Shown here in pieces: positions 1 to 64,000 of a DNA stretch of 64,000 nt. Position numbers and translations under genes: made by a program. The notes below the pieces were generated by a model that worked only from the letters and a program-made list of their open reading frames with translations, was not told the origin of the DNA and searched no databases. The first letter of the stretch is position 1; every line of letters starts with the position of its first letter. The stretch is from Candidatus Baltobacteraceae bacterium. GTDB taxonomy: Bacteria; Vulcanimicrobiota; Vulcanimicrobiia; Vulcanimicrobiales; Vulcanimicrobiaceae. The stretch covers positions 434,001 through 498,000 of the forward strand of contig DASXEW010000001.1 of the NCBI GenBank assembly GCA_036489885.1, in the 5' to 3' direction.

Positions 1-501
1 ATTCGCAGCTGCGGTTTGACGGAAGAAGTGAAGTGGGGAAAGCCCACCTACACGTTCGACAAAAGCAACGTCGTCATATTGATCCCTCTCAAGGAGCACC
101 TTGCGTTGATGTTTTGCAAGGGTGCTCTGATAAGAGATTCCCGTCACGTGCTCGAAAAAGTTGGGCAGTCGCAGGCTTCGCGCTGGGTGAAGTTCGATAG
201 CGTTCCGGCAATCACGAAATTGGAATCCGTCGTGAAGACATATATTCGCGAAGCGATCAAGAACGAAGAAACCGGCAAGGAAGTCAAGTACAAAGAGACC
301 TCGGAGTATCCGGTTCCGGACGAGCTCAAAGCGAAGTTCGCCAAGACGCCGTCGTTCAAGAAAGCTTTCGAGGCGCTGACGCCGGGACGGCAACGCGGCT
401 ACTTGCTGTATTTTGCCGGCGCAAAACAGTCGAAGACTCGCGAGGCGCGGATTGAAAAATCCACTCCGGCCATCCTCAAGGGTAAGGGAATCTACGATTA
501 A
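1..501 (+). CDS. DUF1801 / YdeI-like protein, 5' end cut off by the window
   Basis: The reading frame is open from base 1 (first codons I-R-S-C-G-L) and runs to TAA at 499-501, so the gene begins before the window; the TTG at 16 is probably an internal Leu codon. The visible stretch T-E-E-V-K-W-G-K-P-T-Y is typical of the start of the DUF1801 (YdhG/YdeI) fold, and the C-terminal part with the Lys/Arg-rich segment G-A-K-Q-S-K-T-R resembles the YdeI/OmpD-associated helical tail. Proteins of this kind are small and cytoplasmic, and their biochemical role is unsettled. No operon partner is visible in the window. The family call is by pattern only. Confidence 0.75.
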   Translation: MRSCGLTEEVKWGKPTYTFDKSNVVILIPLKEHLALMFCKGALIRDSRHVLEKVGQSQASRWVKFDSVPAITKLESVVKTYIREAIKNEETGKEVKYKETSEYPVPDELKAKFAKTPSFKKAFEALTPGRQRGYLLYFAGAKQSKTREARIEKSTPAILKGKGIYD

Positions 502-504
502 CTG

Positions 505-558
505 GCGCACGTACCAGGATTGTCTCGCGCACGTACCAGGATTGTCTCGCGCACGTAC
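505..558. repeat. 22-bp tandem repeat, about 2.4 copies
   Basis: The unit gcgcacgtaccaggattg plus tctc occurs at 505-526 and 527-548 without a mismatch, and a third partial copy covers 549-558. It starts 4 bases after the stop of the first gene. No function is visible; it could be a slippage product or part of a 3' untranslated region. Confidence 0.85.
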
Positions 559-619
559 GATTGCCGCAGGCCGATGAGGACGCTCAAAGGGCCGCCGCTG
601 GCGACGAATTGCGCCATCA

Positions 620-666
620 TGTCATCCCGAGCGTAGGGGCGCGCAGCGCCCTGAAGTCGAGGGACA
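620..666. repeat. REP-like hairpin element, copy A
   Basis: This element has conserved flanks (tgtcatcc, gagcgtag, gaagtcga, gggac) around an inverted repeat GGGCGC-gca-GCGCCC. A second, inverted copy with the same flanks but a different, still paired stem lies at 766-812. The stretch between the copies (667-765) shows no gene and no other clear signal. Confidence 0.7.
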
Positions 667-765
667 GAGAAGCGGCTTCAGGCTACGTAACGATGACACA
701 AGGTCGAGGGCACTGTCGTGCTCGCTACCTATAAGGATCGCTGCGCAGCCCGGTTCAGTGCGTCG

Positions 766-812
766 CGTCCTTCGACTTCGCAACGCTGCGCGTTGCTACG
801 CTCAGGATGACA
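766..812. repeat. REP-like hairpin element, copy B (inverted relative to copy A)
   Basis: Read on the minus strand this is tgtcatcc-tgagcgtag, stem CAACGC-gca-GCGTTG, then gaagtcga and aggacg. Compared with copy A the flanks are nearly the same, while both arms of the stem changed together and stay complementary. That is the signature of selection on a hairpin. It ends 6 bases before the stop of pheA on the opposite strand, so it may also end the pheA transcript. Confidence 0.7.
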
Positions 813-817
813 TCGGG

Positions 818-1627
818 CTAATACGCCCCGAGTATCCGGCTCTCGCCGTCGATTTCGGCGAGGGCGCGCATGAGGGCATCGGGTTCGGCGCGGTCGATCT
901 CGCAATAGAAGCGATACTTGAACGGACCCGCGTCCGGCGCCGGGCGCGAGACGAGGGAGCGTAGGTTCAGTTCTTGATCCGCAAAGGCTGAAAGCGCATC
1001 GCGCAGCGAGCCCGGACGATCCGCGAGCGCGAGCGCCACGCAGGCTCGATTACCGCCTTCACCCGGTTCGCCGCCCGAGCGCCGCACCAAGAAGAAGCGC
1101 GTAAAATTTTCCGGATTATCCTGTACGGCTTCGGCCAGAATCGCCGCGCCATAGCGGTTTGCTGCGGTCCGCGAGCCGATTGCGGCAACGCTCGGATCGT
1201 TTTGCGCCACGATCTCGCGCACGGCGCCCGCGGTATCGTCGACCACGGTGCGCGTCCAATCCGGATGTGCCGCGAAGAGCCGTCCGCACTGCTCGAGCGC
1301 AACAGGATGCGAGCGTACCTCGCGTATCCGTTCAATCGTCGCGCCCTTGATGCCAAGCAACGACTGCACCACGCGATGCACCGTCTCGTCGACGATCGTG
1401 AGCTGCTGGTGCGCCCAGAGAAGATCGTAGTTCGCCGAAATCTGGCCGGAGATCGAGTTTTCGATCGGAAGCAGCGCCGCGTCCATTTCTCCACCGTCGA
1501 CCGCTGCGATCAGCATCGCAAAAGTCCGGTAACCGCGCGGCTGCGCGTCCGGAACGAGATTGTTTGCGGCCTCCTCGCTGAATGCGCCGGGCTCACCTTG
1601 AAAGCCGACCGTGCGTATCGAGGTCAT
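818..1627 (-). CDS. pheA: Prephenate dehydratase with C-terminal ACT domain
   Basis: This enzyme turns prephenate into phenylpyruvate in phenylalanine synthesis, in the cytoplasm. The 269-residue protein has the periplasmic-binding-like catalytic domain first (start M-T-S-I-R-T-V-G-F-Q-G-E-P-G-A-F-S), the family signature with the conserved T-R-F triad in E-N-F-T-R-F-F-L, and an ACT domain at roughly 190-265 (A-L-A-D-R-P-G-S-L) that in the family binds Phe for feedback inhibition. The usual E-S-R-P of the ACT domain reads V-S-R-P here. The length fits a monofunctional enzyme without chorismate mutase. The ATG at 1627 overlaps the TGA of the upstream small membrane gene (ATGA), so the two are likely coupled. 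An in-frame extension upstream is possible but does not look like this family. Confidence 0.93.
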   Translation of the reverse strand: MTSIRTVGFQGEPGAFSEEAANNLVPDAQPRGYRTFAMLIAAVDGGEMDAALLPIENSISGQISANYDLLWAHQQLTIVDETVHRVVQSLLGIKGATIERIREVRSHPVALEQCGRLFAAHPDWTRTVVDDTAGAVREIVAQNDPSVAAIGSRTAANRYGAAILAEAVQDNPENFTRFFLVRRSGGEPGEGGNRACVALALADRPGSLRDALSAFADQELNLRSLVSRPAPDAGPFKYRFYCEIDRAEPDALMRALAEIDGESRILGAY

Positions 1628-1810
1628 TTTGTCGAACGTGGACCTTGCGATGGGATCGGCGTAGCGGCGGTGGTTCCGAATGCCGAACCTGTTACGCGGA
1701 AGCCGGCGTTCAGCAAATAGAACATTACGCCGAGGAACAGAATCGCTACGACGGCGAGGATCGGGAGATAGATGCGCGGGGGCAAACCACGCGACGGCGG
1801 TGGGTTCACT
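1624..1810 (-). CDS. Small single-pass membrane protein upstream of pheA
   Basis: I do not recognise a family. The frame encodes a short Pro-rich N-terminus, one strong hydrophobic helix (I-Y-L-P-I-L-A-V-V-A-I-L-F-L-G-V-M-F-Y) and a Ser/Thr-rich tail. Its TGA overlaps the pheA ATG as ATGA, which argues that it is real and co-translated. The start is uncertain. The GTG at 1810 gives about 61 residues. An ATG at 1881 would give 85 residues but would overlap the opposing SprT-like gene more deeply. No Shine-Dalgarno is obvious at either. Confidence 0.55.
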
Positions 1811-2365
1811 GCGAAGGACTCGCGCCCGGGCGACGGCAATCCCTTCTCTGTGCTTCCGGACGTGGCGGAACTGCAGCTCATGTTTGCTCAGTTCAATTGC
1901 ACGTATTTCGATGGCGAGATTCCGACACACGAGATCTCGTACAATAATCGCTTCTCCAACGTCGCCGGCCGCATTACGTACAAGCCGCCGAAGATCGAGC
2001 TTTCGCCCAAGCATTTGCGCGACAAGCCCGACCAGCTGAGAGAGACGTTGCTGCACGAGATGATCCACGCGTGGCTCTTTGCCCGCAAGCAGAATCCCGG
2101 CCACACGCCCACGTTCAAGAAGAAGATGCGCGAGCTAGGGCTCAAGTCGATCTATCACGATCTTGGTACGGCGACGCCGCTCAACGAGAGTCCGAAACGT
2201 TACATTCTGCGCTGTGAACGCTGCCGCCGCGAGATGCTGCGCAAAAGACGTCCGCCGCCCGGTGCGCGCTGCGCGCACTGCCGTCGCCAGATCACGGTTT
2301 TCGAAGTCGTTGAGATGCGGGAGCTGGACGAAGGCGGGATTCGCGCGGCGCGCGGCTCGCTATAA
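1772..2365 (+). CDS. SprT-like zinc metalloprotease family protein
   Basis: The protein has the SprT/Spartan-type metal centre: H-E-M-I-H (HExxH) with a third histidine in G-H-T-P-T-F-K-K-K-M. It ends in a zinc ribbon with two Cys pairs (R-C-E-R-C and C-A-H-C). Family members are putative proteases; eukaryotic Spartan cuts DNA-protein crosslinks, while the bacterial role is poorly known. The start at 1772 follows a GGGAG five bases upstream, but the conserved part only begins near residue 27-37, so GTG 1850 or ATG 1880 are possible and would reduce overlap with the divergent small membrane gene. It converges with the FecR-domain gene, overlapping it by 6 bases. Confidence 0.82.
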   Translation: MRGGKPRDGGGFTAKDSRPGDGNPFSVLPDVAELQLMFAQFNCTYFDGEIPTHEISYNNRFSNVAGRITYKPPKIELSPKHLRDKPDQLRETLLHEMIHAWLFARKQNPGHTPTFKKKMRELGLKSIYHDLGTATPLNESPKRYILRCERCRREMLRKRRPPPGARCAHCRRQITVFEVVEMRELDEGGIRAARGSL

Positions 2366-3055
2366 GCTCTGGCCGCTTCCCGAACCGGTCATATCCGAAC
2401 CCTTCTGCGCCGGTTGCCCGAACGGACTGAACCCCTTGAGGAACTGATCGATCGCGGGGTTGTTGATCGTGCGGTTCCCAACGACTTCGCTGCCCGTAAC
2501 GACCCCGTTGTCAAGGTGCACGTTCAGCGACTGCCCGCTGTGGATCTGCACGGTTTTGTTCGAGCTTGTGATCGTGACGTCGCCGTCCGCACACTTCACG
2601 CAATAGATTTGATCGCCGGCCGGTCCGGCAACGAAATATCCTACCGTTCCGCGAACGGAGAGCTGCGAGGTCGGCGTCACAAAACGATAGTTGGCCTTTG
2701 CGCCGGTCGGATGCACGACGTTGAAACGCACGGCGCCCCGCTCGATGAAGATCGTTCCTCCGGCGGGATTCGCGGCTTCGGCGGCGTGCAGAGCCCCGAT
2801 GCGCACGGTCGTGCGATCTCCGATGCGAACCTCGCTCGAGTCGCTCAGCTGCAAGGTCGCGAGCGTCGCGACCTCCGTCGTCGCGATGACGGAGTCACCG
2901 ACCGCAACCTCTGCATACAGCGATCTCGGATCCGTGGTCGGCAGCTTGTATGTAACGGTCCCTTTGTCGCGCCGTAGGATGTTGTCGTCGGCGCCGCGCG
3001 CCGGAAGCGCAAGCGCTACCAGCGCGGCCGCGGCTAAGGCGCCGGCTCTACGCAT
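2360..3055 (-). CDS. Secreted FecR-domain protein
   Basis: This is a 231-residue protein with a clear signal peptide (Arg-Arg start, Ala/Leu-rich core, cleavage near A-R-G-A). A FecR-type beta-rich domain follows at about 50-175. It includes the typical stretch S-S-E-V-R-I-G-D-R-T-T-V-R-I, then G-A-V-R-F-N-V and L-S-V-R-G-T-V-G-Y-F-V-A. In siderophore systems FecR relays a signal to a sigma factor, but stand-alone secreted FecR-domain proteins like this one have no transmembrane or sigma-binding part and probably act in the envelope. The C-terminus is Gly/Ser-rich. Its ATG overlaps the end of the TauE-like gene by 8 bases, and the adenylyl cyclase lies upstream, so the three may form one operon. 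Confidence 0.8.
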   Translation of the reverse strand: MRRAGALAAAALVALALPARGADDNILRRDKGTVTYKLPTTDPRSLYAEVAVGDSVIATTEVATLATLQLSDSSEVRIGDRTTVRIGALHAAEAANPAGGTIFIERGAVRFNVVHPTGAKANYRFVTPTSQLSVRGTVGYFVAGPAGDQIYCVKCADGDVTITSSNKTVQIHSGQSLNVHLDNGVVTGSEVVGNRTINNPAIDQFLKGFSPFGQPAQKGSDMTGSGSGQSL

Positions 3056-3734
3056 GACCCGTATGCACGTGTTTGACGGCCAGTGCGAGCGCGGCTACGA
3101 ACAGCATTCCTGCCATAACAGTTGAGAGTTGCGTCGCGTGCATCCTTCGCGCGACGTGCGCACCGACCGAGCCGCCGGCGAATCCGCCCGCAACCAGTGG
3201 GAACGCCGCCCAGGCTTCGAAGTCGCCATAGAGACCATGTGCGATGATCCCGGCCGGTGAGGTCAGCATGACGACGAAGGCCGACGTCGCTGCGGTGATG
3301 TGGACGTCTTCCCGGAACAGCACGAGCATCACCGGGACCAGCACGATCCCGCCGCCGATTCCGAACAAGCTCGAAGCAAAACCGACGAGAAAACCAATGA
3401 GAATCTCAACCGCGAGCTTCTGTCTCTTGGTGAAGTTGCGCGGTTCAGGCTGTTTGTTTCGCCGCAAAATGATCATCGCGGCGGTAGCAAGCAGAAACAC
3501 GCCGTAGATGAGGTCGAAGCTGCGTCCGCTGAGCAGCCGCACGACATAGGCGCCCAAAATCGAAGACGGGATGCCGGCGCCAGCGATCGTGAGCGCTCGC
3601 GGCAGATCGACTACTCGCCTGCGCATAAACGTGAGCGATGCGGCGAGCGTGTTCGCAAAGACGAAGAACAGCGAATCGGCTGCAGCCATCGCGGGTTCGA
3701 CGCTAAAGAAGAGCCGCAATACGGGAACAACCAA
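3048..3734 (-). CDS. TauE/SafE-family membrane exporter (true start lies upstream)
   Basis: This is a multi-helix membrane protein of the TauE/SafE family, which moves sulfite, organosulfonates or other anions across the inner membrane. The second half has the repeat signature S-S-L-F-G-I-G-G-G-I-V-L-V-P. The matching first-half signature (S-L-A-G-L-G-G-G-F-L-V-V-P) is encoded just upstream of the first usable start, TTG 3734. The frame stays open and hydrophobic back to about 3830, where it overlaps the cyclase stop, but holds no ATG, GTG or TTG. The real start is therefore non-standard (ACG at 3827 is one candidate) or a base is wrong here. Substrate unknown. Confidence 0.83.
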   Translation of the reverse strand: MVVPVLRLFFSVEPAMAAADSLFFVFANTLAASLTFMRRRVVDLPRALTIAGAGIPSSILGAYVVRLLSGRSFDLIYGVFLLATAAMIILRRNKQPEPRNFTKRQKLAVEILIGFLVGFASSLFGIGGGIVLVPVMLVLFREDVHITAATSAFVVMLTSPAGIIAHGLYGDFEAWAAFPLVAGGFAGGSVGAHVARRMHATQLSTVMAGMLFVAALALAVKHVHTGHA

Positions 3735-3826
3735 GAACCCACCGCCGAGTCCGGCTAGCGAACCGAAGACTGCTGCGACGGCTCCGACGAAAAAGAGCGC
3801 GAGTGAGGTGAGGAGCGTTTCGTTCG

Positions 3827-5809
3827 TTAGTGTGCTGCCGCCATTTGCGCAACGACCGGCTCATTGGGATCGCGCAGCTTCGAGGGATTCACTTCGCCCG
3901 GATTCAGCTTGCGGATCACTTCGAAGATTCGCAGCGGCTTTTCTTTACCTTTGACCATGACCGGATCGAGCTCGTTGACGACAACGAGATCCTTGACCTC
4001 ATTCCAGGTCGTCTCGCTGATGATCGTTTGTCCGCCCTTTGCGACGTTGTAGAGGCGAGCCGCCGTGTTGACGTTGTCGCCGATGACCGTGTAGTTCAAG
4101 CGGTCGGCCGATCCGAGATTGCCCATGACGACTTCACCAGTGTTGAGTCCCATGCCGACCGTGAAGACCTGGCGTCCCTGGCTCTTCCACTCCTCGGCTA
4201 TCTGCAAGATTTTCTCTTGCTGCTCGATTGCCGCGAAGACGGCGTTCTTTGCATCATCCGGTTTGGGATTCGGTGCGCTGAAGACGGCCATAAGACAGTC
4301 GCCGATGAACTTGTCGACGTACCCACCGTACTTGAAGACGATTTGGCACATGTCTTCAAAGTATTCGTTGAGCTGTCCGTAGATTTGCTCCGGCGTCATC
4401 TTTTCCGACATCGCGGTAAATCCGCGAATATCCGAGTAGAAGATCGTGACCTTGACCCGCTTTCCTTGCAGGTTGAGCGCGGCCTTGGGATCGTCGTGCT
4501 TGAGCATTTCGCTCACGATTTCCGGGCTGACGTGTTTGCCGAACATATCGCGAATCGCGCGTTTGTCGTTACCTTCGGTGATGATCCGGTACAGAGCAAC
4601 GAAGAGCGCGGTTCCGAGCATGGCGCCGTCTATGTGAATCAGATCGAGCCAATAGAGCGCGAATCCGTACATCAGAACGACGATCGCCGAGTACGCAAGG
4701 ATGACTGCCACTGAGGAACCGATGCCGATGAGCGGCGGCAAGAACGTCACGATCACGCCGACGAAGATGGGCAGCAACAACAACAGACCGATGTTGACCC
4801 ACGGACGCGAGCGCGTGATGTACGTGTTCGTGAGGAATTGGTCCATGAACCGCAGATTCGAGAAGACTCCCGGATAACGGCCGTTGGGCGTCAGCACGAA
4901 GTCGCCCGAACCCTGTGCGGTGCTGCCGACGACGATGATGTTGCCGTTCGAAAACGCCTTGAGATCGGCCTGATTCGCATTGAGCGCATCCCAGAACGAC
5001 ATCTGCTCGGCGAACGAGATATGCTCGGTCGGCGCTCCGGTGCGTCCGGTGATCTCTTGCAGCTCGTAGGTGCGGAACGGCAAGTTGAGAATGCGGTTGT
5101 CGCCGTCGAGCGGTATGGTGCGGTCGCCGAAGCGCGCGCGCCAACTACTGATCGACGCGAATTTCTTTCCGGTAAACTGCTGGACGGTCGCACCTGCGAG
5201 CGACAGGTACATCTGTTGCTTACCGTTTCCGTCGGTCGTAACGAGCGGGAACGGTTGTGAGAGCGTCCATCCGCCGGGGTTGTCGACCGTCGTGTATCCG
5301 GTGTTTACCGTAAACGGAAGAAGTGACGGTGCAACCTGTTCAACGCCAAGATTTCCAGCGGTCGTCGTGTTGATGTCGACGCCCAGGATCGTCGGGACGG
5401 CGCGCAGACCTTTTGCGAAGGCGGCATCTTGACGCGGATCCTGCGCCGGATCGATGAATAAGATATCGAACGCAACGGCTTTTGCACCCGCCTTGCCGAG
5501 CTTTTGCAGCAGGCGTCCGTAGGTCGAGCGCGGCCACGGGAACGGGCCGATCTTTCCGTACGATTCTTCGTCGATCGTTACGAGTTTGAGGTGCGGATTG
5601 ACTTCGTGCCGGTCGGGGAAGTGCAGCCCGACCTTATGGAGCCAATCGGAGTCGTCGGCGGCGAGCATCGCCTCGTTGACGACGACGTAGTCCATCACGC
5701 GGTTCGCATTGGAGAACGTCTGTGCCGGCGCAAGGTACAACAAAATACCGATGCCTGCCGAGAACAGCGACAGTACGATAGCGATCGATAACGTGCGAAG
5801 ACGACGCAT
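3827..5809 (-). CDS. CHASE2-domain class III adenylyl cyclase, membrane-bound
   Basis: This 660-residue receptor-type cyclase makes cAMP from ATP. The layout is an N-terminal membrane helix (8-27), an extracytoplasmic CHASE2 sensor (about 40-330, with the typical D-E-E-S-Y-G-K-I-G-P-F-P-W-P-R), three membrane helices (about 335-415) and a cyclase domain (about 455-640). Metal-binding aspartates are visible in F-Y-S-D-I-R-G-F-T and F-I-G-D-C-L-M-A-V-F. The Lys in Y-V-D-K-F-I-G-D and the Thr in Y-T-V-I-G-D match the adenine-selecting pair. The catalytic Asn and Arg are in D-N-V-N-T-A-A-R-L. It probably heads an operon with the TauE and FecR-domain genes. A flavoprotein with a cyclic-nucleotide-binding domain at 44.6-46.2 kb is a possible reader, but that link is inference. 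Confidence 0.9.
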   Translation of the reverse strand: MRRLRTLSIAIVLSLFSAGIGILLYLAPAQTFSNANRVMDYVVVNEAMLAADDSDWLHKVGLHFPDRHEVNPHLKLVTIDEESYGKIGPFPWPRSTYGRLLQKLGKAGAKAVAFDILFIDPAQDPRQDAAFAKGLRAVPTILGVDINTTTAGNLGVEQVAPSLLPFTVNTGYTTVDNPGGWTLSQPFPLVTTDGNGKQQMYLSLAGATVQQFTGKKFASISSWRARFGDRTIPLDGDNRILNLPFRTYELQEITGRTGAPTEHISFAEQMSFWDALNANQADLKAFSNGNIIVVGSTAQGSGDFVLTPNGRYPGVFSNLRFMDQFLTNTYITRSRPWVNIGLLLLLPIFVGVIVTFLPPLIGIGSSVAVILAYSAIVVLMYGFALYWLDLIHIDGAMLGTALFVALYRIITEGNDKRAIRDMFGKHVSPEIVSEMLKHDDPKAALNLQGKRVKVTIFYSDIRGFTAMSEKMTPEQIYGQLNEYFEDMCQIVFKYGGYVDKFIGDCLMAVFSAPNPKPDDAKNAVFAAIEQQEKILQIAEEWKSQGRQVFTVGMGLNTGEVVMGNLGSADRLNYTVIGDNVNTAARLYNVAKGGQTIISETTWNEVKDLVVVNELDPVMVKGKEKPLRIFEVIRKLNPGEVNPSKLRDPNEPVVAQMAAAH

Positions 5810-5885
5810 CAGGAAAACCCCGTGACGAGCGTACCGAAAGCCTTAGACGGACGCCCCTTACCTCCCCGTTTGGGCAGGCAAGCCT

Positions 5886-6443
5886 TTACGCGCGGCTGAT
5901 GTAGCGGCGGTCGCGCGTATCGATGCGGACGATGTCGCCCGGATTCACGAAGAGCGGCACCTGCACGGTCGTCCCGGTTTCGAGCTTCGCGGGTTTGGTC
6001 GTCCCGGTGGCGGTGTCGCCTTTGAACCCCGGGTCGGTTTCGGTGACCGCAAGCTCGACGTGCGCGGGGACGTCGACACCTATCGGATTGCCCTCGTAGA
6101 ATTGCACGGCGACTTTCATGCCGTCTTTGAGGAAGTCGGCCGGTCCGCCGATCAAATCGCCTTGGATCGTGACGTTTTCGTACGACTCGGAATCCATAAA
6201 ATGGAAGCCATCTGCGTCGTTATAGAGCATTTGCATGTCGCGGTTGTCGACGATCGCACGTTCGAGCTTCTCGCCCGCGCGGAACGTGCGCTCGACGGTT
6301 GAACCCGATTTGACGTTTTTCAGGCGCGTGCGTACGAAGGCTGAGCCTTTGCCCGGCTTGACGTGCAGAAATTCGATAACCGTCCAGAGCTGGCCGTCGA
6401 TGACGATGGTGATTCCGTTGCGAAAGTCGTTGCTTGATATCAT
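5886..6443 (-). CDS. efp: Elongation factor P
   Basis: EF-P binds between the P and E sites of the ribosome and relieves stalling at proline runs. The 185-residue length is standard, with the KOW-like domain I and two OB domains. The tip loop reads H-V-K-P-G-K-G-S-A-F-V-R, so the modified position is Lys rather than the Arg of the rhamnosylated type; no modification enzyme is seen nearby. The C-terminal signature V-N-P-G-D-I-V-R-I-D-T is present. The ATG overlaps the TGA of plsY as ATGA, making efp the last gene of der-plsY-efp. A 76-base gap separates it from the cyclase. Confidence 0.97.
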   Translation of the reverse strand: MISSNDFRNGITIVIDGQLWTVIEFLHVKPGKGSAFVRTRLKNVKSGSTVERTFRAGEKLERAIVDNRDMQMLYNDADGFHFMDSESYENVTIQGDLIGGPADFLKDGMKVAVQFYEGNPIGVDVPAHVELAVTETDPGFKGDTATGTTKPAKLETGTTVQVPLFVNPGDIVRIDTRDRRYISRA

Positions 6444-7054
6444 GGAGCGCCACCCGGGTTGGACGCCGACCTGGAAGCTCCTATCAAGCGATTCTCGTGC
6501 CCCTCGAACAGCCGCCGGATGTTCTCACGATGGCGCCACGCAACGATCGCGACGACACACGCAGCATAAATCGATGCGCGTACATCGAGAAATAACCAGA
6601 GCGCCCCAATCGTCGAGAAGCTGGCGAGCAGCGAGCCGACGCTGGCGTATCCGGTCGCCAGCACGGCCACAATCCAGACGCCGATGAAGATCAACGCTGC
6701 TTGCCATGAGAGACCGAAGAGCACGCCCAGCTCGGCTGCCACTCCCTTCCCCCCTCGAAATCGCATCCATGGCGAATAGCAGTGTCCGATAATTGCCGCG
6801 AACCCCGCGAACAGCGCGAGCGGCAAGCCTCCCACATACTGCGCAAGGATCGTCGGGACGAAACCTTTGAGCGCGTCCAGCAGCAAAACGAAGGCGCCTG
6901 CGCCTTTACCGAGCGTGCGTGCAGCGTTCGCCGCGCCGATGTTGCCGCTGCCTTGCGCGCGGATATCGGTCTTGAAGAAGACGCGCGCCACGATCAAGCC
7001 GAACGGCAGCGATCCGAGAAGGAACGCAAATATCAGCGTGCCGGCTTCTTTCAC
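6440..7054 (-). CDS. plsY: Glycerol-3-phosphate acyltransferase PlsY
   Basis: PlsY is the integral membrane enzyme that acylates glycerol-3-phosphate from acyl-phosphate, the first step of phospholipid synthesis. The 204-residue protein shows the three conserved loops: G-S-L-P-F-G-L, G-S-G-N-I-G-A-A-N-A-A-R, and R-G-G-K-G-V-A-A, spread among several hydrophobic helices. The GTG at 7054 shares one base with the TAG stop of der, and the TGA overlaps the efp ATG, so translation of the three is likely coupled. The C-terminal tail after E-N-I-R-R-L-F-E-G-H-E-N is slightly long. Confidence 0.95.
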   Translation of the reverse strand: MKEAGTLIFAFLLGSLPFGLIVARVFFKTDIRAQGSGNIGAANAARTLGKGAGAFVLLLDALKGFVPTILAQYVGGLPLALFAGFAAIIGHCYSPWMRFRGGKGVAAELGVLFGLSWQAALIFIGVWIVAVLATGYASVGSLLASFSTIGALWLFLDVRASIYAACVVAIVAWRHRENIRRLFEGHENRLIGASRSASNPGGAP

Positions 7055-8418
7055 TATTCTTCCGGGCCCGAGCGCGGCCGAAATTCGAACGTGAGCGGGA
7101 TCCCGCTCCAATCGTCCGATGCCCGCAAGACGTTTTCCAAGAAGCGCTGATAAGACGGACGGACGAGGTCCGGATCGTTGCAGTGCAAGATGAAGAGCGG
7201 CGGCCGTGTCGCGACTTGCGAGCAATAGAAGATCTTGAGGATCTTTCCGCCCATCATCGGCGGCGGATGCGCCAGCACCGCGTCGCGGACGATCGCATTG
7301 AGGCGTGCGGTTGCGACGCGCCGTTCGAGGTTTTCCGCAACGCCCATGACCGACGGCATGAGCGCACCCAGACGCCGATGCGTCAGTGCCGAGAGAAAGA
7401 CGACCGGCGCAAAGCGCGCAAATGGAATTTGCTGGTAGATGGCTTCGCTCAGCTCGGATTGCGAGTACTCGCCCTGGGCGCGCGCCAAATCCCACTTGTT
7501 TGAGACGATGATGAGGCCTTTGCGTTCTTCGATCGCAATGCCGGCGAGCCGGCGATCCTGCGCCAGTGGGCCCTGCATTGAATCGAGGACGAGCAGCGTA
7601 ATGTCGGCGCGTGCGATCGCTCCCAGCGAACGCAGCGAAGCGTAGTATTCGATCGAGCCGCGCGTCGAGGGTTTCTTTCGCACGCCCGCGGTATCGATCA
7701 GGCGAATCGTTCGATCGCGATACGGGAAGAGGGAGTCAAGTGCGTCGCGTGTCGTCCCCGGTACGTCGGAAACCAGAGCTCGTTCGGTTCCGAGCAACGC
7801 GTTCAGCAGCGAGCTCTTGCCGACGTTCGGTTGACCGATGATCGCAATTGCGAGTTCGTCAGGCGGCGGTTCGGTCTGCTCGGCTTGCGGCGGAAGCCGC
7901 GCCACGATCGCATCCAGCAAATCGCCGGTGCCTTCGCCGTGGATCGCAGAGACGGCGATCGGTTCGCCGAGGCCTAGACGTGAGAACTCGCCATGGACGG
8001 CGTCGCGCGCGCTGTTCGATTCAGCTTTGTTCGCGACAAGTATCACCGGACGTCGCGTGCGGCGCATGATCGCGACGACGTCTTCATCGAGCGGATTGCG
8101 GCCTTCGGCTGCGTCTACGACGAACAGGATGACGTCCGCATCTGCGGCCGCAGCCTCAGCTTGGGCGCGCGTCTTGGCTTCGATCGAATCGCTCGGACTG
8201 TCGGTATCGATGCCGGCAGTGTCGACGACCGTGAACACGCGGCCGCGCCATTCAGCCAGCGCGTACAAACGGTCGCGCGTCACGCCGGGGGCCTCGTCGA
8301 CGATTGCAAGCCGCTTGCCGATCAAACGATTGAACAGCGAGCTCTTGCCGACGTTGGGACGCCCAACGAGGGCGACCGTTGCGGGGCGAATCGATGCGGA
8401 TACGGGTGGGGCTGACAT
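7054..8418 (-). CDS. der: Ribosome assembly GTPase Der (EngA)
   Basis: Der acts in maturation of the 50S ribosomal subunit. The 454-residue protein has two GTPase domains in tandem, each with its P-loop (G-R-P-N-V-G-K-S-S and G-Q-P-N-V-G-K-S-S), a switch/G3 motif (D-T-A-G) and a G4 motif (N-K-A-E and N-K-W-D). It ends in a KH-like domain with the conserved [13 protein letters not shown]. It is the first gene of the der-plsY-efp unit and diverges from the PEGA gene across a 45-base gap that must hold both promoters. Confidence 0.97.
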
Positions 8419-8463
8419 CTCGGCAGGCAGCCTACGGCGCCTTGGGGGAGAAGTCCGCCACCT

Positions 8464-9234
8464 GTGATCGTGCCGCGCGCAATCATTTTCGCTTTCATCG
8501 CCGCAGTTTTCGCCAGCACGACGCCTGTGCAGGCGAGCCCGGCGGGCGGCGCAATCTATCTAACGACGCTGCCCAGCGGATCGGATACGTGGGTCGACGG
8601 CGCCTACGTTGGACGCTCGCCGGTGCTGGTCGATGCGCTCGGCCTCGGCAAACACACGATCACGGCTGCGAAGACGGGCTGGGTGAGTCGCGAGCTTCGC
8701 GTCAACGTCAGCGAGCGCGATCCGCTCCAGTTTATCGACCTACAGCTGGAGCGCGATCCAAGCGCGGCTGCGCAAAACGGAACGCTTGCGCTTCACGCCG
8801 GGCTTCCGGTTCGCAGCGTGACCGTCGACGGGACTGCCGTGAAGTTATCATCTGCCGGAAAACTGGACGTGGCCCCAGGGCAACACACGATCGCGGTCGA
8901 GACGGCGAACGGTCGCTTCGAGCGTCAAGTCGATATCTATCCCGACACGACGACGAATGTGGTTGTGCGGATCGGAAGCGAGAGCGCCAACCACGCAATC
9001 GTCGTTGCTCCGGTAACCAACTATTTGCCGATGAGCGACGTAGGCGTCGACGGTAAGCGCATCTCGATCCGGCACAACGGTCATACGGTGAGCGGAGCTC
9101 TCGGCGATGCGACCATGCGCATCGACGGCGAGGCAGCCACCTTTGATACGCCGCCGGCCATGATCGGCGGGAAGCTGTTTCTGCCGCTCGACCTGTTCGT
9201 GCGAATCGGAGCCGTACCGCTTCATCCGCATTAG
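8464..9234 (+). CDS. Secreted PEGA-domain protein with stalk-like C-terminus
   Basis: A 256-residue protein with a signal peptide (hydrophobic core [11 protein letters not shown], cleavage near V-Q-A-S). A PEGA-type beta domain follows at about 28-95 ([11 protein letters not shown], then V-G-R-S-P-V-L-V and G-K-H-T-I-T). A second, degenerate copy lies at about 100-170 (V-R-S-V-T-V-D-G and P-G-Q-H-T-I-A-V-E). The C-terminus ([15 protein letters not shown]) resembles the copper-amine-oxidase-like N domain found in surface proteins. It is probably an envelope or surface protein of unknown role. The GTG at 8464 is used; GTG 8470 is nearly equivalent. Confidence 0.8.
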
Positions 9235-9276
9235 ATTAAAAGGGAGAGGCTGCGTGGGGCGAACCTAGCTGGTTCC

Positions 9277-10686
9277 GTGCCGGGCATATATATCGAAACG
9301 TTCGGGTGCCAGATGAATGAGGCCGACTCCCAGGAAATTGCGGAGCGGGCTCAGCGCGCCGGCTATACCGTCGTTGACCGTCCGCACGAAGCGGCGATTC
9401 TGGTCGTCAATACGTGTACTGTCCGGGATAACGCCGAGACGCGCGCGTACGGACGGATCGGGCACCTCAAAGCCCTCAAGGATGCGAATCCCGGGATGCG
9501 TCTGGTTGTCACAGGTTGTCTTGCAGAACAAGATCGTGATCGCATGCAGCGCACCATCCCGCACGTCGATGCGATCTTCGGAACGCAGGAGCTCTCGCAG
9601 CTGGGCGATGCGATCGCGGCTTGGCGCAGTGAGTTCGGCGAGATCGATGCGGACGAGGCCGAAGAACGCGCGCTTCTCGTCCCCATGGGTGGCAGCGCCG
9701 ACGGTGTCGCGGATGCGTACTCGCATTTGCGGGCGTTCGTGACCGTGCAACGCGGCTGTTCCTATTACTGTACGTTCTGTATCGTACCGCACGTGCGCGG
9801 GCGGTTCGATCATCGACCGATGGCAGAGATCCTCACCGAGGTCGAGCGCCGCCTGGATGAGGGCGCGCGCGAGATCACGCTCGTCGGCCAGACGGTCAAC
9901 GCGTATCGCGATCCGGGAACGGGAGCGGATTTCGCCGATCTGATGAGCCGGGTCGCCGAGCTTCCGGTACTCGAACGGCTTACGTTCCTGACCTCGCACC
10001 CGAAGGATTTCACGCCGCGGCTCGTCCGCGTGCTCGCTGCCTATCCGAAGATCAACCCGCGCTTGCACTTGCCGCTGCAGTCAGCCTCGAATCCCGTGCT
10101 GCGGAAGATGAACCGCAAATACACGATCGAGGAGTATCGCGCAAAGGTCGCGACCTTCCGCGCGAGCTGTTCCGACTGGGCGTTGACGACGGACCTGATC
10201 GTCGGCTTTCCCGGCGAGAGCGAGGATGATTTCGCGGCGACCCTGGCTGCTTGCCGAGACATCGGCTTTGCGCAAGCCTTCAGCTTCGTCTACTCACCGC
10301 GCCGGGGGACGCCGGCTGCGCGCTGGCAGCAACTTCCGCAAGAGATCGGGGCCGAGCGCCTGCGGGCGCTCAACGTTGCTGTGGATGCGGGCGTCGTTGC
10401 GCACAACGCTGCGAAGGTCGGAACGACGGTGCGTGCGCTGATCAACGGGCCATCGAAGAAAGACCGTTCGAAGCTCGCGGCGCGTACGCTCGACAACGTT
10501 AACGTCATCGCACCGGATAGCGAAGGCGAAGCGCGTAATCCGCGCCCCAACGAACCGTGGCTCGACATCCGCATCGACGCCGCGCACCGCTGGGGATGCT
10601 CCGGAACGATCGTCGGACGTGCGCGCAATTTCGACGGGCCGGCGCGTAACGTTGCTGCGCCCGTACTCGATTTGATCCTCGCTTGA
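9277..10686 (+). CDS. miaB: tRNA-2-methylthio-N6-dimethylallyladenosine synthase MiaB
   Basis: MiaB is a radical SAM methylthiotransferase that adds a methylthio group to i6A37 of tRNAs, acting after MiaA, whose gene lies 4.6 kb downstream. The 469-residue protein has the N-terminal UPF0004 domain with three cluster cysteines (F-G-C-Q-M-N, N-T-C-T-V-R, G-C-L-A-E). The radical SAM motif is C-S-Y-Y-C-T-F-C, and a TRAM-like C-terminal domain follows. Family members such as RimO and MtaB differ in the N-terminal pattern; E-T-F-G-C-Q-M-N favours MiaB. The start is GTG at 9277, giving M-P-G-I-Y-I-E-T-F. Confidence 0.95.
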   Translation: MPGIYIETFGCQMNEADSQEIAERAQRAGYTVVDRPHEAAILVVNTCTVRDNAETRAYGRIGHLKALKDANPGMRLVVTGCLAEQDRDRMQRTIPHVDAIFGTQELSQLGDAIAAWRSEFGEIDADEAEERALLVPMGGSADGVADAYSHLRAFVTVQRGCSYYCTFCIVPHVRGRFDHRPMAEILTEVERRLDEGAREITLVGQTVNAYRDPGTGADFADLMSRVAELPVLERLTFLTSHPKDFTPRLVRVLAAYPKINPRLHLPLQSASNPVLRKMNRKYTIEEYRAKVATFRASCSDWALTTDLIVGFPGESEDDFAATLAACRDIGFAQAFSFVYSPRRGTPAARWQQLPQEIGAERLRALNVAVDAGVVAHNAAKVGTTVRALINGPSKKDRSKLAARTLDNVNVIAPDSEGEARNPRPNEPWLDIRIDAAHRWGCSGTIVGRARNFDGPARNVAAPVLDLILA

Positions 10687-10771
10687 GTTGTGGATTTTGG
10701 GGATAAGCCGCCTCGATTTGCGAATAACTCAACAAACTTGTGAGTAAGCCTGTGGGCACGCCAAATAAGTA

Positions 10772-10800
10772 TTGCAAAGCAACTTGCGCGTGATTAAGAT
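10772..10800 (+). promoter_or_regulatory. Probable sigma-70-type promoter of the small RNA
   Basis: A -35 box TTGCAA at 10772-10777 and a -10 box TAAGAT at 10795-10800 are separated by exactly 17 bases. Transcription would start near 10807, at the foot of a perfect hairpin. Seen by pattern only. Confidence 0.5.
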
Positions 10801-10806
10801 GACATT

Positions 10807-11003
10807 ACTTCAAGCAATTGAAGTGCGGCGCGCGTAGCCGTCGTGGGACACCGGCGATGACGATCAACGCTAACGCGGGGATCTGAGCCGCAACCGAGAA
10901 TCGACGGCCGGCACTGAACTGGGCAACTGGATCAAGTCGGCGAGCAGACTCAAAGCTACGTAGATAGAGCTAGTCGGTACCCCGGCTGGCTCTATCGCTT
11001 TTC
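10807..11003 (+). ncRNA. Candidate structured small RNA or mutS leader
   Basis: No protein frame fits the 435 bases between miaB and mutS. About 197 bases lie between a promoter-like pair and a terminator-like hairpin. They begin with a 7-bp hairpin with a GCAA tetraloop (ACTTCAA-GCAA-TTGAAGT, 10807-10824). A larger fold is possible in which CCGGC near 10845 pairs with GCCGG near 10902. The size would suit a regulatory RNA or an aptamer with attenuator, but I could not match it to 6S, SRP, RNase P or a known riboswitch class. The rest of the gap (11004-11121) holds only a strong GGAG-containing purine run near 11081-11090. That run is followed by TTG 11094, which opens a short frame overlapping the start of mutS. 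Confidence 0.45.
10963..11003 (+). terminator. Terminator-like hairpin before mutS
   Basis: The arms 10963-10977 and 10982-10996 form a 15-bp stem (GATAGAGCTAGTCGG against CCGGCTGGCTCTATC, with G-T wobbles) closed by a TACC loop. A T-rich tail GCTTTTCCTTT follows. The U-tract is interrupted, so termination may be partial. It could end the small RNA or attenuate mutS. Confidence 0.6.
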
Positions 11004-11121
11004 CTTTGGCGCGTTGTTGCGGGCCGGCTCATTTGTGTTTGAACAAACTTCGCCGTCCCGCGCCTAGCGCAGCATCCAAAGGAGTGAGGAGTATTGCCGC
11101 ATCCGAGCAAAACCAAGAATC

Positions 11122-13602
11122 GTGACTCGGTACTCGCCGATGCTCGAGCAGTATTTCGGGATGAAAGCGCGCTATCCCGAAGCGCTGTTGCTCTCACGCG
11201 TCGGTGACTTCTACGAATCGTACGGTGCAGATGCGGAGGCGCTCGCTCGTTCGCTTTCGATTGCATTGACGTCGAAGGAAGCCGGAAGCGGCCAACGGAT
11301 CGCGATGGCGGGCGTGCCGCATCATGCGCTCGATGCGTATCTCGCGAAGCTCGTGATGCAGCGACTCGTCGTTGCACTCGCCGAGCAACTGGAAGTCCCG
11401 GTTCCGAACAAGCTGGTGCGGCGGGACGTCGTGCGCGTGGTGACGCCGGGGACGGTCGTCGAGGAACCGCTTCTCAAGAGCAGCGCCGCGAACTATCTGT
11501 GTGCGCTCGTCGCAATGGGCGATTCTCTCGGCCTCGCGGGCGCCGATCTGTCGACGGGATACGTTGCAGCCACCGCGTTCTCGGGCGAGCACGCGTTCGA
11601 GGACGCGCTTGCCGAGTTGGCGCGCCTTTCGCCGGCCGAGATCGTCGCGGATGTTCCGCCGCAAACGCGCGCTGCACTCGAACTCAATCTCACCGGCGGC
11701 GCTCGCATGACCAGCTCGTCACTTGCGTCGGTCAACGGTGTGGCGCATGCCGCCATAGATGGATTCGACGCCGAGGAAAGCGCCGCGATTTACCGCGCGC
11801 TCGGCGCCATCCGTACCTTCGTGCGCCGTGTGGGCTTCGAAGGCGAGAGCACGCTGCGCGAACCGGTCTACTATGCGCAACGTACGTTTCTGGCGCTCGA
11901 TCCTCGCTCGCGCGCGCATCTCGAGCTGACGCACGCGCTCGGACAAAATGAGAAAGCCACGCTGCTCGCGACGATCGACCGCACGCGGACGGCGATGGGC
12001 TCGCGGATGCTTGCGCGTTGGCTACTCGCGCCGCTCGTCGATCGCGACGCCATCGAGCGCCGCGCTGATACGGTCGAAGCCTTCGTACGCGATCCTGCCC
12101 GGCGTGAATCGCTAGCGACCGTTCTCGACGGCTGTTTCGATCTCGAACGCATCGCGCAGAAGGTGCGCTTGCGCCGCGCGCTGCCGCGCGATCTCGCGTC
12201 ACTTCGCCGCACGCTCGCCTATCTCGATCCGATTCGCGACGCGCTTGCCGATCCGAGTTTACCGCCGAACCTGCACGCCTGCGCCGAGGCAATCGGCAAC
12301 TTTGAAGAGCTGGCGCTCGATCTGCAGCGGAGTCTGGTGGAAGATCCGCCGGCGACGCTCGCTGACGGCGGCGTGATTCGGCCCGACAGCGATCCCGATC
12401 TCGAAGAAGCGGTGTCGCTGCGGACCGACGGTCGCGCACACATCGCGGCGCTCGAAGAGCGCGAACGTGAACGCACCGGAATTCGTTCGCTCAAAGTCAA
12501 GTACGCGAGCGCATTCGGCTACGCAATCGAAATCAGCAAGAATAACCTGGCCGCCGTTCCGGAGAACTACACGCGACGCCAAACGCTGACCAATGGTGAG
12601 CGCTTCGTCACGCCGGAGCTCCGCGAGCTCGACTTGGCGATCGCCAATGCGCAGACGCGTCAGCGCCAACGTGAGGCAGAGCTGTTCGAGACGCTCGTCG
12701 AGCGGGTTGCCGTTCGCGCGGACGATCTTATGCGCGCGGCCGATGCGCTGGCGGAGATCGACGCAGTTTGCGCGCTCGGGCAAGTCGCGGTTGAGCGCGG
12801 CTACGTGCGCCCGCGCTTCGTTGACGGTTCGCATGTCCGGATCGTTGACGGCCGGCATCCGGTCATGGAAGCGATCTTGGGGACGCAGTTTGTTCCGAAC
12901 GACTTGAACGTCGAGGAAGACCACGCCCGGTTTCTGGTACTCACCGGTCCGAACATGGGTGGCAAGTCGACATTTCTGCGGCAGAGCGCGTTGCTCGTCA
13001 TCTTGGCGCAAATCGGAGCGTTCGTTCCGGCGCGTTCGATGGAGCTTGGAATCATCGAGCGCATCTTCACGCGAATCGGCGCCGGCGACGATCTTGCATC
13101 GGGACAGTCGACCTTTTACGTCGAGATGCTCGAAACAGCGAACATCTTGCGGCGCGCGACGCGACGCAGTTTGCTGCTCATCGATGAGGTCGGCCGAGGG
13201 ACCGGGACCGTCGACGGCCTCTCGATCGCGCAAGCGATTTGCGAATACTTGCTCGATCAGGAGATGCGCGCGCCGATCGTCTTGTTTGCGACCCATTTCC
13301 ACGAGCTCGTCGCGCTCGCCGAGCGTTGGCCCCTTGTCGCCAACTATCACATCACTGCGGTGGAGAACACCAAAGACGGTGCGCCGATTTTCTCGCATCG
13401 TGTCTTGCCGGGAAGCTCCTCGCGTTCGTTCGGAATCGAAGTGGCGCGGATGGCGGGTTTGCCGCGGAGCGTCGTCGCGCGAGCCAAAGAGATCGCGCAA
13501 GCTCTTGAAGAGCGTCCAACGCTCGAAGCACAACGTCCGTTACGCGGCCGTATGAGCAAGCCGCAGATCGAGGAACAGCCGCTGCTCTTTCCGCGTTCGT
13601 GA
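11122..13602 (+). CDS. mutS: DNA mismatch repair ATPase MutS
   Basis: MutS recognises mismatches and starts repair with MutL. The 826-residue length is normal for MutS1. Domain I carries the Phe-x-Glu mismatch-reading motif in V-G-D-F-Y-E-S-Y near residue 30. The ATPase has Walker A G-P-N-M-G-G-K-S-T near 609, Walker B L-L-L-I-D-E-V-G-R-G-T, and the conserved F-A-T-H-F-H-E-L. The GTG at 11122 gives M-T-R-Y-S-P-M-L-E-Q-Y, which fits the family, but no good ribosome site lies directly before it. The strongest purine run is about 30 bases upstream, before a TTG in another frame. It is followed by mutL with a GTGA overlap. Confidence 0.97.
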   Translation: MTRYSPMLEQYFGMKARYPEALLLSRVGDFYESYGADAEALARSLSIALTSKEAGSGQRIAMAGVPHHALDAYLAKLVMQRLVVALAEQLEVPVPNKLVRRDVVRVVTPGTVVEEPLLKSSAANYLCALVAMGDSLGLAGADLSTGYVAATAFSGEHAFEDALAELARLSPAEIVADVPPQTRAALELNLTGGARMTSSSLASVNGVAHAAIDGFDAEESAAIYRALGAIRTFVRRVGFEGESTLREPVYYAQRTFLALDPRSRAHLELTHALGQNEKATLLATIDRTRTAMGSRMLARWLLAPLVDRDAIERRADTVEAFVRDPARRESLATVLDGCFDLERIAQKVRLRRALPRDLASLRRTLAYLDPIRDALADPSLPPNLHACAEAIGNFEELALDLQRSLVEDPPATLADGGVIRPDSDPDLEEAVSLRTDGRAHIAALEERERERTGIRSLKVKYASAFGYAIEISKNNLAAVPENYTRRQTLTNGERFVTPELRELDLAIANAQTRQRQREAELFETLVERVAVRADDLMRAADALAEIDAVCALGQVAVERGYVRPRFVDGSHVRIVDGRHPVMEAILGTQFVPNDLNVEEDHARFLVLTGPNMGGKSTFLRQSALLVILAQIGAFVPARSMELGIIERIFTRIGAGDDLASGQSTFYVEMLETANILRRATRRSLLLIDEVGRGTGTVDGLSIAQAICEYLLDQEMRAPIVLFATHFHELVALAERWPLVANYHITAVENTKDGAPIFSHRVLPGSSSRSFGIEVARMAGLPRSVVARAKEIAQALEERPTLEAQRPLRGRMSKPQIEEQPLLFPRS

Positions 13603-15272
13603 TTCAGCTTCTCGATCCGGAAACGATCGGACAGATCGCCGCCGGCGAAGTCGTCGAGCGGCCGATGTCCGTCGTCAAAGAGCTGGTTGAAAACGCGCTC
13701 GATGCCGGCGCCCATCGCATAACCGTGCGCATCGCGGGCGGAGGGCTCGATGAGATCGAAGTCATCGACGACGGTGACGGTATCGCTCCGGCCGAGCTCA
13801 AGCTTGCGGTTTCGCGTCACGCCACCAGCAAATTGCGTGAAACCAGCGATCTGCAGCGCGTAACCACGCTCGGCTTTCGCGGCGAGGGTTTGGCGAGCAT
13901 CGCCTCCGTATCGCGCCTCGAGATCGTATCGCGTACGGCGAACTCCGACATCGGCTCGCGGATCGAAGCCTTCGCCGAGCAAACCGGCGACGTCGAGCCG
14001 GCTGCCTCCCCGGTTGGAACGCGCGTCACGGCACGCGACTTGTTCGGCAACATCCCCGTGCGGCGCGACTTCTTGCGGTCGGCCAGCGCCGAGTTTTCGC
14101 GCATCTCGAATTGGCTGGGGATGATGGCGCTCGCGTATCCGGACACGACGTTTGCGCTCGCGCACGATGGCCGTGACGTGTGGATTCTTCCGTCGGGCGA
14201 CGTCGTCGAGCAACGGCTCGAGCACGTGTTCGGTAAGAACTTGGCGCACGCACTTATCCCGCTGCATCCACTATCAGGCGCGCACGAGATCGGCGTGAGC
14301 GGTTTCGTGAGTGCCCCGGGAACCGATCGCAGCGACCGCCGGATGCAGCATCTCTTCGTCAACGGACGCCTCTTGCGCAGCGGCTTGCTGTCGGGCGTAT
14401 GGAGTGCGGCGTATGCAACGTTTGCAATGAGCGGGCGGCACCCGTTCGGCGTCTTGTTTCTTGCGCTTCCGCCCGATCACGTCGATCCGAACGTTCACCC
14501 CACGAAGACTGACGTGCGCTTGCGCTACGATCGCGCCGTTTTCGAAACGGTTCGTGGAACGCTGACGAATTCGCTGCGCGACAATGCGCGCGAGCGTCTC
14601 TCGCACAGCGTCTCGTTTTCGCCGCTGGCGGCCACCGGCGGCGCGAACGGATCGCAGGCCCCGCTGTTCGCTGCAGATCTCGAGGTTGTACCGGAATCGC
14701 GGACGCGCGTGCTCGCTCAGCTGGACGCAACGTATATTTTGGCGACAGACGGTAACGCGGTCGTCCTGGTCGACCAGCACGCTGCGCACGAGCGGATCGC
14801 TTTTGAGGCGATCGAACGGAACGCGGCTTTAGCGAATCACGCGCAGAGCGAACCGTTGCTCGTGCCCTTCGAGTTTGAGCTCGATGCTGCGCAGAGTCAG
14901 GCGCTCGATCCCGCTCTCGAATCTCTAAGGGCAGCCGGGCTTGAAATCGAGCCATTCGGCGAGCGCGTGTATCGTATCACCGCGACGCCCGCCGGGTATC
15001 GCTGGACGACCGGTTCGCGCGAATTCGACATCGGCGAATTTCTCCGCGACCTCAGCGATGAAACCGTCGGCATGACCTTTCGCGAGCGCGTGTGGGCGTC
15101 GCTTGCTTGTCATTCGGTCGTTCGCGCCCACGAGTTTCTCTCCGACGTCGAGATGCGCGCGCTGCTCGATCAACTTGGAGGATGTCGAAACCCGATGCAT
15201 TGTCCGCATGGCCGGCCGACGGTCGTGCGACTCGACGCCGAGGCGATCGCAAGGCTCTTCAAGCGTACGTGA
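13599..15272 (+). CDS. mutL: DNA mismatch repair protein MutL, endonuclease type
   Basis: MutL couples mismatch recognition to strand removal. The GHKL ATPase domain is at the N-terminus (G-E-V-V-E-R-P, E-N-A-L-D-A-G, D-D-G-D-G-I, G-F-R-G-E-G-L-A-S-I). The C-terminal domain holds D-Q-H-A-A-H-E-R-I-A-F-E, matching the endonuclease motif DQHA-x2-E-x4-E. It also has A-C-H-S and C-P-H-G-R-P, so this MutL should nick DNA itself and need no MutH. At 557 residues it is slightly short in the linker. The GTG start overlaps the mutS TGA (GTGA), and its own TGA overlaps the miaA GTG in the same way. Confidence 0.97.
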   Translation: MIQLLDPETIGQIAAGEVVERPMSVVKELVENALDAGAHRITVRIAGGGLDEIEVIDDGDGIAPAELKLAVSRHATSKLRETSDLQRVTTLGFRGEGLASIASVSRLEIVSRTANSDIGSRIEAFAEQTGDVEPAASPVGTRVTARDLFGNIPVRRDFLRSASAEFSRISNWLGMMALAYPDTTFALAHDGRDVWILPSGDVVEQRLEHVFGKNLAHALIPLHPLSGAHEIGVSGFVSAPGTDRSDRRMQHLFVNGRLLRSGLLSGVWSAAYATFAMSGRHPFGVLFLALPPDHVDPNVHPTKTDVRLRYDRAVFETVRGTLTNSLRDNARERLSHSVSFSPLAATGGANGSQAPLFAADLEVVPESRTRVLAQLDATYILATDGNAVVLVDQHAAHERIAFEAIERNAALANHAQSEPLLVPFEFELDAAQSQALDPALESLRAAGLEIEPFGERVYRITATPAGYRWTTGSREFDIGEFLRDLSDETVGMTFRERVWASLACHSVVRAHEFLSDVEMRALLDQLGGCRNPMHCPHGRPTVVRLDAEAIARLFKRT

Positions 15273-16171
15273 GGTCCGGCGTCGTCATTCTTGCTGGGCC
15301 GACGGCGTCCGGAAAAACCAACCTTGCAATCACACTCGCGAAAGAGCTTGGCGGTGAGATCGTCGGCGCTGACTCGCGCCAGATTTATCGCGGGATGCCG
15401 ATCGGTACGGCTGCACCGACCGCGCTGCAGCTGCGAGAAGTGCCACATCATCTGGTGGGCTTTCTGGATCCGCGCGAGCGATATTCGGCCGCGAGGTTCG
15501 TGCTCGATGCACTCGGCGCAATCGCCGATATCGACGCCCGCGGAAAACAACCGATCGTCACCGGTGGAACCGGATTCTACATCCGTGCGCTAGCCGGTGA
15601 CGTTGCCCTTTCCGGCGCACGCGATGAAAGTTTGCGCGCGCGTCTCGCGCGCGAAGCGCTCATCCATCCGGGCGATTTCATGCACGCGTGGCTTAGCGTT
15701 CTCGATCATGCGCGCGCGGAAGCGCTCGACGCGGCTGACGGTTATCGCGTTGCGCGCGCCCTTGAAGTAGCGCTGGCCGCGCGATCCGATGCCGGGCCAA
15801 TCGACGTCGAACGCCGTTCGCTACGTTCGGAGCAAATGCGCTACGTCAAGGTGTATCTCGACGTTCCAATCGCAGAACTCGAAACGCGGATCGAGGCGCG
15901 CGTCGATGGGATGTTGGAGCAAGGGTTGATCGTGGAAGCCGAGCGGCTGGGTGACGACGTCGTCGCCGCGAGCGCGGTAGGCTACCCGCAAGCCAATGCA
16001 TACTTGCGAGGTCAGGCGACGCGAAAGGAGCTGCGTATGCACCTGCTGCGAGCAACGCGCCGGTACGCAAAACGGCAAGAAACGTGGTTTCGCAGCGAGC
16101 CGGACGTCGAACGCGTGCGACCCGAGCACGCCAGGGAATTCGTCCTTGCTCGCCTGAAGGCGTGGGCATGA
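15269..16171 (+). CDS. miaA: tRNA dimethylallyltransferase MiaA
   Basis: MiaA transfers a dimethylallyl group to A37 of tRNAs reading U-starting codons, giving the substrate of MiaB. The 300-residue protein has the P-loop G-P-T-A-S-G-K-T, the D-S-R-Q-I-Y-R-G-M motif with the catalytic Asp, the G-G-T-G-F-Y-I-R segment, and the C-terminal K-R-Q-E-T-W-F-R. The GTG at 15269 overlaps the mutL stop as GTGA, and the TGA overlaps the hfq ATG as ATGA. The frame is open further upstream inside mutL, but that part is not MiaA-like. Confidence 0.96.
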   Translation: MRSGVVILAGPTASGKTNLAITLAKELGGEIVGADSRQIYRGMPIGTAAPTALQLREVPHHLVGFLDPRERYSAARFVLDALGAIADIDARGKQPIVTGGTGFYIRALAGDVALSGARDESLRARLAREALIHPGDFMHAWLSVLDHARAEALDAADGYRVARALEVALAARSDAGPIDVERRSLRSEQMRYVKVYLDVPIAELETRIEARVDGMLEQGLIVEAERLGDDVVAASAVGYPQANAYLRGQATRKELRMHLLRATRRYAKRQETWFRSEPDVERVRPEHAREFVLARLKAWA

Positions 16172-16428
16172 ACGCGCGGCCGCAGCCTTTACAAGATGCC
16201 TATCTCGGCGAGGTCAAGCGACAAGCCGTTCCGGTTGTCGTGTACTTGATGAACGGCTTTCAGCTACGTGGGGTCGTGAAGGGCTTCGATCCGTTTACGA
16301 TCGTTTTAGAGTACGAACGGAAGTCGCACCTCATCTATAAGCATGCAGTCTCGACCATTTCACCCGAGGGCCCGTTTGCGAGTCCGGCCTTTTCGGGTGA
16401 AGAAGAACGCGCGCGCGCCGGGTCTTAG
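16168..16428 (+). CDS. hfq: RNA chaperone Hfq
   Basis: Hfq is a hexameric Sm-fold protein that helps small RNAs pair with mRNAs. The 86-residue protein has Sm1 (Q-D-A-Y-L-G-E-V-K-R through F-D-P-F-T-I-V-L) and Sm2 with Y-K-H-A-V-S-T-I-S-P, close to the canonical Y-K-H-A-I-S-T. A short acidic/basic tail follows. The miaA-hfq order is the same as in many Proteobacteria. The ATG overlaps the miaA stop; dapF follows after 5 bases. Hfq makes a trans-acting role for the candidate small RNA before mutS conceivable. Confidence 0.95.
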   Translation: MNARPQPLQDAYLGEVKRQAVPVVVYLMNGFQLRGVVKGFDPFTIVLEYERKSHLIYKHAVSTISPEGPFASPAFSGEEERARAGS

Positions 16429-16433
16429 GGAGC

Positions 16434-17213
16434 ATGAACGTCCATCTGGAGCTCTTACATGGGGCTGAAAACGCCTTTGCGCTCCTCGATGACCGCGAGC
16501 CGGGTGAGCGTACGACCCCGGAATACGCCGGGATCGCGCGGGCCGTATTGGATACGGACGGCCTCCTCGTTTTGCTGCCTGCGCAAGCGGGCAGCGTTCG
16601 GATGCGGATGTTCAACCCGGACGGCGGTGAGGCTGAAATGTGCGGCAACGGCGTTCGCTGCGTCGCGCGCTATCTTGAAGAACGAAGCGAGGGCGATCGT
16701 TTTGTTGTCGAGACCTTAGCCGGTCCGATTGGCGCTCGCGTCGTCGACACCGCTCCTTACGCTGTGGAAACGAAGATGGGCGTACCCGTCGTCGGTGAGG
16801 AGAGCGAGCTTGAGGCGGCCGGGCAACGCTGGAAATTCATCAGCATCTCGGTCGGCAATCCACACGCTGTGATTTTCGTCGACGATCTCGATACAGTCGA
16901 TCTTGCGAGGGTGGGACCTGCGATCGAGACGCATCCGCACTTTCCGGGCGGAACGAACGTGCACTTCGTCAAGGTTGCGGGGCGCTCGAAGTTGCAGGTG
17001 CTGCATTGGGAACGTGGCGCAGGCGCGACTCGCGCGTGCGGAACCGGAATCGTCGCGTGCGCGACCGCTGCGGTGCGCGAAGGTTTTGTCGGTGCGCCGG
17101 TTACCGTCATCGCGCCGGGCGGTACGCTTCGTGTCGCATGGACATTTGCGGGTGAAGCGATGTTGACGGGGCCGGTCGAGCACACGGGAGCGCGCGATCT
17201 CGTCGTAACGTGA
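16434..17213 (+). CDS. dapF: Diaminopimelate epimerase
   Basis: DapF converts LL- to meso-diaminopimelate for lysine and peptidoglycan synthesis. The 259-residue protein has both catalytic cysteines in their usual settings: E-M-C-G-N-G-V-R-C and R-A-C-G-T-G. It also has F-N-P-D-G and G-N-P-H-A-V. The first substrate-binding segment reads H-G-A-E-N-A-F instead of the common G-x-G-N-D-F. The ATG at 16434 lies just after GGGAGC. Its TGA overlaps the GTG of the radical SAM gene. Confidence 0.95.
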   Translation: MNVHLELLHGAENAFALLDDREPGERTTPEYAGIARAVLDTDGLLVLLPAQAGSVRMRMFNPDGGEAEMCGNGVRCVARYLEERSEGDRFVVETLAGPIGARVVDTAPYAVETKMGVPVVGEESELEAAGQRWKFISISVGNPHAVIFVDDLDTVDLARVGPAIETHPHFPGGTNVHFVKVAGRSKLQVLHWERGAGATRACGTGIVACATAAVREGFVGAPVTVIAPGGTLRVAWTFAGEAMLTGPVEHTGARDLVVT

Positions 17214-18421
17214 GCCTGGGTCTCGCCTACACCGACAAGCGCGGTCGCATCTTTTTCGATTCGGATTCCGAGCCACTCGCCGACGGTGGCATCGTTCGCC
17301 GCGCGAAACGCAACGAGTTGTTGCGCGCTCCGGAAGGGACGGTTCCGGTCACATTGCCGGGACGGACTCCGCTCGTTACCGGCGGTAAGGCTGCGCGTCG
17401 GACGGCTCTGGGTGCGCTGTTGCCCGCGGGTTATACTCGCTTGCTTTTGCCTGCATACGTTGAAGGAGAGTCGGCACCGCAATTGCCGCTCTTCGGCTAC
17501 GCATTTGCATGCGTTATCGACGACGAGCTTCATGTTGCGGCTATGCGCACCGACGAAGATGCGAATTGGCGTCCGCGCGCATTCGCCGAAAGCGAACTGG
17601 AAACGATCGTCTCCACACGTCTTGCCAGCGATCCGAAGAACCGGATTCTTGCGCAGCTGGGACGCTGCTCGCTCGAATACGGCTGTTTTACCGCTCAAAA
17701 CGTGTTTCTCGAACAAGGCGAAGCGGCGCTTCCGGTCTCCCCGAAGTGCAACGCACGCTGCGTCGGCTGCATCTCGGAGCTCGACGCCGGTAGCGTAATC
17801 GTTGCGCCGCAGGAGCGCATTCGCATCGAGCCTGATGTCGATGCGCTGAGCCGCATCGCACTCGCGCATCTCGAGCGGGTCCCCGACGGAATCGTTTCAT
17901 TCGGACAAGGTTGCGAGGGCGAGCCGCTTTTACGCAGCACCGCGATCGCGCGAACGATCGAGCACATTCGTGCGCACCGCACGAACGGTACGGTGAATTT
18001 GAACACGAACGGAAGCTTGCCGAAGTCGCTAGGGACGCTGATCGATGCCGGCCTGGACGCAGTCCGCGTCAGCTTGAATTCGTTTCGGCCTCCCGTATAT
18101 GCGGCGTACTATCGGCCGGCCGGATACGCGCTTGACGACGTATTGGAGAGCATCACACTCGCGGTGCGCAAGGGCTTGCGCGTGTCGTTAAATTTGCTGA
18201 CACACCCCGGCGTGACGGACGAAGCTGCGGAGGTTGCCGCTGCGACGGCGTTCTTACGGCAAACGCGTGTTGCCCTCGTGCAAACACGGACGCTCAACAT
18301 CGATCCGCATGTCTATTTCTCGCGAGTTGGCCGGCCGCTCGAGCCGATTGGAATGCGCGCTGCCTTAGAAGCTCTCCGTCAAACGGGTGCGGAGCTCGGG
18401 AACTTCACGCACACGCACTAG
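17210..18421 (+). CDS. Uncharacterised radical SAM protein coupled to dapF
   Basis: The 403-residue protein has the radical SAM cluster motif C-N-A-R-C-V-G-C (CxxxCxxC), placed unusually far in, near residue 181. After it come typical barrel elements: S-F-G-Q-G-C-E-G-E-P-L-L, N-L-N-T-N-G-S, and D-A-V-R-V-S-L-N-S. The first 170 residues form a separate domain with no family I recognise (Y-T-D-K-R-G-R-I-F-F near the start). No extra cluster cysteines of a SPASM domain are seen. The GTG start overlaps the dapF stop, so it is co-translated with the mutS-dapF unit. The substrate is unknown; its place next to dapF hints at cell-wall or amino-acid chemistry only by association. Confidence 0.8.
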   Translation: MSLGLAYTDKRGRIFFDSDSEPLADGGIVRRAKRNELLRAPEGTVPVTLPGRTPLVTGGKAARRTALGALLPAGYTRLLLPAYVEGESAPQLPLFGYAFACVIDDELHVAAMRTDEDANWRPRAFAESELETIVSTRLASDPKNRILAQLGRCSLEYGCFTAQNVFLEQGEAALPVSPKCNARCVGCISELDAGSVIVAPQERIRIEPDVDALSRIALAHLERVPDGIVSFGQGCEGEPLLRSTAIARTIEHIRAHRTNGTVNLNTNGSLPKSLGTLIDAGLDAVRVSLNSFRPPVYAAYYRPAGYALDDVLESITLAVRKGLRVSLNLLTHPGVTDEAAEVAAATAFLRQTRVALVQTRTLNIDPHVYFSRVGRPLEPIGMRAALEALRQTGAELGNFTHTH

Positions 18422-19431
18422 CTCGCGATCTGTACTTGTTCGGTGAGCTTTTCGCGCAGGATCGGTCCAGGCGCCTTCCCACCAGCCGGAGCGATGTCTT
18501 CGAGTAAGGCGAGTGCCCGGAGCGCATCCTCGTGGGCTTGTGCTGCGCCAAAAAAATCATTGGACGTGGCGACGTTGCCGAGGGAACGCGCATCACTGAG
18601 ATCGACCGCAATGCCCGTGAGAGATTCGACTTCGCGTTGGACGTGCAGACGATAGTCGCTCTCGTTTAACCGCTCTGTTTCGATCGCCAGCTCGCATTCA
18701 GGAAGTGCGAGGTAGGCCGTTAGTAACCAAAACGCGAGGAAGCCGCGGTACAAAATGTGTGCGGGAGTCGTGCGGACAGCCTTGCGCGAGGGCGCATGCT
18801 TCGTGGGTAGGACGAAATCACTCGCACTGATGCGCAGCGCCTTCACGACGAGCGCTACGAGCGGGTGGTCCTTGTGTAACGTCCAGACGCGCATCGGCGC
18901 CAAGAGATGATGCGGATTGTCGTCGTCGTTGGAAAGTCTCCAGGCCGACATCCACTGGCTGAACGGATCGCGCATGACGAAGATTTGAGCGGCATCGGGA
19001 AAGTTTTTGCGCATCCATCCGACGCGGCCGAGCGCCCGGCAAAATTTCATCACCGGCGTCTTCCCGTTCGTTTGCGCAAGCTGTACGAGCGATTCGAGAT
19101 AATGGCGCAGCTCGGGATACTCGGTGTCCGGCGCTATGAAAAACGAATCGTAGACGAACTCGCGACGAAACCCGGCGACGCCCGGCGTCCGGCTCGAGAA
19201 AAGAGGCGCGAATTCCTCAAAGTAAGGCCGCTGTTCGTCGGGGTGATTCGACGTCGGCGTTGCTGCCGGCCGCATCGAGCCCAGTGTCCGCAGGGTAAGC
19301 GTCGCGAGCGATTCGTTGAGCGGTTCGTAGAGGCCGAGCACTTCGTCTCTACGCCGAAATGCGGACCATAACCACGTGCCTGCCGTTCGCCAACCAGCGT
19401 GCAGAAAAACCGGACGCGCCGTGTCGTGCAT
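18418..19431 (-). CDS. Sulfotransferase-like protein
   Basis: The 337-residue protein shows the two PAPS-binding landmarks of sulfotransferases: a 5'-phosphosulfate loop-like segment near the start (H-A-G-W-R-T-A-G-T-W-L-W) and a 3'-phosphate motif V-M-R-D-P-F-S-Q-W-M-S-A-W near 155. It would transfer sulfate from PAPS to an unknown acceptor. A helical C-terminal segment of about 80 residues carries no clear motif. The last four bases overlap the convergent radical SAM gene. No PAPS synthesis genes are in the window. Confidence 0.7.
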   Translation of the reverse strand: MHDTARPVFLHAGWRTAGTWLWSAFRRRDEVLGLYEPLNESLATLTLRTLGSMRPAATPTSNHPDEQRPYFEEFAPLFSSRTPGVAGFRREFVYDSFFIAPDTEYPELRHYLESLVQLAQTNGKTPVMKFCRALGRVGWMRKNFPDAAQIFVMRDPFSQWMSAWRLSNDDDNPHHLLAPMRVWTLHKDHPLVALVVKALRISASDFVLPTKHAPSRKAVRTTPAHILYRGFLAFWLLTAYLALPECELAIETERLNESDYRLHVQREVESLTGIAVDLSDARSLGNVATSNDFFGAAQAHEDALRALALLEDIAPAGGKAPGPILREKLTEQVQIAS

Positions 19432-19548
19432 CGCTAAACTATTTGGGAGCGAGCTGGGAAAAAGCTGGGAACTTTCTCTCGCATCACGACTCTGAAAACG
19501 ATACGTGCCGCTGGTTGAGAAATTGTTAAGACGCGCGCTTGCTCTTCG

Positions 19549-19680
19549 TCAGTGCGGCGGCGCGGTGTGCGCGAAATAGAGATATGTAACGATCAGCAAA
19601 GCGGTCAAAGCGAAGACGAGAATGACGACACCCATCGAGACTCGTTCTTCCGCCGAGCGTTTCCTCGACATCGGAGACAT
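19549..19680 (-). CDS. 43-residue single-pass membrane protein
   Basis: This short frame runs from ATG 19680 (M-S-P-M-S-R-K-R) to TGA 19549. It has a basic, charged N-terminus and one strong membrane helix (G-V-V-I-L-V-F-A-L-T-A-L-L-I-V-T-Y-L-Y). A second ATG lies at 19671. The charge-then-helix layout and lack of alternative coding make it a plausible real gene, facing away from the kdp operon. Family unknown. Confidence 0.5.
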   Translation of the reverse strand: MSPMSRKRSAEERVSMGVVILVFALTALLIVTYLYFAHTAPPH

Positions 19681-19741
19681 GGCTCTTCATCTATAACCGC
19701 GCCGCCGGCTAAGGGACAGCCTCCATTCGGTCGATCCGATT

Positions 19742-19765
19742 GGACAGTCCGTTCGGACAGTCCGT
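19742..19765. promoter_or_regulatory. Direct repeat GGACAGTCCGT x2 upstream of kdp
   Basis: GGACAGTCCGT occurs at 19742-19752 and again at 19755-19765, a 13-bp period, about 45 bases before the first kdp-operon gene. Each copy is internally near-palindromic (GGAC-A-GTCC). This fits an operator for a dimeric regulator acting on kdp expression. The regulator is unknown. Confidence 0.45.
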
Positions 19766-19807
19766 ACGGATGTTGTGGTACGCATGCGCGCATCCTACGC
19801 TGGTGCC

Positions 19808-19900
19808 ATGTGGCAACTGCAAATCGGCGCGCTCGTTCTCAGCGCCGTGCTATTTTTTCTCGCCGACCGCTACATCGGCGGTTGCGAGCGCATCCAATGA
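19808..19900 (+). CDS. 30-residue membrane peptide at the head of the kdp operon
   Basis: The frame runs from ATG 19808 to TGA 19900 (M-W-Q-L-Q-I-G-A-L-V-L-S and on to D-R-Y-I-G-G-C-E-R-I-Q). It consists of one membrane helix followed by a polar end with D-R-Y and C-E-R. Its TGA overlaps the kdpF ATG (ATGA), so it is probably translated with kdpF. I do not know a gene name for it. It may be an additional small partner of the Kdp pump. Confidence 0.6.
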   Translation: MWQLQIGALVLSAVLFFLADRYIGGCERIQ

Positions 19901-19986
19901 CGATCGATTATATGGCCGGCCTCGTGCTTTCGGCGGCCGCCTTTGTTTATTTGATCTACGCGATGCTCCGTCCGGAGCGGTTTTAG
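19897..19986 (+). CDS. kdpF: KdpF, small subunit of the Kdp potassium pump
   Basis: KdpF is a one-helix peptide that stabilises the KdpFABC complex in the inner membrane. The 29 residues (M-T-I-D-Y-M-A-G-L-V-L-S through M-L-R-P-E-R-F) have the standard size. They also have the typical ending L-L/M-R-P-E-(R/K)-F. It is coupled to the preceding peptide by ATGA, and kdpA begins at the next base after its stop. Confidence 0.9.
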   Translation: MTIDYMAGLVLSAAAFVYLIYAMLRPERF

Positions 19987-21684
19987 ATGTCGATCATCGG
20001 GTGGTTGCAGTTCGCACTGCTGTTCATCGCGGTTCTCATCTGCGTAAAACCGGTGGGGATATATCTCTACCGTGTCTTCGAAGGTGAGCGCACGTTCCTC
20101 TCACCGGTGCTGGAGCCCATCGAACGCGCGACGTACGCGGCGTGTCGCGTCGACTATTCGCGCGAGATGCGTTGGACGACGTATGCGTTCGCCTTTTTCG
20201 CGTTCCAGTTGGTCGGCTTCGCCTGGCTCTATGCGATTCTGCTGACGCAGCAGTGGCTGCCGTTCAATCCGCAACATTTCTCGAATCTCTCGCCCGATCT
20301 GGCGTTCAACACGGCGATCAGTTTCGTCACGAACACGAACTGGCAGTTCTATTCCGGCGAAAGCACGCTGAGCTATTTCTCGCAAATGGCAGGCCTAGCG
20401 TGGCACATGTTCACGTCCTCGGCCTCTGGCATCGCGGTCGCCATCGTCTTGATCCGCGGCATCGTGCGCACCGATCGGCAAACGCTTGGCAATTACTGGG
20501 TAGACATGACGCGCACGATCCTCTACGTGCTCGCTCCGCTCGCGTTCGTTGGTGCGCTCGTCCTTTTGTGGCAGGGCGTTCCGCAGAACTTCTCGCCGTA
20601 CACCGACACCGTCTCGGTTGAGGGCGCCAAAGTTTCGATACCACAAGGCCCGATGGCGTCGATGGAAAGCATCAAGGAGCTCGGCAACAACGGCGGCGGC
20701 TTCGTCAATGCAAACTCGTCCTCACCCGACGAGAATCCCAATCCGTTTACGGACTGGCTCGAGCTCTTTTTCGAGCTGTTGATACCGGCCGCACTCACCT
20801 ACATGTTTGGGCGTTACGCGCGCGATCAGCGACAAGGCTGGGTGCTCTTCGGCGCAATGTCGACGCTGTACATCCTCGGATTCTGGGCATGCTACTACTT
20901 CCAGTCGCAGCCGAACGCGTTAATGGCCGCGCACGGAATCTTCAAGAGCTTCGAGGGGCTGGAGACGCGATTCGGTATCGCGGCTTCGGCGATGTTCGCG
21001 GTCACGACGACCGCAACGTCAAGCGGCGCCGTCAACTCGATGCACGATTCGTTCCTGCCGATGGCCGGCGCGATTCCGCTGATCAACATTCAGACCGGCG
21101 AAGTCATCTTCGGTGGCGTCGGAGCCGGCATGTACGGCATGTTGGAGTTCGTGATTTTCACGGTCTTCATCGCCGGATTGATGGTCGGACGCACGCCGGA
21201 ATATCTCGGAAAGAAGATCGAACGCCGGCAAGTCGTGATGGCTTCGCTCGCCATTCTTTCGATCGCATTCTTCACGCTCGGTCCGGCGGCCGTCGCGGTC
21301 GTCGTTCCAGCCGGTCTTGCTGCGATGAATAACGCCGGGCCGCACGGTTTCAGCGAGATCTTGTATATGACGACCTCGATGACCGGTAACAACGGCAGCG
21401 CTTTTGCCGGGATCAGCGGGAACACGTTCACGGAGATGATCGGCGGCGTTACGCTCTTCGGCGGACGCTACGCAGAGATCATCCCGGTGCTCGGCCTCGC
21501 GGGATCCCTCGCCGGCAAGCGCGCCGTTCCGGTATCGTCCGGAACGTTCAAGACGACGACGCCGTTGTTCGTGTTTCTCTTGATCGGCGTCGTTCTCGTT
21601 GTGGGACTGTTGACGTTCCTACCCGCTGACGCGCTCGGCCCATTCGTCGAGCACCTGCTGCTCAACCAAGGAAAGACGTACTAA
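19987..21684 (+). CDS. kdpA: Potassium-transporting ATPase KdpA, K+ channel-like subunit
   Basis: KdpA binds and conducts K+ in the KdpFABC pump. The 565-residue membrane protein has about ten helices and the selectivity-filter-like glycine segments of the family, seen in [26 protein letters not shown] and [10 protein letters not shown]. Its length is standard. Its TAA shares a base with the kdpB ATG (TAATG). Confidence 0.97.
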
Positions 21685-23768
21685 TGATCTCGCAAGCACG
21701 GATCGAACGCCGGCCCAGAGCGCGCTCGCTGTTCGACCCCGAGATTCTCGTCCCGGCAATCGGTGCGTCGTTCAAAAAACTGGACCCACGTTGGCAAGTG
21801 CGCAACCCGGTTATGTTCATCTGCGAGGTCGGCGCGCTCGTCACTTCAATCCTGTTCTTCCGCGACTGGGCGACGCATGTCTCGACGCCGACGAGCGGCG
21901 CGGGCTTCGACTTCGCAATCTCGATCTGGCTCTGGTTCACTGTCCTCTTCGCGAATTTCGCGGAAGCGGTTGCCGAAGGACGCGGGAAAGCCCAAGCCGA
22001 GTTCTTGCGCCGGACGAAATCCGACACGCAGGCTCGCAAGCTCGTCCGCGACGGCGAGTACGCGACGATTCCTTCGTCCCATCTTCGCAAAGGTGACGTG
22101 ATCCGAGTCGAAACCGGCGAGATCATCGCCGGCGACGGTGACGTGGTTCAAGGCGCGGCTAGTGTCGACGAGTCGGCAATCACGGGCGAATCCGCACCGG
22201 TAATTCGCGAAGGCGGCGGTGATCGCAGCTCGGTTACCGGCGGCACACGCGTTCTCTCGGACTGGATCATGGTCCGTATCAGCGCGAATCCGGGCGAGAC
22301 GTTCCTCGATCGTATGATCAATTTGGTCGAAGGCGCCCAGCGTCAGAAAACGCCCAACGAGATCGCACTATCGATCCTGCTCTCGGGCATGACGATCATT
22401 TTCTTGATTGCGGTCGCTACGCTGGCGCCGTTCTCGATCTATGCCGGAACCGTGCAATCGATCACGGTGCTGATCGCGCTGCTCGTCTGTCTGATTCCGA
22501 CCACGATCGGAGGACTGCTTTCTGCAATCGGCATCGCCGGTATGGATCGCGTCATGCAGCGCAACGTCCTCGCGATGAGCGGCCGCGCGGTTGAAGCCGC
22601 CGGTGACGTGGACACGTTGCTGCTCGATAAGACCGGCACGATCACACTCGGCAATCGTCAGGCTTCCGAAATCATTCCCGTAAGCGGTGTGACGCTCGAG
22701 CGGGCCGCTCGCGCGGCGTATCTGTCGTCGCTTGCCGACGAGACGCCCGAAGGACGCTCGATAGTGATGCTTACCGAGCGAATGGGGACGCCGAACGGCG
22801 GTGCACCGATCGGTTCGACCTTTGTGCCGTTCAGCGCGTACACGCGCATGAGCGGCCTCGATGTACAGACGAACGGCTCCGTTCACGCGATCCGTAAGGG
22901 CGCGGCCGACGCGGTCGTCGCGTTCGTCCGCTCGCAAGGTGGTAAGGTCGACGAGACGCAGTTCACCGTGGACGTCGAGCGAATCGCGCGCGCCGGCGGC
23001 ACGCCGCTGCTCTTGGCCGAAGGCGGGAACCTCCTCGGGATCATCCATCTCAAAGACATCCTCAAGCCGAACATCAAGCAGCGCTTCGATCGATTGCGTT
23101 CAATGGGAATTCGCACCATTATGATCACCGGCGACAATCCGCTGACCGCTGCGGCGATCGCGAAAGAATCGGGCGTCGACGACTTCTTGGCGCAGGCCAC
23201 GCCGGAAACGAAGATGGAGTTGATTCGGCGCGAGCAAGGGTCTGGACGACTCGTCGCGATGACCGGCGATGGAACGAACGATGCGCCTGCGCTCGCGCAA
23301 GCCGACGTCGGCGTTGCGATGAACTCGGGGACCCAAGCCGCCAAAGAAGCGGCGAACATGGTCGATCTCGATTCAGACCCGACCAAGCTTATCGACATCG
23401 TTGAGATCGGCAAACAGCTGCTGATGACGCGTGGTGCGCTGACGACGTTCTCGATATCAAACGACGTCGCGAAGTACTTTGCGATCCTGCCCGCGATGTT
23501 TGCGACGGCGTACCCCGCGATGAACGTCTTCAACATCATGCGGCTGCATTCTCCAGCAAGCGCCGTGCTGTCGGCAATAATCTTCAATGCCCTGATCATC
23601 ATTGCGCTCATTCCGCTTGCGCTGCGCGGCGTGGCCTACCGTCCACGCGGCGCGGATGCCGTATTGCGTGAAAATGTTCTCATCTATGGCATCGGTGGGA
23701 TCATCGTGCCGTTCGTGTTCATCAAGCTGATCGACGTGGTTCTCGTCGGTCTCCATCTCGCAGGTTAA
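21684..23768 (+). CDS. kdpB: Potassium-transporting ATPase KdpB, P-type ATPase subunit
   Basis: KdpB hydrolyses ATP to drive K+ uptake. The 694-residue protein shows the phosphorylation site D-K-T-G-T-I-T, the actuator T-G-E-S-A, and the hinge motif T-G-D-N-P and G-D-G-T-N-D-A-P-A. The N-domain K-G-A motif appears as I-R-K-G-A-A-D-A. Membrane helices sit at the usual places. It lies between kdpA (one-base overlap) and kdpC (2-base gap). Confidence 0.97.
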
Positions 23769-23770
23769 TC

Positions 23771-24388
23771 ATGAAAGCGACGACCGAAACCAAGCAAAGT
23801 ACGCTCTCGCATCTCGTCCCGGCCGTGACCTTTACGGCCATCACGATCGTTATTTTCGGCGTAATTTATCCGGCGATCGTATGGCTGATCGGAACCTTCG
23901 CCTTCCCGTATCAGACATACGGATCGCTCGTCAAGGACGACAAAGGAACGATCGTCGGATCATCGCTGCTCGGACAACTCTTCACGAAGCCGCAATACTT
24001 CCAAGGCCGTCCGTCCGCAGCCGGTAAGAACGGCTACGACCCGACGCAGACGGGCGGCACGAACCTGGCGCCGACGTCGAAGAAGCTAATCGATTCGGTT
24101 ACGGCCGCCGTTGCCGCATTGAAAAAAGCCAATCCGAATGCGACTGGCGACATTCCGCCCGAGCTCGTTACCTCGAGCGCAAGCGGAGTCGATCCGGATA
24201 TTTCACCCGAGGGGGCATATTACCAAATCCCGCGCGTCGCGAAAGCGCGCGGCGTCTCGCAAGATGCGATTCGCGCAATCGTCGACGCTCATATCGAAGG
24301 GCGAACCTTCGGAATCTTGGGTGATCCCCGTGTCAACGTTCTCGAGCTCAATCGCGCTTTGGATGCGACGTCGGCACCTAAGTCTTAG
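23771..24388 (+). CDS. kdpC: Potassium-transporting ATPase KdpC
   Basis: KdpC is the single-pass periplasmic-facing subunit of the Kdp pump. The 205-residue protein has one N-terminal helix (about 18-40) and the conserved motifs G-S-S-L-L-G-Q-L-F, P-Q-Y-F-Q-G-R-P-S-A, and near the end A-R-G-V-S-Q-D-A-I-R. The last 11 bases overlap the end of the opposing KdpD-type gene. So kdpFABC ends where the regulatory genes begin on the other strand. Confidence 0.97.
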   Translation: MKATTETKQSTLSHLVPAVTFTAITIVIFGVIYPAIVWLIGTFAFPYQTYGSLVKDDKGTIVGSSLLGQLFTKPQYFQGRPSAAGKNGYDPTQTGGTNLAPTSKKLIDSVTAAVAALKKANPNATGDIPPELVTSSASGVDPDISPEGAYYQIPRVAKARGVSQDAIRAIVDAHIEGRTFGILGDPRVNVLELNRALDATSAPKS

Positions 24389-26498
24389 CCGGTTCGAACG
24401 GCGCAGGCGAGAAGAGCACGACGTCACCGGCACCGGCGTCGAGGACGCGCCGGGCAAACGCCGGCGCCTGCCAAAAGCGCTTCTTCCCGCGAGCCCCCTC
24501 AATCACGATAGCGGCATCCGCAATTTGCCGTGAGACGCGCACGAGCGCAGCAGCCGGATTAGGATCGACTTCGAGAAGCCACTGCGCGCCTGCACTCTTC
24601 GCTGCGGCCCGCAGAGATTGAATCTCGGCCAAAGTTGCGGCTTCCTGATTCGGTGCGACGTGCACGACGGTCAGCTCCACGTCGAGACGCGATGCGAAAC
24701 GAGCCGTCCACCGGATGAGCTCGATATCGCGTTCGCGCGCTCGCACGCCGAGCACGATGTGCGCGAAGGGTGCGGGTAAGCGCGTCGTTTGTCGCGCACG
24801 AATCGTCTCGCGAATCGCGAGCTCGCGCAGCGCCGTCAAGTTTTCGAGCGTGAAGAAGTTCGAGAGCGCGCGGTCGATGCGCTCGGCGGGATAGATCTTT
24901 CCGGTACGCAGCCGTTCGCGCAAAACCTCCGGCGTTGCATCGATAAGAACGACGTCATCGGCAAGCTCGAGAATTCCATCGGGAAGCATTTCCCGGACCT
25001 GCGTTCCGGTCAGGCGTAGGACGGCGTCCGAGAGCCCTTCCAAATGCTGCACGTTGAGCGTGGTGATAATGGAGATTCCGGAACGCACGATCGAGAGCAC
25101 TTCTTGATAGCGCTTGGGGTAGTCGCTTCCGGCAGCGTTCGTGTGCGCGAGCTCATCGATCAGCGCGACTTGAGGCCGGCGCATCATGAGCGCCTCCCGG
25201 TCGAGCTCGCCATTTTTGCGCGGAAGCACTTCGAGTCCGTCGAGCATCCGCATCGTACCCGGACGATTGTGGGTTTCGACCAGCGCTGCGACGACGTCAA
25301 CGCCGGCGGTCTTCATTTGATGCGCGCGATCCAGCATCGCGTAGGTTTTCCCGCACCCCGCCGAAGCGCCGAGGTAGACCGTGAAACGGCCGTAGCCGAT
25401 GCGCAGACGATCGCCCGCGGTCTGCGCGTACGGATGACGTGCGCGAATCTCCGTGCCCGTTCCGTAAACGTGCAACGCGCTCGGATCCGCAATGTAAACG
25501 TGACGGTCGATGCTGCTGGACGCAATGGTTTTCGCCGCTTCGCCGCTCGGTATCGCAACGATCGTTGCGCCCGCATTCGTCCAATCGGGCAAACCATGCG
25601 CCTGCGGAAGCGATGGGATCACGCGCGCATTGGCGGCGCGCGCCGCTTTCTCGACCCGCTCTCCATTTTCGACCGTGCGCGCGACTTCGAACGAAAGATC
25701 GGTGGCATCGGCGAGTGCGGCGCACTTGCGCAAGAAGACCGCGGAATCTTCGAGCCCCATTGGAATTGCGAGAAGCGCGGAGACCTTTACCGGACGCAAA
25801 ACCGGATCGGTAAGCTCGTCGAGCGTTCGAAGCATCAGCTCACGCAAGATCTGCAGCGTTTGCGGTTTGAAGCTACCGGCGAGGGCCCGTTCGACGTCGT
25901 CGCGCGGGACGATTTTCCCCGAACGCAGGCGTGCTTCGATCAGGTCGGGCGGAGCATCGAGCGCAACGACTTGGTCGGCGGCCTGTAGGAATGAGAGCGG
26001 GACGATTTCGCGGATCGGAAAGCCGATCGCGCGTTCGGCAACCGGCGCGACGGTTTCGATATGTTGCACGTTGAGCGCGCCGATGACGCTGATGCCTGCC
26101 TCGCGCAACGCAAGCGCATCTTGCCAGCGCTTCGCGTTGCGTCCGCCGGGAATATTCGAGTGCGCAAGCTCGTCGAGGACGATCGTCGTCGGATGCGCGG
26201 CCAAGGCTGCCTCGAGATCGAAATCCTCGAACGTCGAACCGGCCGTTTCGATCGTTCGCGGCGGAATGATTCGCAGTCCGTCTAGGATCGGCTCGAGATC
26301 TGCGCGGCCCTTGAGATCGACCCATCCGACCGCAACGTCGATCCCGCTGTGCTGGAGTGCACGGGCTTCCTCGAGGAGCCGGCGCGTCTTTCCGGCGCCG
26401 GGCGCGCTTGCGAGATATACGGTAAGCCGTGCTCCGAGACCGAGCTCGCGTAACAGCTCCTCCGCGCGCGGTCGTGCATCGGCATCGCGGTCCATCAA
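24378..26498 (-). CDS. Double KdpD sensor protein: two KdpD-N/Usp modules, no kinase
   Basis: This 706-residue protein carries two copies of the KdpD N-terminal sensor domain. The first is at about 24-230 (Walker A A-P-G-A-G-K-T, L-D-E-L-A-H-S-N, L-N-V-Q-H-I-E) and the second at about 369-570 (G-A-S-A-G-C-G-K-T, I-D-E-L-A-H-T-N, L-N-V-Q-H-L-E). Each is followed by a universal-stress-like segment, degenerate at about 238-335 and clearer at 578-698. It lacks the four membrane helices, GAF and histidine kinase of full KdpD. Known relatives are single-module truncated KdpDs of cyanobacteria and Deinococcus; a tandem one is new to me. It likely binds ATP and senses K+ status. It converges on kdpC and diverges from the kinase gene across 51 bases. 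Confidence 0.9.
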   Translation of the reverse strand: MMDRDADARPRAEELLRELGLGARLTVYLASAPGAGKTRRLLEEARALQHSGIDVAVGWVDLKGRADLEPILDGLRIIPPRTIETAGSTFEDFDLEAALAAHPTTIVLDELAHSNIPGGRNAKRWQDALALREAGISVIGALNVQHIETVAPVAERAIGFPIREIVPLSFLQAADQVVALDAPPDLIEARLRSGKIVPRDDVERALAGSFKPQTLQILRELMLRTLDELTDPVLRPVKVSALLAIPMGLEDSAVFLRKCAALADATDLSFEVARTVENGERVEKAARAANARVIPSLPQAHGLPDWTNAGATIVAIPSGEAAKTIASSSIDRHVYIADPSALHVYGTGTEIRARHPYAQTAGDRLRIGYGRFTVYLGASAGCGKTYAMLDRAHQMKTAGVDVVAALVETHNRPGTMRMLDGLEVLPRKNGELDREALMMRRPQVALIDELAHTNAAGSDYPKRYQEVLSIVRSGISIITTLNVQHLEGLSDAVLRLTGTQVREMLPDGILELADDVVLIDATPEVLRERLRTGKIYPAERIDRALSNFFTLENLTALRELAIRETIRARQTTRLPAPFAHIVLGVRARERDIELIRWTARFASRLDVELTVVHVAPNQEAATLAEIQSLRAAAKSAGAQWLLEVDPNPAAALVRVSRQIADAAIVIEGARGKKRFWQAPAFARRVLDAGAGDVVLFSPAPFEPAKT

Positions 26499-26549
26499 GA
26501 GGCCGCTTCGCGGAAGCGCTGCGAGCCTCCGCCGCCGAAGGCGAGACTC

Positions 26550-28103
26550 ATGAATCCGCGGCTACTGACGACGCTGTGCATCACGGGCCTAATTGCGGCG
26601 TTCGCGATCGATCTCTTTACGCCGCAGTTATTCATTTCTGCGATCCTACTCGACGTCCCGATCGTGCTGAGCGCTTTTGCGGGCAATCGCCGTCTTACGG
26701 GCGCACTCGTCGTCGCCGGACTTATCGCAAATTTGGTCGCGGGTTATATCAACGGTCTGCAAGCCGGAGGCGTCTGGGATCCGGTCGCACTCGGAAACCG
26801 TGCGCTCGCAGCGCTCTCGATCATTCTCGTCGGCTGGCTTGGCCTTGCATTGCAGCGAGGCGCCGAACAGCAAGGCGTGGCCATCGCAATTGCGAAGGCG
26901 GTGCGCCGCGAGCGCGATCTGCGCGAAGCTTCCGAGAACATCCGCAATTCGCTCAGCGAAGAGCTGGTCGAACGCGCGATCACGCGTGAAGCCATGTGGC
27001 TCGTCTCGGCGACGCGTGTCTCGCTGTATCGCGCAACGACGACCGGGAGCGCGACGCGCTTCGAGGCGAGCAAAAATAGCAAAGAGGTCGTGGAAGTAAC
27101 TGAAGCGCCGCGCCCTGAGATTCAATCCGTCCTGGCTCGAGCGCTCGAAGCGCAAGAGCCGTCGCTGCTTTCGCGTGAGGACGCAATGGGCCGGCTCGTT
27201 CTCGACTCGCTGGAGATCGATTCTGCCGTTGTCGTCCCGCTTATCGATGGCGGAATGCGCTACGGAACGTTGTTGCTGTCGCTAGACCGTCCGACGACGG
27301 AAGAAGATTTGCTGAGCTTACGCGCTTTCGCCGAGGCCGCCGTCATCGCACTCGGCCAGTCGCGCCTCTTTGACGAGCTTGCGAAGAAGAACGACGAACT
27401 CGCGCAACGCAGCGAAGTCATTCGGGATATCGTCTACGCCCTTTCACACGATCTGCGTACTCCGCTTGCGGCTGCCGGGTTGACGTTGCGCCAAGCGCGT
27501 GAAGGGGCCTACGGCCCGATGCCGGAGCGCTACCGTGAAATCCTCGATCGAAGCGTCTCGGCGAACGACGAGCTGCAGCGCCTCGCGGAGACACTGCTGT
27601 TGGTTGCGCAGTATGAATCGGGTGACCGCACGGCCGAGCATCGCACCATCGACTTGGATCGTTTGGTCCGCGACGTCGCTGCGCAGCTGCAGCCGCTCGC
27701 CGATTCGAAGAAACTCTCGGTGGACGTTATGACGGTCGATGCTGCCGTGAGCGGAGACTCGGGAGAACTCCGGCGCGCGCTTGTAAATCTGTTCGCAAAT
27801 GCCGTGAATTGGTCGAAGGACGGCGGCCGAGTCGCAATTCAAATGCGTTCCGAAGGCCGCATGGTCAGGGTTAGCGTTGCCGACGAAGGCTTCGGCGTTC
27901 CCGACGAGATTCGCGACACATTGTTCATGCGCGTCGCGGGCGCACACGCGCGTGGCGGCGGTACGGGCCTCGGACTTTACATCGTCCGGCGTATCGCGGA
28001 AGAGCACGGCGGCAGAGTGCGCTACGAGCCGAATGTCCCGCAAGGAAGCGTTTTCACCCTTGAGTTGCCCCGGATTGCAGTCTCGACACCGGTGGCGCCG
28101 TGA
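26550..28103 (+). CDS. Membrane histidine kinase with GAF domain
   Basis: The 517-residue kinase has three or four N-terminal membrane helices (about 5-110), a coiled region, a GAF domain (about 135-285), HisKA with the phospho-accepting His in A-L-S-H-D-L-R-T-P-L (near 300), and an HATPase domain (N-L-F-A-N-A-V-N-W-S, D-E-G-F-G-V-P, G-T-G-L-G-L-Y-I-V). The H-D-L-R-T-P box and the position beside the KdpD-type gene suggest that it supplies the kinase half missing there. That is inference. The next gene, a response regulator, begins in a GTGA overlap. Confidence 0.9.
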   Translation: MNPRLLTTLCITGLIAAFAIDLFTPQLFISAILLDVPIVLSAFAGNRRLTGALVVAGLIANLVAGYINGLQAGGVWDPVALGNRALAALSIILVGWLGLALQRGAEQQGVAIAIAKAVRRERDLREASENIRNSLSEELVERAITREAMWLVSATRVSLYRATTTGSATRFEASKNSKEVVEVTEAPRPEIQSVLARALEAQEPSLLSREDAMGRLVLDSLEIDSAVVVPLIDGGMRYGTLLLSLDRPTTEEDLLSLRAFAEAAVIALGQSRLFDELAKKNDELAQRSEVIRDIVYALSHDLRTPLAAAGLTLRQAREGAYGPMPERYREILDRSVSANDELQRLAETLLLVAQYESGDRTAEHRTIDLDRLVRDVAAQLQPLADSKKLSVDVMTVDAAVSGDSGELRRALVNLFANAVNWSKDGGRVAIQMRSEGRMVRVSVADEGFGVPDEIRDTLFMRVAGAHARGGGTGLGLYIVRRIAEEHGGRVRYEPNVPQGSVFTLELPRIAVSTPVAP

Positions 28104-28735
28104 TTCGCGTTGGAATCGTCGAGGATCACGCTCTTACAAGAGCCGGTATAAAGACGGCGCTCGCCAGTCAAGACGACGTCGAAGTCGTCGCGGAAGCGGG
28201 CGACGGAAAGTCCGGTTTTGCCGAGATCGTGCGCACGGCGCCCGACGTCGCCGTGCTTGACATCGGTTTGCCGGGGATGGACGGTATCGAGCTGACGCGG
28301 CGCTTGCGAGCGCAGACGAGCGGCATGAGGATTGTGATCCTCACCATGCACGACCTGGATAGCGAGATTCTGGCTGCGCTCGCTGCCGGTGCGGATGCGT
28401 ACGTCGTGAAAGGCTCGGATCCGTCGAATCTGCTGACAGCGGTGCACGTCGTCGCTGACGGCGGCGCCTATTTCGATCCGCAGATTGCGCATGTGGTGCT
28501 GCGGCATTTCGGCTCACCCTCGCCGGTCCCGCCGCCGATCGATAGCCCGCTCACGCCGCGCGAACTGGAGATATTGCGTCTCGTTGCGGACGGGGTGGGT
28601 AACGCGGAAATCGGTCAGCGACTCTTTCTCGGCCTCGGGACGGTCAAAGGCCATATCCGCGACATTCTCGAGAAGCTGAGCGCGTCCGATCGAACGCAAG
28701 CGGCCGTTACCGCACTGCGCCGAGGGTTGATCTAA
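28100..28735 (+). CDS. NarL/FixJ-type response regulator
   Basis: The 211-residue regulator has a receiver domain (phospho-Asp in A-V-L-D-I-G-L-P-G-M near 54, acidic pair E-D-H at the start, Lys in V-V-K-G-S-D) and a LuxR-type helix-turn-helix (L-T-P-R-E-L-E-I-L-R-L-V-A-D-G, then G-T-V-K-G-H-I). The GTG start overlaps the TGA of the kinase gene, so the two form a system. A KdpE would have an OmpR-type winged helix, so this regulator is not KdpE. It overlaps the opposing substrate-binding protein gene by 4 bases. Confidence 0.92.
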   Translation: MIRVGIVEDHALTRAGIKTALASQDDVEVVAEAGDGKSGFAEIVRTAPDVAVLDIGLPGMDGIELTRRLRAQTSGMRIVILTMHDLDSEILAALAAGADAYVVKGSDPSNLLTAVHVVADGGAYFDPQIAHVVLRHFGSPSPVPPPIDSPLTPRELEILRLVADGVGNAEIGQRLFLGLGTVKGHIRDILEKLSASDRTQAAVTALRRGLI

Positions 28736-29691
28736 CTCGCTCCGCTGTTGGCGTATCCCAGCGAAATTTGCGCGAATGACGATGGCGCATTTTTTATCAC
28801 GCCGAGTTTGGCTAGGAACGCCGCCACTTGCAAGACACCATGCGGTGGGATCGTGAACAGCGTATTCGCAAGGTCGCGCATCAAAGGCGCAACGTCCTCG
28901 ATTTGTGCCTTGCCGCCGGTTGAGTCGACGTACATCTTTGCGGCATCATCAGTGTGCGTTTGCATGAATTTTACCGTCTCCACGTACTCTTTGAAGTAGG
29001 CATCCATGAAGCCCGGGTATTGTTGAGCGAAGGTTGTCGTCGTAGCGCTTACCGTCGTGCTGATGCCGCCGGGAAAGCCGTCATTCGTGCGCATGATGAC
29101 GTGTCCGCCGCGTTTGACTTCGTCTTGCGCAAAGGGCGGCGTCGCAATATGCGCGACGACCTGGTGGTTCAGCAGCGCCTGCTCGGCGAGCGGATGCGGC
29201 ATGGCGACCATCCCGACGTCGAGATAGTTCGCTGGCAGACCCAAACGGACGAGCGCGGCGCGAATGACCATCGAATTGATGGCGTCGGGTGACGGCGTTG
29301 CGATCTTGTCGCCGGGCTTGAGATCCCTGAGCGACTTGACGTTCGCATCTAACGTGACGAGCCAAAAATCGAAGTTGTTGGCGTCGCACAAAATCTTCCA
29401 CGGGATGCCGCGGTCCCAACCGATCAGGAACGGCGCGGTCCCGACGACGCCGATTTGAATCGTGTTCGAAATGATGCCGTCACGGATCGTGTCGCCGTTC
29501 GAAAGCTCGCGCCACGTGAGTTGCGTGTTCGGAAATTGCGCGGCTAGTCGCCCGCGCTTCTGCATGACGATGAACGCGGCATACCCCATGCCCGGCTGGT
29601 ACGCAGTCGCCACGCTCGCCGGCGCAGCCGGTGGCGCCGCTGCGACGAGCGTCGCCGCACTGCCCGAAAGAAAACCGCCCCTCGTTATCAT
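28732..29691 (-). CDS. ABC-type substrate-binding protein, SsuA/NMT1-like
   Basis: A 319-residue exported protein with an N-terminal signal that starts M-I-T-R-G-G-F-L-S-G-S-A-A, an Arg followed by a hydrophobic Ala-rich core. The body follows the nitrate/sulfonate/taurine-binding pattern: Y-A-A-F-I-V-M-Q-K-R-G, G-D-K-I-A-T-P-S-P-D-A, and G-G-H-V-I-M-R-T. No permease or ATPase gene lies next to it, so it is an orphan here. The ligand is unknown. It may share a transcript with the downstream end of the two TrkA genes. Confidence 0.8.
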   Translation of the reverse strand: MITRGGFLSGSAATLVAAAPPAAPASVATAYQPGMGYAAFIVMQKRGRLAAQFPNTQLTWRELSNGDTIRDGIISNTIQIGVVGTAPFLIGWDRGIPWKILCDANNFDFWLVTLDANVKSLRDLKPGDKIATPSPDAINSMVIRAALVRLGLPANYLDVGMVAMPHPLAEQALLNHQVVAHIATPPFAQDEVKRGGHVIMRTNDGFPGGISTTVSATTTTFAQQYPGFMDAYFKEYVETVKFMQTHTDDAAKMYVDSTGGKAQIEDVAPLMRDLANTLFTIPPHGVLQVAAFLAKLGVIKNAPSSFAQISLGYANSGAS

Positions 29692-29703
29692 GGGCGGCGC
29701 TTC

Positions 29704-30390
29704 CTAGACGGCGGCGCCCGTTCCTCGGAGAACGTCGCGAACTTGGTCGCGGACCGAGCTCTTGATCATCATGACGACGTCATCGCCGGCCGAAAGACGC
29801 GTGTCCCCCGTCGGGATCGTCACCTCGCCGTCACGGCTCTCGACGGCGACGACGATGGCGCTCCGCGGGAAACCGAGATCGGCGATCCGCTTGCCGTCGG
29901 CGTTCGTTCCGGCCTCGACGGACATCTTGACCAACTGTACGTCGCCGTTGCGCAGCCGCAAGAGCGGACGGCACTCCGAGATGTTTACTTCGTCTTCAAC
30001 CATGCGCAGGATCAGCTCGGTCGACGAGATGACCGAGATCGGATTTCCGTCCTTGCCGATCGAGTCGAAAATCGCTTTGTTGCGCGGATTGTTGACGCGC
30101 GCGATGCAGCGTGCTTTTGAATTCTTCTGTGCGATAAGGCTGACGACAAGATTATCTTCGTCATCGCCCGTATCTGCAACCACGACGTCGGCTCGCGATA
30201 CGCCGGCTTGCGTGAGCACGACCGGGTCGCAGCCGTCGCCGACGATCGCGACGTCTTGTTCGAGAAGGTTCGTCATGAACTGTGCTTTGCGCGCATCCTT
30301 TTCGATGACGACGACCTCGTGGTTTTCCGTCAACAGGTCGCGCGCCAGATACGTTCCGACTTTTCCGCCGCCGACGATCAGAATGAACAT
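29704..30390 (-). CDS. TrkA-type potassium uptake regulator (second of a pair)
   Basis: The 228-residue protein has an RCK_N Rossmann domain (M-F-I-L-I-V-G-G-G-K-V-G-T-Y-L-A, acidic strand end V-V-V-I-E-K-D) and an RCK_C domain from about 140. These proteins form the NAD/nucleotide-gated ring on TrkH/KtrB K+ channels. Its ATG overlaps the stop of the upstream paralogue by one base. E. coli TrkA has both units in one chain; here they are two genes. No TrkH-like channel is in the window. Confidence 0.88.
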   Translation of the reverse strand: MFILIVGGGKVGTYLARDLLTENHEVVVIEKDARKAQFMTNLLEQDVAIVGDGCDPVVLTQAGVSRADVVVADTGDDEDNLVVSLIAQKNSKARCIARVNNPRNKAIFDSIGKDGNPISVISSTELILRMVEDEVNISECRPLLRLRNGDVQLVKMSVEAGTNADGKRIADLGFPRSAIVVAVESRDGEVTIPTGDTRLSAGDDVVMMIKSSVRDQVRDVLRGTGAAV

Positions 30391-31067
30391 CAGGCGCCCA
30401 CCTTCTCGGGAACGATCAAGCTCGTGTCGGCGAACAGCTTCGTAAACTGATCGAGCGCTTCGGGAGCGAGGATCACGTTCAGCTCGTCTCCACGTGCGAG
30501 AACATCATTTGGTGATGCGACGCGGACGACGCCGTTCGTGCGAATCGCGGCGACGCGAATCGAGCCGTCGCGTTCGATCTCGCTTACGCGCCGATTTGCG
30601 ACCGCGTCGGTAACCGCGCAGCGCAGCGAGCTGAGTTTCCCGAAATCGAACGCTGCCGATACTTGGGGAGGCGCGATCAGGATGTCGCGAATGAGCTGCG
30701 CGCCGACTGTCGTCGGGCATACGGTCTCGATGCCGAGCTCGCGGTACATTTTTCCGCGCGGCGGATCGTAGATACGCGCCACGACCTTCTTGATGTTGAA
30801 GAGCCGCTGTGCGATTAGCGCTGCCATGACGTTGCGGTTGTCGCCGTTGGTAGTCGACGCAAACCCATCAGCCGACTCGCCGCCGGCGCGCCGGATCACT
30901 TCCGCGTCGATTCCCGTACCGAGCTCGACTTGTCCGGTAAAACGGCTGCCCAACCGCTTGAATGCGGCCGGATTCTCGTCGACGACGGTCACCTCGTGAC
31001 CCTCCTCGACCAGCAGCTTCGCCAGCATCGACCCCACTCGGCCGCAGCCGACGATAATGTACTTCAT
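30390..31067 (-). CDS. TrkA-type potassium uptake regulator (first of a pair)
   Basis: The 225-residue paralogue of the following gene has the same RCK_N fold (K-Y-I-I-V-G-C-G-R-V-G-S-M-L-A, V-T-V-V-D-E-N) and an RCK_C domain near 140-215. The two share overall layout but differ in sequence, so they may form a mixed ring. With the Kdp genes this makes the 20-31 kb block a potassium-homeostasis cluster, with the channel itself encoded elsewhere. Confidence 0.88.
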   Translation of the reverse strand: MKYIIVGCGRVGSMLAKLLVEEGHEVTVVDENPAAFKRLGSRFTGQVELGTGIDAEVIRRAGGESADGFASTTNGDNRNVMAALIAQRLFNIKKVVARIYDPPRGKMYRELGIETVCPTTVGAQLIRDILIAPPQVSAAFDFGKLSSLRCAVTDAVANRRVSEIERDGSIRVAAIRTNGVVRVASPNDVLARGDELNVILAPEALDQFTKLFADTSLIVPEKVGA

Positions 31068-31159
31068 TGGAGAACAGGCAAGTTATACACCCTGGCGCCG
31101 CTCCCCGCAAGGCGTTGAGGAGGACCCCGGCGCAAACGGGGAGCATCGGGCTAGTTCGT

Positions 31160-31236
31160 CGGGGCGTAGCTCAGCTTGGTAGAGCGCTGCGTTCGGGACG
31201 CAGAGGCCACAGGTTCAAATCCTGCCGCCCCGACCA
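31160..31236 (+). tRNA. tRNA-Pro (anticodon CGG)
   Basis: The 77 bases fold into a full cloverleaf: acceptor CGGGGCG with CGCCCCG, D arm GCTC/GAGC, anticodon stem CTGCG/CGCAG with loop TTCGGGA (anticodon CGG, reading CCG), and T arm ACAGG-TTCAAAT-CCTG. The discriminator A and CCA are encoded. It ends 6 bases before the start of the Clp-N gene, so it may be processed from a shared transcript. Confidence 0.97.
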
Positions 31237-31242
31237 TTTACG

Positions 31243-31629
31243 ATGTTCTCACGTTTTAGTCCAGCGGCACTGCGCGTGCTTCGGCTTGCAGAGCAAGAGT
31301 GCCGAAATCACAACCATTACTACGTTGGTGTCGAGCACATGCTCTTTGCATTGATCGAAGAGCAGGACGCCGACGTTGAGGCTGCGCTGCGCGAAGAACA
31401 GATCTCGTCCGGTGACATCTACACCGAGCTCAAGCGAGCGCTGGGCACCGGAGAAGACCGCGTGTGGGAGGGGATCCTGATCACACCGCGCGTTCGCAAC
31501 ATCGTGCGTACCGCTGAAGAGCGTGTCGGTGATGGCAATATCGAGCCGATCGACTTGTACCGAGCGATTCGCGATGAGCGCGGCGGCGTTGCCGCCGACG
31601 TTCTCGCCCGTCTCGCGGCAAGCCGTTAA
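31243..31629 (+). CDS. Stand-alone Clp N-terminal domain protein
   Basis: The 128-residue protein is just the substrate/adaptor-binding N domain of ClpC/ClpA ATPases. It holds two related helical repeats, the first with L-R-L-A-E-Q-E-C-R-N-H-N-H-Y-Y-V-G-V-E-H-M-L and the second with I-L-I-T-P-R-V-R-N-I-V-R-T-A-E-E. There is no AAA+ domain in frame or downstream. Such proteins (compare ClpS-like or NtrX-independent Clp-N factors) could modulate ClpC, but that is inference. A ribosome site GGAG stands before the next gene, dedA-like. Confidence 0.8.
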   Translation: MFSRFSPAALRVLRLAEQECRNHNHYYVGVEHMLFALIEEQDADVEAALREEQISSGDIYTELKRALGTGEDRVWEGILITPRVRNIVRTAEERVGDGNIEPIDLYRAIRDERGGVAADVLARLAASR

Positions 31630-31632
31630 GGA

Positions 31633-32238
31633 GTGGAGCACTACCAGAGCCTGATTCTCGGGCTCGTTCACAGCTACGGCTACGCCGGGCTCTTCATTGT
31701 TATGGTGCTCGGCAATATGGCGATTCCGGTCGGCGCGGAGGTCGTTATCGTCGTTGCTGGAGCCGCAGCCGGGTCGGGTCATCTCTCGAGTTGGCTGCTT
31801 GTGGGCGCGATCGCTACGCTTGGTGAGATCGTCGGCGGGCTCTTACTTTACGCAATCGGATACTACGGTGGCGCACCGGTCGCGCATCGCTTCGGCGGTC
31901 GCGCCGAGCGCGAGCTGGCGCGGGCGCATGCATTCTTCGAGCGATACGGAGCGCGCACGATTTTCATCTGCCGCTTCTTGCCGTTCATCCGCGGTATCGC
32001 GGCGCTTCCAGCCGGCGTGTCGCGCATGCCGAAGCGCTACTTTCTCACGTACCACGCGCTCGGTTCGGCGATCTTTTGCTTTGCGCTGGCGTACATCGGT
32101 TTCGCCTTCGGCCAACACCTCGACGCCATCGTCCCAGCGCTGCAGCGTTCGGCCCGCTTCATCCTGGTCATAGCCGTGCTTGGCGTCGTATCCTATATAA
32201 CGATGCGCCGCCGTTTTGCGCCCAGACCGGGTTCATAG
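31633..32238 (+). CDS. DedA-family membrane protein
   Basis: The 201-residue protein has four or more membrane helices and the DedA/SNARE-associated signature: Y-G-Y-A-G-L-F near the start, G-G-L-L-L-Y-A-I-G-Y-Y-G-G, and F-I-C-R-F-L-P-F-I-R-G, with A-L-P-A-G-V-S-R-M. Family members move lipid carriers or keep proton balance across the inner membrane. The start is GTG at 31633 after AAGGA, three bases from the stop of the Clp-N gene. Confidence 0.88.
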   Translation: MEHYQSLILGLVHSYGYAGLFIVMVLGNMAIPVGAEVVIVVAGAAAGSGHLSSWLLVGAIATLGEIVGGLLLYAIGYYGGAPVAHRFGGRAERELARAHAFFERYGARTIFICRFLPFIRGIAALPAGVSRMPKRYFLTYHALGSAIFCFALAYIGFAFGQHLDAIVPALQRSARFILVIAVLGVVSYITMRRRFAPRPGS

Positions 32239-32242
32239 GAGT

Positions 32243-34264
32243 GTGTCTCTAGCCACGCCCTCGCAGCTCGAGCAGACGCTCGCCCAGATTCCCGACGCGC
32301 CCGGCGTTTACATGATGGTCGGGGACGAGAACCGCATTCTCTATATCGGGAAGGCCGTCTCGTTGCGCAATCGCGTGCGCTCGTATTTTCAGGATAGCGC
32401 TGCGCATCCGTTGCGAACCTCAGCGATGGTCGAGCGCGTGCGCGACGTTCGCTCGGTCGTCACGAGCAACGAGATCGAGGCATTGATCCTCGAAGCCAAT
32501 CTGATCAAGCGGCACCAGCCGCCGTTCAACGTGCGCTTGCGCGACGACAAGCGCTATCCGTACCTGAAGGTGACGAACGAATCGTTTCCACGGATCGTTT
32601 TCACACGGATGGTGCGCGATGACGGCGCGCGCTATTTCGGCCCGTACACGAATGCGCACGGTTTGCGCGAACTGATCGATCTCATTCGAATCGTCTTCCC
32701 GCTCCGAACCTGCGCGGAGCCGATCGACGGGCGGCGCAAACGCCCGTGTCTGCAATATCACATCAAACGCTGTCTGGCTCCCTGCGTCGGTTATCAAAGC
32801 GAACCGGAGTACGATACGCTGGTCGAAGAGGTTGTGCTCTTTCTCGAAGGCCGGCAAGAAGCGCTGCTCGGACGGCTGCAGAGCGAGATGCAAACCTCGG
32901 CTGAGAATTACAACTACGAGGCAGCGGCGCATCTCCGCGACCGCATTATCGCCGTGCGTCGCGTCACCGAAGGCCAGAAAGTCGTCTGGCGGTCGCGGAT
33001 CGATATGGATCTGGTCGGTCTAGCCCGTGCGCAAGGTCAAGCCTGCATGCAAGTTTTCATGGTGCGCGCCGGCAAGCTGCTCGGCCAAGAGCACTTCATT
33101 CTGGACGGCGTCGCCGATCACAGCAATGAAGAGATCGTGCGCGAGTTTCTCGAGCAGTTCTACACCGCGCGTTCAGCCGGGGCGCAAGCGCCGGAAGCGA
33201 TGAGTCCGCTCGCCGTACGGCAAGCGCGCGATCAAGAAGTTCCGATCCCGGAGAAGGCGCGCGCGCGGGCGCGCTCCGCTGTGTCTGCGGCCATTCCAAA
33301 GGAAGTGCTCGTCGATGCCTTACCGGCCGAGCGCGGAACGATTGAAGCTTGGCTTACCGCGCTTAAAGGTCAGCGCGTGCGGGTCGTGCGGGCGCAGCGC
33401 GGTCCACGTGCCGAGTACATGCGGCTCGTCGAAAAGAACGCCGAGCAAAATCTCAAGGCGTTCCTCGCGCATCAGGAAGTACAGGAGAGCGCGTCCGCGC
33501 GTGCGTTAACCGATCTCGCGGCGGCGCTCGATCTTCCGGAACCGCCGCATCGGATCGAGTGCTACGACATCTCGAACATTCAAGGGACGAACTCCGTCGC
33601 CTCGATGGTTGTGTTCGTCGAAGGCCGGGCGAAGAAGAGCGACTATCGCAAGTTTAAGATTCAATACGATCAGGGTCCCAACGACTTTGCGATGATGCAG
33701 GAAACGTTACGCCGGCGTCTGCGCTATCTGCGCCAGCAAGCTGATCGCGGACCGACGCATCACTCACAATCCATCGAGAAGGCAGTCGAAGCCGTCGAAG
33801 AATCGAAGGCCAAGCGCGAGCGCTTTCATCACAAGCCGGACTTGCTGTTGATCGACGGCGGTAAGGGGCAGCTCAGCGCGGTCGTCGAGGTGCTGCACGA
33901 GATGGATATGTGGGGCATTCCGGTTGCGGGTCTCGCCAAGGAAAATGAGTGGCTCTACGTGCCGCACCAATCCGAGCCGATCGTACTCCCGCCGAACTCG
34001 CCGGCCCTGCATCTCGTCATGCGAGTTCGCGATGAAGCGCATCGCTTCGCGGTTGAGTATCATCGCAACCGTCGCGCAAAAGCAATGACCGCCTCGCAAC
34101 TGGATGCGCTTGCGGGCGTAGGACCTGTACGGAGAAAACGGTTGCTCACCGCGTTTGGTTCCATTGCAGCGATCAAACGCGCGAGCGTCGATGAGATCGC
34201 TGCGGTCAAAGGAATGTCGCCCGCACTTGCGTCGTCGGTGAAGGCAGCGCTCGGCGGTTCTTGA
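32243..34264 (+). CDS. uvrC: Excinuclease ABC subunit C
   Basis: UvrC makes both incisions in nucleotide excision repair. The protein of about 673 residues has the GIY-YIG nuclease domain first (P-D-A-P-G-V-Y-M-M, I-L-Y-I-G-K-A), a UVR domain near 215-250 that binds UvrB (Y-E-A-A-A-H-L-R-D-R-I), the RNase H-like second nuclease (I-E-C-Y-D-I-S-N, L-L-I-D-G-G-K-G-Q-L), and C-terminal helix-hairpin-helix motifs (L-D-A-L-A-G-V-G-P-V-R-R-K-R-L-L). GTG 32243 was chosen; TTG 32216 would add nine residues inside the DedA gene. The TGA overlaps the next TTG start. Confidence 0.96.
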   Translation: MSLATPSQLEQTLAQIPDAPGVYMMVGDENRILYIGKAVSLRNRVRSYFQDSAAHPLRTSAMVERVRDVRSVVTSNEIEALILEANLIKRHQPPFNVRLRDDKRYPYLKVTNESFPRIVFTRMVRDDGARYFGPYTNAHGLRELIDLIRIVFPLRTCAEPIDGRRKRPCLQYHIKRCLAPCVGYQSEPEYDTLVEEVVLFLEGRQEALLGRLQSEMQTSAENYNYEAAAHLRDRIIAVRRVTEGQKVVWRSRIDMDLVGLARAQGQACMQVFMVRAGKLLGQEHFILDGVADHSNEEIVREFLEQFYTARSAGAQAPEAMSPLAVRQARDQEVPIPEKARARARSAVSAAIPKEVLVDALPAERGTIEAWLTALKGQRVRVVRAQRGPRAEYMRLVEKNAEQNLKAFLAHQEVQESASARALTDLAAALDLPEPPHRIECYDISNIQGTNSVASMVVFVEGRAKKSDYRKFKIQYDQGPNDFAMMQETLRRRLRYLRQQADRGPTHHSQSIEKAVEAVEESKAKRERFHHKPDLLLIDGGKGQLSAVVEVLHEMDMWGIPVAGLAKENEWLYVPHQSEPIVLPPNSPALHLVMRVRDEAHRFAVEYHRNRRAKAMTASQLDALAGVGPVRRKRLLTAFGSIAAIKRASVDEIAAVKGMSPALASSVKAALGGS

Positions 34265-34761
34265 AATCGAAGCGTATGCTTCCTGCCCTACCGCCATGCA
34301 CGCAAGTTATTATCGAAACAACAAAACCGATCGAATCGCGCACCGCAAAGCCGGGAGACTTCTTTGCGTTCAAGTCGATCGGGGCCGTGACGTTTCAAGG
34401 CAGGATCGTGATCCCGTCGGGGACGCCGGGATTCGGCGTCGTGACGCTCGCAGTTGCAGCCGGTCGCGGTCACGGCGGCGCTATCGGTCTCGAGCCGCTG
34501 TATTTCAAGTTTGCGAACGGCGACGAGATTCACGTCATTCGCGATCGACGGCCGAACGCGCTTGCGGCGCAAGGCTATAATGGACAGCTTCCCGGGTATG
34601 TCGGCGCCGTTCCGATCCCGGGTGTCGGCCTCGTGATAGGCGCATACAACGCCCTACACAAAGGAAAGGACGTGACCATCGCTCCGGGCGCGCTCGCGTC
34701 GGTTTTCGCCAGTGATAGTCCCGAGACGGCGAAATGTCAATCGAACGTCGCTCCCGGGTAA
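34261..34761 (+). CDS. Conserved hypothetical beta-rich protein
   Basis: I cannot name this 166-residue protein. The centre follows a pattern seen in small beta proteins: an opening S-R-T-A-K-P-G-D, V-I-P-S-G-T-P-G-F-G-V-V, a Gly-rich G-R-G-H-G-G-A, and F-A-N-G-D-E-I-H-V. A Gly/Pro-rich hydrophobic stretch follows (V-G-A-V-P-I-P-G-V-G-L-V-I-G). No clear signal peptide is seen from this start, though the beginning is uncertain: TTG 34261 overlaps the uvrC stop, ATG 34276 is an alternative. It may be envelope-linked. Confidence 0.6.
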   Translation: MKSKRMLPALPPCTQVIIETTKPIESRTAKPGDFFAFKSIGAVTFQGRIVIPSGTPGFGVVTLAVAAGRGHGGAIGLEPLYFKFANGDEIHVIRDRRPNALAAQGYNGQLPGYVGAVPIPGVGLVIGAYNALHKGKDVTIAPGALASVFASDSPETAKCQSNVAPG

Positions 34762-34771
34762 GAGAGAGCTG

Positions 34772-35119
34772 ATGTACCTGATACTACGTCTTATCATCAA
34801 TGCGGCTGCCTTGTTTGTTGTGGCACACTTCGTGTCCGGTGTCGCCGTCACCGATCTTAAGGGATTGTTCATCGCGGCGATCGTTTTGGGAATTGTCAAC
34901 GCGATCGTCAAGCCAATTTTGATTATCTTGAGTTTGCCGATCGAGATCTTGACGCTCGGACTGTTTACCTTCGTGATCAACGCTGTGCTCTTTTGGTTCG
35001 TCGGCTCCTTGCACATCGGCCTAATCGTACACGGCTGGTGGGCCGCTTTGTGGGGTTCGATCATCCTGTGGATTGTCTCGTGGATTCTTTCTGCCGTGCT
35101 CGCGCCGGTGGCCGACTAG
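34772..35119 (+). CDS. Four-helix membrane protein, 'phage holin family' (Mycobacterium-type)
   Basis: The 115-residue protein is almost wholly membrane helices, with the family pattern M-Y-L-I-L-R-L-I-I-N-A-A-A-L and G-I-V-N-A-I-V-K-P-I-L, then N-A-V-L-F-W-F-V-G. Databases label such proteins 'phage holin family', but they are ordinary chromosomal proteins of unknown role and nothing phage-like lies around. ATG 34772 follows AGAGAGAG. The surE gene starts 6 bases after its stop. Confidence 0.8.
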   Translation: MYLILRLIINAAALFVVAHFVSGVAVTDLKGLFIAAIVLGIVNAIVKPILIILSLPIEILTLGLFTFVINAVLFWFVGSLHIGLIVHGWWAALWGSIILWIVSWILSAVLAPVAD

Positions 35120-35125
35120 CGGAAC

Positions 35126-35914
35126 ATGCGCATCCTCGTCACCAACGATGACGGCGTCGAGAGTCCGGGAATCATCAACGTCGCCGAGGCTCTGCGCGAG
35201 CTCGGCGACGTTATCGTCGTCGCGCCCGACGGGGATCGCAGCGCGATCTCGCATCGCGTGACGTTTCGTGAACCGGTCGAGATCGCGCCGGTGCAGGGAC
35301 GGAGCGTTCCGACGTATTCATGTTCGGGCACGCCCGCGGATTGCGTTATCCTCGGCGCATATGAAGTGTTCGACGTTTTCCCCGATCTGCTCGTGAGCGG
35401 AATCAATTGCGGCGCGAATCTCGGCGACGACATCAACTACTCGGGGACGGTAGCGGCTGCGATTGAAGGTTCGATCATCGGGATTCCGTCCGTCGCCGTC
35501 TCGCTCGCGATTCAATGGGGCAACCGCGAAACGCCCTTCAATTGGCAAAGCGCGAGCGACTTGACGCTGCGTCTCGTCCGCGAGTGGCGCACGCGGCTTC
35601 CACAAACATCGTTCTTGAATCTCAACGTCCCAAACGTTCCGGACGGGAAGCTTCGCGGCATTCGCGTGACACGACAGGGGCGGAAGCGGTACGAAGAGCG
35701 GCTTTTGCGGGAAGAAGACGGCGAGCGCGGCGCGATGTTTCGCATCAGCGGGCGCTACGATATGCGCAGCGCAGAGATCGGGACGGATTTGGAGGCGGTG
35801 CGCGAGGGTTACGCCAGTGTCACCCCGATTTCGATCGACCGTACCGACGATAGCCTGCTCCCCCTCCTCCGCGACGAGCTAGAAGCAACCACGCCAACCC
35901 ACCCCGGGTTGTGA
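35126..35914 (+). CDS. surE: 5'/3'-nucleotidase SurE
   Basis: SurE is a metal-dependent survival phosphatase that acts on nucleoside monophosphates. The 262-residue protein has the full N-terminal metal site: I-L-V-T-N-D-D-G-V, a downstream S-A-I-S-H with the G-D-R-S-A segment, and the lid motif V-S-G-I-N-C-G-A-N-L-G and Y-S-G-T-V-A-A-A. The length is standard. It ends 21 bases before the tmRNA gene. Confidence 0.95.
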   Translation: MRILVTNDDGVESPGIINVAEALRELGDVIVVAPDGDRSAISHRVTFREPVEIAPVQGRSVPTYSCSGTPADCVILGAYEVFDVFPDLLVSGINCGANLGDDINYSGTVAAAIEGSIIGIPSVAVSLAIQWGNRETPFNWQSASDLTLRLVREWRTRLPQTSFLNLNVPNVPDGKLRGIRVTRQGRKRYEERLLREEDGERGAMFRISGRYDMRSAEIGTDLEAVREGYASVTPISIDRTDDSLLPLLRDELEATTPTHPGL

Positions 35915-35920
35915 TACAAT
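35912..35920 (+). promoter_or_regulatory. Extended -10 promoter element of tmRNA
   Basis: TG-a-TACAAT (35912-35920) matches an extended -10 box 15 bases before the mature tmRNA 5' end. No good -35 box is seen, as expected for the extended type. It overlaps the surE stop codon. Confidence 0.5.
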
Positions 35921-35935
35921 GCGCAAACGCATCGC

Positions 35936-36289
35936 GGGGCTGAATAGCTTCGACGGAATGATCCGCGGTACGTGTCAGCAGGCAGAGCTGCGAGCCCTCT
36001 TAAAACGATCGCAACCGCTATACACGCGGATAATCAATACGCACTCGCTGCTTAATCTAAGCTAGCGACGGTAAGGGAGAGGTCGCCGCAATCAGCTCCC
36101 GCGCCGACATTAACTGCGGCTAGGACGGTGAGGTTGGCCCGAGATCCGTCTGAGAACAACCGGGCTTGCGGCGGAAGAGATTGCGGTCTCGACAAGCTCC
36201 TCCGCTCAAGACAAACTCGAGACTGAGCCTGGAGAAAGCACGTGTCCGGCTTTTCGGACCCGGGGGGCGGTTCCCCGGCAGCTCCACCA
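35936..36289 (+). ncRNA. ssrA: tmRNA (transfer-messenger RNA)
   Basis: tmRNA frees stalled ribosomes and tags the unfinished protein. The 5' end GGGGCTG pairs with CAGCTCC just before the encoded A-CCA, forming the tRNA-like acceptor, and the T arm GGACCCGGGGGGCGGTTCC lies next to it. The tag frame starts at GCA 36011 and stops at TAA 36053-36055. The encoded tag is A-T-A-I-H-A-D-N-Q-Y-A-L-A-A, ending in the usual A-L-A-A that ClpXP recognises. The length of 354 nt is normal, and the gene is one piece (not permuted). Confidence 0.96.
36011..36055 (+). other. tmRNA tag reading frame
   Basis: Resume codon GCA at 36011, stop TAA at 36053-36055. The tag is ATAIHADNQYALAA, 14 residues; the D-N-Q-Y-A-L-A-A end matches the conserved proteolysis signal, while the I-H pair in front is less usual. 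Confidence 0.9.
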
Positions 36290-36301
36290 ATTTTGCACAT
36301 C

Positions 36302-36337
36302 CAAGAATTCGGTTTGCACCCGAGTTCTTGTTTTTTT
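36302..36337 (+). terminator. Rho-independent terminator of ssrA
   Basis: An 11-bp stem (CAAGAATTCGG, 36302-36312, with CCGAGTTCTTG, 36320-36330; one wobble) with a 7-base loop is followed directly by seven T. It lies 12 bases after the tmRNA CCA. The remaining bases up to 36474 show no gene or clear signal. Confidence 0.93.
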
Positions 36338-36474
36338 GCTCTCACTGGACAGCATCGTTGAGGATTCAATCGTCTGGAGGTTCCAGTAAACGGCCCCCGT
36401 GAGTTTGGAATATCAGATCAGCGCGAAATCCAGACCTAACGTCCAGCGGATTCTACATAAGAGGGCAGTGCTCT

Positions 36475-36813
36475 CTAAGCTGAACTCACTACTGCCCTGG
36501 AACAGAATCGACACACCGTAGCGCCCGCTGGAATGTCCGAAAAGCAATGCGGACATTTCTTAGTCGCTTCCGCTGGAAGCGCATTGGGTTGCGGTGGAAG
36601 CGTGACGGATTGGTTGATCGGGCCAGCGATTACCGCTTGAGTGTCAACGGTACAGGCCCATGTCAGTGCAACGACCCAGCCAACCAGAGTCCAACCGAGA
36701 AAAAAATTAAGCACGAAAATTGCGCCGGAGTTTTGTTTTCCTCGGGCAACGCCTACGATGGTTGGTAGAAAATAAATGCCAATGACAAGGCTTAGAACGA
36801 TGAGGACTTCCAC
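36475..36813 (-). CDS. Superinfection-immunity-like membrane protein with zinc ribbon
   Basis: The 112-residue protein has two membrane helices with the signature of the superinfection immunity (T4 Imm-like) domain: I-Y-F-L-P-T-I-V-G-V and F-V-L-N-F-F-L-G-W-T-L-V-G-W-V-V-A-L. A linker rich in Pro follows, then a one-module zinc ribbon (C-P-H-C and C-R-F-C). GTG 36813 follows a strong GGAGG. T4 Imm blocks DNA entry of related phages, but most chromosomal members of this family are simple housekeeping membrane proteins of unknown role. It opposes the neighbouring genes. Confidence 0.8.
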   Translation of the reverse strand: MEVLIVLSLVIGIYFLPTIVGVARGKQNSGAIFVLNFFLGWTLVGWVVALTWACTVDTQAVIAGPINQSVTLPPQPNALPAEATKKCPHCFSDIPAGATVCRFCSRAVVSSA

Positions 36814-36989
36814 AGCACCCTCCCCCCCGCTTTGCCGGAACCGCAAAATACACCGGAAACGAGACCGGCACCCGCAAGACTTCGTTCTAGAGGCGACTTG
36901 CAATCTCGAAGTCTTCGGGAGAGCCTAGGCGAACAGTTAGTGTCGACACTACCTAACGCGATCCGCTCCTCGAGAATCTAAGACCACCC

Positions 36990-39095
36990 ATGTCGAACGA
37001 CGTCCGCACTATGGCAATACGCGCGCTCCCGTTGCTTCTCGTTGTGGCGGCTTTCATCGTGTTCACGGCTTTCGCCGGAATTGCTGCCCCATTCCGATGG
37101 GCGTATCCGACGATCGCTAGGAGTGCTGCGACGAACGTTTATTTCGGACATGCGACGCCTAACCCGTACGAGGCGCTCGAGAACACAGACTCAGCGACAA
37201 CGAAAAGCTGGGTCGCGCAAGAACGACATATGACGGACGAAGTACTGGCTTCGTTTCGCGATCGTGAGGCGACACGGAAGCTCGCACTGCAAATTGGGAC
37301 AGCGTGGCAAGACGGCCTTCCTCAGTTTGGAAGGTTCAGTACGGTATGGTCTCACCACAGACCGGATAAAAGCGACGTTCTCCTTGTTAAGACATCGAGT
37401 GGAACGCGTGTGTTGCTCGATCCGGACCTGCGTTGGCCGGATGGAAAGACGTCGATTGGCGCTTGGAAGCTCTCACCTGATGGGCTAAAGCTCGGCTACT
37501 CGACGCCAACCCGCGGAGCAGGGATCATGCGTTGGCACGTGATGGAAATCCAGAGCGGTCGCGACCTTCCGGACGTCGCTACCGGCGTTCCCGACTGGTA
37601 TCCAATCGTATGGTCAGCTAATAGTCGTGGATTCTACTATGACAGCTATGGCTCGGAAGCGACACGCAAAGCTGGCACGGCAATCGGACAGGATCTTGCC
37701 GTGCGCTTCCATCGCCTCGGAGCCGAAGCCGATTCCAACATTTACAGCCTTCCCGATCATCCCGATTGGATTCCGTATTCGCAGCCAACGGCAGACGGGC
37801 GTTATCTCTTTCTTGGGGCGCAGTCCACCGGGATTCTCGCAGCGGTAATGGATTTGGCGAAACCCGGCGCGCATGTCCGCGTCGTTCGTCCTATGAGTAG
37901 CTCGACCTATAGCTTCATCGATAGCAGCGGAACCGTTCTCTATTTCCGGACCAATCATTTGGCGCCGAACTGGAAGCTCGTCGCAATCGACCTCAAGAAA
38001 CCATCCGTCGAACGCGACATCGTGCCCGAAAAATCCGAGACGCTTACGAGCGTCGATGCGGCCGGTGGCTTCTTCATTGCGCAATATCGTCGGGACGCAC
38101 ACGCAGAACTTGCGATCTTCGACCGGCGCGGGACACCCGTGCGCGACGTCGCTCTTCCGGGAATCGGCGTCGTTGATGTTTCGGCTGCGCCGGCGACCTC
38201 GAACTTCTATTATCAATTCTCAAATCTAACGACGCCGCCTGTAACGTTCCAGAGCGACGCTCGCTCCGGAAAGAGCATCGTGTTCAGTCGCGTCCACGCT
38301 CCATTCGATGTTTCGCGCTATATCACGGAAGAGATATTCGTGAGATCCAAGGACGGCACTCGCGTGCCGGTCTTCGTCGGACATCGAAAAGACGGACGGT
38401 TAGCGCCCACGTTGATTACAGGGTACGGAAACGCCGGATTTCCCTGCTACACGCGATGGTACCCGATCGACGCCTTATGGCTCGCGAAGGGCGGGACGTT
38501 CGCGGTCGCGTGCATTCGCGGAGACGGCGACTACGGTGAAGCATGGCATCGCGCGGGCATGCTCGGCAAAAAGCAGAATTCTTTCGACGATTTCGCGGCG
38601 GCAGCGCAAGCTCTCGTCGCGCGCGGCTTCACAACGCATCGAACCTTAGCCGCGTACGGGTTGTCCGCAGGTGGCCTTCTCGTCGGAGTGACTGAGGTGC
38701 AGCATCCGTCGCTTTTCCGTGCGGTAGCTGATGAAGCTGGTCCGGTCGACGTTTTGCGTGCCTATACGTATGGCACGGAAACATCCTATGCAACCGAAAT
38801 GGGATCGCCGATTGCGAGCGAGCAGCAGTTCAAATGGCTTAAGGCGTACGCTCCGCTGCTCGCGATCAAGCAAGGCACGGCGTATCCCGCAACCTTCATC
38901 CTGACGTCAGAAAACGACGCTCGCGTTTCGCCGGCGCACTCCTATAAGTTCGCGGCAACTCTCCAGTGGGCCCAAGCATCGAACGCCCCGATCGTCTTGT
39001 ACGTGGCCGGAGGCGGACATCTGGGTGGAACGTTGGCATCGGAAGTCGCGGTCCTCACCGACACCGTGACGTTCCTCTGGAACGAAACGAGATAA
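36990..39095 (+). CDS. Prolyl oligopeptidase-family serine peptidase (S9A)
   Basis: This 701-residue peptidase has an N-terminal membrane or signal helix (about 12-32), a seven-blade beta-propeller (about 90-420) and a C-terminal alpha/beta hydrolase domain. The catalytic Ser is in Y-G-L-S-A-G-G near 555, the Asp in T-S-E-N-D-A-R-V-S-P and the His in G-G-G-H-L-G-G. The family cuts short peptides after proline; the signal helix suggests action outside the cytoplasm. Bases 36.9-40.4 kb look somewhat lower in GC than the flanks. No operon partner. Confidence 0.93.
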   Translation: MSNDVRTMAIRALPLLLVVAAFIVFTAFAGIAAPFRWAYPTIARSAATNVYFGHATPNPYEALENTDSATTKSWVAQERHMTDEVLASFRDREATRKLALQIGTAWQDGLPQFGRFSTVWSHHRPDKSDVLLVKTSSGTRVLLDPDLRWPDGKTSIGAWKLSPDGLKLGYSTPTRGAGIMRWHVMEIQSGRDLPDVATGVPDWYPIVWSANSRGFYYDSYGSEATRKAGTAIGQDLAVRFHRLGAEADSNIYSLPDHPDWIPYSQPTADGRYLFLGAQSTGILAAVMDLAKPGAHVRVVRPMSSSTYSFIDSSGTVLYFRTNHLAPNWKLVAIDLKKPSVERDIVPEKSETLTSVDAAGGFFIAQYRRDAHAELAIFDRRGTPVRDVALPGIGVVDVSAAPATSNFYYQFSNLTTPPVTFQSDARSGKSIVFSRVHAPFDVSRYITEEIFVRSKDGTRVPVFVGHRKDGRLAPTLITGYGNAGFPCYTRWYPIDALWLAKGGTFAVACIRGDGDYGEAWHRAGMLGKKQNSFDDFAAAAQALVARGFTTHRTLAAYGLSAGGLLVGVTEVQHPSLFRAVADEAGPVDVLRAYTYGTETSYATEMGSPIASEQQFKWLKAYAPLLAIKQGTAYPATFILTSENDARVSPAHSYKFAATLQWAQASNAPIVLYVAGGGHLGGTLASEVAVLTDTVTFLWNETR

Positions 39096-39211
39096 CAGTG
39101 CAGCGGTCTCCCGGCTGTGCTGCTATCGGTGCTCATTCCATTGTGCGGGTGCTCGGTCATGACAATCCCCAAACGGTTACTGTCCCGTGATTATGGGCGA
39201 CAGACTCTCGC

Positions 39212-40360
39212 TCAAACTGCGAGATGACATAACCCGAGACGCGTCTCTTGTAATACCGAATCCCAGTCACCGTATTTTGGTTGGCGAATAAGACGCATCG
39301 TTGGGTACCAGGGTGTGTCGCTGCGGCCTAGCAGCCAACGCCAATCTGAGGGTTGCGGAAGAAGTAACCAAACTTTCGCGCCGAGCGCACCCGCCAGATG
39401 CGCAACGGCGGTGTCAACGCTCACGACCAAATCGAGATTTGCGATCAACGCTGCGGTGTCCGCAAAACTTTTGAGCAATGGGGAAACGTCTAAGACATTC
39501 TTAGCCGCCGCCAAATCTGCCCGGTCCCGTTCCCGCACTACCTTTTGCAATGAGACGAAGCTGATGCCGTCGATTCCGAGCACGCTGCTAAGCTGTTCGA
39601 ACGCGAGGGAACGTTGCTCATCCCTAGCGTGAAGCTCACTCCCCGCCCAATTTATTCCAACTCGCAGCTGACCCTTGGGAAGTTTGGCGTCGAGCCGTTC
39701 ACGCCACTCCTGTTCATTGCGCGTGTCGAGCGGCAGGTAGGGAGTCTGATCGGGAATCGTCTCTAACGTGGTACCGAAGACGCGCGGTAGATCGCAAATC
39801 ATGACGAAGGCGTCGAATTCTGTGAAGGTGGGCCGCGATATGAGCACGTCGGATACGCCGGCGATCTTCCTAAAGAGCGCCGCGTGTTCTTGCCCCCACC
39901 CTAGGACGACCTCGCCGACACGGTCTGCGACTTGTGGAAGGTATCGCGAAAACATTATCGCATCGCCAACGCCTTCGTCGCAGATCACTAAGAGACGGCA
40001 GGCGTCCATTCGTTCACCGCTCCATTCCGGGATCGTGATCTCTTCCAGCAGCCTTGTCGTCGCTCCATTGTATGGTTTGCGCCAAGCAAACTCGTGCCAG
40101 CCTGGGGAAAACTGGCCCTGTGCAAGGAGGGCTTGCGCGTAGGCGAAGTGTGCGCCGACGTAATCGGGCGCCAATTCCGTAGCTCTAAGGAACATGTCTG
40201 ACGCCGTCGCTACGTCGCCGTCGGCATATAAGCCCAACCCGACGACGACGCGCACGACTGCTTCCACGAGCTCTGGCGATTCGCGCGCATTATCGAACCG
40301 ATCTGCGTCCATATTCTCAATATCTACTGCAATGTACGTCCTCTTGCAAACATAGTACAA
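39212..40360 (-). CDS. TPR protein with heptosyltransferase-like (GT9) domain
   Basis: The 382-residue protein has one or two TPR units at about 45-105 (D-M-F-L-R-A-T-E-L-A-P-D-Y-V-G-A-H). A domain resembling the GT9 ADP-heptose transferases follows at about 120-375, with D-E-G-V-G-D-A-I-M-F-S-R-Y and the C-terminal signature S-V-D-T-A-V-A-H-L-A-G-A-L-G. The ending W-R-W-L-L-G-R-S-D-T-P-W-Y-P-T is typical for this TPR-GT9 group. It probably transfers a sugar to a protein or glycan; the acceptor is unknown. The start is uncertain; residues 1-20 may not belong. Confidence 0.8.
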   Translation of the reverse strand: MYYVCKRTYIAVDIENMDADRFDNARESPELVEAVVRVVVGLGLYADGDVATASDMFLRATELAPDYVGAHFAYAQALLAQGQFSPGWHEFAWRKPYNGATTRLLEEITIPEWSGERMDACRLLVICDEGVGDAIMFSRYLPQVADRVGEVVLGWGQEHAALFRKIAGVSDVLISRPTFTEFDAFVMICDLPRVFGTTLETIPDQTPYLPLDTRNEQEWRERLDAKLPKGQLRVGINWAGSELHARDEQRSLAFEQLSSVLGIDGISFVSLQKVVRERDRADLAAAKNVLDVSPLLKSFADTAALIANLDLVVSVDTAVAHLAGALGAKVWLLLPQPSDWRWLLGRSDTPWYPTMRLIRQPKYGDWDSVLQETRLGLCHLAV

Positions 40361-40404
40361 CCCGCGCCGGAGGGCTCGCGGGCTATGCTGGGAAACTCTC
40401 AGTA

Positions 40405-41670
40405 ATGCGCAGCTTTTCTGGGAATAAGAAACGCCTGCTCCTAAAAACTGTCATCGCGACACTGGTTGTCGCGTTCGGGCCGATGTCGCCGGCGTTGGCG
40501 CAACAGTCGTCGCCAAACTGGACGTCCTGCAACAACGTGGGAGATGCCGTCACCGCTGATGTGCAGATTGCTGCGTGTAGCGCGATCATTACGTCGCACG
40601 GCGAAAGCTCGAAGAATCTGGCAAGCGCATACAATAAACGTGGCTTAGCGTACTACAAGAACGGCGACGATGCGCACGCAATCCCCGACTTCGACCAATC
40701 AATCAAACTCAACGCGCAAGACGCCGTTGTCTTCAGTAATCGCGGTGATGCGTACACCGACAAGGGCGACTACGACGCCGCAATCCCAAGCTTCAATAGC
40801 GCCATTTTTGTGAACCCTAAGCTCGCGGCCGCCTTCATTGGTCGCGGCAACGCGAACCTCGGGAAAAACGCCTACGGAAATGCGATCTCCGATTTCGAAC
40901 AGGCAATCGGAATCGATCCAAAGTCCGTAGCCGCTTTTGTTGGCCGGGGTACCGCGTACAGCCGTAAAGGCGATTACGACCCGGCGATCGCCGACTTCAA
41001 CCAGGCCATTAGCCTTGATGCGAAGTCCGTGCGCGCCATTACCGCCCTCGGTGATATATATTTCTTTAAGAGTGATTACGACCGGGCGATCACCGAATAC
41101 AGTCAGGCAATCGGAATCAATCCGCAGTACTCACCCGCCTTCTTCGATCGCGCGCTTGCGTACGGGCGTAAGAACGATCTCGACCACGCGATCGCCGATT
41201 ATACCGAAGTGCTCCGAATCGATCCCAATAAAGGGGCTGCCTATAACAACCGCGGTGCTCTGTATCGCCGGAAAGGCGACACCGATCGCGCGATCGCGGA
41301 TTTTGACGCCGCAATTCGTCTCGACCCGCAGGATGCGTCAGGCTACACCAACCGGTGTTGGACGCGCGTGCTCATTGGTCGCGACCTAACCACTGCGATC
41401 CCTGATTGCGATGAATCTGTGAATCGAGCTCGGGATGCCAACGCCTACAACAATCGCTGCGATCTCAATTTCAAACTCGAACAGTTCGATAAGGCGATAA
41501 CGGACTGCACCGAAGCGCTCACGCTCGATCCGAAATTCGCTGGAGCCTTGTACGTGCGCGGCCTCGCCAAGCGCAAGAAGGGCGACGCGAGCGCGGACGC
41601 AGACATCGCCGCCGCGAAGGCACTACGAGGCAACGTCGATGCGGAGTTCGCGAGTTACGGTATCAAATAG
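40405..41670 (+). CDS. Exported TPR-repeat protein
   Basis: The 421-residue protein has a signal peptide (K-K-R-L-L-L-K-T-V-I-A-T-L, cleavage near A-L-A-Q) and then about nine to ten 34-residue TPR units. Each ends in a pattern like G-D-Y-D-A-A-I-P-S-F or D-R-A-I-A-D-F, followed by I-x-L-D/N-P. TPR solenoids bind partner proteins; the partner is unknown. The stop is 15 bases from the start of the selenoprotein gene, with the ribosome site AAGGAG between, so they are likely on one mRNA. Confidence 0.9.
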   Translation: MRSFSGNKKRLLLKTVIATLVVAFGPMSPALAQQSSPNWTSCNNVGDAVTADVQIAACSAIITSHGESSKNLASAYNKRGLAYYKNGDDAHAIPDFDQSIKLNAQDAVVFSNRGDAYTDKGDYDAAIPSFNSAIFVNPKLAAAFIGRGNANLGKNAYGNAISDFEQAIGIDPKSVAAFVGRGTAYSRKGDYDPAIADFNQAISLDAKSVRAITALGDIYFFKSDYDRAITEYSQAIGINPQYSPAFFDRALAYGRKNDLDHAIADYTEVLRIDPNKGAAYNNRGALYRRKGDTDRAIADFDAAIRLDPQDASGYTNRCWTRVLIGRDLTTAIPDCDESVNRARDANAYNNRCDLNFKLEQFDKAITDCTEALTLDPKFAGALYVRGLAKRKKGDASADADIAAAKALRGNVDAEFASYGIK

Positions 41671-41685
41671 TAAAGGAGCTAGCAC

Positions 41686-42282
41686 ATGACACAAACTGTT
41701 GACGGACATTCAACCGCTAGCCAGATCCACTGGCGCACGTCCTTCGACGCCGCGCTCGATGAGGCTCGGAAGACCGGAAAGCTCGTACTACTGGATTTCT
41801 TCAATCCGGGTTGAGGCGGGTGCAAAGCGATGGGTGCCGTGACGTACCCTCAAGCCGCTGTTCGCGAGATTCTCGAGCGCGCGACGATCCCGATTCAGTT
41901 TGACAACACCGTCGACGCAGCACAACCGGTCATAAAGCGCTATCACCACGTCTGGACGCCCGACCTTCGCATTCTGACGGGCGACGGCGACGAGCTCTAT
42001 CGCTGGAACGGCTATTTACCGCCGGCTGAGTTTGCGGCGCAGCTGCTTGCGGCCCTCGCGCAGGCACGCTTACGGTTGCGCGAGTTCGATGCAGCGATTG
42101 CGCTCTATGAAGAAACACTCAAGCTGTTTCCGACTTCGATCTGTGCTCCTGAAGCGCAGTATTTCTTGGCGGTTGCAAACTACCGGAAATCCGGCGAAGC
42201 GAGCGATTTGCTAAGAGGCTGGCACCGGCTCGAAGGGCGCTATCCCCTTACGGAGTGGACCGTCAAGCAAGACTTTCACTAG
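41686..42282 (+). CDS. Thioredoxin-fold selenoprotein with U-G-G-C redox motif
   Basis: One frame runs from ATG 41686 (after AAGGAG) to TAG 42280, interrupted only by TGA at 41812-41814. Across that TGA it reads K-L-V-L-L-D-F-F-N-P-G-[TGA]-G-G-C-K-A-M-G-A-V. The surroundings are those of a known thioredoxin-like family (D-F-x-x-x-x-C-x-x-C-K-x-M). The TGA thus stands exactly at the first active-site Cys, giving U43-G-G-C46. A SECIS-like hairpin follows. The downstream half carries a TPR-like tail (A-I-A-L-Y-E-E-T-L-K-L-F-P). It is predicted to be a 198-residue cytosolic thiol oxidoreductase. Without Sec decoding only a 42-residue stub would form. Confidence 0.88.
41827..41855 (+). promoter_or_regulatory. 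Bacterial-type SECIS element of the U-G-G-C selenoprotein
   Basis: Starting 17 bases after the TGA, GGGTG (41832-41836) pairs with TACCC (41845-41849) around the loop CCGTGACG. The outer bases GCGA/TC-GC extend the stem with small bulges. The apical loop holds G-T at +25/+26 from the TGA, inside the 16-37 nt window of known bacterial SECIS loops that SelB reads. Confidence 0.65.
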
Positions 42283-42286
42283 GCGT

Positions 42287-42490
42287 TCACCGCTCGAGCT
42301 TAGGCAGCAATTCCTCGAGCGGCATGCCGGCACGTTCGGCAGCCTCGAGCACCGAAACGCGCTTCTGTTCGATCGCCGGCTCGACCCGAGTCTCTTCGGC
42401 CTGCGCCTCGCCGTGTGCGGAGGTATCTTCCTCATCTGCGTATGCGTCGAGATCGATGTCGAACAGCTCGTGTCTGCGAGGCCAAGACAC
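42287..42490 (-). CDS. 67-residue acidic protein
   Basis: A short frame starts at GTG 42490, two bases after the stop of the COG4280-like gene on the same strand. The first half is acidic (D-I-D-L-D-A-Y-A-D-E-E-D) and the second half helical, with V-S-V-L-E-A-A-E-R-A-G-M-P-L-E-E-L resembling a small helix-turn-helix or winged-helix end. Family unknown. It converges on the selenoprotein gene with a 4-base gap. Confidence 0.5.
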   Translation of the reverse strand: MSWPRRHELFDIDLDAYADEEDTSAHGEAQAEETRVEPAIEQKRVSVLEAAERAGMPLEELLPKLER

Positions 42491-42491
42491 T

Positions 42492-43217
42492 TCACTTCAC
42501 CGCGATTATCGGGCGTCGCAACCCAACGATAGTTGCGAATGCGAGCGCAAACATGGCGACAATTAAGAGTAGCAACGAAACTTCGTCGTGCCACCACGCT
42601 ACGCCGGCGCCTTCGCCAAGCCAGAAGATTCCGAAGCTTACAAGCATCGTTCCTACTATGAATTTCAATTCGTTTTCCGGAACACGTGAAAACGGCTTGC
42701 GCAAAAGGGCGGCGATCCCCGTCATAATAATGCACGCGACGAGCGCTGCACCCAGAGCTGCCTCGAGGGCCGCAGTCGACGACGAACCGACGGTGAGCAC
42801 GATGATCGCCACCTCGAGTCCCTCGAGAAAAACGCCATTGAACGCTACGGCCAAACCACCGTGCGCATCACGCGCGTCGCGCAGCGCGGCGACTTTATGC
42901 TGGTACTTTTCTGCTTCGTCATGCACCGGCATCCGCCCGGCGAAGCGCAGCACGCTCTTGCGCAGCCAGCCATAACCGAAGTAGATGAGAAACGCGCCGA
43001 CTACAATCCGGACGACGCGGATAGGGATGATCGTAAGCAGCACGGCGCCCCCGGCACCGACCAACACGATCAGTGCTACGACCGCTGCCAGCGCGCCGAG
43101 CAACGCGGAACGCCAGTTATATGCGGTACCGACCGCAAGCACGATCGTGATCGCTTCCGCGGCCTCGACCGAACAGCCGACGAACGCCGTGAGCGCAAGC
43201 GGCCAGAGATGCGTCAT
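42492..43217 (-). CDS. COG4280-like multi-helix membrane protein
   Basis: The 241-residue protein has about seven membrane helices and begins M-T-H-L-W-P-L-A-L-T-A-F. The opening G-C-S-V-E-A-A-E-A-I-T-I-V-L-A-V-G and a second-half repeat F-L-E-G-L-E-V-A-I-I-V-L-T-V-G suggest an internally duplicated transporter, as in the TMEM165/Ftr1-like set; the paired Glu residues could bind a cation. ATG 43217 follows GAGG. Substrate unknown. Confidence 0.72.
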   Translation of the reverse strand: MTHLWPLALTAFVGCSVEAAEAITIVLAVGTAYNWRSALLGALAAVVALIVLVGAGGAVLLTIIPIRVVRIVVGAFLIYFGYGWLRKSVLRFAGRMPVHDEAEKYQHKVAALRDARDAHGGLAVAFNGVFLEGLEVAIIVLTVGSSSTAALEAALGAALVACIIMTGIAALLRKPFSRVPENELKFIVGTMLVSFGIFWLGEGAGVAWWHDEVSLLLLIVAMFALAFATIVGLRRPIIAVK

Positions 43218-43293
43218 AGGAATGCCTCTATGCTCCTTGAGAAGGTCGGTCCCTCTAGTTCCGATTCGAGACACACATTGACGGAGAGTAAAA

Positions 43294-43455
43294 ATGAGCC
43301 GGCAGGTGGTGATCGTGCTTTACGTCATGGCGATGGTGGCCATCATCGTCGGCGTAGACGTCGCGTTCTTCAGAAACCGCCTCGGTGAGCGGTTAATCGC
43401 GAACATTGGAATCGTCTTGCTGTTCGTAGCGTTCTACTTAAGATTCCTGAGGTGA
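43294..43455 (+). CDS. 53-residue two-helix membrane protein
   Basis: The frame runs from ATG 43294 (M-S-R-Q-V-V-I-V-L-Y-V-M) to TGA 43455, preceded by a good ribosome site ACGGAGAG. Two membrane helices flank a polar turn (F-F-R-N-R-L-G-E-R-L). The layout V-G-V-D-V-A-F-F-R-N-R and the ending A-F-Y-L-R-F-L resemble a widespread small inner-membrane protein of unknown function. Confidence 0.75.
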   Translation: MSRQVVIVLYVMAMVAIIVGVDVAFFRNRLGERLIANIGIVLLFVAFYLRFLR

Positions 43456-43481
43456 GCACCGGCTTGACATAGAAGCGCTCT

Positions 43482-43760
43482 CTAACATGGTGAATGTCGA
43501 TCTCTCGTTGACTGCTGTCGAAGCGCAGCCTCAAGAAGCGCGTCCGTGTCAGGCATCGTCATCGCTCCGCTGATTTCGGCCTGAACGTCCGGCATTTGTT
43601 TGAGAATCGGGCTTGCCGCTATGATGGCGAGGCAACCGCTATAGGGAATGACGGTGTCTCGCACCATTAGATCATCGGCGAGCATCGCAGCAGCCGCGTA
43701 ACGTTCCTCCAGTCCCGTCGTTTGTTTCTTATCGTCCGAGATGGTTGGTACCGTCTGCAT
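43482..43760 (-). CDS. Short helical hypothetical protein after doxX
   Basis: A 92-residue frame starts at ATG 43760, 23 bases beyond the stop of the DoxX gene on the same strand. The sequence is mostly helical (E-R-Y-A-A-A-A-M-L-A-D-D-L, then P-I-L-K-Q-M-P-D-V-Q). I recognise no family and no good ribosome site, so it may not be translated. Confidence 0.4.
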   Translation of the reverse strand: MQTVPTISDDKKQTTGLEERYAAAAMLADDLMVRDTVIPYSGCLAIIAASPILKQMPDVQAEISGAMTMPDTDALLEAALRQQSTRDRHSPC

Positions 43761-43783
43761 GTTTTCGAGTTGGGCTGCTGCAG

Positions 43784-44167
43784 TTAACGCAGCAATACGA
43801 AGCGCCCGCCATCTGTAAAGACGATGACGAGCAGCGTCGAAATCAATGTTGTGTCGTAGTACCAACCGAGTCCATCGGCTCCCCAGAATCCAGTCTTCCA
43901 AACGAAGATCTTTTTCTGAATGGCGCCGAGCATAATGAGGATCAAGCCGATCGCTGCAAGCTGCGGCAGAACTCCGAGAATGAGGCCGGCGCCACCAGCC
44001 ATCTCGGCGACCGCCAGAAAAACGGTGAAGGCCTTCGGCATCCCAATACTCTTGCTACGCGCATCGGGGTCCTTGAAATCGTTGTAACCGCTGTTCGCAT
44101 AGATAGCCCCGACCATGATTCTCATGAAGAGCAAGCCGAAGTCCGTGAGCGAGGAGAGGTCCAACAT
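43784..44167 (-). CDS. DoxX-family membrane protein
   Basis: The 127-residue protein has four membrane helices and the DoxX signature: L-F-M-R-I-M-V-G-A-I-Y-A-N-S-G, then F-L-A-V-A-E-M-A-G-G-A-G-L-I-L-G. DoxX proteins take part in membrane redox or detoxification complexes (in mycobacteria with SseA and SodA), but members vary. ATG 44167 begins M-L-D-L-S-S-L. It faces away from the EthD gene. Confidence 0.85.
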   Translation of the reverse strand: MLDLSSLTDFGLLFMRIMVGAIYANSGYNDFKDPDARSKSIGMPKAFTVFLAVAEMAGGAGLILGVLPQLAAIGLILIMLGAIQKKIFVWKTGFWGADGLGWYYDTTLISTLLVIVFTDGGRFVLLR

Positions 44168-44280
44168 TCGTGGCCTTTCTTGGACTTTTCGAGAGTATTC
44201 GGAGGTGTCATGCCCTAAGGTTTGGCCGCCGCCTCCTATGGGGATTTCCCTGGATGGCATTCTTTTCCGAGGACCACGCA

Positions 44281-44595
44281 ATGGCTGTTAAATTGACCGT
44301 AGTGTACGATAATCCCACAGATCCGGAGACGTTCGAGAAGCACTATCACAGCGTGCATGTGCCTCTCGCGCAGAAGATTCCCAACGTGAAGCGTGTCGAG
44401 CTCGCGAAAGTGTTTCCGAAAGAAGATGGTAGCCCGACACCGGCTTATCGCACCGCCGACGTCTATTTCGAGAGCTATGCAGATGCATGCGCGGCAATCG
44501 CGAGCCCGGAAGGACAAGGTGCAATCAAAGACGCGCTCGCGATCGGTACGGGTGGAGTGCGCTTCCTTCTGAGCGACATCGAAGTATCGACGTAG
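44281..44595 (+). CDS. EthD-family small protein
   Basis: The 104-residue protein has the dimeric alpha/beta barrel pattern of the EthD family: V-V-Y-D-N-P-T-D-P-E-T-F-E-K-H-Y near the start, with H-S-V-H-V-P-L-A-Q-K-I-P, and a Y-F-E-S-Y-A-D-A-C-A-A mid-section. EthD is needed for ether-fuel degradation in Rhodococcus, but most homologues are general small enzymes of unclear role. It converges with the flavoprotein gene 8 bases later. Confidence 0.85.
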   Translation: MAVKLTVVYDNPTDPETFEKHYHSVHVPLAQKIPNVKRVELAKVFPKEDGSPTPAYRTADVYFESYADACAAIASPEGQGAIKDALAIGTGGVRFLLSDIEVST

Positions 44596-44603
44596 CGGCC
44601 CCC

Positions 44604-46226
44604 CTAGTGCCCTGCGAGATAGCGGTGGATTAGAGCGATCGCCATGCTGCCTTCACCGACGCTGGCTGCGACGCGTTTGATCGAGCCGGCGCGGACATCG
44701 CCCACGGCAAAAATTCCCGGCTCGCTTGTCTCAAGAATGTACGGATGCCGCTCGAGCGGCCAGTGGCCGCTCTTCATGACATCCGATCCCGTCACGACGT
44801 AGCCGTCCGCATCGCGTTCAATGGAAGCGGGCAGCCATGCGGTCTCGGCGTCGGCGCCGATCAGAATGAATATCGCTGAGGCATCCCGCCGGGTCGTCTC
44901 TTTCGTCACGTTGTCGACGACTGTTATTGCTTCCAAGTGATCCTCGCCGATTGCCTCAACGACCTCGGCGTGCGTCTCGACGCTCACGTTCGCCTTCGTC
45001 TTCAGTTGTTCGATGAGGTAGTGCGACATGCTGCTCGTCAGAGAATCGCCACGAACGAGCACCGTAACCGAGCGTGCAAAATTCGAGAAGTTTATGGCCG
45101 CCTGGCCCGCGGAGTTACCGCCGCCGACGATAAAGATGTCCTTCCCTTGGATCGAGCGCTCCTCGCCCGGAGCGGCGCCGAAAAACACGCCGCGGCCTTG
45201 CAGCGCGGTTAGTGACGGCACGTCGAGCCGCCGCCAAGCGACGCCCGTTGCAATGACGATCGTCTTCGCGCAGACGTGATCTCCGCCGTCGAATTTCACA
45301 ACCCGCTCGTCGATGTCGAGACTTTCGACGCAGCGCGTCACCACGATCTCAGCGCCCAAGCGCGTCGCTTGTTGCAGCGCGCGGTTGGCAAGCTCATCGC
45401 CCGAGATGCCAAACGGAAACCCTAAATAATTTTCGATGCGCGACGAGGTGCCGGCCTGACCGCCCGGCGCCTCTTCCTCGATCAGGATCGTCGAGAGGCC
45501 TTCGGATGCGCCGTAAACTGCCGCCGCGAGTCCCGCAGGGCCGCCACCGACGATCGCGACATCGTACGTTTGCGTTCTCGGGAAAACACACAAGCCGATC
45601 GCAACAGCGAGATCGCGGATGGAAGGTTCTGCCAAGAGCGTTCCGTCGCGCAACCGGACGATCGGAAAGCGCTGGTTCGGCGTCGTCACCGTTTCATCGG
45701 GGATGCTCCAATCGAACTCGATGGAATTGCGCCGCAAGAATTCTCGCAGCTCATGTCCCGCAGCATTGTATTGCGGCGCGATAACGCCGAGAATGTGGGA
45801 TGGAGCCGCGGCGAGCTCTTGCAGTCCCTCCACGCGCTCCAGCGCCACGGCCGTTAGGGATGCGGCGACCTCCGGTGCCGCCGCCGAGACCGTACGAAAA
45901 TCCTTGAGCTCGATGCGCATTACACGTGACGGAACGGTTGCACGGAAGTTCGCGAGCGAAGGCGTGTCCAAGACGACGGGAACCTCGCCGAACGTCTCGC
46001 CGGCGTCGCGCACCCCGATCACGCGCTCGACGCCGTCGACGAATTTCGTTCCCTCGATGTGTCCCTCAACAGCAATGTAAAACGCGCGGCGTGGCTCACC
46101 TTCGCGCAACACGTACTCGCCGGTTTGCAGCCGGATATCCGCACTCGTGCTGGCTAAGTAGTCCAGCTCTTTGTCGGCAAGTGAGGAGAAGAGCGGAATG
46201 GCCCGCAGCTCGTCGCGCGTGAACAT
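44604..46226 (-). CDS. Thioredoxin reductase-like flavoprotein with cyclic-nucleotide-binding domain
   Basis: The protein of about 540 residues has three parts: an N-terminal cyclic-nucleotide-binding domain (about 10-125; L-R-E-G-E-P-R-R-A-F-Y-I), a glutaredoxin-like linker (about 145-215) and a TrxR-type flavoprotein (about 225-535). The last shows the FAD motif V-G-G-G-P-A-G-L-A-A-A, V-G-G-G-N-S-A-G-Q-A-A, and F-A-V-G-D-V-R-A-G-S. The C-x-x-C redox pair of real thioredoxin reductases is missing; that loop reads G-V-F-F-G-A-A-P-G-E-E-R-S. It may therefore reduce some other partner, perhaps under cAMP control. ATG 46226 was chosen; an ATG at 46271 is possible. Confidence 0.88.
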   Translation of the reverse strand: MFTRDELRAIPLFSSLADKELDYLASTSADIRLQTGEYVLREGEPRRAFYIAVEGHIEGTKFVDGVERVIGVRDAGETFGEVPVVLDTPSLANFRATVPSRVMRIELKDFRTVSAAAPEVAASLTAVALERVEGLQELAAAPSHILGVIAPQYNAAGHELREFLRRNSIEFDWSIPDETVTTPNQRFPIVRLRDGTLLAEPSIRDLAVAIGLCVFPRTQTYDVAIVGGGPAGLAAAVYGASEGLSTILIEEEAPGGQAGTSSRIENYLGFPFGISGDELANRALQQATRLGAEIVVTRCVESLDIDERVVKFDGGDHVCAKTIVIATGVAWRRLDVPSLTALQGRGVFFGAAPGEERSIQGKDIFIVGGGNSAGQAAINFSNFARSVTVLVRGDSLTSSMSHYLIEQLKTKANVSVETHAEVVEAIGEDHLEAITVVDNVTKETTRRDASAIFILIGADAETAWLPASIERDADGYVVTGSDVMKSGHWPLERHPYILETSEPGIFAVGDVRAGSIKRVAASVGEGSMAIALIHRYLAGH

Positions 46227-46278
46227 TTTTTGGCGCTTCGCCGAGGCAATGACCTGCCTCCCGCTAATCATGGTGTGG

Positions 46279-46977
46279 ATGCCGGATAAACAAATAATAG
46301 CGATTGGTGGTCGCGTGGGCCAGCCCGGCGACGGCGATACGAGAATTGAACGCTTCATACTCGAGTCGTCCGGTAAACGGGCGCCCCACGTTTGTTTTGT
46401 CCCGACTGCCAGCGGTGATAATGCCGAGTTCATAAATCAGATTCAATCCACATATACGGGCCTCGGCGTCAAGGCCGACGTGCTTCGATTCTTCGATCGC
46501 ACGCCAGCCGATTTGCCGGAATATATGTCGAGCTTCGACATCATTCAAGTCGGCGGCGGAAACACGAGAAGCATGCTCGCAGTCTGGCGTCACTGGGGTC
46601 TCGATGTACTCGTTCGGCAGACGTGGGAGAGGGGCGCACTCTTATGTGGTTCGAGCGCCGGCTCGCTGTGCTGGTTTGAAAACGGACTGACCGATTCAGT
46701 TGCCGATTCCTATACGGCGATGGACGGTCTTGGCTTTATCAGCGGAAGCAATTGTGTCCATTACTTTGCCCCGGATCGCCGTGAGACGTATCACGCCCTT
46801 ATTGAAGGCGGCGAGTTGTCGCCGGGCATTGCATGTCCAGATGGTGTTGCGGCGCACTACCGCGGAGACAAGTTGCTCCGCGTGGTTAGCTGCACGCCGG
46901 ATCAGTCTGCCTATTACGTCGAAAAAGTGGATGGAGAGATCGTGGAATCAGCGCTTCCCACCACGGTCTTGAAGTAA
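46279..46977 (+). CDS. Peptidase E-like (S51 family) serine peptidase
   Basis: The 232-residue protein has the S51 nucleophile in L-C-G-S-S-A-G-S-L-C-W-F near 120 and the G-G-G-N-T-R motif before it. The V-G-Q-P-G-D-G start and the ending with S-A-Y-Y-V-E-K fit the peptidase E/cyanophycinase fold. Peptidase E removes N-terminal aspartyl residues from dipeptides. ATG 46279 or ATG 46270 could start it. It diverges from the flavoprotein gene across 52 bases and converges with the ketopantoate reductase gene with no gap. Confidence 0.87.
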   Translation: MPDKQIIAIGGRVGQPGDGDTRIERFILESSGKRAPHVCFVPTASGDNAEFINQIQSTYTGLGVKADVLRFFDRTPADLPEYMSSFDIIQVGGGNTRSMLAVWRHWGLDVLVRQTWERGALLCGSSAGSLCWFENGLTDSVADSYTAMDGLGFISGSNCVHYFAPDRRETYHALIEGGELSPGIACPDGVAAHYRGDKLLRVVSCTPDQSAYYVEKVDGEIVESALPTTVLK

Positions 46978-47907
46978 TTACACGGACGCGCGCTGCGCTT
47001 TAAGCTTGAGCAACCCGTACAAGGTTGCATGCGCCGGCGTCGCCACGCCTTTGTCCGTCCCGATTTGAATCAGTCTGCCGGTTAACCATTCGAGCTCGCT
47101 GCGGCGGCCCGCTCGGATATCGCGATTCATTGAGGTTGTAAAGCCTGGCGACGACTGCGCGAGCGATTCGAAGCGCGTGAGCATCGCCGCTAGCGACTCG
47201 GTTACATCGTAGCCGTCGGCGCGAGCGACGGCGGCGGCCTCGGCGCTGAGCGACGTCCAATCGTGCTTGAGAGCTGGGATTCCGTAGATCTCGCCGAGAG
47301 TGCAATCACCGGCTGCGGTAAGCGTCGCGAACGGTATCAGTATGCACGCCTTATCCCAAAGCGCCTTGCGTCCGTCCTCCGCCAATAGCGCGTTAAGCTC
47401 GGCTTCCCGCAGCATTGTTTGCAAACGTTTCACTGCATCGCTTGGAGTTCCCGAAAATTGCGCGAGCGTGAGGACGTGCATCGGCGTCGTGTGCGCAATC
47501 TTGCCAGGCGCTTCGATCGACGCTTCGATGGCAATCGTGCCGATCAACGTATGCGCCTCGCCGACGACGCGCGCAAGGATGTCGGGCGCATCGAGTCCAT
47601 TTTGAATCGTCACCGCGAAGCCGTCGTCTGAGAGCACACTTTTCGCCGTACGTGCGGCCTCTTCGAAGTCGTTCATCTTTACCGTGATGAAGACGAGCTC
47701 GTTGCGGCCAAGTTTTGCCGCGTCGTCGGTGGCTACCGTGGTGACCGTGAACGATCCGAATTGCCGGCTTTCGAGTTGCAGGCCATTCTGCGCGATTGCG
47801 GCGAGGTGTGGTCCGCGCGCCAAAAGGCTAACGTCATTGCCCGCGCGCGCCAGCATCGCCCCGAGAAATCCGCCGATGCCTCCGGCCCCAATAATAGCGA
47901 TCTTCAT
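46978..47907 (-). CDS. Ketopantoate reductase-family protein (ApbA/PanE)
   Basis: This is a 309-residue NAD(P)H-dependent reductase. It has the Rossmann motif I-I-G-A-G-G-I-G-G-F-L-G, V-K-M-N-D-F, Q-N-G-L-D-A-P near 100, and the catalytic Lys in A-L-W-D-K-A-C-I-L-I-P. The C-terminal domain has M-N-R-D-I-R-A-G-R-R-S-E-L. True PanE makes pantoate for coenzyme A. Because the family includes paralogues of other function and no other pantothenate genes are here, the symbol is not assigned. It sits downstream of the broken HxlR gene on the same strand. Confidence 0.88.
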   Translation of the reverse strand: MKIAIIGAGGIGGFLGAMLARAGNDVSLLARGPHLAAIAQNGLQLESRQFGSFTVTTVATDDAAKLGRNELVFITVKMNDFEEAARTAKSVLSDDGFAVTIQNGLDAPDILARVVGEAHTLIGTIAIEASIEAPGKIAHTTPMHVLTLAQFSGTPSDAVKRLQTMLREAELNALLAEDGRKALWDKACILIPFATLTAAGDCTLGEIYGIPALKHDWTSLSAEAAAVARADGYDVTESLAAMLTRFESLAQSSPGFTTSMNRDIRAGRRSELEWLTGRLIQIGTDKGVATPAHATLYGLLKLKAQRASV

Positions 47908-47919
47908 AAGCTGGTGATT

Positions 47920-48236
47920 CTAAGAGGCGGCGGCCGTCTCCGTTAGACGATCGCCGTGTGCGACGCCCCAGGTACAGAGGGCGTCGACGACGGGTTGTAG
48001 CGTGCGGCCGAACGGCGTCGCGGAGTATTCGACGTGCGTGGGGACTTCCGCGTAGACTTTGCGCTGGATGCAGCCGTCGCGCCCGGAATTCGCCGCCGCA
48101 GCTCACCGAACCGGAGCGTCGGATTTGTATAGACGTGGAAGAGCAAAATCGCTTTCCATCGTCCGCCGACGATATCCAATGCCTTCTCAACGGGGCACTT
48201 GACGTAGGGTTTCGAACCCGGCAGCGTTCTGCGCAT
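47920..48236 (-). pseudogene. HxlR-family regulator broken by internal deletion and frameshift
   Basis: From ATG 48236 the frame reads like an HxlR winged-helix regulator (P-V-E-K-A-L-D-I-V-G-G-R-W-K, then L-R-F-G-E-L-R-R-R-I-P-G). The recognition helix that should follow (S/T-Q-R-M-L-T-x-Q-L-R-E-L-E) is absent. After the break the next frame resumes with D-G-C-I-Q-R-K-V-Y-A-E-V-P-T-H-V-E-Y and ends normally near 47920. The junction is near 48085. About 45 or more bases are missing, so it cannot bind DNA as usual. An assembly error is an alternative. HxlR proteins usually sense redox or reactive carbonyls and regulate the neighbouring gene, here the ketopantoate reductase-like one. Confidence 0.75.
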
Positions 48237-48297
48237 GCGTGGTATCCTTATTGATACTAGTTGCGTCGAAAGCGATTTTGCACGAAGGTGAGCCACC

Positions 48298-48948
48298 ATG
48301 TTTCGTGTCGTCGTACTCCTTGTCCTCATGCTCCAGATCCTTGGGACAACGGCCATGGCGGAGACCGTCCGCATCGCATATCCGAAGTTGCCCGCGTTTA
48401 TCGCCGAACGGGATGGCAAAGTAGTCGGGCCGTTCGCCGAGATTCTGCAGGCAGCTGCCGCGCGTGAAGACATTAAGCTGACGTTCGTGCCGCTGACATC
48501 GAGTCCGGCGACGATGCTGGCAAACGGCTCCGCTGATGCGATCGCTCCGTTCCTCATCGTAGAGCATTCGTCGGAATATGATTTCGGAGCGATGTCCGGC
48601 AAAACGGTGGCGACGCCGAGTTTTGGCCCGTTCGTCTCCTTTATGCAGCAGAAGTTTCCGGGTGTCGTTGTACTGAAGACGGCCAGCTACCAGGAAACAC
48701 TCGATGACGTTCTCGGCGGTCGTGCCGATGCAGCTGCCTTGAATATCGACGAAGGCGAGCAAGTCGTAGCACAAGCATATGCGGGGAAAATTTCCGCTCC
48801 GGGGACACCGTTCATGCGCGAGTCGCTAGGCGTTGCGTTCCCCAAAGGTCGCGGCGCAGCCACCCTTCAGCGTTTGGATGCCGGCATGGCTTCGATCCAC
48901 GCCGATGGGACATTCGAGCGAATCTTACGCGAATCGAAAGAACGGTAA
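48298..48948 (+). CDS. Periplasmic amino-acid-type substrate-binding protein
   Basis: The 216-residue protein has a signal peptide (M-F-R-V-V-V-L-L-V-L-M-L, cleavage near A-M-A-E). A two-lobed SBP_bac_3 domain follows, with D-G-K-V-V-G-P-F-A-E-I and G-R-A-D-A-A-A-L-N-I-D. It is about 20-30 residues shorter than typical members, and no permease or ATPase gene is nearby, so it may serve as a sensor or orphan binding protein. It diverges from the broken HxlR gene. Confidence 0.83.
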   Translation: MFRVVVLLVLMLQILGTTAMAETVRIAYPKLPAFIAERDGKVVGPFAEILQAAAAREDIKLTFVPLTSSPATMLANGSADAIAPFLIVEHSSEYDFGAMSGKTVATPSFGPFVSFMQQKFPGVVVLKTASYQETLDDVLGGRADAAALNIDEGEQVVAQAYAGKISAPGTPFMRESLGVAFPKGRGAATLQRLDAGMASIHADGTFERILRESKER

Positions 48949-48958
48949 GACTAAAGGG

Positions 48959-49354
48959 TCAGATATTCGTCATTCTCGAGCGATAACAGCGAACATCACG
49001 AAGCTCGTGCGAGGACGCCACGGCGCCGCCGAGACCGGTCAAGCGTAGTACGCGTTCGACGCTCCGTGAGGGTCGCGCGAAAATGAGTCTACCGTTGCGT
49101 TGACGGCATTCGTCCCGGAGCTCGACGAGAGCCAGGACGACCGAGCTGTCGATGTGCGTGATCGCACCCAGATCGATCACAAGCGACGATTCCGATCCGA
49201 GCGCGTATTCGAGCTCGCGCTTGAACCATGTGATGTTTCTGATATCCAGCTCACCTGAGAACGCAGCGAGCGGCAATTCTCCGTTCATGTGCGTATCGTA
49301 GAGCGTCACTCTGAGATGCCGCTGCGGAGACGCTGGGCTTTGCGCCTGGGACAA
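48959..49354 (-). CDS. STAS-domain anti-anti-sigma-like protein
   Basis: The protein of up to 131 residues shows the STAS fold with the phospho-acceptor Ser pair in A-I-T-H-I-D-S-S-V-V-L-A-L. The strand-helix F-S-G-E-L-D-I lies before it and the closing L-R-L-T-G-L-G after it. Such proteins are switched by serine kinases in sigma-factor partner-switching. No kinase or sigma gene is next to it. TTG 49354 is taken; GTG 49309 and ATG 49288 are alternatives, the last cutting the first strand. Confidence 0.8.
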   Translation of the reverse strand: MSQAQSPASPQRHLRVTLYDTHMNGELPLAAFSGELDIRNITWFKRELEYALGSESSLVIDLGAITHIDSSVVLALVELRDECRQRNGRLIFARPSRSVERVLRLTGLGGAVASSHELRDVRCYRSRMTNI

Positions 49355-49378
49355 TAAAATTTAGATTAGGATTTGCGG

Positions 49379-50053
49379 TTATGCGGCTCGCACCCACGAC
49401 GGATTGTTCCGGCTCTGAATGTAGGTGCCGGCACAAACGATCGCCATGATCGTCGTCGCTCCCGCCAGCGCGAACGGAATGCCGAGATAGAGAACGATGC
49501 TCGCGCCCGCCAAGGCACCGGCGAACATCGTCACGACCGCACTGAGACGGCGCGCCAGTCGCGGATTCTTTCCGCCGGCGAGCGAGCTATCGGCCATGAT
49601 GCCCGTGAGCGTCATCGTGAGGACCGTCGTCGTGATGTCCGGGATTGCCAACTTCCGCGTAACGGCGTTTTGCATGCCCATCGTGATGCCGAGCAGCGGA
49701 ATAATCGCGTAGGGTGAAACGCCGAATATTGCGCAAAGCGTCGCAGTCAGCAGGAGCATAACCTTCGCAAGCGACGACCTTGCCAGCAGGTTGCCGCGAT
49801 GTTGTCCGAGTCGTTCGTTGAACACGCCACCCGCGAGCGCGCCGACCAGAAAACCCGCGACCGCGAGCAACGACCCGACAATAGAAATGTCGTGGCTTCC
49901 CGCGATCGCGAACCCGAGCAACACGACGTTTCCGGTCATGTTTGCGACGAAGACATGCCCATAATTAATGTACGTGACCGCATCGATAAAGCCGGTTATG
50001 AGCGTCAGCAAACCCAGCAAGGTGGGAAGCGGGCCGTGTTCCTCAGACTTCAT
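49379..50053 (-). CDS. YoaK/DUF1275-family membrane protein
   Basis: The 224-residue membrane protein has about six helices and the family signature G-F-I-D-A-V-T-Y-I-N-Y-G-H-V-F-V-A-N-M-T followed by G-N. The second half has M-G-M-Q-N-A-V-T-R-K-L. Its function is unknown; homologues occur across bacteria. ATG 50053 begins M-K-S-E-E-H-G-P-L-P; the TGA of the GIY-YIG gene overlaps it by 11 bases. Confidence 0.88.
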   Translation of the reverse strand: MKSEEHGPLPTLLGLLTLITGFIDAVTYINYGHVFVANMTGNVVLLGFAIAGSHDISIVGSLLAVAGFLVGALAGGVFNERLGQHRGNLLARSSLAKVMLLLTATLCAIFGVSPYAIIPLLGITMGMQNAVTRKLAIPDITTTVLTMTLTGIMADSSLAGGKNPRLARRLSAVVTMFAGALAGASIVLYLGIPFALAGATTIMAIVCAGTYIQSRNNPSWVRAA

Positions 50054-50294
50054 GCGATTCCAGAAACTTGAGTTTCTGATCACGCGGCAGTGCCTTAACT
50101 TTAGCTTCGAGCCGGCGTGCCTCCGTGCGGCTGCTAACGGTGACGGATGCGGCGAGCTCAACCGGTAGACGCGAACGCGTATACTTCGATGCCCGCGCAG
50201 TTTGGTGTTCACGCAGGCGTCGTTCGAGATCGACCGTCCAGCCCGTGTAAAGCGTCCCATCGGCGCAGCGCAGCACGTAGACCACAGGTTGCAC
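50043..50294 (-). CDS. GIY-YIG nuclease-family protein (UPF0213/YhbQ-like)
   Basis: The 83-residue single-domain protein reads V-Y-V-L-R-C-A-D-G-T-L-Y-T-G-W-T near the start, which is the GIY-YIG core, and continues with R-R-L-R-E-H-Q and A-S-K-Y-T-R-S-R-L-P-V-E-L. YhbQ-type proteins are suspected DNA-structure nucleases. The GTG start shares one base with the TAG of the upstream membrane gene. It runs into the YoaK gene. Confidence 0.9.
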   Translation of the reverse strand: MQPVVYVLRCADGTLYTGWTVDLERRLREHQTARASKYTRSRLPVELAASVTVSSRTEARRLEAKVKALPRDQKLKFLESHEV

Positions 50295-51052
50295 TACAAT
50301 TTTCCCGTGAGAAAGTCCATCGCGATCCAGGCCCCGCCGGCGATCGCGTAGTTTTGCGCGAGTCCCGCCCAGTTCATGTGCGTATGCGGATCGGCGATCA
50401 CGATCGGAACCCACACGAGCAGCCCGAACAGGACGATCATGACCGTAGTCAGCTTCGATGCGAGGCGCGCCATGAGGCCGGTGAGCAGCGCGATTGCCGC
50501 CAGCGCGAACGCGACAGTCGTGGTAATCGCCCAAAACATTTGCGACGGCGGAATCCATTTTGGGATAAATTCCGCGGTGGCCTCGAGATAGAAGACTTGT
50601 TCGAGCGTGAACGAGACGACGCAAACGCTGAAGGCGTAACGGCCGATCTGCAATGCCCGCGCACGCCACGGTGAGGGCGGCTCGGCCGCGAAGAACACGA
50701 GCCATGTGCCCGAGACGAGAGAAAGCTCCTCGAAGAACGTTCCGAAACCGCCTCCGTAGGAGAGCGGCTGTGCAATGATCCTCGGAACGCAGATCAGAGC
50801 GAAGAAGAGATAGATGACGCCCAGCAGCAGGGCGCCCAGGCGTTCAGAGCGTCGCCACTGCATGCAGAGGCCGCCGATCATCTCGAGAACCGAGATTATT
50901 CGAACGAGGATGTCTCCGGCAGGTGTGCTCGCGAGCGTTTGGAGATGCTGCCACGCATCGAAATCGTGCCAGAAAAACGAAATGACGCCGAACGCGAAGG
51001 CCGCCGCGCCCAGGACGTGACGACCGAACCCATACCCGCTGGTTCTACTCAA
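50294..51052 (-). CDS. DoxX-like multi-helix membrane protein
   Basis: A 252-residue membrane protein with about seven helices. It shows W-H-D-F-D-A-W-Q and [11 protein letters not shown] in the first third, reminiscent of DoxX/DoxD, and a late [10 protein letters not shown] cannot give a function. TTG 51052 overlaps the TGA of the cupin remnant (TTGA), as expected if the two were once coupled. It heads the string DoxX-like, GIY-YIG, YoaK. Confidence 0.72.
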
Positions 51053-51234
51053 CCATTATATTGTTCGTCGCTTACTTTCTCGAGCCATTCGACGACCTTG
51101 CCGTCGAGCGCTTCCTGAGTTGCAATGTGCGTCATCGCGGTCAACGGCGAGGCGCCGTGCCAGTGTTTTTCGTTCGGCCCCAACGCTGAACGCGTCCGAA
51201 TCCGGCCGTAACAATGAGCCGCCGCCCGACTCCG
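51049..51234 (-). pseudogene. Cupin (carboxymuconolactone-type) remnant with internal deletion
   Basis: The end of the frame reads [18 protein letters not shown] and [12 protein letters not shown], the usual C-terminus of small cupins of this type. Upstream, in a different frame, [14 protein letters not shown] continues the same fold. The piece between (normally about G-G-P-I-E-x-I-R-P-G-D-V) is missing, and the metal-binding H-T-H-P part upstream is unrecognisable. The junction is near 51180. The gene is probably dead; an assembly error is possible. Confidence 0.7.
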
Positions 51235-51444
51235 TCGCTGCGAGCCGTTCGCGAGCTGCTTTTATCCGACGGTGAAACACGCGCGATTTGGAACGACGAT
51301 AAGGTCACAAGCCCGCTACTGCCGAGCGCGGCAACGATCGCGACGCCGGCCGGCGAATTCAGTTACGAGGCCCTCACCCTGCTGATTCCCGGTCCCTTAG
51401 GTGCGTCGTATGCAGTCGTGGTTCAGGTTCCCGCGAAGGAGTAA
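51214..51444 (+). CDS. Possible 76-residue protein before the UBP zinc-finger gene
   Basis: A frame from ATG 51214 to TAA 51444 ends 3 bases before the next gene and has a helix [10 protein letters not shown] followed by beta-like segments ([13 protein letters not shown]). It overlaps the 5' side of the cupin remnant on the other strand, so it may be chance coding. No family recognised. Confidence 0.3.
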
Positions 51445-51447
51445 CGT

Positions 51448-51798
51448 ATGAGCAAACGTGTTGTTGGAATCGATCCGACCGTTCCGCCTTCAGGAACGGG
51501 TTGCGTCGAATGCACGGCCGAGAATGGCTGGTGGTTTCATCTGCGCCGATGCGCACAATGCGGCCACATCGGATGTTGCGATAACTCGCCGAAGCAGCAC
51601 GCGACCGCTCACTTCCATTCCAAAAAGCATCCGATCATTGCGAGCTTTGAGCCGGGCGAGACTTGGTTCTATAGTTACGAGACGGGTGAGTACGTCGAGG
51701 GGCCTCGTCTTGCGGCGCCGCGCTCGCATCCGGAGGACCAGCCCGTTCCGGGTCCTCGCGGTCGAGTTCCCGAGGACTGGGAGTCGCAGCTGAATTGA
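51448..51798 (+). CDS. UBP-type zinc finger protein
   Basis: The 116-residue protein holds a zf-UBP fold: S-G-T-G-C-V-E-C near the start, then R-R-C-A-Q-C-G-H-I-G-C-C-D, and H-A-T-A-H-F-H-S-K-K-H-P. In eukaryotes this domain binds the ubiquitin tail; bacterial members are stand-alone and their ligand is unknown. A Pro-rich tail follows. The last bases overlap the TTG start of the next gene (TTGA). Confidence 0.9.
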   Translation: MSKRVVGIDPTVPPSGTGCVECTAENGWWFHLRRCAQCGHIGCCDNSPKQHATAHFHSKKHPIIASFEPGETWFYSYETGEYVEGPRLAAPRSHPEDQPVPGPRGRVPEDWESQLN

Positions 51799-52115
51799 AA
51801 TTCAAAGAGATCGCCGTCCTTGTCGCGCTCGCGATATTAACGGGCCAGATCACCGATCGTACGACCGGGCAACCTCTAAGCGGCGTGAACGTCCAAGTCG
51901 ATAACAAGCACGCTGTGACTGATGGAAGTGGACGTTACGCCGTGAAAGGTGTTGCTTCCGGGGCGCGTTGGGTTACGATCGGATCTAAGGACGTTCCATC
52001 TGAACGTTTTCGCGTGACTATCAAGGCGCCGTCGACACGATTCGATATGCGTGCCTGCAGTACGACGCTTGACTACAGTTGTTCCGGCCCGGCCGGATCG
52101 ATGCAGAACGGTTAG
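51795..52115 (+). CDS. Small carboxypeptidase regulatory-like domain protein
   Basis: The 106-residue protein has a signal-like start (K-E-I-A-V-L-V-A-L-A-I-L) followed at once by a CarboxypepD_reg-like beta sandwich: G-Q-I-T-D-R-T-T-G-Q-P-L-S-G-V and V-T-D-G-S-G-R-Y-A. Such domains are common in envelope and TonB-linked proteins. Here the domain stands alone; two Cys near the end may form a disulfide. TTG 51795 overlaps the previous stop. Confidence 0.75.
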   Translation: MKFKEIAVLVALAILTGQITDRTTGQPLSGVNVQVDNKHAVTDGSGRYAVKGVASGARWVTIGSKDVPSERFRVTIKAPSTRFDMRACSTTLDYSCSGPAGSMQNG

Positions 52116-52221
52116 AGATACAGCCGCAACTGTCGACAGGAGACAACGTCCAGGTGTAGTCAGTAGCCGCTAGCGAACCCACCTTCTATGCCGAAAAGAT
52201 AACCGTCGGCGTTCCTTTGGC

Positions 52222-52478
52222 TCATCGTTTCCGCAGTTGTTTTCGTGGCGTGCGCCGGAGGCGGCGCTCCACGCGCCATACCGTCGCCGATTCCAACTTA
52301 GCGATAGATTCTTCGAGCGCTTGCGCACGTTCTCGCCACTGCCGTGCTTCAACCGCACCGTAGGCATTGGCGGCGGCGGCCGTGAGCTTTGTGAGCAGCG
52401 CAAAACGTAGGCCCCACGCTGGCACTAATGCCACTAGGCAGATGCGGCCAACAAGTAACCGAACAGCTGACGTGACAT
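52222..52478 (-). pseudogene. Small helical gene after csaA, apparently frameshifted
   Basis: Just after the csaA stop a strong ribosome site (AAAAGGAGAG) leads to ATG 52478, which encodes only M-S-R-Q-L-F-G-Y-L-L-A-A-S-A before a stop. In another frame the sequence goes on as a helical protein (A-W-G-L-R-F-A-L-L-T-K-L, then a coiled coil with E-R-A-Q-A-L-E-E-S-I-A-K-L) and ends at TGA 52222. A single indel would join them. Alternatively GTG 52434 starts a real 70-residue protein. Family unknown. Confidence 0.35.
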
Positions 52479-52490
52479 CGCTCTCTCCTT

Positions 52491-52844
52491 TTAGTACAGC
52501 CGCGCGCCGTTCGCTATGCTCAGATCGGGCCGGACGAGTACGACTTCGCCATGATCGTCGGGAAGCCCGAGAACGAGCACTTCGCTGAGGAAGCCCGCGA
52601 TACGTTTCGGTGGAAAGTTCACGACACCGATAACCTGCGAACCGATGAGTTTTTCGGCCGAGTAGTGCGCCGTTATTTGGGCGCTCGAATGCTTAACGCC
52701 GATATCCGGCCCAAAGTCGATCGTAAGCTTGAATGCAGGCTTTCGTGCTTCCGGAAAGGTTTGGGCGCCGACGATCGTACCGACGCGTACGTCGATGAGC
52801 GCGAACGCGTCCAAGGTGCCGGTCGTATTTATCGACGAAGACAT
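52491..52844 (-). CDS. csaA: CsaA-type tRNA-binding-domain protein
   Basis: The 117-residue protein is a single OB-fold tRNA-binding domain with the CsaA hallmarks: [24 protein letters not shown], and [19 protein letters not shown]. CsaA is described as an export-related chaperone in Bacillus. The ATG at 52844 diverges from the GNAT gene 11 bases away. Confidence 0.92.
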
Positions 52845-52855
52845 TTCATCCGACT

Positions 52856-53395
52856 ATGATTCAAAATCGGAATTTCCTCGGCGCACCAGGCTCAATTACG
52901 ACCGAGCGGCTCTTCGGCACGCAGCCGACGGCTGACGATCTTCCAAATTTTCGTACCCTCGACTCAAATCTGGCCGTGCAACGCACGCTTTTCGGAAAAA
53001 CGTACACGCACGAAGAGAGCCAAAAACGCCTTGCAAAGTTCATGTGTCACTGGAGCGATCATCGCTTCGGTGAATGGATGTTCCGGCTCGGGGACGGCAC
53101 GTTCGTCGGAACTGCAGGTCTGTTCTATGACGTAATCGACGACGAGGAAGTCATCGCGCTCGGATATGTGCTCGACGAACCGTATTGGGGACGTGGTTTC
53201 GCGACCGAAATGGCGCATGCGTCGATACGCGTTGCGTTCGACGCCTTGAAAGTCGCCAACGTGTACGGCGTGATCGACCCCGTCAACGTGCCGTCCCGCC
53301 ATGTCCTCGAAAAGAGCGGCTTCGCCTACGTGAAAGACTTTCTATACCATGGGGAATGGGAGAGCGCGCTCTTCCGGGCGCCGGCCTCTAACTAA
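52856..53395 (+). CDS. GNAT-family N-acetyltransferase (RimJ/RimL type)
   Basis: The 179-residue protein follows the RimJ/RimL-like GNAT pattern: T-E-R-L-F near the start, A-L-G-Y-V-L-D-E-P-Y-W-G-R-G-F-A-T-E (acetyl-CoA loop with R-G-x-A-T), and N-V-P-S-R-H-V-L-E-K-S-G-F. It should acetylate an amine on a protein or small molecule; the acceptor is unknown. Its start lies 11 bases from the divergent csaA start, so promoters overlap the coding ends. Confidence 0.9.
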   Translation: MIQNRNFLGAPGSITTERLFGTQPTADDLPNFRTLDSNLAVQRTLFGKTYTHEESQKRLAKFMCHWSDHRFGEWMFRLGDGTFVGTAGLFYDVIDDEEVIALGYVLDEPYWGRGFATEMAHASIRVAFDALKVANVYGVIDPVNVPSRHVLEKSGFAYVKDFLYHGEWESALFRAPASN

Positions 53396-53463
53396 TATTT
53401 TAGTTGACAGGCCTCGGCCTGCCGCGGTAAACTGCTCCTAAAGAATTAGGAGATAGGTCAGCC

Positions 53464-54240
53464 GTGAGGGATTCCTGGATTTTGCGCATCGTGCCGATGC
53501 TCGTCGTCACGTTGCTCGTGTGGAGCGGGGCGCGGGTCTGCGTCCAGGCACAATCAAACGAGCCGAACGCGACCGTCCACGAGTCGTTTGGGACGACCCC
53601 GGACGTGCGTATTCGTCTCGAGAACGTCTCCGGCCGGATTCTGGTGACGCCATCGACCGCGAACGTAGTCGAGATCAAAGCGGTCAAATCCGCTCCCGAT
53701 GCGGCAGCCCTGGCTGGAATGAGCGTGACGATCAGCAAGGACGGCAGTCCCGTAAACGACGTCGACATTCGTACGCACTATGACCGCGACGGGCGCGGTG
53801 GATCCGTCGAGTACACCCTGAGCGTGCCTCGACGCGCGGTGCTCCGGCTCTCCAACGTGATGGGCAACATCGTCGCAAACGGTATTGCGAACGATATGAC
53901 GTTAACCGACGTGGCCGGGAATCTGTCCGCCGAAAATAGCGACGGCAGCGTGCGAGCGCATACCATCAACGGCGCGATCGTCGTTTCCGTGACGAGTTTT
54001 CCGGAAGGTCGAAGCGTTTCGCTTCATACCGTCAGCGGTGCGATTAGCCTTACTGTGCCGCACGACGCCGGCGCCGTCGTAAAAGCGCAGACGACGTCCG
54101 GCGGCTTTCAATCCGATTTCCCGCTTACCGTCAAATCCGAGATGGTCGGATCACATGCGAACGGTCGCATCGGGACCGGCTCCGGGTGGATCGATCTCGA
54201 AAGCATCAGCGGTACGTTGCAGCTCAAATCCGGACGCTAG
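53464..54240 (+). CDS. Exported DUF4097-like beta-repeat protein
   Basis: The 258-residue protein has a signal peptide (I-L-R-I-V-P-M-L-V-V-T-L-L-V, cleavage near V-Q-A-Q). A right-handed beta-helix-like domain of the DUF4097 kind follows, with repeated short strands such as I-R-L-E-N-V-S-G-R-I, L-R-L-S-N-V-M-G-N-I and L-H-T-V-S-G-A-I. Such proteins sit in the envelope; role unknown. GTG 53464 is preceded by AGGAGA about 12 bases away. The last 17 bases overlap the convergent epimerase gene. Confidence 0.82.
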   Translation: MRDSWILRIVPMLVVTLLVWSGARVCVQAQSNEPNATVHESFGTTPDVRIRLENVSGRILVTPSTANVVEIKAVKSAPDAAALAGMSVTISKDGSPVNDVDIRTHYDRDGRGGSVEYTLSVPRRAVLRLSNVMGNIVANGIANDMTLTDVAGNLSAENSDGSVRAHTINGAIVVSVTSFPEGRSVSLHTVSGAISLTVPHDAGAVVKAQTTSGGFQSDFPLTVKSEMVGSHANGRIGTGSGWIDLESISGTLQLKSGR

Positions 54241-55102
54241 AGAGTTCTTCCAAAACGCCGGGTCGCTCTGAATGCCATCCCAGCTCGCGCACTGCTTTCG
54301 CGCCTGAGATCCGTTGATCGAGCGCGAGCGCATCGGCGAAGGGGCCGATCATTTTACGGCCTTCATCGAGCGTGACCGTGTGCACGTTGCCATCGCCGCC
54401 GGCAACACGGCTTGCAGCGCGTGCGAGCTCACCGTATTGGACCGAGTTGCTGCTGACGCCGTTGTAGAGCGAATCGGATGGTGCGCGATCGATTGCGAGC
54501 GCGTATAACTCCGCGAGCGCCTCGACGTGCACCATCTGCCAGTGGTTCTTTCCGTCGCCGAAGATCGCGAGCTGCTGCGCTTTCGCAAGGCCGATCATCA
54601 TGCCGACGAGGCCGCCGCTGCCGCCGTACACGAGACCGGGGCGGATCACGATCGTGCGCAGCTTATGCCGCTGCGCGTCTTGAACTTTCTTCTCCATCGC
54701 GGGCCGCCATGCAACGAGCGGAATCGGATTGAGCGCCGCCCGCTCGTCAATCGTCTTACCGCCGGTATCCCCGTAGACCCACACGCCGCTCGTATAGATG
54801 AAAGCTTCATGATCGGTGTCGACCGCGCCAAGCATCGCATCCAGCGCGCCGGCCTCGAGTCCGGGTCCGTCGGCTGTCTGCTCGAACGCGCAATGAATGA
54901 CGGCATCGGCGTCGTGCGTCATCTCGCGCAACACGTTGTGGTCGCTGAGCGAACCGGCTACAGGGTGCACGCCGGCTGCTTTGAGCTTTTCGATCGACTC
55001 GGCCCTACGCGCGAGCCCGACAACGTCGTGCCCATATTTCTTGACGGCGGCACAGACCGCTGTTCCGATGTAGCCGGATGCCCCGGTAACGAATACTCGC
55101 AT
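54224..55102 (-). CDS. NAD-dependent epimerase/dehydratase-family protein
   Basis: This is a 292-residue extended short-chain dehydrogenase. It has the NAD motif V-T-G-A-S-G-Y-I-G-T-A-V, an A-D-A-V-I-H-C-A segment, and catalytic-like Y-T-S-G-V-W-V-Y. The usual Y-x-x-x-K site is altered: the region reads W-R-P-A-M-E-K-K, with Lys but Trp/Met in place of Tyr, so activity may differ. R-P-G-L-V-Y-G is present. It sits 8 bases downstream of the molybdenum-hydroxylase genes and may belong to that operon. Confidence 0.88.
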   Translation of the reverse strand: MRVFVTGASGYIGTAVCAAVKKYGHDVVGLARRAESIEKLKAAGVHPVAGSLSDHNVLREMTHDADAVIHCAFEQTADGPGLEAGALDAMLGAVDTDHEAFIYTSGVWVYGDTGGKTIDERAALNPIPLVAWRPAMEKKVQDAQRHKLRTIVIRPGLVYGGSGGLVGMMIGLAKAQQLAIFGDGKNHWQMVHVEALAELYALAIDRAPSDSLYNGVSSNSVQYGELARAASRVAGGDGNVHTVTLDEGRKMIGPFADALALDQRISGAKAVRELGWHSERPGVLEELSSVRI

Positions 55103-55110
55103 CGTTCTCC

Positions 55111-57195
55111 TTAAAGCAGTTTGTCGGGTGTGATCGGCAGCTCGCGGATACGTTTGCCGGTCGCATTGTAGACCGCGTTTGCGATCGCAGCGGCGATCCC
55201 CGTCGTTCCGATTTCACCAACGCCGCGCACACCGAGCGGATTGAGTAGAAAATCCGGATGCTCGACCGTGATCGCCTCGATCTCGCCGATGTCGGCGTTG
55301 ACGGGTATCCGGTAGTCCGCAAGGTTGTCGGTCATGACACGACCCGAGCGCTCGTCGAATCGGCCCCCTTCCATCAACGCCATTCCGATGCCGAACACCA
55401 TCCCGCCGAGAAATTGACTGCGCGTCGTTTTCGGGTTGATGATCTTGCCGCAATCGAATACGCCGAGCGCCCGCGCCACGCGCACGTGTCCGAGCCTCTC
55501 ATCGACGCGCACTTCTACGAACTGCGCTCCAAACGAGTGAAATGAGTACCGGCCTTGCTCGTCACCGGGCGCCGAGCTGGCTTCCGCGCGATTCTTGCCG
55601 CTCTCGCGTAATTTCAGGCAAGCAGCCTGAACCGCCGGCATGACACTCGCCGTGCTCATCGAACCGCCCGCGACCGGCGCGGGAGGCAACGTAGAATCGC
55701 CAATGCGGACTTCGATTTGCTCGATCCCGACGCCAAGTGCATCGGCGGCGACCTGCGCAATGATCGAATACATTCCGGTTCCGATGTCGTGCGTTGCGAC
55801 CTCAACGAGGAAGTTGTCGCCGTCTCGACGCACGCGGGCGCTAGCCGGCGAACGCAGTCCGGGAAATGTTGCTGTTGCGACGCCGTATCCGACGTACTCG
55901 TTGTGTTCGCGCCGCTCGCGGGCTTTACGCGGGCGGTCCTTCCAACCGAAGCGCGTCGCGCCGACCCGCAGACACTCGACCAAATGCCGGCTGGAGAAGG
56001 GCAGCTTCTCTTCCTCATCTTGCGTCGCGTCGTTTTTCACACGCAACTCAATGGGATCGATGCCTAGCTTCGCGGCGAGCTCATCAAGCGCGGATTCGAG
56101 CGCGAACGTTCCCGGAGTCTCGCCCGGTGCGCGCATCGGTCCCGGCGCGGGTGTATTTAACCAGACCGCTTCGTGACTGATACGAACGTTCGGACACGAA
56201 TAGAGCATCGACGTGATGCGTCCGGACGGTTCGACGAACCAGCCGGCGACGGACGTGCCGATCGTCGAGGCATGGTCGATTGCAACTAGCTTACCGTCTT
56301 TTTGCGCACCGATGCGAATGTGCTGTTCGGTGCGCGGACGATTCCCCGTCTGTTCGAAGAGCTGCGTGCGTGTCAGCACCAACTTCACCGGGCGCTTGAG
56401 CTCGCGTGCGGCCATCGCGGCGAAAATCGTGTGCGGAAAGGAAAAGCCTTTGTTTCCGAATCCGCCGCCCACGAAGGGGGAGATGATGTGCACGTTGTCG
56501 ACCGCTACATCGAACACGATCGCGACGTACTGCTGAAGACCTTTAACCCACTGCGACGGCTCGTGAATCGTCAGCTTATCGCCGTTCCATTGCGCCACGG
56601 TCGCATGTGGTTCCATCGGATTGTGAAACTGCGTCGGCGTCGAGTACTGCTCGTCGAGCTTAACCGGGGCGCTGGCGAGCTGCTTGTCGACGTCACCGCG
56701 TTCCGTTTGCAAGGCCGATCCGAAGAATTGCTCGGGTTTCGTGCGCCCAGCCTTCGGGTCATCGAACGAAAGCAGTGCGTGACCTGGTTCGTAGGTTACG
56801 CGCACGCGGGCGGCTGCAGCCCGTGCTGCCTCAAACGTTTCGGCGACGACGACGGCAATTTGCTGTCCGTAGTGGACGATCTGGGGACCTTGCATGGGCA
56901 TGAAGGTTTGCGCCGGGACAATCGCCTTCATGAAATCAGCTTCCGGCTGGGTGAAGCGAGGCGAATTCTCATGCGTGAAAATCTTGAGAACGCCGTGAAT
57001 CTCGCCGGCCGCCGCCGTATCGAATGAAACGATCTTCCCGTGCGCGATCGTGCTCGTCACCATCACGGCGTACGCAACGTGTTCGACCGGTGTATCGGCT
57101 GCATATTGCGCCTGACCGCTGACTTTCAAACGCCCGTCGACGCGATCGATCGGGGTTCCGACGACGGGGGTGTGCCCGGTAACCGTCGCCGTCAT
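55111..57195 (-). CDS. Molybdenum hydroxylase large subunit (xanthine dehydrogenase family, YagR-like)
   Basis: The 694-residue subunit binds the molybdopterin cofactor and holds the active site. Visible marks are P-F-V-G-G-G-F-G-N-K-G (cofactor segment), G-P-M-R-A-P-G-E-T-P-G, G-S-M-S-T-A, and the C-terminal catalytic Glu in G-V-G-E-I-G-T-T-G. The size fits the three-subunit aldehyde oxidoreductase type (PaoABC/YagTSR), with Mo, FAD and iron-sulfur parts on separate chains, all encoded here in the order FeS, FAD, Mo. The substrate (aldehyde, purine or other) is not given by sequence. The ATG overlaps the FAD-subunit stop as ATGA. Confidence 0.92.
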   Translation of the reverse strand: MTATVTGHTPVVGTPIDRVDGRLKVSGQAQYAADTPVEHVAYAVMVTSTIAHGKIVSFDTAAAGEIHGVLKIFTHENSPRFTQPEADFMKAIVPAQTFMPMQGPQIVHYGQQIAVVVAETFEAARAAAARVRVTYEPGHALLSFDDPKAGRTKPEQFFGSALQTERGDVDKQLASAPVKLDEQYSTPTQFHNPMEPHATVAQWNGDKLTIHEPSQWVKGLQQYVAIVFDVAVDNVHIISPFVGGGFGNKGFSFPHTIFAAMAARELKRPVKLVLTRTQLFEQTGNRPRTEQHIRIGAQKDGKLVAIDHASTIGTSVAGWFVEPSGRITSMLYSCPNVRISHEAVWLNTPAPGPMRAPGETPGTFALESALDELAAKLGIDPIELRVKNDATQDEEEKLPFSSRHLVECLRVGATRFGWKDRPRKARERREHNEYVGYGVATATFPGLRSPASARVRRDGDNFLVEVATHDIGTGMYSIIAQVAADALGVGIEQIEVRIGDSTLPPAPVAGGSMSTASVMPAVQAACLKLRESGKNRAEASSAPGDEQGRYSFHSFGAQFVEVRVDERLGHVRVARALGVFDCGKIINPKTTRSQFLGGMVFGIGMALMEGGRFDERSGRVMTDNLADYRIPVNADIGEIEAITVEHPDFLLNPLGVRGVGEIGTTGIAAAIANAVYNATGKRIRELPITPDKLL

Positions 57196-58172
57196 GCTCC
57201 GTGCCTCACCGTTTCTAAGGCGCGTACGATCGCGCGCGTCGCGAGCTCGACCTTAAAGCCGTTGTCGCGTCTCGGAACGGCGTGTGCGAGTGCGATCTCT
57301 GCGGCTTTTTGAAACGCGGAGTCGCCGGAGGTTCCCACGAGCGCGTCTTCGGCCGCGCGCGCACGCCAGGGAATCGTTCCGACGCCGCCGAGTGCAATGC
57401 GCGCTTCGTCGATGCGATCGCCGTCGAATTCGAGTCCGGCGGCGACGGACACGAGCGCGAACTCATACGACGCGCGGTCGCGAACTTTGAGGTATGTTGA
57501 ATGGCGGTGCGCGCGGCCGTGCGGAATCTCGATGGCGACGATCAACTCGCCCGGTTTCAGGTCGTTCTCGACGTTCGGCGTCTCGCCCGGCAACGCATAA
57601 AATTCGTCGAGCGATATGCGGCGCGAGCCGGCTACGCTTTGGATTTCGACGATGGCGTCGAGGGCGACGAGAGCCACGGCAGCGTCCGAAGCGTGCGTTG
57701 CGAAGCACGCGTCACTCGTTCCGAGAACCGCATGCATGCGATGGAAGCCCTCGAAGGCGTCGCAGCCGTCGCCCGGACGTCGCTTGTTGCATGCCGCCGC
57801 GGGATCGCGGAAATACGAGCAGCGCGTGCGCTGCAAGATGTTGCCACCAACCGTCGCCATGTTGCGCAGCTGCGGTGATGCGCCGGCGAGGAAAGCGTTC
57901 GATAGCATCGGGAAATGCTCGACGACGGCGGGATGATGCGCGACGTCGCTGTTGCGAACGAGCGCTCCGATCCGAATGCGCTTGGCGTCGGCATCGATCG
58001 AATTCAGTGGAAGCCGGGTAATGTCGACGAGCGTCGCCGGCGAGGTCACGCCGCATTTCATCAAGTCAACGACGTTCGTTCCGCCCGCGATGAATGCTGC
58101 GTCCTTCGTCCGAGCGATCATCTCGAGAGCTTCGCGCGTATCCGTGGGCGCAAGAAGATCAAACGCCTGCAC
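57192..58172 (-). CDS. Molybdenum hydroxylase FAD-binding subunit
   Basis: The 326-residue subunit passes electrons from the FeS to an acceptor through FAD. It has the flavin motif F-I-A-G-G-T-N-V-V-D-L-M-K, M-A-T-V-G-G-N-I-L-Q, and R-C-S-Y-F-R-D, with C-N-K-R-R-P-G-D-G-C close to the cluster motif of YagS-type subunits (these carry an extra 4Fe-4S). GTG 58172 follows a strong AGGAGG at spacing 7, so it is preferred to starts further upstream. It overlaps the FeS subunit by 14 bases. Confidence 0.93.
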   Translation of the reverse strand: MQAFDLLAPTDTREALEMIARTKDAAFIAGGTNVVDLMKCGVTSPATLVDITRLPLNSIDADAKRIRIGALVRNSDVAHHPAVVEHFPMLSNAFLAGASPQLRNMATVGGNILQRTRCSYFRDPAAACNKRRPGDGCDAFEGFHRMHAVLGTSDACFATHASDAAVALVALDAIVEIQSVAGSRRISLDEFYALPGETPNVENDLKPGELIVAIEIPHGRAHRHSTYLKVRDRASYEFALVSVAAGLEFDGDRIDEARIALGGVGTIPWRARAAEDALVGTSGDSAFQKAAEIALAHAVPRRDNGFKVELATRAIVRALETVRHGA

Positions 58173-58626
58173 GTCGCACCTCCTGGCGCACGGCTGCGAG
58201 AATATTCGAATACGCACCGCAACGACAGAGGTTACCGCTCATCGCTTCGCGGATCTCGCCGTCCGTGTGCGCGTGGCCTTCGTTGACGAGACCGAGCGCC
58301 GAGACGATTTGGCCCGACGTGCAGAAACCGCACTGAAAGGCATCGTGCTCGATGAATGCTTGCTGCAACGGGTGCAGCGAGCCGTTCGTCGCGACGCCTT
58401 CGATCGTCGTGATTTCCGCATTCGCGTGCATCATCGCGAGCGATAGGCACGCGAGCACGCGGCTTCCATCCACGAGGACCGTACATGCTCCGCACTGCCC
58501 GTAATCGCAGCCTTTTTTCGTACCGACGAGACCGAGCCGCTCGCGCAACGCGTCGAGCAATGTGACGTTCGGCTCCAACTCCACGGTGTGGTCGGAGCCA
58601 TTGACTTTCAATTTCATCTGCGGCAT
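58159..58626 (-). CDS. Molybdenum hydroxylase (2Fe-2S) subunit
   Basis: The 155-residue subunit has two 2Fe-2S sites. The plant-type site is C-D-Y-G-Q-C-G-A-C-T-V-L with a later A-C-L-S, and the second is C-G-F-C-T-S-G-Q and C-R-C-G-A-Y. Its order and spacing match the YagT/CoxS family. It begins at ATG 58626 (M-P-Q-M-K-L-K); ATG 58617 is possible. Unlike YagT there is no Tat signal, so the complex should be cytoplasmic. It heads the operon 58.6 to 55.1 kb. Confidence 0.93.
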   Translation of the reverse strand: MPQMKLKVNGSDHTVELEPNVTLLDALRERLGLVGTKKGCDYGQCGACTVLVDGSRVLACLSLAMMHANAEITTIEGVATNGSLHPLQQAFIEHDAFQCGFCTSGQIVSALGLVNEGHAHTDGEIREAMSGNLCRCGAYSNILAAVRQEVRRAGV

Positions 58627-58657
58627 TAGTATGCCCCAGGACCCCGGGGTTTCTCGG

Positions 58658-61273
58658 TCAGTTTCGGGACGTATGCGAGAGCTCGGCGTTGAGTTCCGCA
58701 ACCAGACGTGCCTTCTCCGCAAGCTTCACGCGTGCGGCCGCAAGGCCGCGTTTGATGTACGGTGCCGCGCCCGCCGGGGACCGAGCTTGCACCCACACCG
58801 CGATAACGGACGGTGGCTCGGCATCCTTGTAGATGTCGGGAAGCGCATCGGCCATGAACAGCGCCCGGTCGAATTCGGAGAAGTCCTTCAAGAGATCCGG
58901 CCCGTGCCGTTCGAAGAATGTCCAGGAGAGCTTCGGATTCCAGTCGGCCGATTCGAAGATCAGGCGCAGCTTGTTGCTCTGTGCTTGTGGCGGCAGCGGA
59001 TCCGTCATGACCGCCTGCAGCGCCATAGCCGCAAGCTTCGGATCGCGTATCGTGACCAGCGCGCCATAGAAGCGCCCCACCTCCGGAACGTCGCGCGCCG
59101 TGAGCGCGACCTTGTGGAGCCGCTCGAACATCGCCGGGTCGGCGTAGGCTGCCACGACCGGTAACACGGTGCCTTGTTGATCGGGCGAGAGCGACGCGTG
59201 ATTATGTTCAAAGATCGCAAAGCGGCGTCGAGCCTCTCCGATCACGGCGGGATCACCGAATTGCCCGAGCGCGAGGATCGCCTTATTGCGAAGGTCGCGG
59301 ATCGGCGGAGCTTCACCCGGTTTGATATTCCATCCGAGCGCCTTCACGAGCGGCGATAAGAGCTCACGCGACCGGCGTAACAGATCGGCGTGGCGCGGCA
59401 GACCGCGTTCGTCCTGTTCGAACGTGGTGAGCGATGCGATGATTTGCTCCCACGCGCGAGCATCGTAGTCGGAACCCATTTTCGCGGCCATGTCGAAGTA
59501 CGGGCCAAGACCAGCCTTGCCGGCGCGCGCGAATGCCCACTGATCGTCGAGCAGCGAGATCTTGTCCGGATTCGAGAACGATCCGAATGCCGTTGTGTCG
59601 TTCGCGAGTGTTTGCTTGTCGTATGCCACGCGGTAGAAGCCGTAGCCGCCCGCATTTGCAAGCAGCGGCTGATCGCAAGTCCCCGCCGTGACGGTTTGTC
59701 CGTCATCTTTCAGGACAATTTTTTCCACGTCGCCGTTCCCGCTTTGAATTTGAAGCGGAACGTTCCACCGTTCGCCTTTTGCGTCATTACCTTCCCATAG
59801 GAAGCGTTTCTGGCTCAATGCGATCGTGCGGTTGCCGCTCGCGTCGCACTGCGCCCGGACGAAGACCGTTGGGTAGCCGGGTTGTTTTATCCACGCTGAT
59901 CCGAGTGCCGCAACGTCTTGACCGCTTTCCGCGCTCAGGGCGCGCCACAAATCGCTTCCGACGGTATTCGAATACGCATTGGCGCGAATGTAGCGGCGCA
60001 TCCCATCCCGGAATGTGTCCTCACCAAGATATTCCTCGAGCATGCGCAATACCGAACGTCCCTTGGTGTACACGATAGCCGGATTAAATGAGGCTTCGGC
60101 TTGCAACTCGTCCTTTACGGGCGACTCGATTGCAATTGACGTTGGTTGTCCGTCGGCGTCAAACGCATCTTGTGCCTCGCCGTCGGTCATCTCCCACCAC
60201 GCCCAGGATGGATGACGCAGGGCGGTTTCTTTGGTCTCCATCCATGTTGCAAAGCTCTCGGCGAGCCAGATGTCGCTCCACCAATCTATCGTGACAAGAT
60301 CGCCGGTCCATTGGTGTGACATCTCATGGGCTTGCACGTCCCACGCGATCTGGCGCGCCGAAATCGTCGTACTCGGCCCCGTCAGCAGAAGCTGGTCGTT
60401 GTATGTGATCGCACCCCAATTTTCCATTGCACCGGGGAAGCCGCCGGGAATCGCGATTGAGTCCAACTTCGGAAGCGGAAAGCGGAATCCGAAATACGCG
60501 TTGTAGTCGTTGAGGATTGTTTGCGACGCCGCGAGTGCGTCGCGTCCCTTGTGTTCCTCACCGCGAACGGCCCAAACGCTATGCGTGTAGCCGTCGTTAC
60601 GCGCGGTTATGTACGCGAGATTCCCGGCCGTGAATTCGACCAAATACGTCGACATCTTCGGCGTCGGGCGGAATGATACGTCGGCTGTGCTTCCATGCAC
60701 GACGCGGTGCGCGATCGGCATATTACCGACGACGCTCCACGCTGCGGGGATCGTTGCCGTCAATGTAAACCGGGCGCGAAACGCGGGTTCATCCCAGCAC
60801 GGGAAGAAGCGGCGCGCATCGGTTGATTCCAATTGCGATGTGAGCAGCACGCCACTGCCTGACGGCGTCCGATACGGCTGAGCGAACAAACCTTGCGGCG
60901 TCGTATTGATTAAGCCGGTGTAGGCCAGCGTCAAGACGTGATGCCCCGGCCGCATCGTGTGCGCGACGGTGACCGTCGAGAGCTGCTTGCCGTTCTGCGT
61001 AACAACGCTCTGAGCCGGGACGCCGTCGACGCGGACGTTGCTCAGATGCTGGTTGAGCGTGTTGAAGACGATGCGATTCGTCGACTGACGCACGAGCAGC
61101 GTGATGCGCTCTGCCCCGGTCATCGTCTTGGTCACCATATTCGGCTTGAACGCGATCGCGTAGTCGAGCGGCACGACGTTTTTCGGAAGACGGCCAGGCG
61201 TCTTATCGAAATCGAACGCTGCGGCAGTTGCGGTCGTCGCTGCCAAGAGCAGCGCCGTGATCAGAATTTTCAT
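58658..61273 (-). CDS. M1-family zinc aminopeptidase, exported
   Basis: The 871-residue enzyme removes N-terminal residues from peptides. It has a signal peptide (I-L-I-T-A-L-L-L-A-A-T-T, cleavage near A-A-A-F). The substrate motif G-A-M-E-N is at 281-285, the zinc site H-E-M-S-H at 316-320 with the third ligand Glu 339 (W-L-A-E-S), and an ERAP-like helical C-domain follows. The ATG overlaps the TGA of the upstream UGSC selenoprotein gene (ATGA), so the two are co-translated. That linkage is unusual for a peptidase. It is followed by the molybdenum-hydroxylase genes after 31 bases. Confidence 0.93.
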   Translation of the reverse strand: MKILITALLLAATTATAAAFDFDKTPGRLPKNVVPLDYAIAFKPNMVTKTMTGAERITLLVRQSTNRIVFNTLNQHLSNVRVDGVPAQSVVTQNGKQLSTVTVAHTMRPGHHVLTLAYTGLINTTPQGLFAQPYRTPSGSGVLLTSQLESTDARRFFPCWDEPAFRARFTLTATIPAAWSVVGNMPIAHRVVHGSTADVSFRPTPKMSTYLVEFTAGNLAYITARNDGYTHSVWAVRGEEHKGRDALAASQTILNDYNAYFGFRFPLPKLDSIAIPGGFPGAMENWGAITYNDQLLLTGPSTTISARQIAWDVQAHEMSHQWTGDLVTIDWWSDIWLAESFATWMETKETALRHPSWAWWEMTDGEAQDAFDADGQPTSIAIESPVKDELQAEASFNPAIVYTKGRSVLRMLEEYLGEDTFRDGMRRYIRANAYSNTVGSDLWRALSAESGQDVAALGSAWIKQPGYPTVFVRAQCDASGNRTIALSQKRFLWEGNDAKGERWNVPLQIQSGNGDVEKIVLKDDGQTVTAGTCDQPLLANAGGYGFYRVAYDKQTLANDTTAFGSFSNPDKISLLDDQWAFARAGKAGLGPYFDMAAKMGSDYDARAWEQIIASLTTFEQDERGLPRHADLLRRSRELLSPLVKALGWNIKPGEAPPIRDLRNKAILALGQFGDPAVIGEARRRFAIFEHNHASLSPDQQGTVLPVVAAYADPAMFERLHKVALTARDVPEVGRFYGALVTIRDPKLAAMALQAVMTDPLPPQAQSNKLRLIFESADWNPKLSWTFFERHGPDLLKDFSEFDRALFMADALPDIYKDAEPPSVIAVWVQARSPAGAAPYIKRGLAAARVKLAEKARLVAELNAELSHTSRN

Positions 61274-61788
61274 TTGCCACCCCACGCGTGCACGACTTGC
61301 TCGAGCGCTTCGGCCGCGCGCTCGTCGAGCTGTTCGTTCGAAAGCGTGCTGAGCGGATGGGTAACGACGACGGGCTCGATGGCGGTCATTCCGAGTGCCT
61401 CACGTTGAACTTTGGCTTCGTGCAGAAAAACGGTCGTGACGAGTACGGCGGTCGGTATCCCCGATGTTTCAAGCCGGATGGCGTCGTGCATACAGCACGA
61501 AGTGCAGGACCCTCAATCACCTATCCCGGTGAGCACGAGATCGCTTTCGGCCGCGATCTGCGCGAGCAGCTCCGGCCGCGCGTCGCGCGAAAAGCTTTCC
61601 TTCTTGTAGCGCTTGATCGGTCCCAGCGAGAGCCGCTGCGCGAGCGTAGTGGCGATGCGGTCCTCGAGCTTCCAGCCGTTCCATTTCGTATTGTCGAGAA
61701 CGCCGATGCGCAGTCCGCGCAAGTTCGCCGGACGTTTGGCGAGGTGAAGAACGGGCGCGTCAATCGTCCCGCGGGGATCGTAGATCAT
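61270..61788 (-). CDS. UGSC-family selenoprotein
   Basis: A frame starts at ATG 61788 (M-I-Y-D-P-R-G-T) and runs to TGA 61270, with a single internal TGA at 61515-61513. Across it the protein reads L-V-L-T-G-I-G-D-[TGA]-G-S-C-T-S-C-C-M-H-D, which is exactly the U-G-S-C motif that names the UGSC (seleno)protein family. The product is 172 residues with Sec at 92. The first half has N-L-R-G-L-R-I-G-V-L-D-N-T-K. A SECIS-like hairpin follows the TGA. A GAGAGG ribosome site precedes the ATG. It lies between the C-x4-C protein gene and the aminopeptidase, both on the same strand. The reaction is unknown. It would be called as two separate fragments by ordinary gene finders. Confidence 0.93.
61484..61512 (-). 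promoter_or_regulatory. Bacterial-type SECIS element of the UGSC gene
   Basis: On the minus strand, from +13 after the TGA, TCGTGC pairs perfectly with GCACGA around the loop TGTAT, with G-T at +20/+21. The stem length, distance and apical GU agree with the known E. coli-type SECIS consensus. Confidence 0.75.
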
Positions 61789-61801
61789 TGGAGGATCCTC
61801 T

Positions 61802-62890
61802 CTAGAGACGGCACGTGCCGTCTTCACACATCGCCGCCGCATCCGGCGACGTTCCGTCGATTCGTAGCAACACCGGGCTCGTCATATGTCCCCAACCCGG
61901 GATGAATGCCGAAAAACGTCCGGCTTCTCCGCCGGCGACGAACAGATGAATGTCATCCGCACTCGGGACGATCGGAATTCGTGCATCGGGCTCGCGCTTG
62001 TACCAGCGTGGAAGATTGCGGTTGTAGATCTTCCCGTAGCGATCGTTAAAGCTGAGGGCGGAGAACTTGTTGCCGGCATTCATCCAAAGATAGTTGCGCA
62101 CGTCGTGACGCGTCCAGCCGCTTTTGGATATCGTGGCGGCGTGCTCGGGCCCGATGACCACGGCGCACGAGCCGCTGGAGACCGCATTGTTGTGCGCGAT
62201 CGTCGACATTGCCGATATGATGCTATCCAGCACGCCCTCTGCGTCATCGGCGATGTGATTGGTGACGCTGTGCGGCGGCTCCGACGCAATCACGAATACG
62301 GAGCTGTCGTCAGGATTCATGCCATGCTCAACGTGATAAGGCGCCCACGGCGAGATCTCTTCATTCTCCGCGATGCAGTACGTATATTTTGCGGGACTTC
62401 CGAGCGTGCTCTTGTCGAGATCACCCGGTGTGCCGCCACCGACGGAGAGTAAGATCATGCGGATCGCCCGCCCAATCGTTGCGTTAGCACGATTCCCCGA
62501 ACCAAAGACGTTGTGACCGGAATTCATTCCGATCTCGCGGCGAATCGGACCGTTGACGACGAGCAGCGGCGAGACCATGTGCGTCGTCGCCTGCACGCCG
62601 TTCAAATTGAATGCGGGCGAGCAAAGCGCGAGCATCGCTGCGCGAACGACCGGTGCGTACTCGGGCTTGCAGCCGGCCATCACCATGTTGACGGCGAGAA
62701 TCTGTCGTGTTAGTCCGCCGCGGCGCGGTGGAACGACGGCTTCGAGATGTTCGGGGTCTCCCCCGAGCGCGTCAATGACGGCCGCAATCTTCTCGGGCGT
62801 TGGCGGAACGACGGGTAGTCCGTCGCTCCATGCTTGCTCGAAATAATACTCGACGAGGTCTTCAGTTTTTGTTTCCGCGAGAGTCGTCAT
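61802..62890 (-). CDS. Conserved protein of unknown function linked to UGSC, ending in C-x4-C
   Basis: The 362-residue protein has no domain I can name. It starts with a helical segment (L-V-E-Y-Y-F-E-Q-A-W-S-D-G-L-P-V-V-P-P-T) and carries several conserved-looking stretches (N-G-P-I-R-R-E-I-G-M-N-S-G, G-N-R-A-N-A-T-I-G-R-A-I, and C-I-A-E-N-E-E-I-S-P-W). It ends with the pair M-C-E-D-G-T-C-R-L, a possible redox tail. The ATG at 62890 is followed after its stop by the UGSC gene (13-base gap), so it is the first gene of that operon. The tail suggests it exchanges electrons with the selenoprotein; this is inference. Confidence 0.75.
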   Translation of the reverse strand: MTTLAETKTEDLVEYYFEQAWSDGLPVVPPTPEKIAAVIDALGGDPEHLEAVVPPRRGGLTRQILAVNMVMAGCKPEYAPVVRAAMLALCSPAFNLNGVQATTHMVSPLLVVNGPIRREIGMNSGHNVFGSGNRANATIGRAIRMILLSVGGGTPGDLDKSTLGSPAKYTYCIAENEEISPWAPYHVEHGMNPDDSSVFVIASEPPHSVTNHIADDAEGVLDSIISAMSTIAHNNAVSSGSCAVVIGPEHAATISKSGWTRHDVRNYLWMNAGNKFSALSFNDRYGKIYNRNLPRWYKREPDARIPIVPSADDIHLFVAGGEAGRFSAFIPGWGHMTSPVLLRIDGTSPDAAAMCEDGTCRL

Positions 62891-62937
62891 TTCGTCCCCT
62901 CAAGGGTTGAGCAAATGCCTTGCACAACTCGCGAAGC

Positions 62938-64000
62938 GTGCCCTTTCTTTCAGGAAAACGCGCGTTTCTCGAGCTTCTTAAGCAAGAAGGCGTCGAATAT
63001 ATCTTCGGAAATCCCGGAACGACCGAGCTTCCGCTCATGGATGCGCTTGCCGTCGAAACGGAGCTCCGCTACATCCTCGGGTTACAGGAAGCTGCGGTGA
63101 TGGCGATGGCCGACGGTTACGCGCAAGCTTCCGGAAAACTTACGTGTGTCAGCGTCCATGTCGCTCCGGGACTCGGCAACGCCATGGGGATGCTCTACGA
63201 CGCGCGCAAAGCGGGCTCACCGATTATCGTGACGGCCGGACAACACGATCAGAGCTTCACGTTTAGCGAGCCGCTGTTGTGGGCCGATCTTCCGGAGATT
63301 GCGCGACCGCTCGTCAAGTGGTCGAGCGAGGTACGACGACTGGAAGAATTGCCGCTCGCGATTCATCGCGCGGCGAAAACGGCGCTCGCGCCCCCGACCG
63401 GTCCCGTTTTTCTCTCGCTTCCCGGGGATGTTCTCACGAACGAGGCCAATATTGAGATGGGCACGCGGTCACGCGTTGCGCCGAACGTGCGTGGGGATCG
63501 TGCCGCGATCGAAGCCGCGGCGAAGCTGTGTGCGAGCGCTCAGCGTCCGCTGATCTTTGCCGGTGACGCGATCGCGCAAAGCGACGCGCTTGCCGAAGTC
63601 GTTGCGTTCGCAGAGCTGCTCGGTGCCCCGGTCTACGCCGAAGTCGTATCGAGCCGCGCCTCATTTCCGTCATCGCATCCGCATTTCTTCGGTGCGATGC
63701 TGCGCTTGCAGAAGAACATTCACGAGATTCTGGCGCAGCACGATCTCGTGATCTCGCTCGGCGCCGATTTGTTCACGCTTTCGCTTCCCTCACCGGTCGA
63801 TGCTCTGCCGGAGAACCTCAAGATCGTTCACCTCGACACCGATCCGTGGGAGATTGCGAAGAACTATGCCGTCGAGGCCGCGATATTTGGTGAGCCTAAG
63901 GTGACGCTCCCCGAGCTTACGGCCGAGACACAGGAACGGATGACGCCGGAGCAGCGTAGCGCGGCGCGTGAACGCGGCGAAGAAACGCGCAAGCAGAATG
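62938..64000 (+). CDS. Thiamine-pyrophosphate-dependent enzyme, 3' end cut off by the window
   Basis: At least 354 residues of a benzoylformate decarboxylase/acetolactate synthase-like enzyme. It opens with G-V-E-Y-I-F-G-N-P-G-T-T-E-L-P-L, the active-site Glu in L-Q-E-A-A-V-M-A-M-A-D-G-Y-A, then H-V-A-P-G-L-G-N-A-M-G-M-L. The TPP-binding G-D-G motif would lie beyond the window. It should act on a 2-oxo acid; the substrate is unclear. GTG 62938 was chosen; TTG 62920 would add six residues. It diverges from the UGSC operon across 47 bases, so the two may be co-regulated. Confidence 0.88.
   Translation, partial: MPFLSGKRAFLELLKQEGVEYIFGNPGTTELPLMDALAVETELRYILGLQEAAVMAMADGYAQASGKLTCVSVHVAPGLGNAMGMLYDARKAGSPIIVTAGQHDQSFTFSEPLLWADLPEIARPLVKWSSEVRRLEELPLAIHRAAKTALAPPTGPVFLSLPGDVLTNEANIEMGTRSRVAPNVRGDRAAIEAAAKLCASAQRPLIFAGDAIAQSDALAEVVAFAELLGAPVYAEVVSSRASFPSSHPHFFGAMLRLQKNIHEILAQHDLVISLGADLFTLSLPSPVDALPENLKIVHLDTDPWEIAKNYAVEAAIFGEPKVTLPELTAETQERMTPEQRSAARERGEETRKQN

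Follow-up and report, generated by a model that had tools for sequence, protein, structure and literature searches.

Among predicted bacterial selenoproteins, the family listed as 'thiol:disulfide interchange protein' carries a PF13098 domain and a UxxC motif, with WP_011366075.1 as its reference (PMC13188914 Table 1; PMC9312934). The same family is also named Trx-like 2, with the domain cd02953 (PMC2398784), and was reported from Geobacter metallireducens, G. uraniumreducens and Syntrophus aciditrophicus (PMC1794560). Here we describe a gene from a 64,000-nucleotide stretch of DNA (the window) of a Candidatus Baltobacteraceae bacterium, a member of the Eremiobacterota (Vulcanimicrobiota in current NCBI taxonomy), in which an internal TGA is, from comparison of sequences, almost certainly read as selenocysteine (Sec) to give a small thioredoxin-like enzyme. 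This kind of bacterial selenoprotein is already catalogued and the present gene is a well-supported further member of it; what is new, as far as the sequences can tell, is the phylum, a little-known one of soil, the UGGC branch, and the comparative support for the hairpin that follows the codon. The collection of papers searched yielded no Eremiobacterota paper that mentions selenocysteine as well.

The gene and its predicted product

The gene starts 15 nt past the stop codon of the preceding gene, and its features, all on the plus strand, are as follows.

41672..41678, + strand: Shine-Dalgarno-like AAAGGAG, 7 nt 5' of the ATG (sequence reading)
41686..42282, + strand: predicted selenoprotein gene, 198 residues and a TAG stop when translated with TGA as a residue (Sec)
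41719..42021, + strand: thioredoxin-fold domain of DsbD-gamma / Thioredoxin_2 type, about residues 12-112 (PF13098; sequence and structure matches)
41812..41814, + strand: in-frame TGA, predicted Sec43, residue 1 of the U-G-G-C centre (homologue codon comparison)
41821..41823, + strand: TGC, predicted resolving Cys46 of the U-G-G-C centre (family-invariant)
41832..41849, + strand: putative bacterial SECIS hairpin, GGGTGC, loop CGTGAC, GTACCC (bSECIS rules and conservation)
42022..42279, + strand: C-terminal helical TPR-like domain, about residues 113-198 (weak TPR matches, four model helices)

Translated with TGA as a residue, the frame reads MTQTVDG...LLDFFNPG-U-GGC-KAMGAVTYP... and contains one internal TGA only, at 41812. 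The original prediction had placed this single TGA exactly where the first Cys of a C-x-x-C would stand, and both the frame and the motif FFNPG-U-GGC-KAM bear that out.

The first part of the protein matched PF13098 (Thioredoxin_2) at 41.7 bits against a cut-off of 27, a domain search gave weak TPR matches in the final third, and the closest solved relatives by sequence were a Bacteroides disulphide-isomerase-like protein and DsbD-gamma. Structure prediction from the single sequence was poor (pLDDT 42), and we used instead an alignment-based model (pLDDT 88, pTM 0.84), which shows a thioredoxin fold with four helices C-terminal to it. In structural comparison the first part matched DsbH, DsbD-gamma and thioredoxins, and the second part matched TPR chains such as BamD and YbgF. 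Residues invariant in the family include position 43 (Sec or Cys), G45, C46 and W90-T91-P92, of which P92 is presumably the cis-proline expected of the thioredoxin fold. Given that no signal sequence was evident by eye at the N-terminus, and that many homologues start directly with M-I-x-W, the protein is probably cytosolic.

What the domain hits and structural neighbours suggest is a disulfide reductase; the peroxidase-like site named as another option in the original prediction is conjectural. Taken together with the codon, we consider it very probable that this Eremiobacterota gene has a Sec-decoded UGA, its thioredoxin-fold product most likely reducing client disulfides in the cytosol. In such a mechanism Sec43-Gly-Gly-Cys46 would cycle between the selenol/thiol and selenenylsulfide forms: Sec43 would attack the client disulfide, the mixed selenenylsulfide would be resolved by Cys46, and a thioredoxin reductase would re-reduce the enzyme, the TPR-like helices perhaps choosing the client or partner protein.

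A selenoprotein whose main job is something other than general disulfide reduction, either a thioredoxin-TPR protein that acts like a chaperone or a peroxidase-type enzyme devoted to a single partner, is the alternative that survives best. The TPR-like character of the C-terminal domain fits it, as does the presence of E. coli YbbN (3qou) among the Foldseek matches over both domains, though with an rmsd of 11, and the five Sec paralogues of one Desulfomonile genome suggest specialised clients. Against these, a UxxC centre with DsbD-gamma as nearest relative is the classic layout of a disulfide reductase, and we regard this alternative as rather unlikely.

The surroundings of the gene do not single out a pathway for this putative reductase. 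No neighbour of the gene is conserved across the phylum, the neighbours varying from genome to genome (several ORFs called in this comparison are antisense artefacts), and a particular pathway is thus without neighbour support. An exported TPR gene does precede the gene in the window, and its place there had been noted as unexplained; it was not found beside the homologues, and with the linkage absent from relatives there is no functional association to account for. The small TPR-like domain of the selenoprotein is its own, apart from this exported neighbour. A search for a plasmid match found none. Elsewhere in the window, 2.3 kb from the gene, positions 44604-46433 of the minus strand hold a 609-aa ORF with a cyclic-nucleotide-binding domain and a thioredoxin-reductase-like domain. 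In four Planctomycetota loci (L074, L077, L078 and L079), three of them from Brocadia, a gene that we named pirin-like from its sequence by eye lies downstream of the selenoprotein gene.

The TGA codon across homologues

Homologues were compared at the codon itself, which was read directly in every fetched locus. Full-length homologues among 60 relatives carried TGA there without exception (14/14), and in 149 genomes of the phylum an in-frame TGA was present in all 37 matches whose alignment to the family profile extends to either side of the codon, one further match, outside the 37 counted, being a fragment that lacks the codon. Two weaker matches in the phylum (63-66 bits) have no stop; they cover the thioredoxin domain only and, judging by that coverage, are probably other proteins.

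Beyond the phylum, TGA-bearing members of the family turned up in Brocadia and in one more Planctomycetota genome, and every fetched gene from Eremiobacterota, Brocadia and Desulfomonile has TGA at the codon. The order of Geomonas gave a family match in 49 of 141 genomes, about 30 copies having an in-frame TGA and about 20 having none; the fetched genes of this order had TGA in nine cases and TGC in three. Overall, TGA was found in 47/47 distinct Sec homologues and TGC at the same column in 3 Cys homologues, these being genes of shared ancestry whose counts are not independent events. The centre is UGGC in the Eremiobacterota branch and UIGC in the other branch of the family.

One Desulfomonile genome (G151) holds five family copies with an in-frame TGA (L080, L115, L116 and further matches). 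The family also appears in public records titled Proteobacteria and Bacillota (L055, L076); a genome search placed the contigs matching these (G046, G055) in the phylum of the window, and the record titles look wrong.

In a tree of the family, the three Cys copies, Geomonas included, group in one clade (100/100) next to Sec genes from the same order; every branch apart from this clade carries Sec. The simplest reading of the sequences would be one Sec-to-Cys change, the tree being midpoint-rooted, with a root that does not prove the direction of the change.

These comparisons bear on whether the TGA might truly terminate translation, or be a nonsense mutation of recent origin, leaving either a pseudogene or two proteins, one of them from the downstream ATG at 41830. 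An ordinary ORF finder does report only a 150-aa ORF, from that ATG, and standard annotation therefore probably misstarts or truncates the gene, as standard gene calling would such genes in Eremiobacterota genomes generally. The alignment of homologues, however, shows the protein conserved on both flanks of the TGA, a split there would cut the thioredoxin domain at its active site, and the TGC homologues are continuous proteins. With the same TGA kept in dozens of genomes and the protein conserved on either side of it, the stray stop that the original prediction had argued against is contradicted, and a real stop of any kind is very improbable. An error of base calling at the codon, which would have undone the prediction, is likewise ruled out by conservation of the TGA across dozens of separate genomes.

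The hairpin and the selenocysteine machinery

The bSECIS model allows 16-37 nt between the TGA and the loop, a loop of 3-9 nt and a stem of 4-16 bp, and it places a G among the first two loop positions and sets an energy limit of -7.5 kcal/mol (PMC13188914). The window RNA GGGUGC-CGUGAC-GUACCC, at +18 to +35 after the TGA, agrees with all of these rules, with a spacing to the loop of 23 nt, a loop of 6 nt with GU within it, a stem of 6 bp, the G in position, and an energy of about -8 to -9 kcal/mol; the hairpin with an apical GT predicted at 18-35 bases after the codon is thus present and fits the model.

Taken alone, this hairpin is weak evidence for a SECIS, because a conforming hairpin follows 110 of the 1562 TGAs in the window (7%) and a 60-nt fold of the region shows no excess stability (z 0.05). 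The minimum-energy fold of these 60 nt of the window's own sequence is a different structure, a point against our best explanation. Applied to the rest of the window, the hairpin and frame filter retains six further TGAs, whose flanking peptides contain no evident redox motif.

Comparison among homologues is considerably more informative. All six stem pairs form in 47/47 distinct TGA genes against 2.2 expected under synonymous codon choice, an expectation obtained by drawing synonymous codons at the frequencies of the compared genes and, these genes being related, a guide and not a probability. It is the same-codon TGA together with six of six pairs in all 47 Sec homologues, against 2.2 expected, that takes the evidence beyond chance. 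The loop is NGUNNC in each of the 47, and the stem starts 17 nt past the TGA. Where Asp GAT has become Gly GGT, the opposite Tyr codon has changed from TAT to TAC in five of six genes, and in the sixth a G-U pair is formed; carriers of the linked GGT/TAC change are the window gene, two further families within the phylum (L076, L032) and members of the Geomonas order (L122, L128). The Tyr change is at a synonymous site, and such linked changes were seen at one stem pair. In the three TGC (Cys) genes just 2-4 of the 6 stem pairs are left.

The comparison of TGA with TGC homologues that had been proposed as a check therefore separated the Sec genes, which have TGA and an intact hairpin, from the Cys genes, which have TGC and lack the hairpin. 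Judged from these alignments, the SECIS hairpin is under selection, and the family offers a clean natural test of SECIS constraint, with linked pair changes in Sec genes and the hairpin gone with Cys. The comparison across genomes supports the use of selenocysteine in an Eremiobacterota redox enzyme.

The original prediction had also depended on finding selA, selB, selC and selD in the genome, and profile searches found all four above curated cut-offs: selA (503 bits against 268), selB (292 against 242; just 3' of selA and in the same orientation), tRNA-Sec (74.8 against 47) and selD (375 bits). Given that the TGA and hairpin are conserved and the Sec machinery is present, the ribosome would decode UGA codon 43 as Sec with the help of SelB and Sec-tRNA, which the hairpin at 18-35 nt past the codon would recruit. 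Since selA is nearly universal in the relatives (51/60), comparing the presence of the selenoprotein gene with that of selA is uninformative. One carrier genome (G052) has neither selA nor tRNA-Sec above cut-off, which may be an assembly gap.

The selD of the genome itself (L048:1501-2427) has one in-frame TGA and is probably a selenoprotein gene too. The gene just upstream of selA and selB codes for a thioredoxin of the classical type (WCGPC; L001, about 1155-1487), and a thioredoxin-like match also lies immediately before selA in several relatives (G001, G009, G021, G049).

The least probable alternative, and a very improbable one, is that another code or readthrough places a standard residue (Trp or Cys) at the TGA. 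What speaks for it is the open frame, a sign that the codon is read through; against it stand the hairpin, which TGA genes keep and TGC genes have lost, the full Sec machinery of the genome, and the use of TGA as the ordinary stop of other family homologues (e.g. L021, L022, L023).

Placement among known selenoproteins and thioredoxins

We file the selenoprotein with the thiol:disulfide interchange kind because its domain, motif and taxonomic range fit. It shares with Trx-like 2 the Thioredoxin_2/DsbD-gamma domain (PF13098) and a Sec in the first position of UxxC (U43-G-G-C46), and Trx-like 2 was reported from Geobacter, where the present family also occurs; it differs in the U-G-G-C of the Eremiobacterota branch, the TPR-like C-terminal domain and the new phylum. 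Within the Geomonas order, the PF13098 matches with TGA in 17 genomes fell into two groups, the present family and a set of shorter ones resembling the known Sec-thioredoxins. That the protein belongs to the very family of the WP_011366075.1 reference is therefore probable.

Other described selenoproteins were tried as assignments. The VPGUxxT thioredoxin-like selenoproteins (NF041383, NF041382) also have a thioredoxin-like domain with Sec after P-G, but the protein reached 41.2 bits against a cut-off of 275 for NF041383, and its family has UGGC or UIGC with an invariant Cys46, not UxxT. TsoB, a rhodanese/DsbD fusion-like selenoprotein (NF045694), gave 28.3 bits against 805 and matched only the C-terminal part of the 572-position profile. 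Other NCBIfam models of thioredoxin-like selenoproteins scored far under their cut-offs.

Among solved proteins with a named function, the C-terminal domain of DsbD (DsbD-gamma; 1uc7, 2fwh) is the best-supported relative, with the same fold and the same position of UxxC/CxxC. DsbD-gamma is an exported part of a membrane protein and has two Cys, whereas the protein described here is stand-alone, probably cytosolic, predicted to contain Sec, and extended by a helical C-terminus. E. coli YbbN (3qou) likewise joins a thioredoxin fold to TPR helices, but it is larger, lacks Sec, and superposes poorly over the two domains (rmsd 11). It is conceivable, and we put it forward tentatively, that the thioredoxin-TPR selenoproteins stand apart from the catalogued family as a separate one, acting in the cytosol as Sec reductases for particular clients, with a UGGC branch characteristic of Eremiobacterota, five copies in a Desulfomonile genome, and a Sec-to-Cys change in one lineage of the Geobacteraceae.
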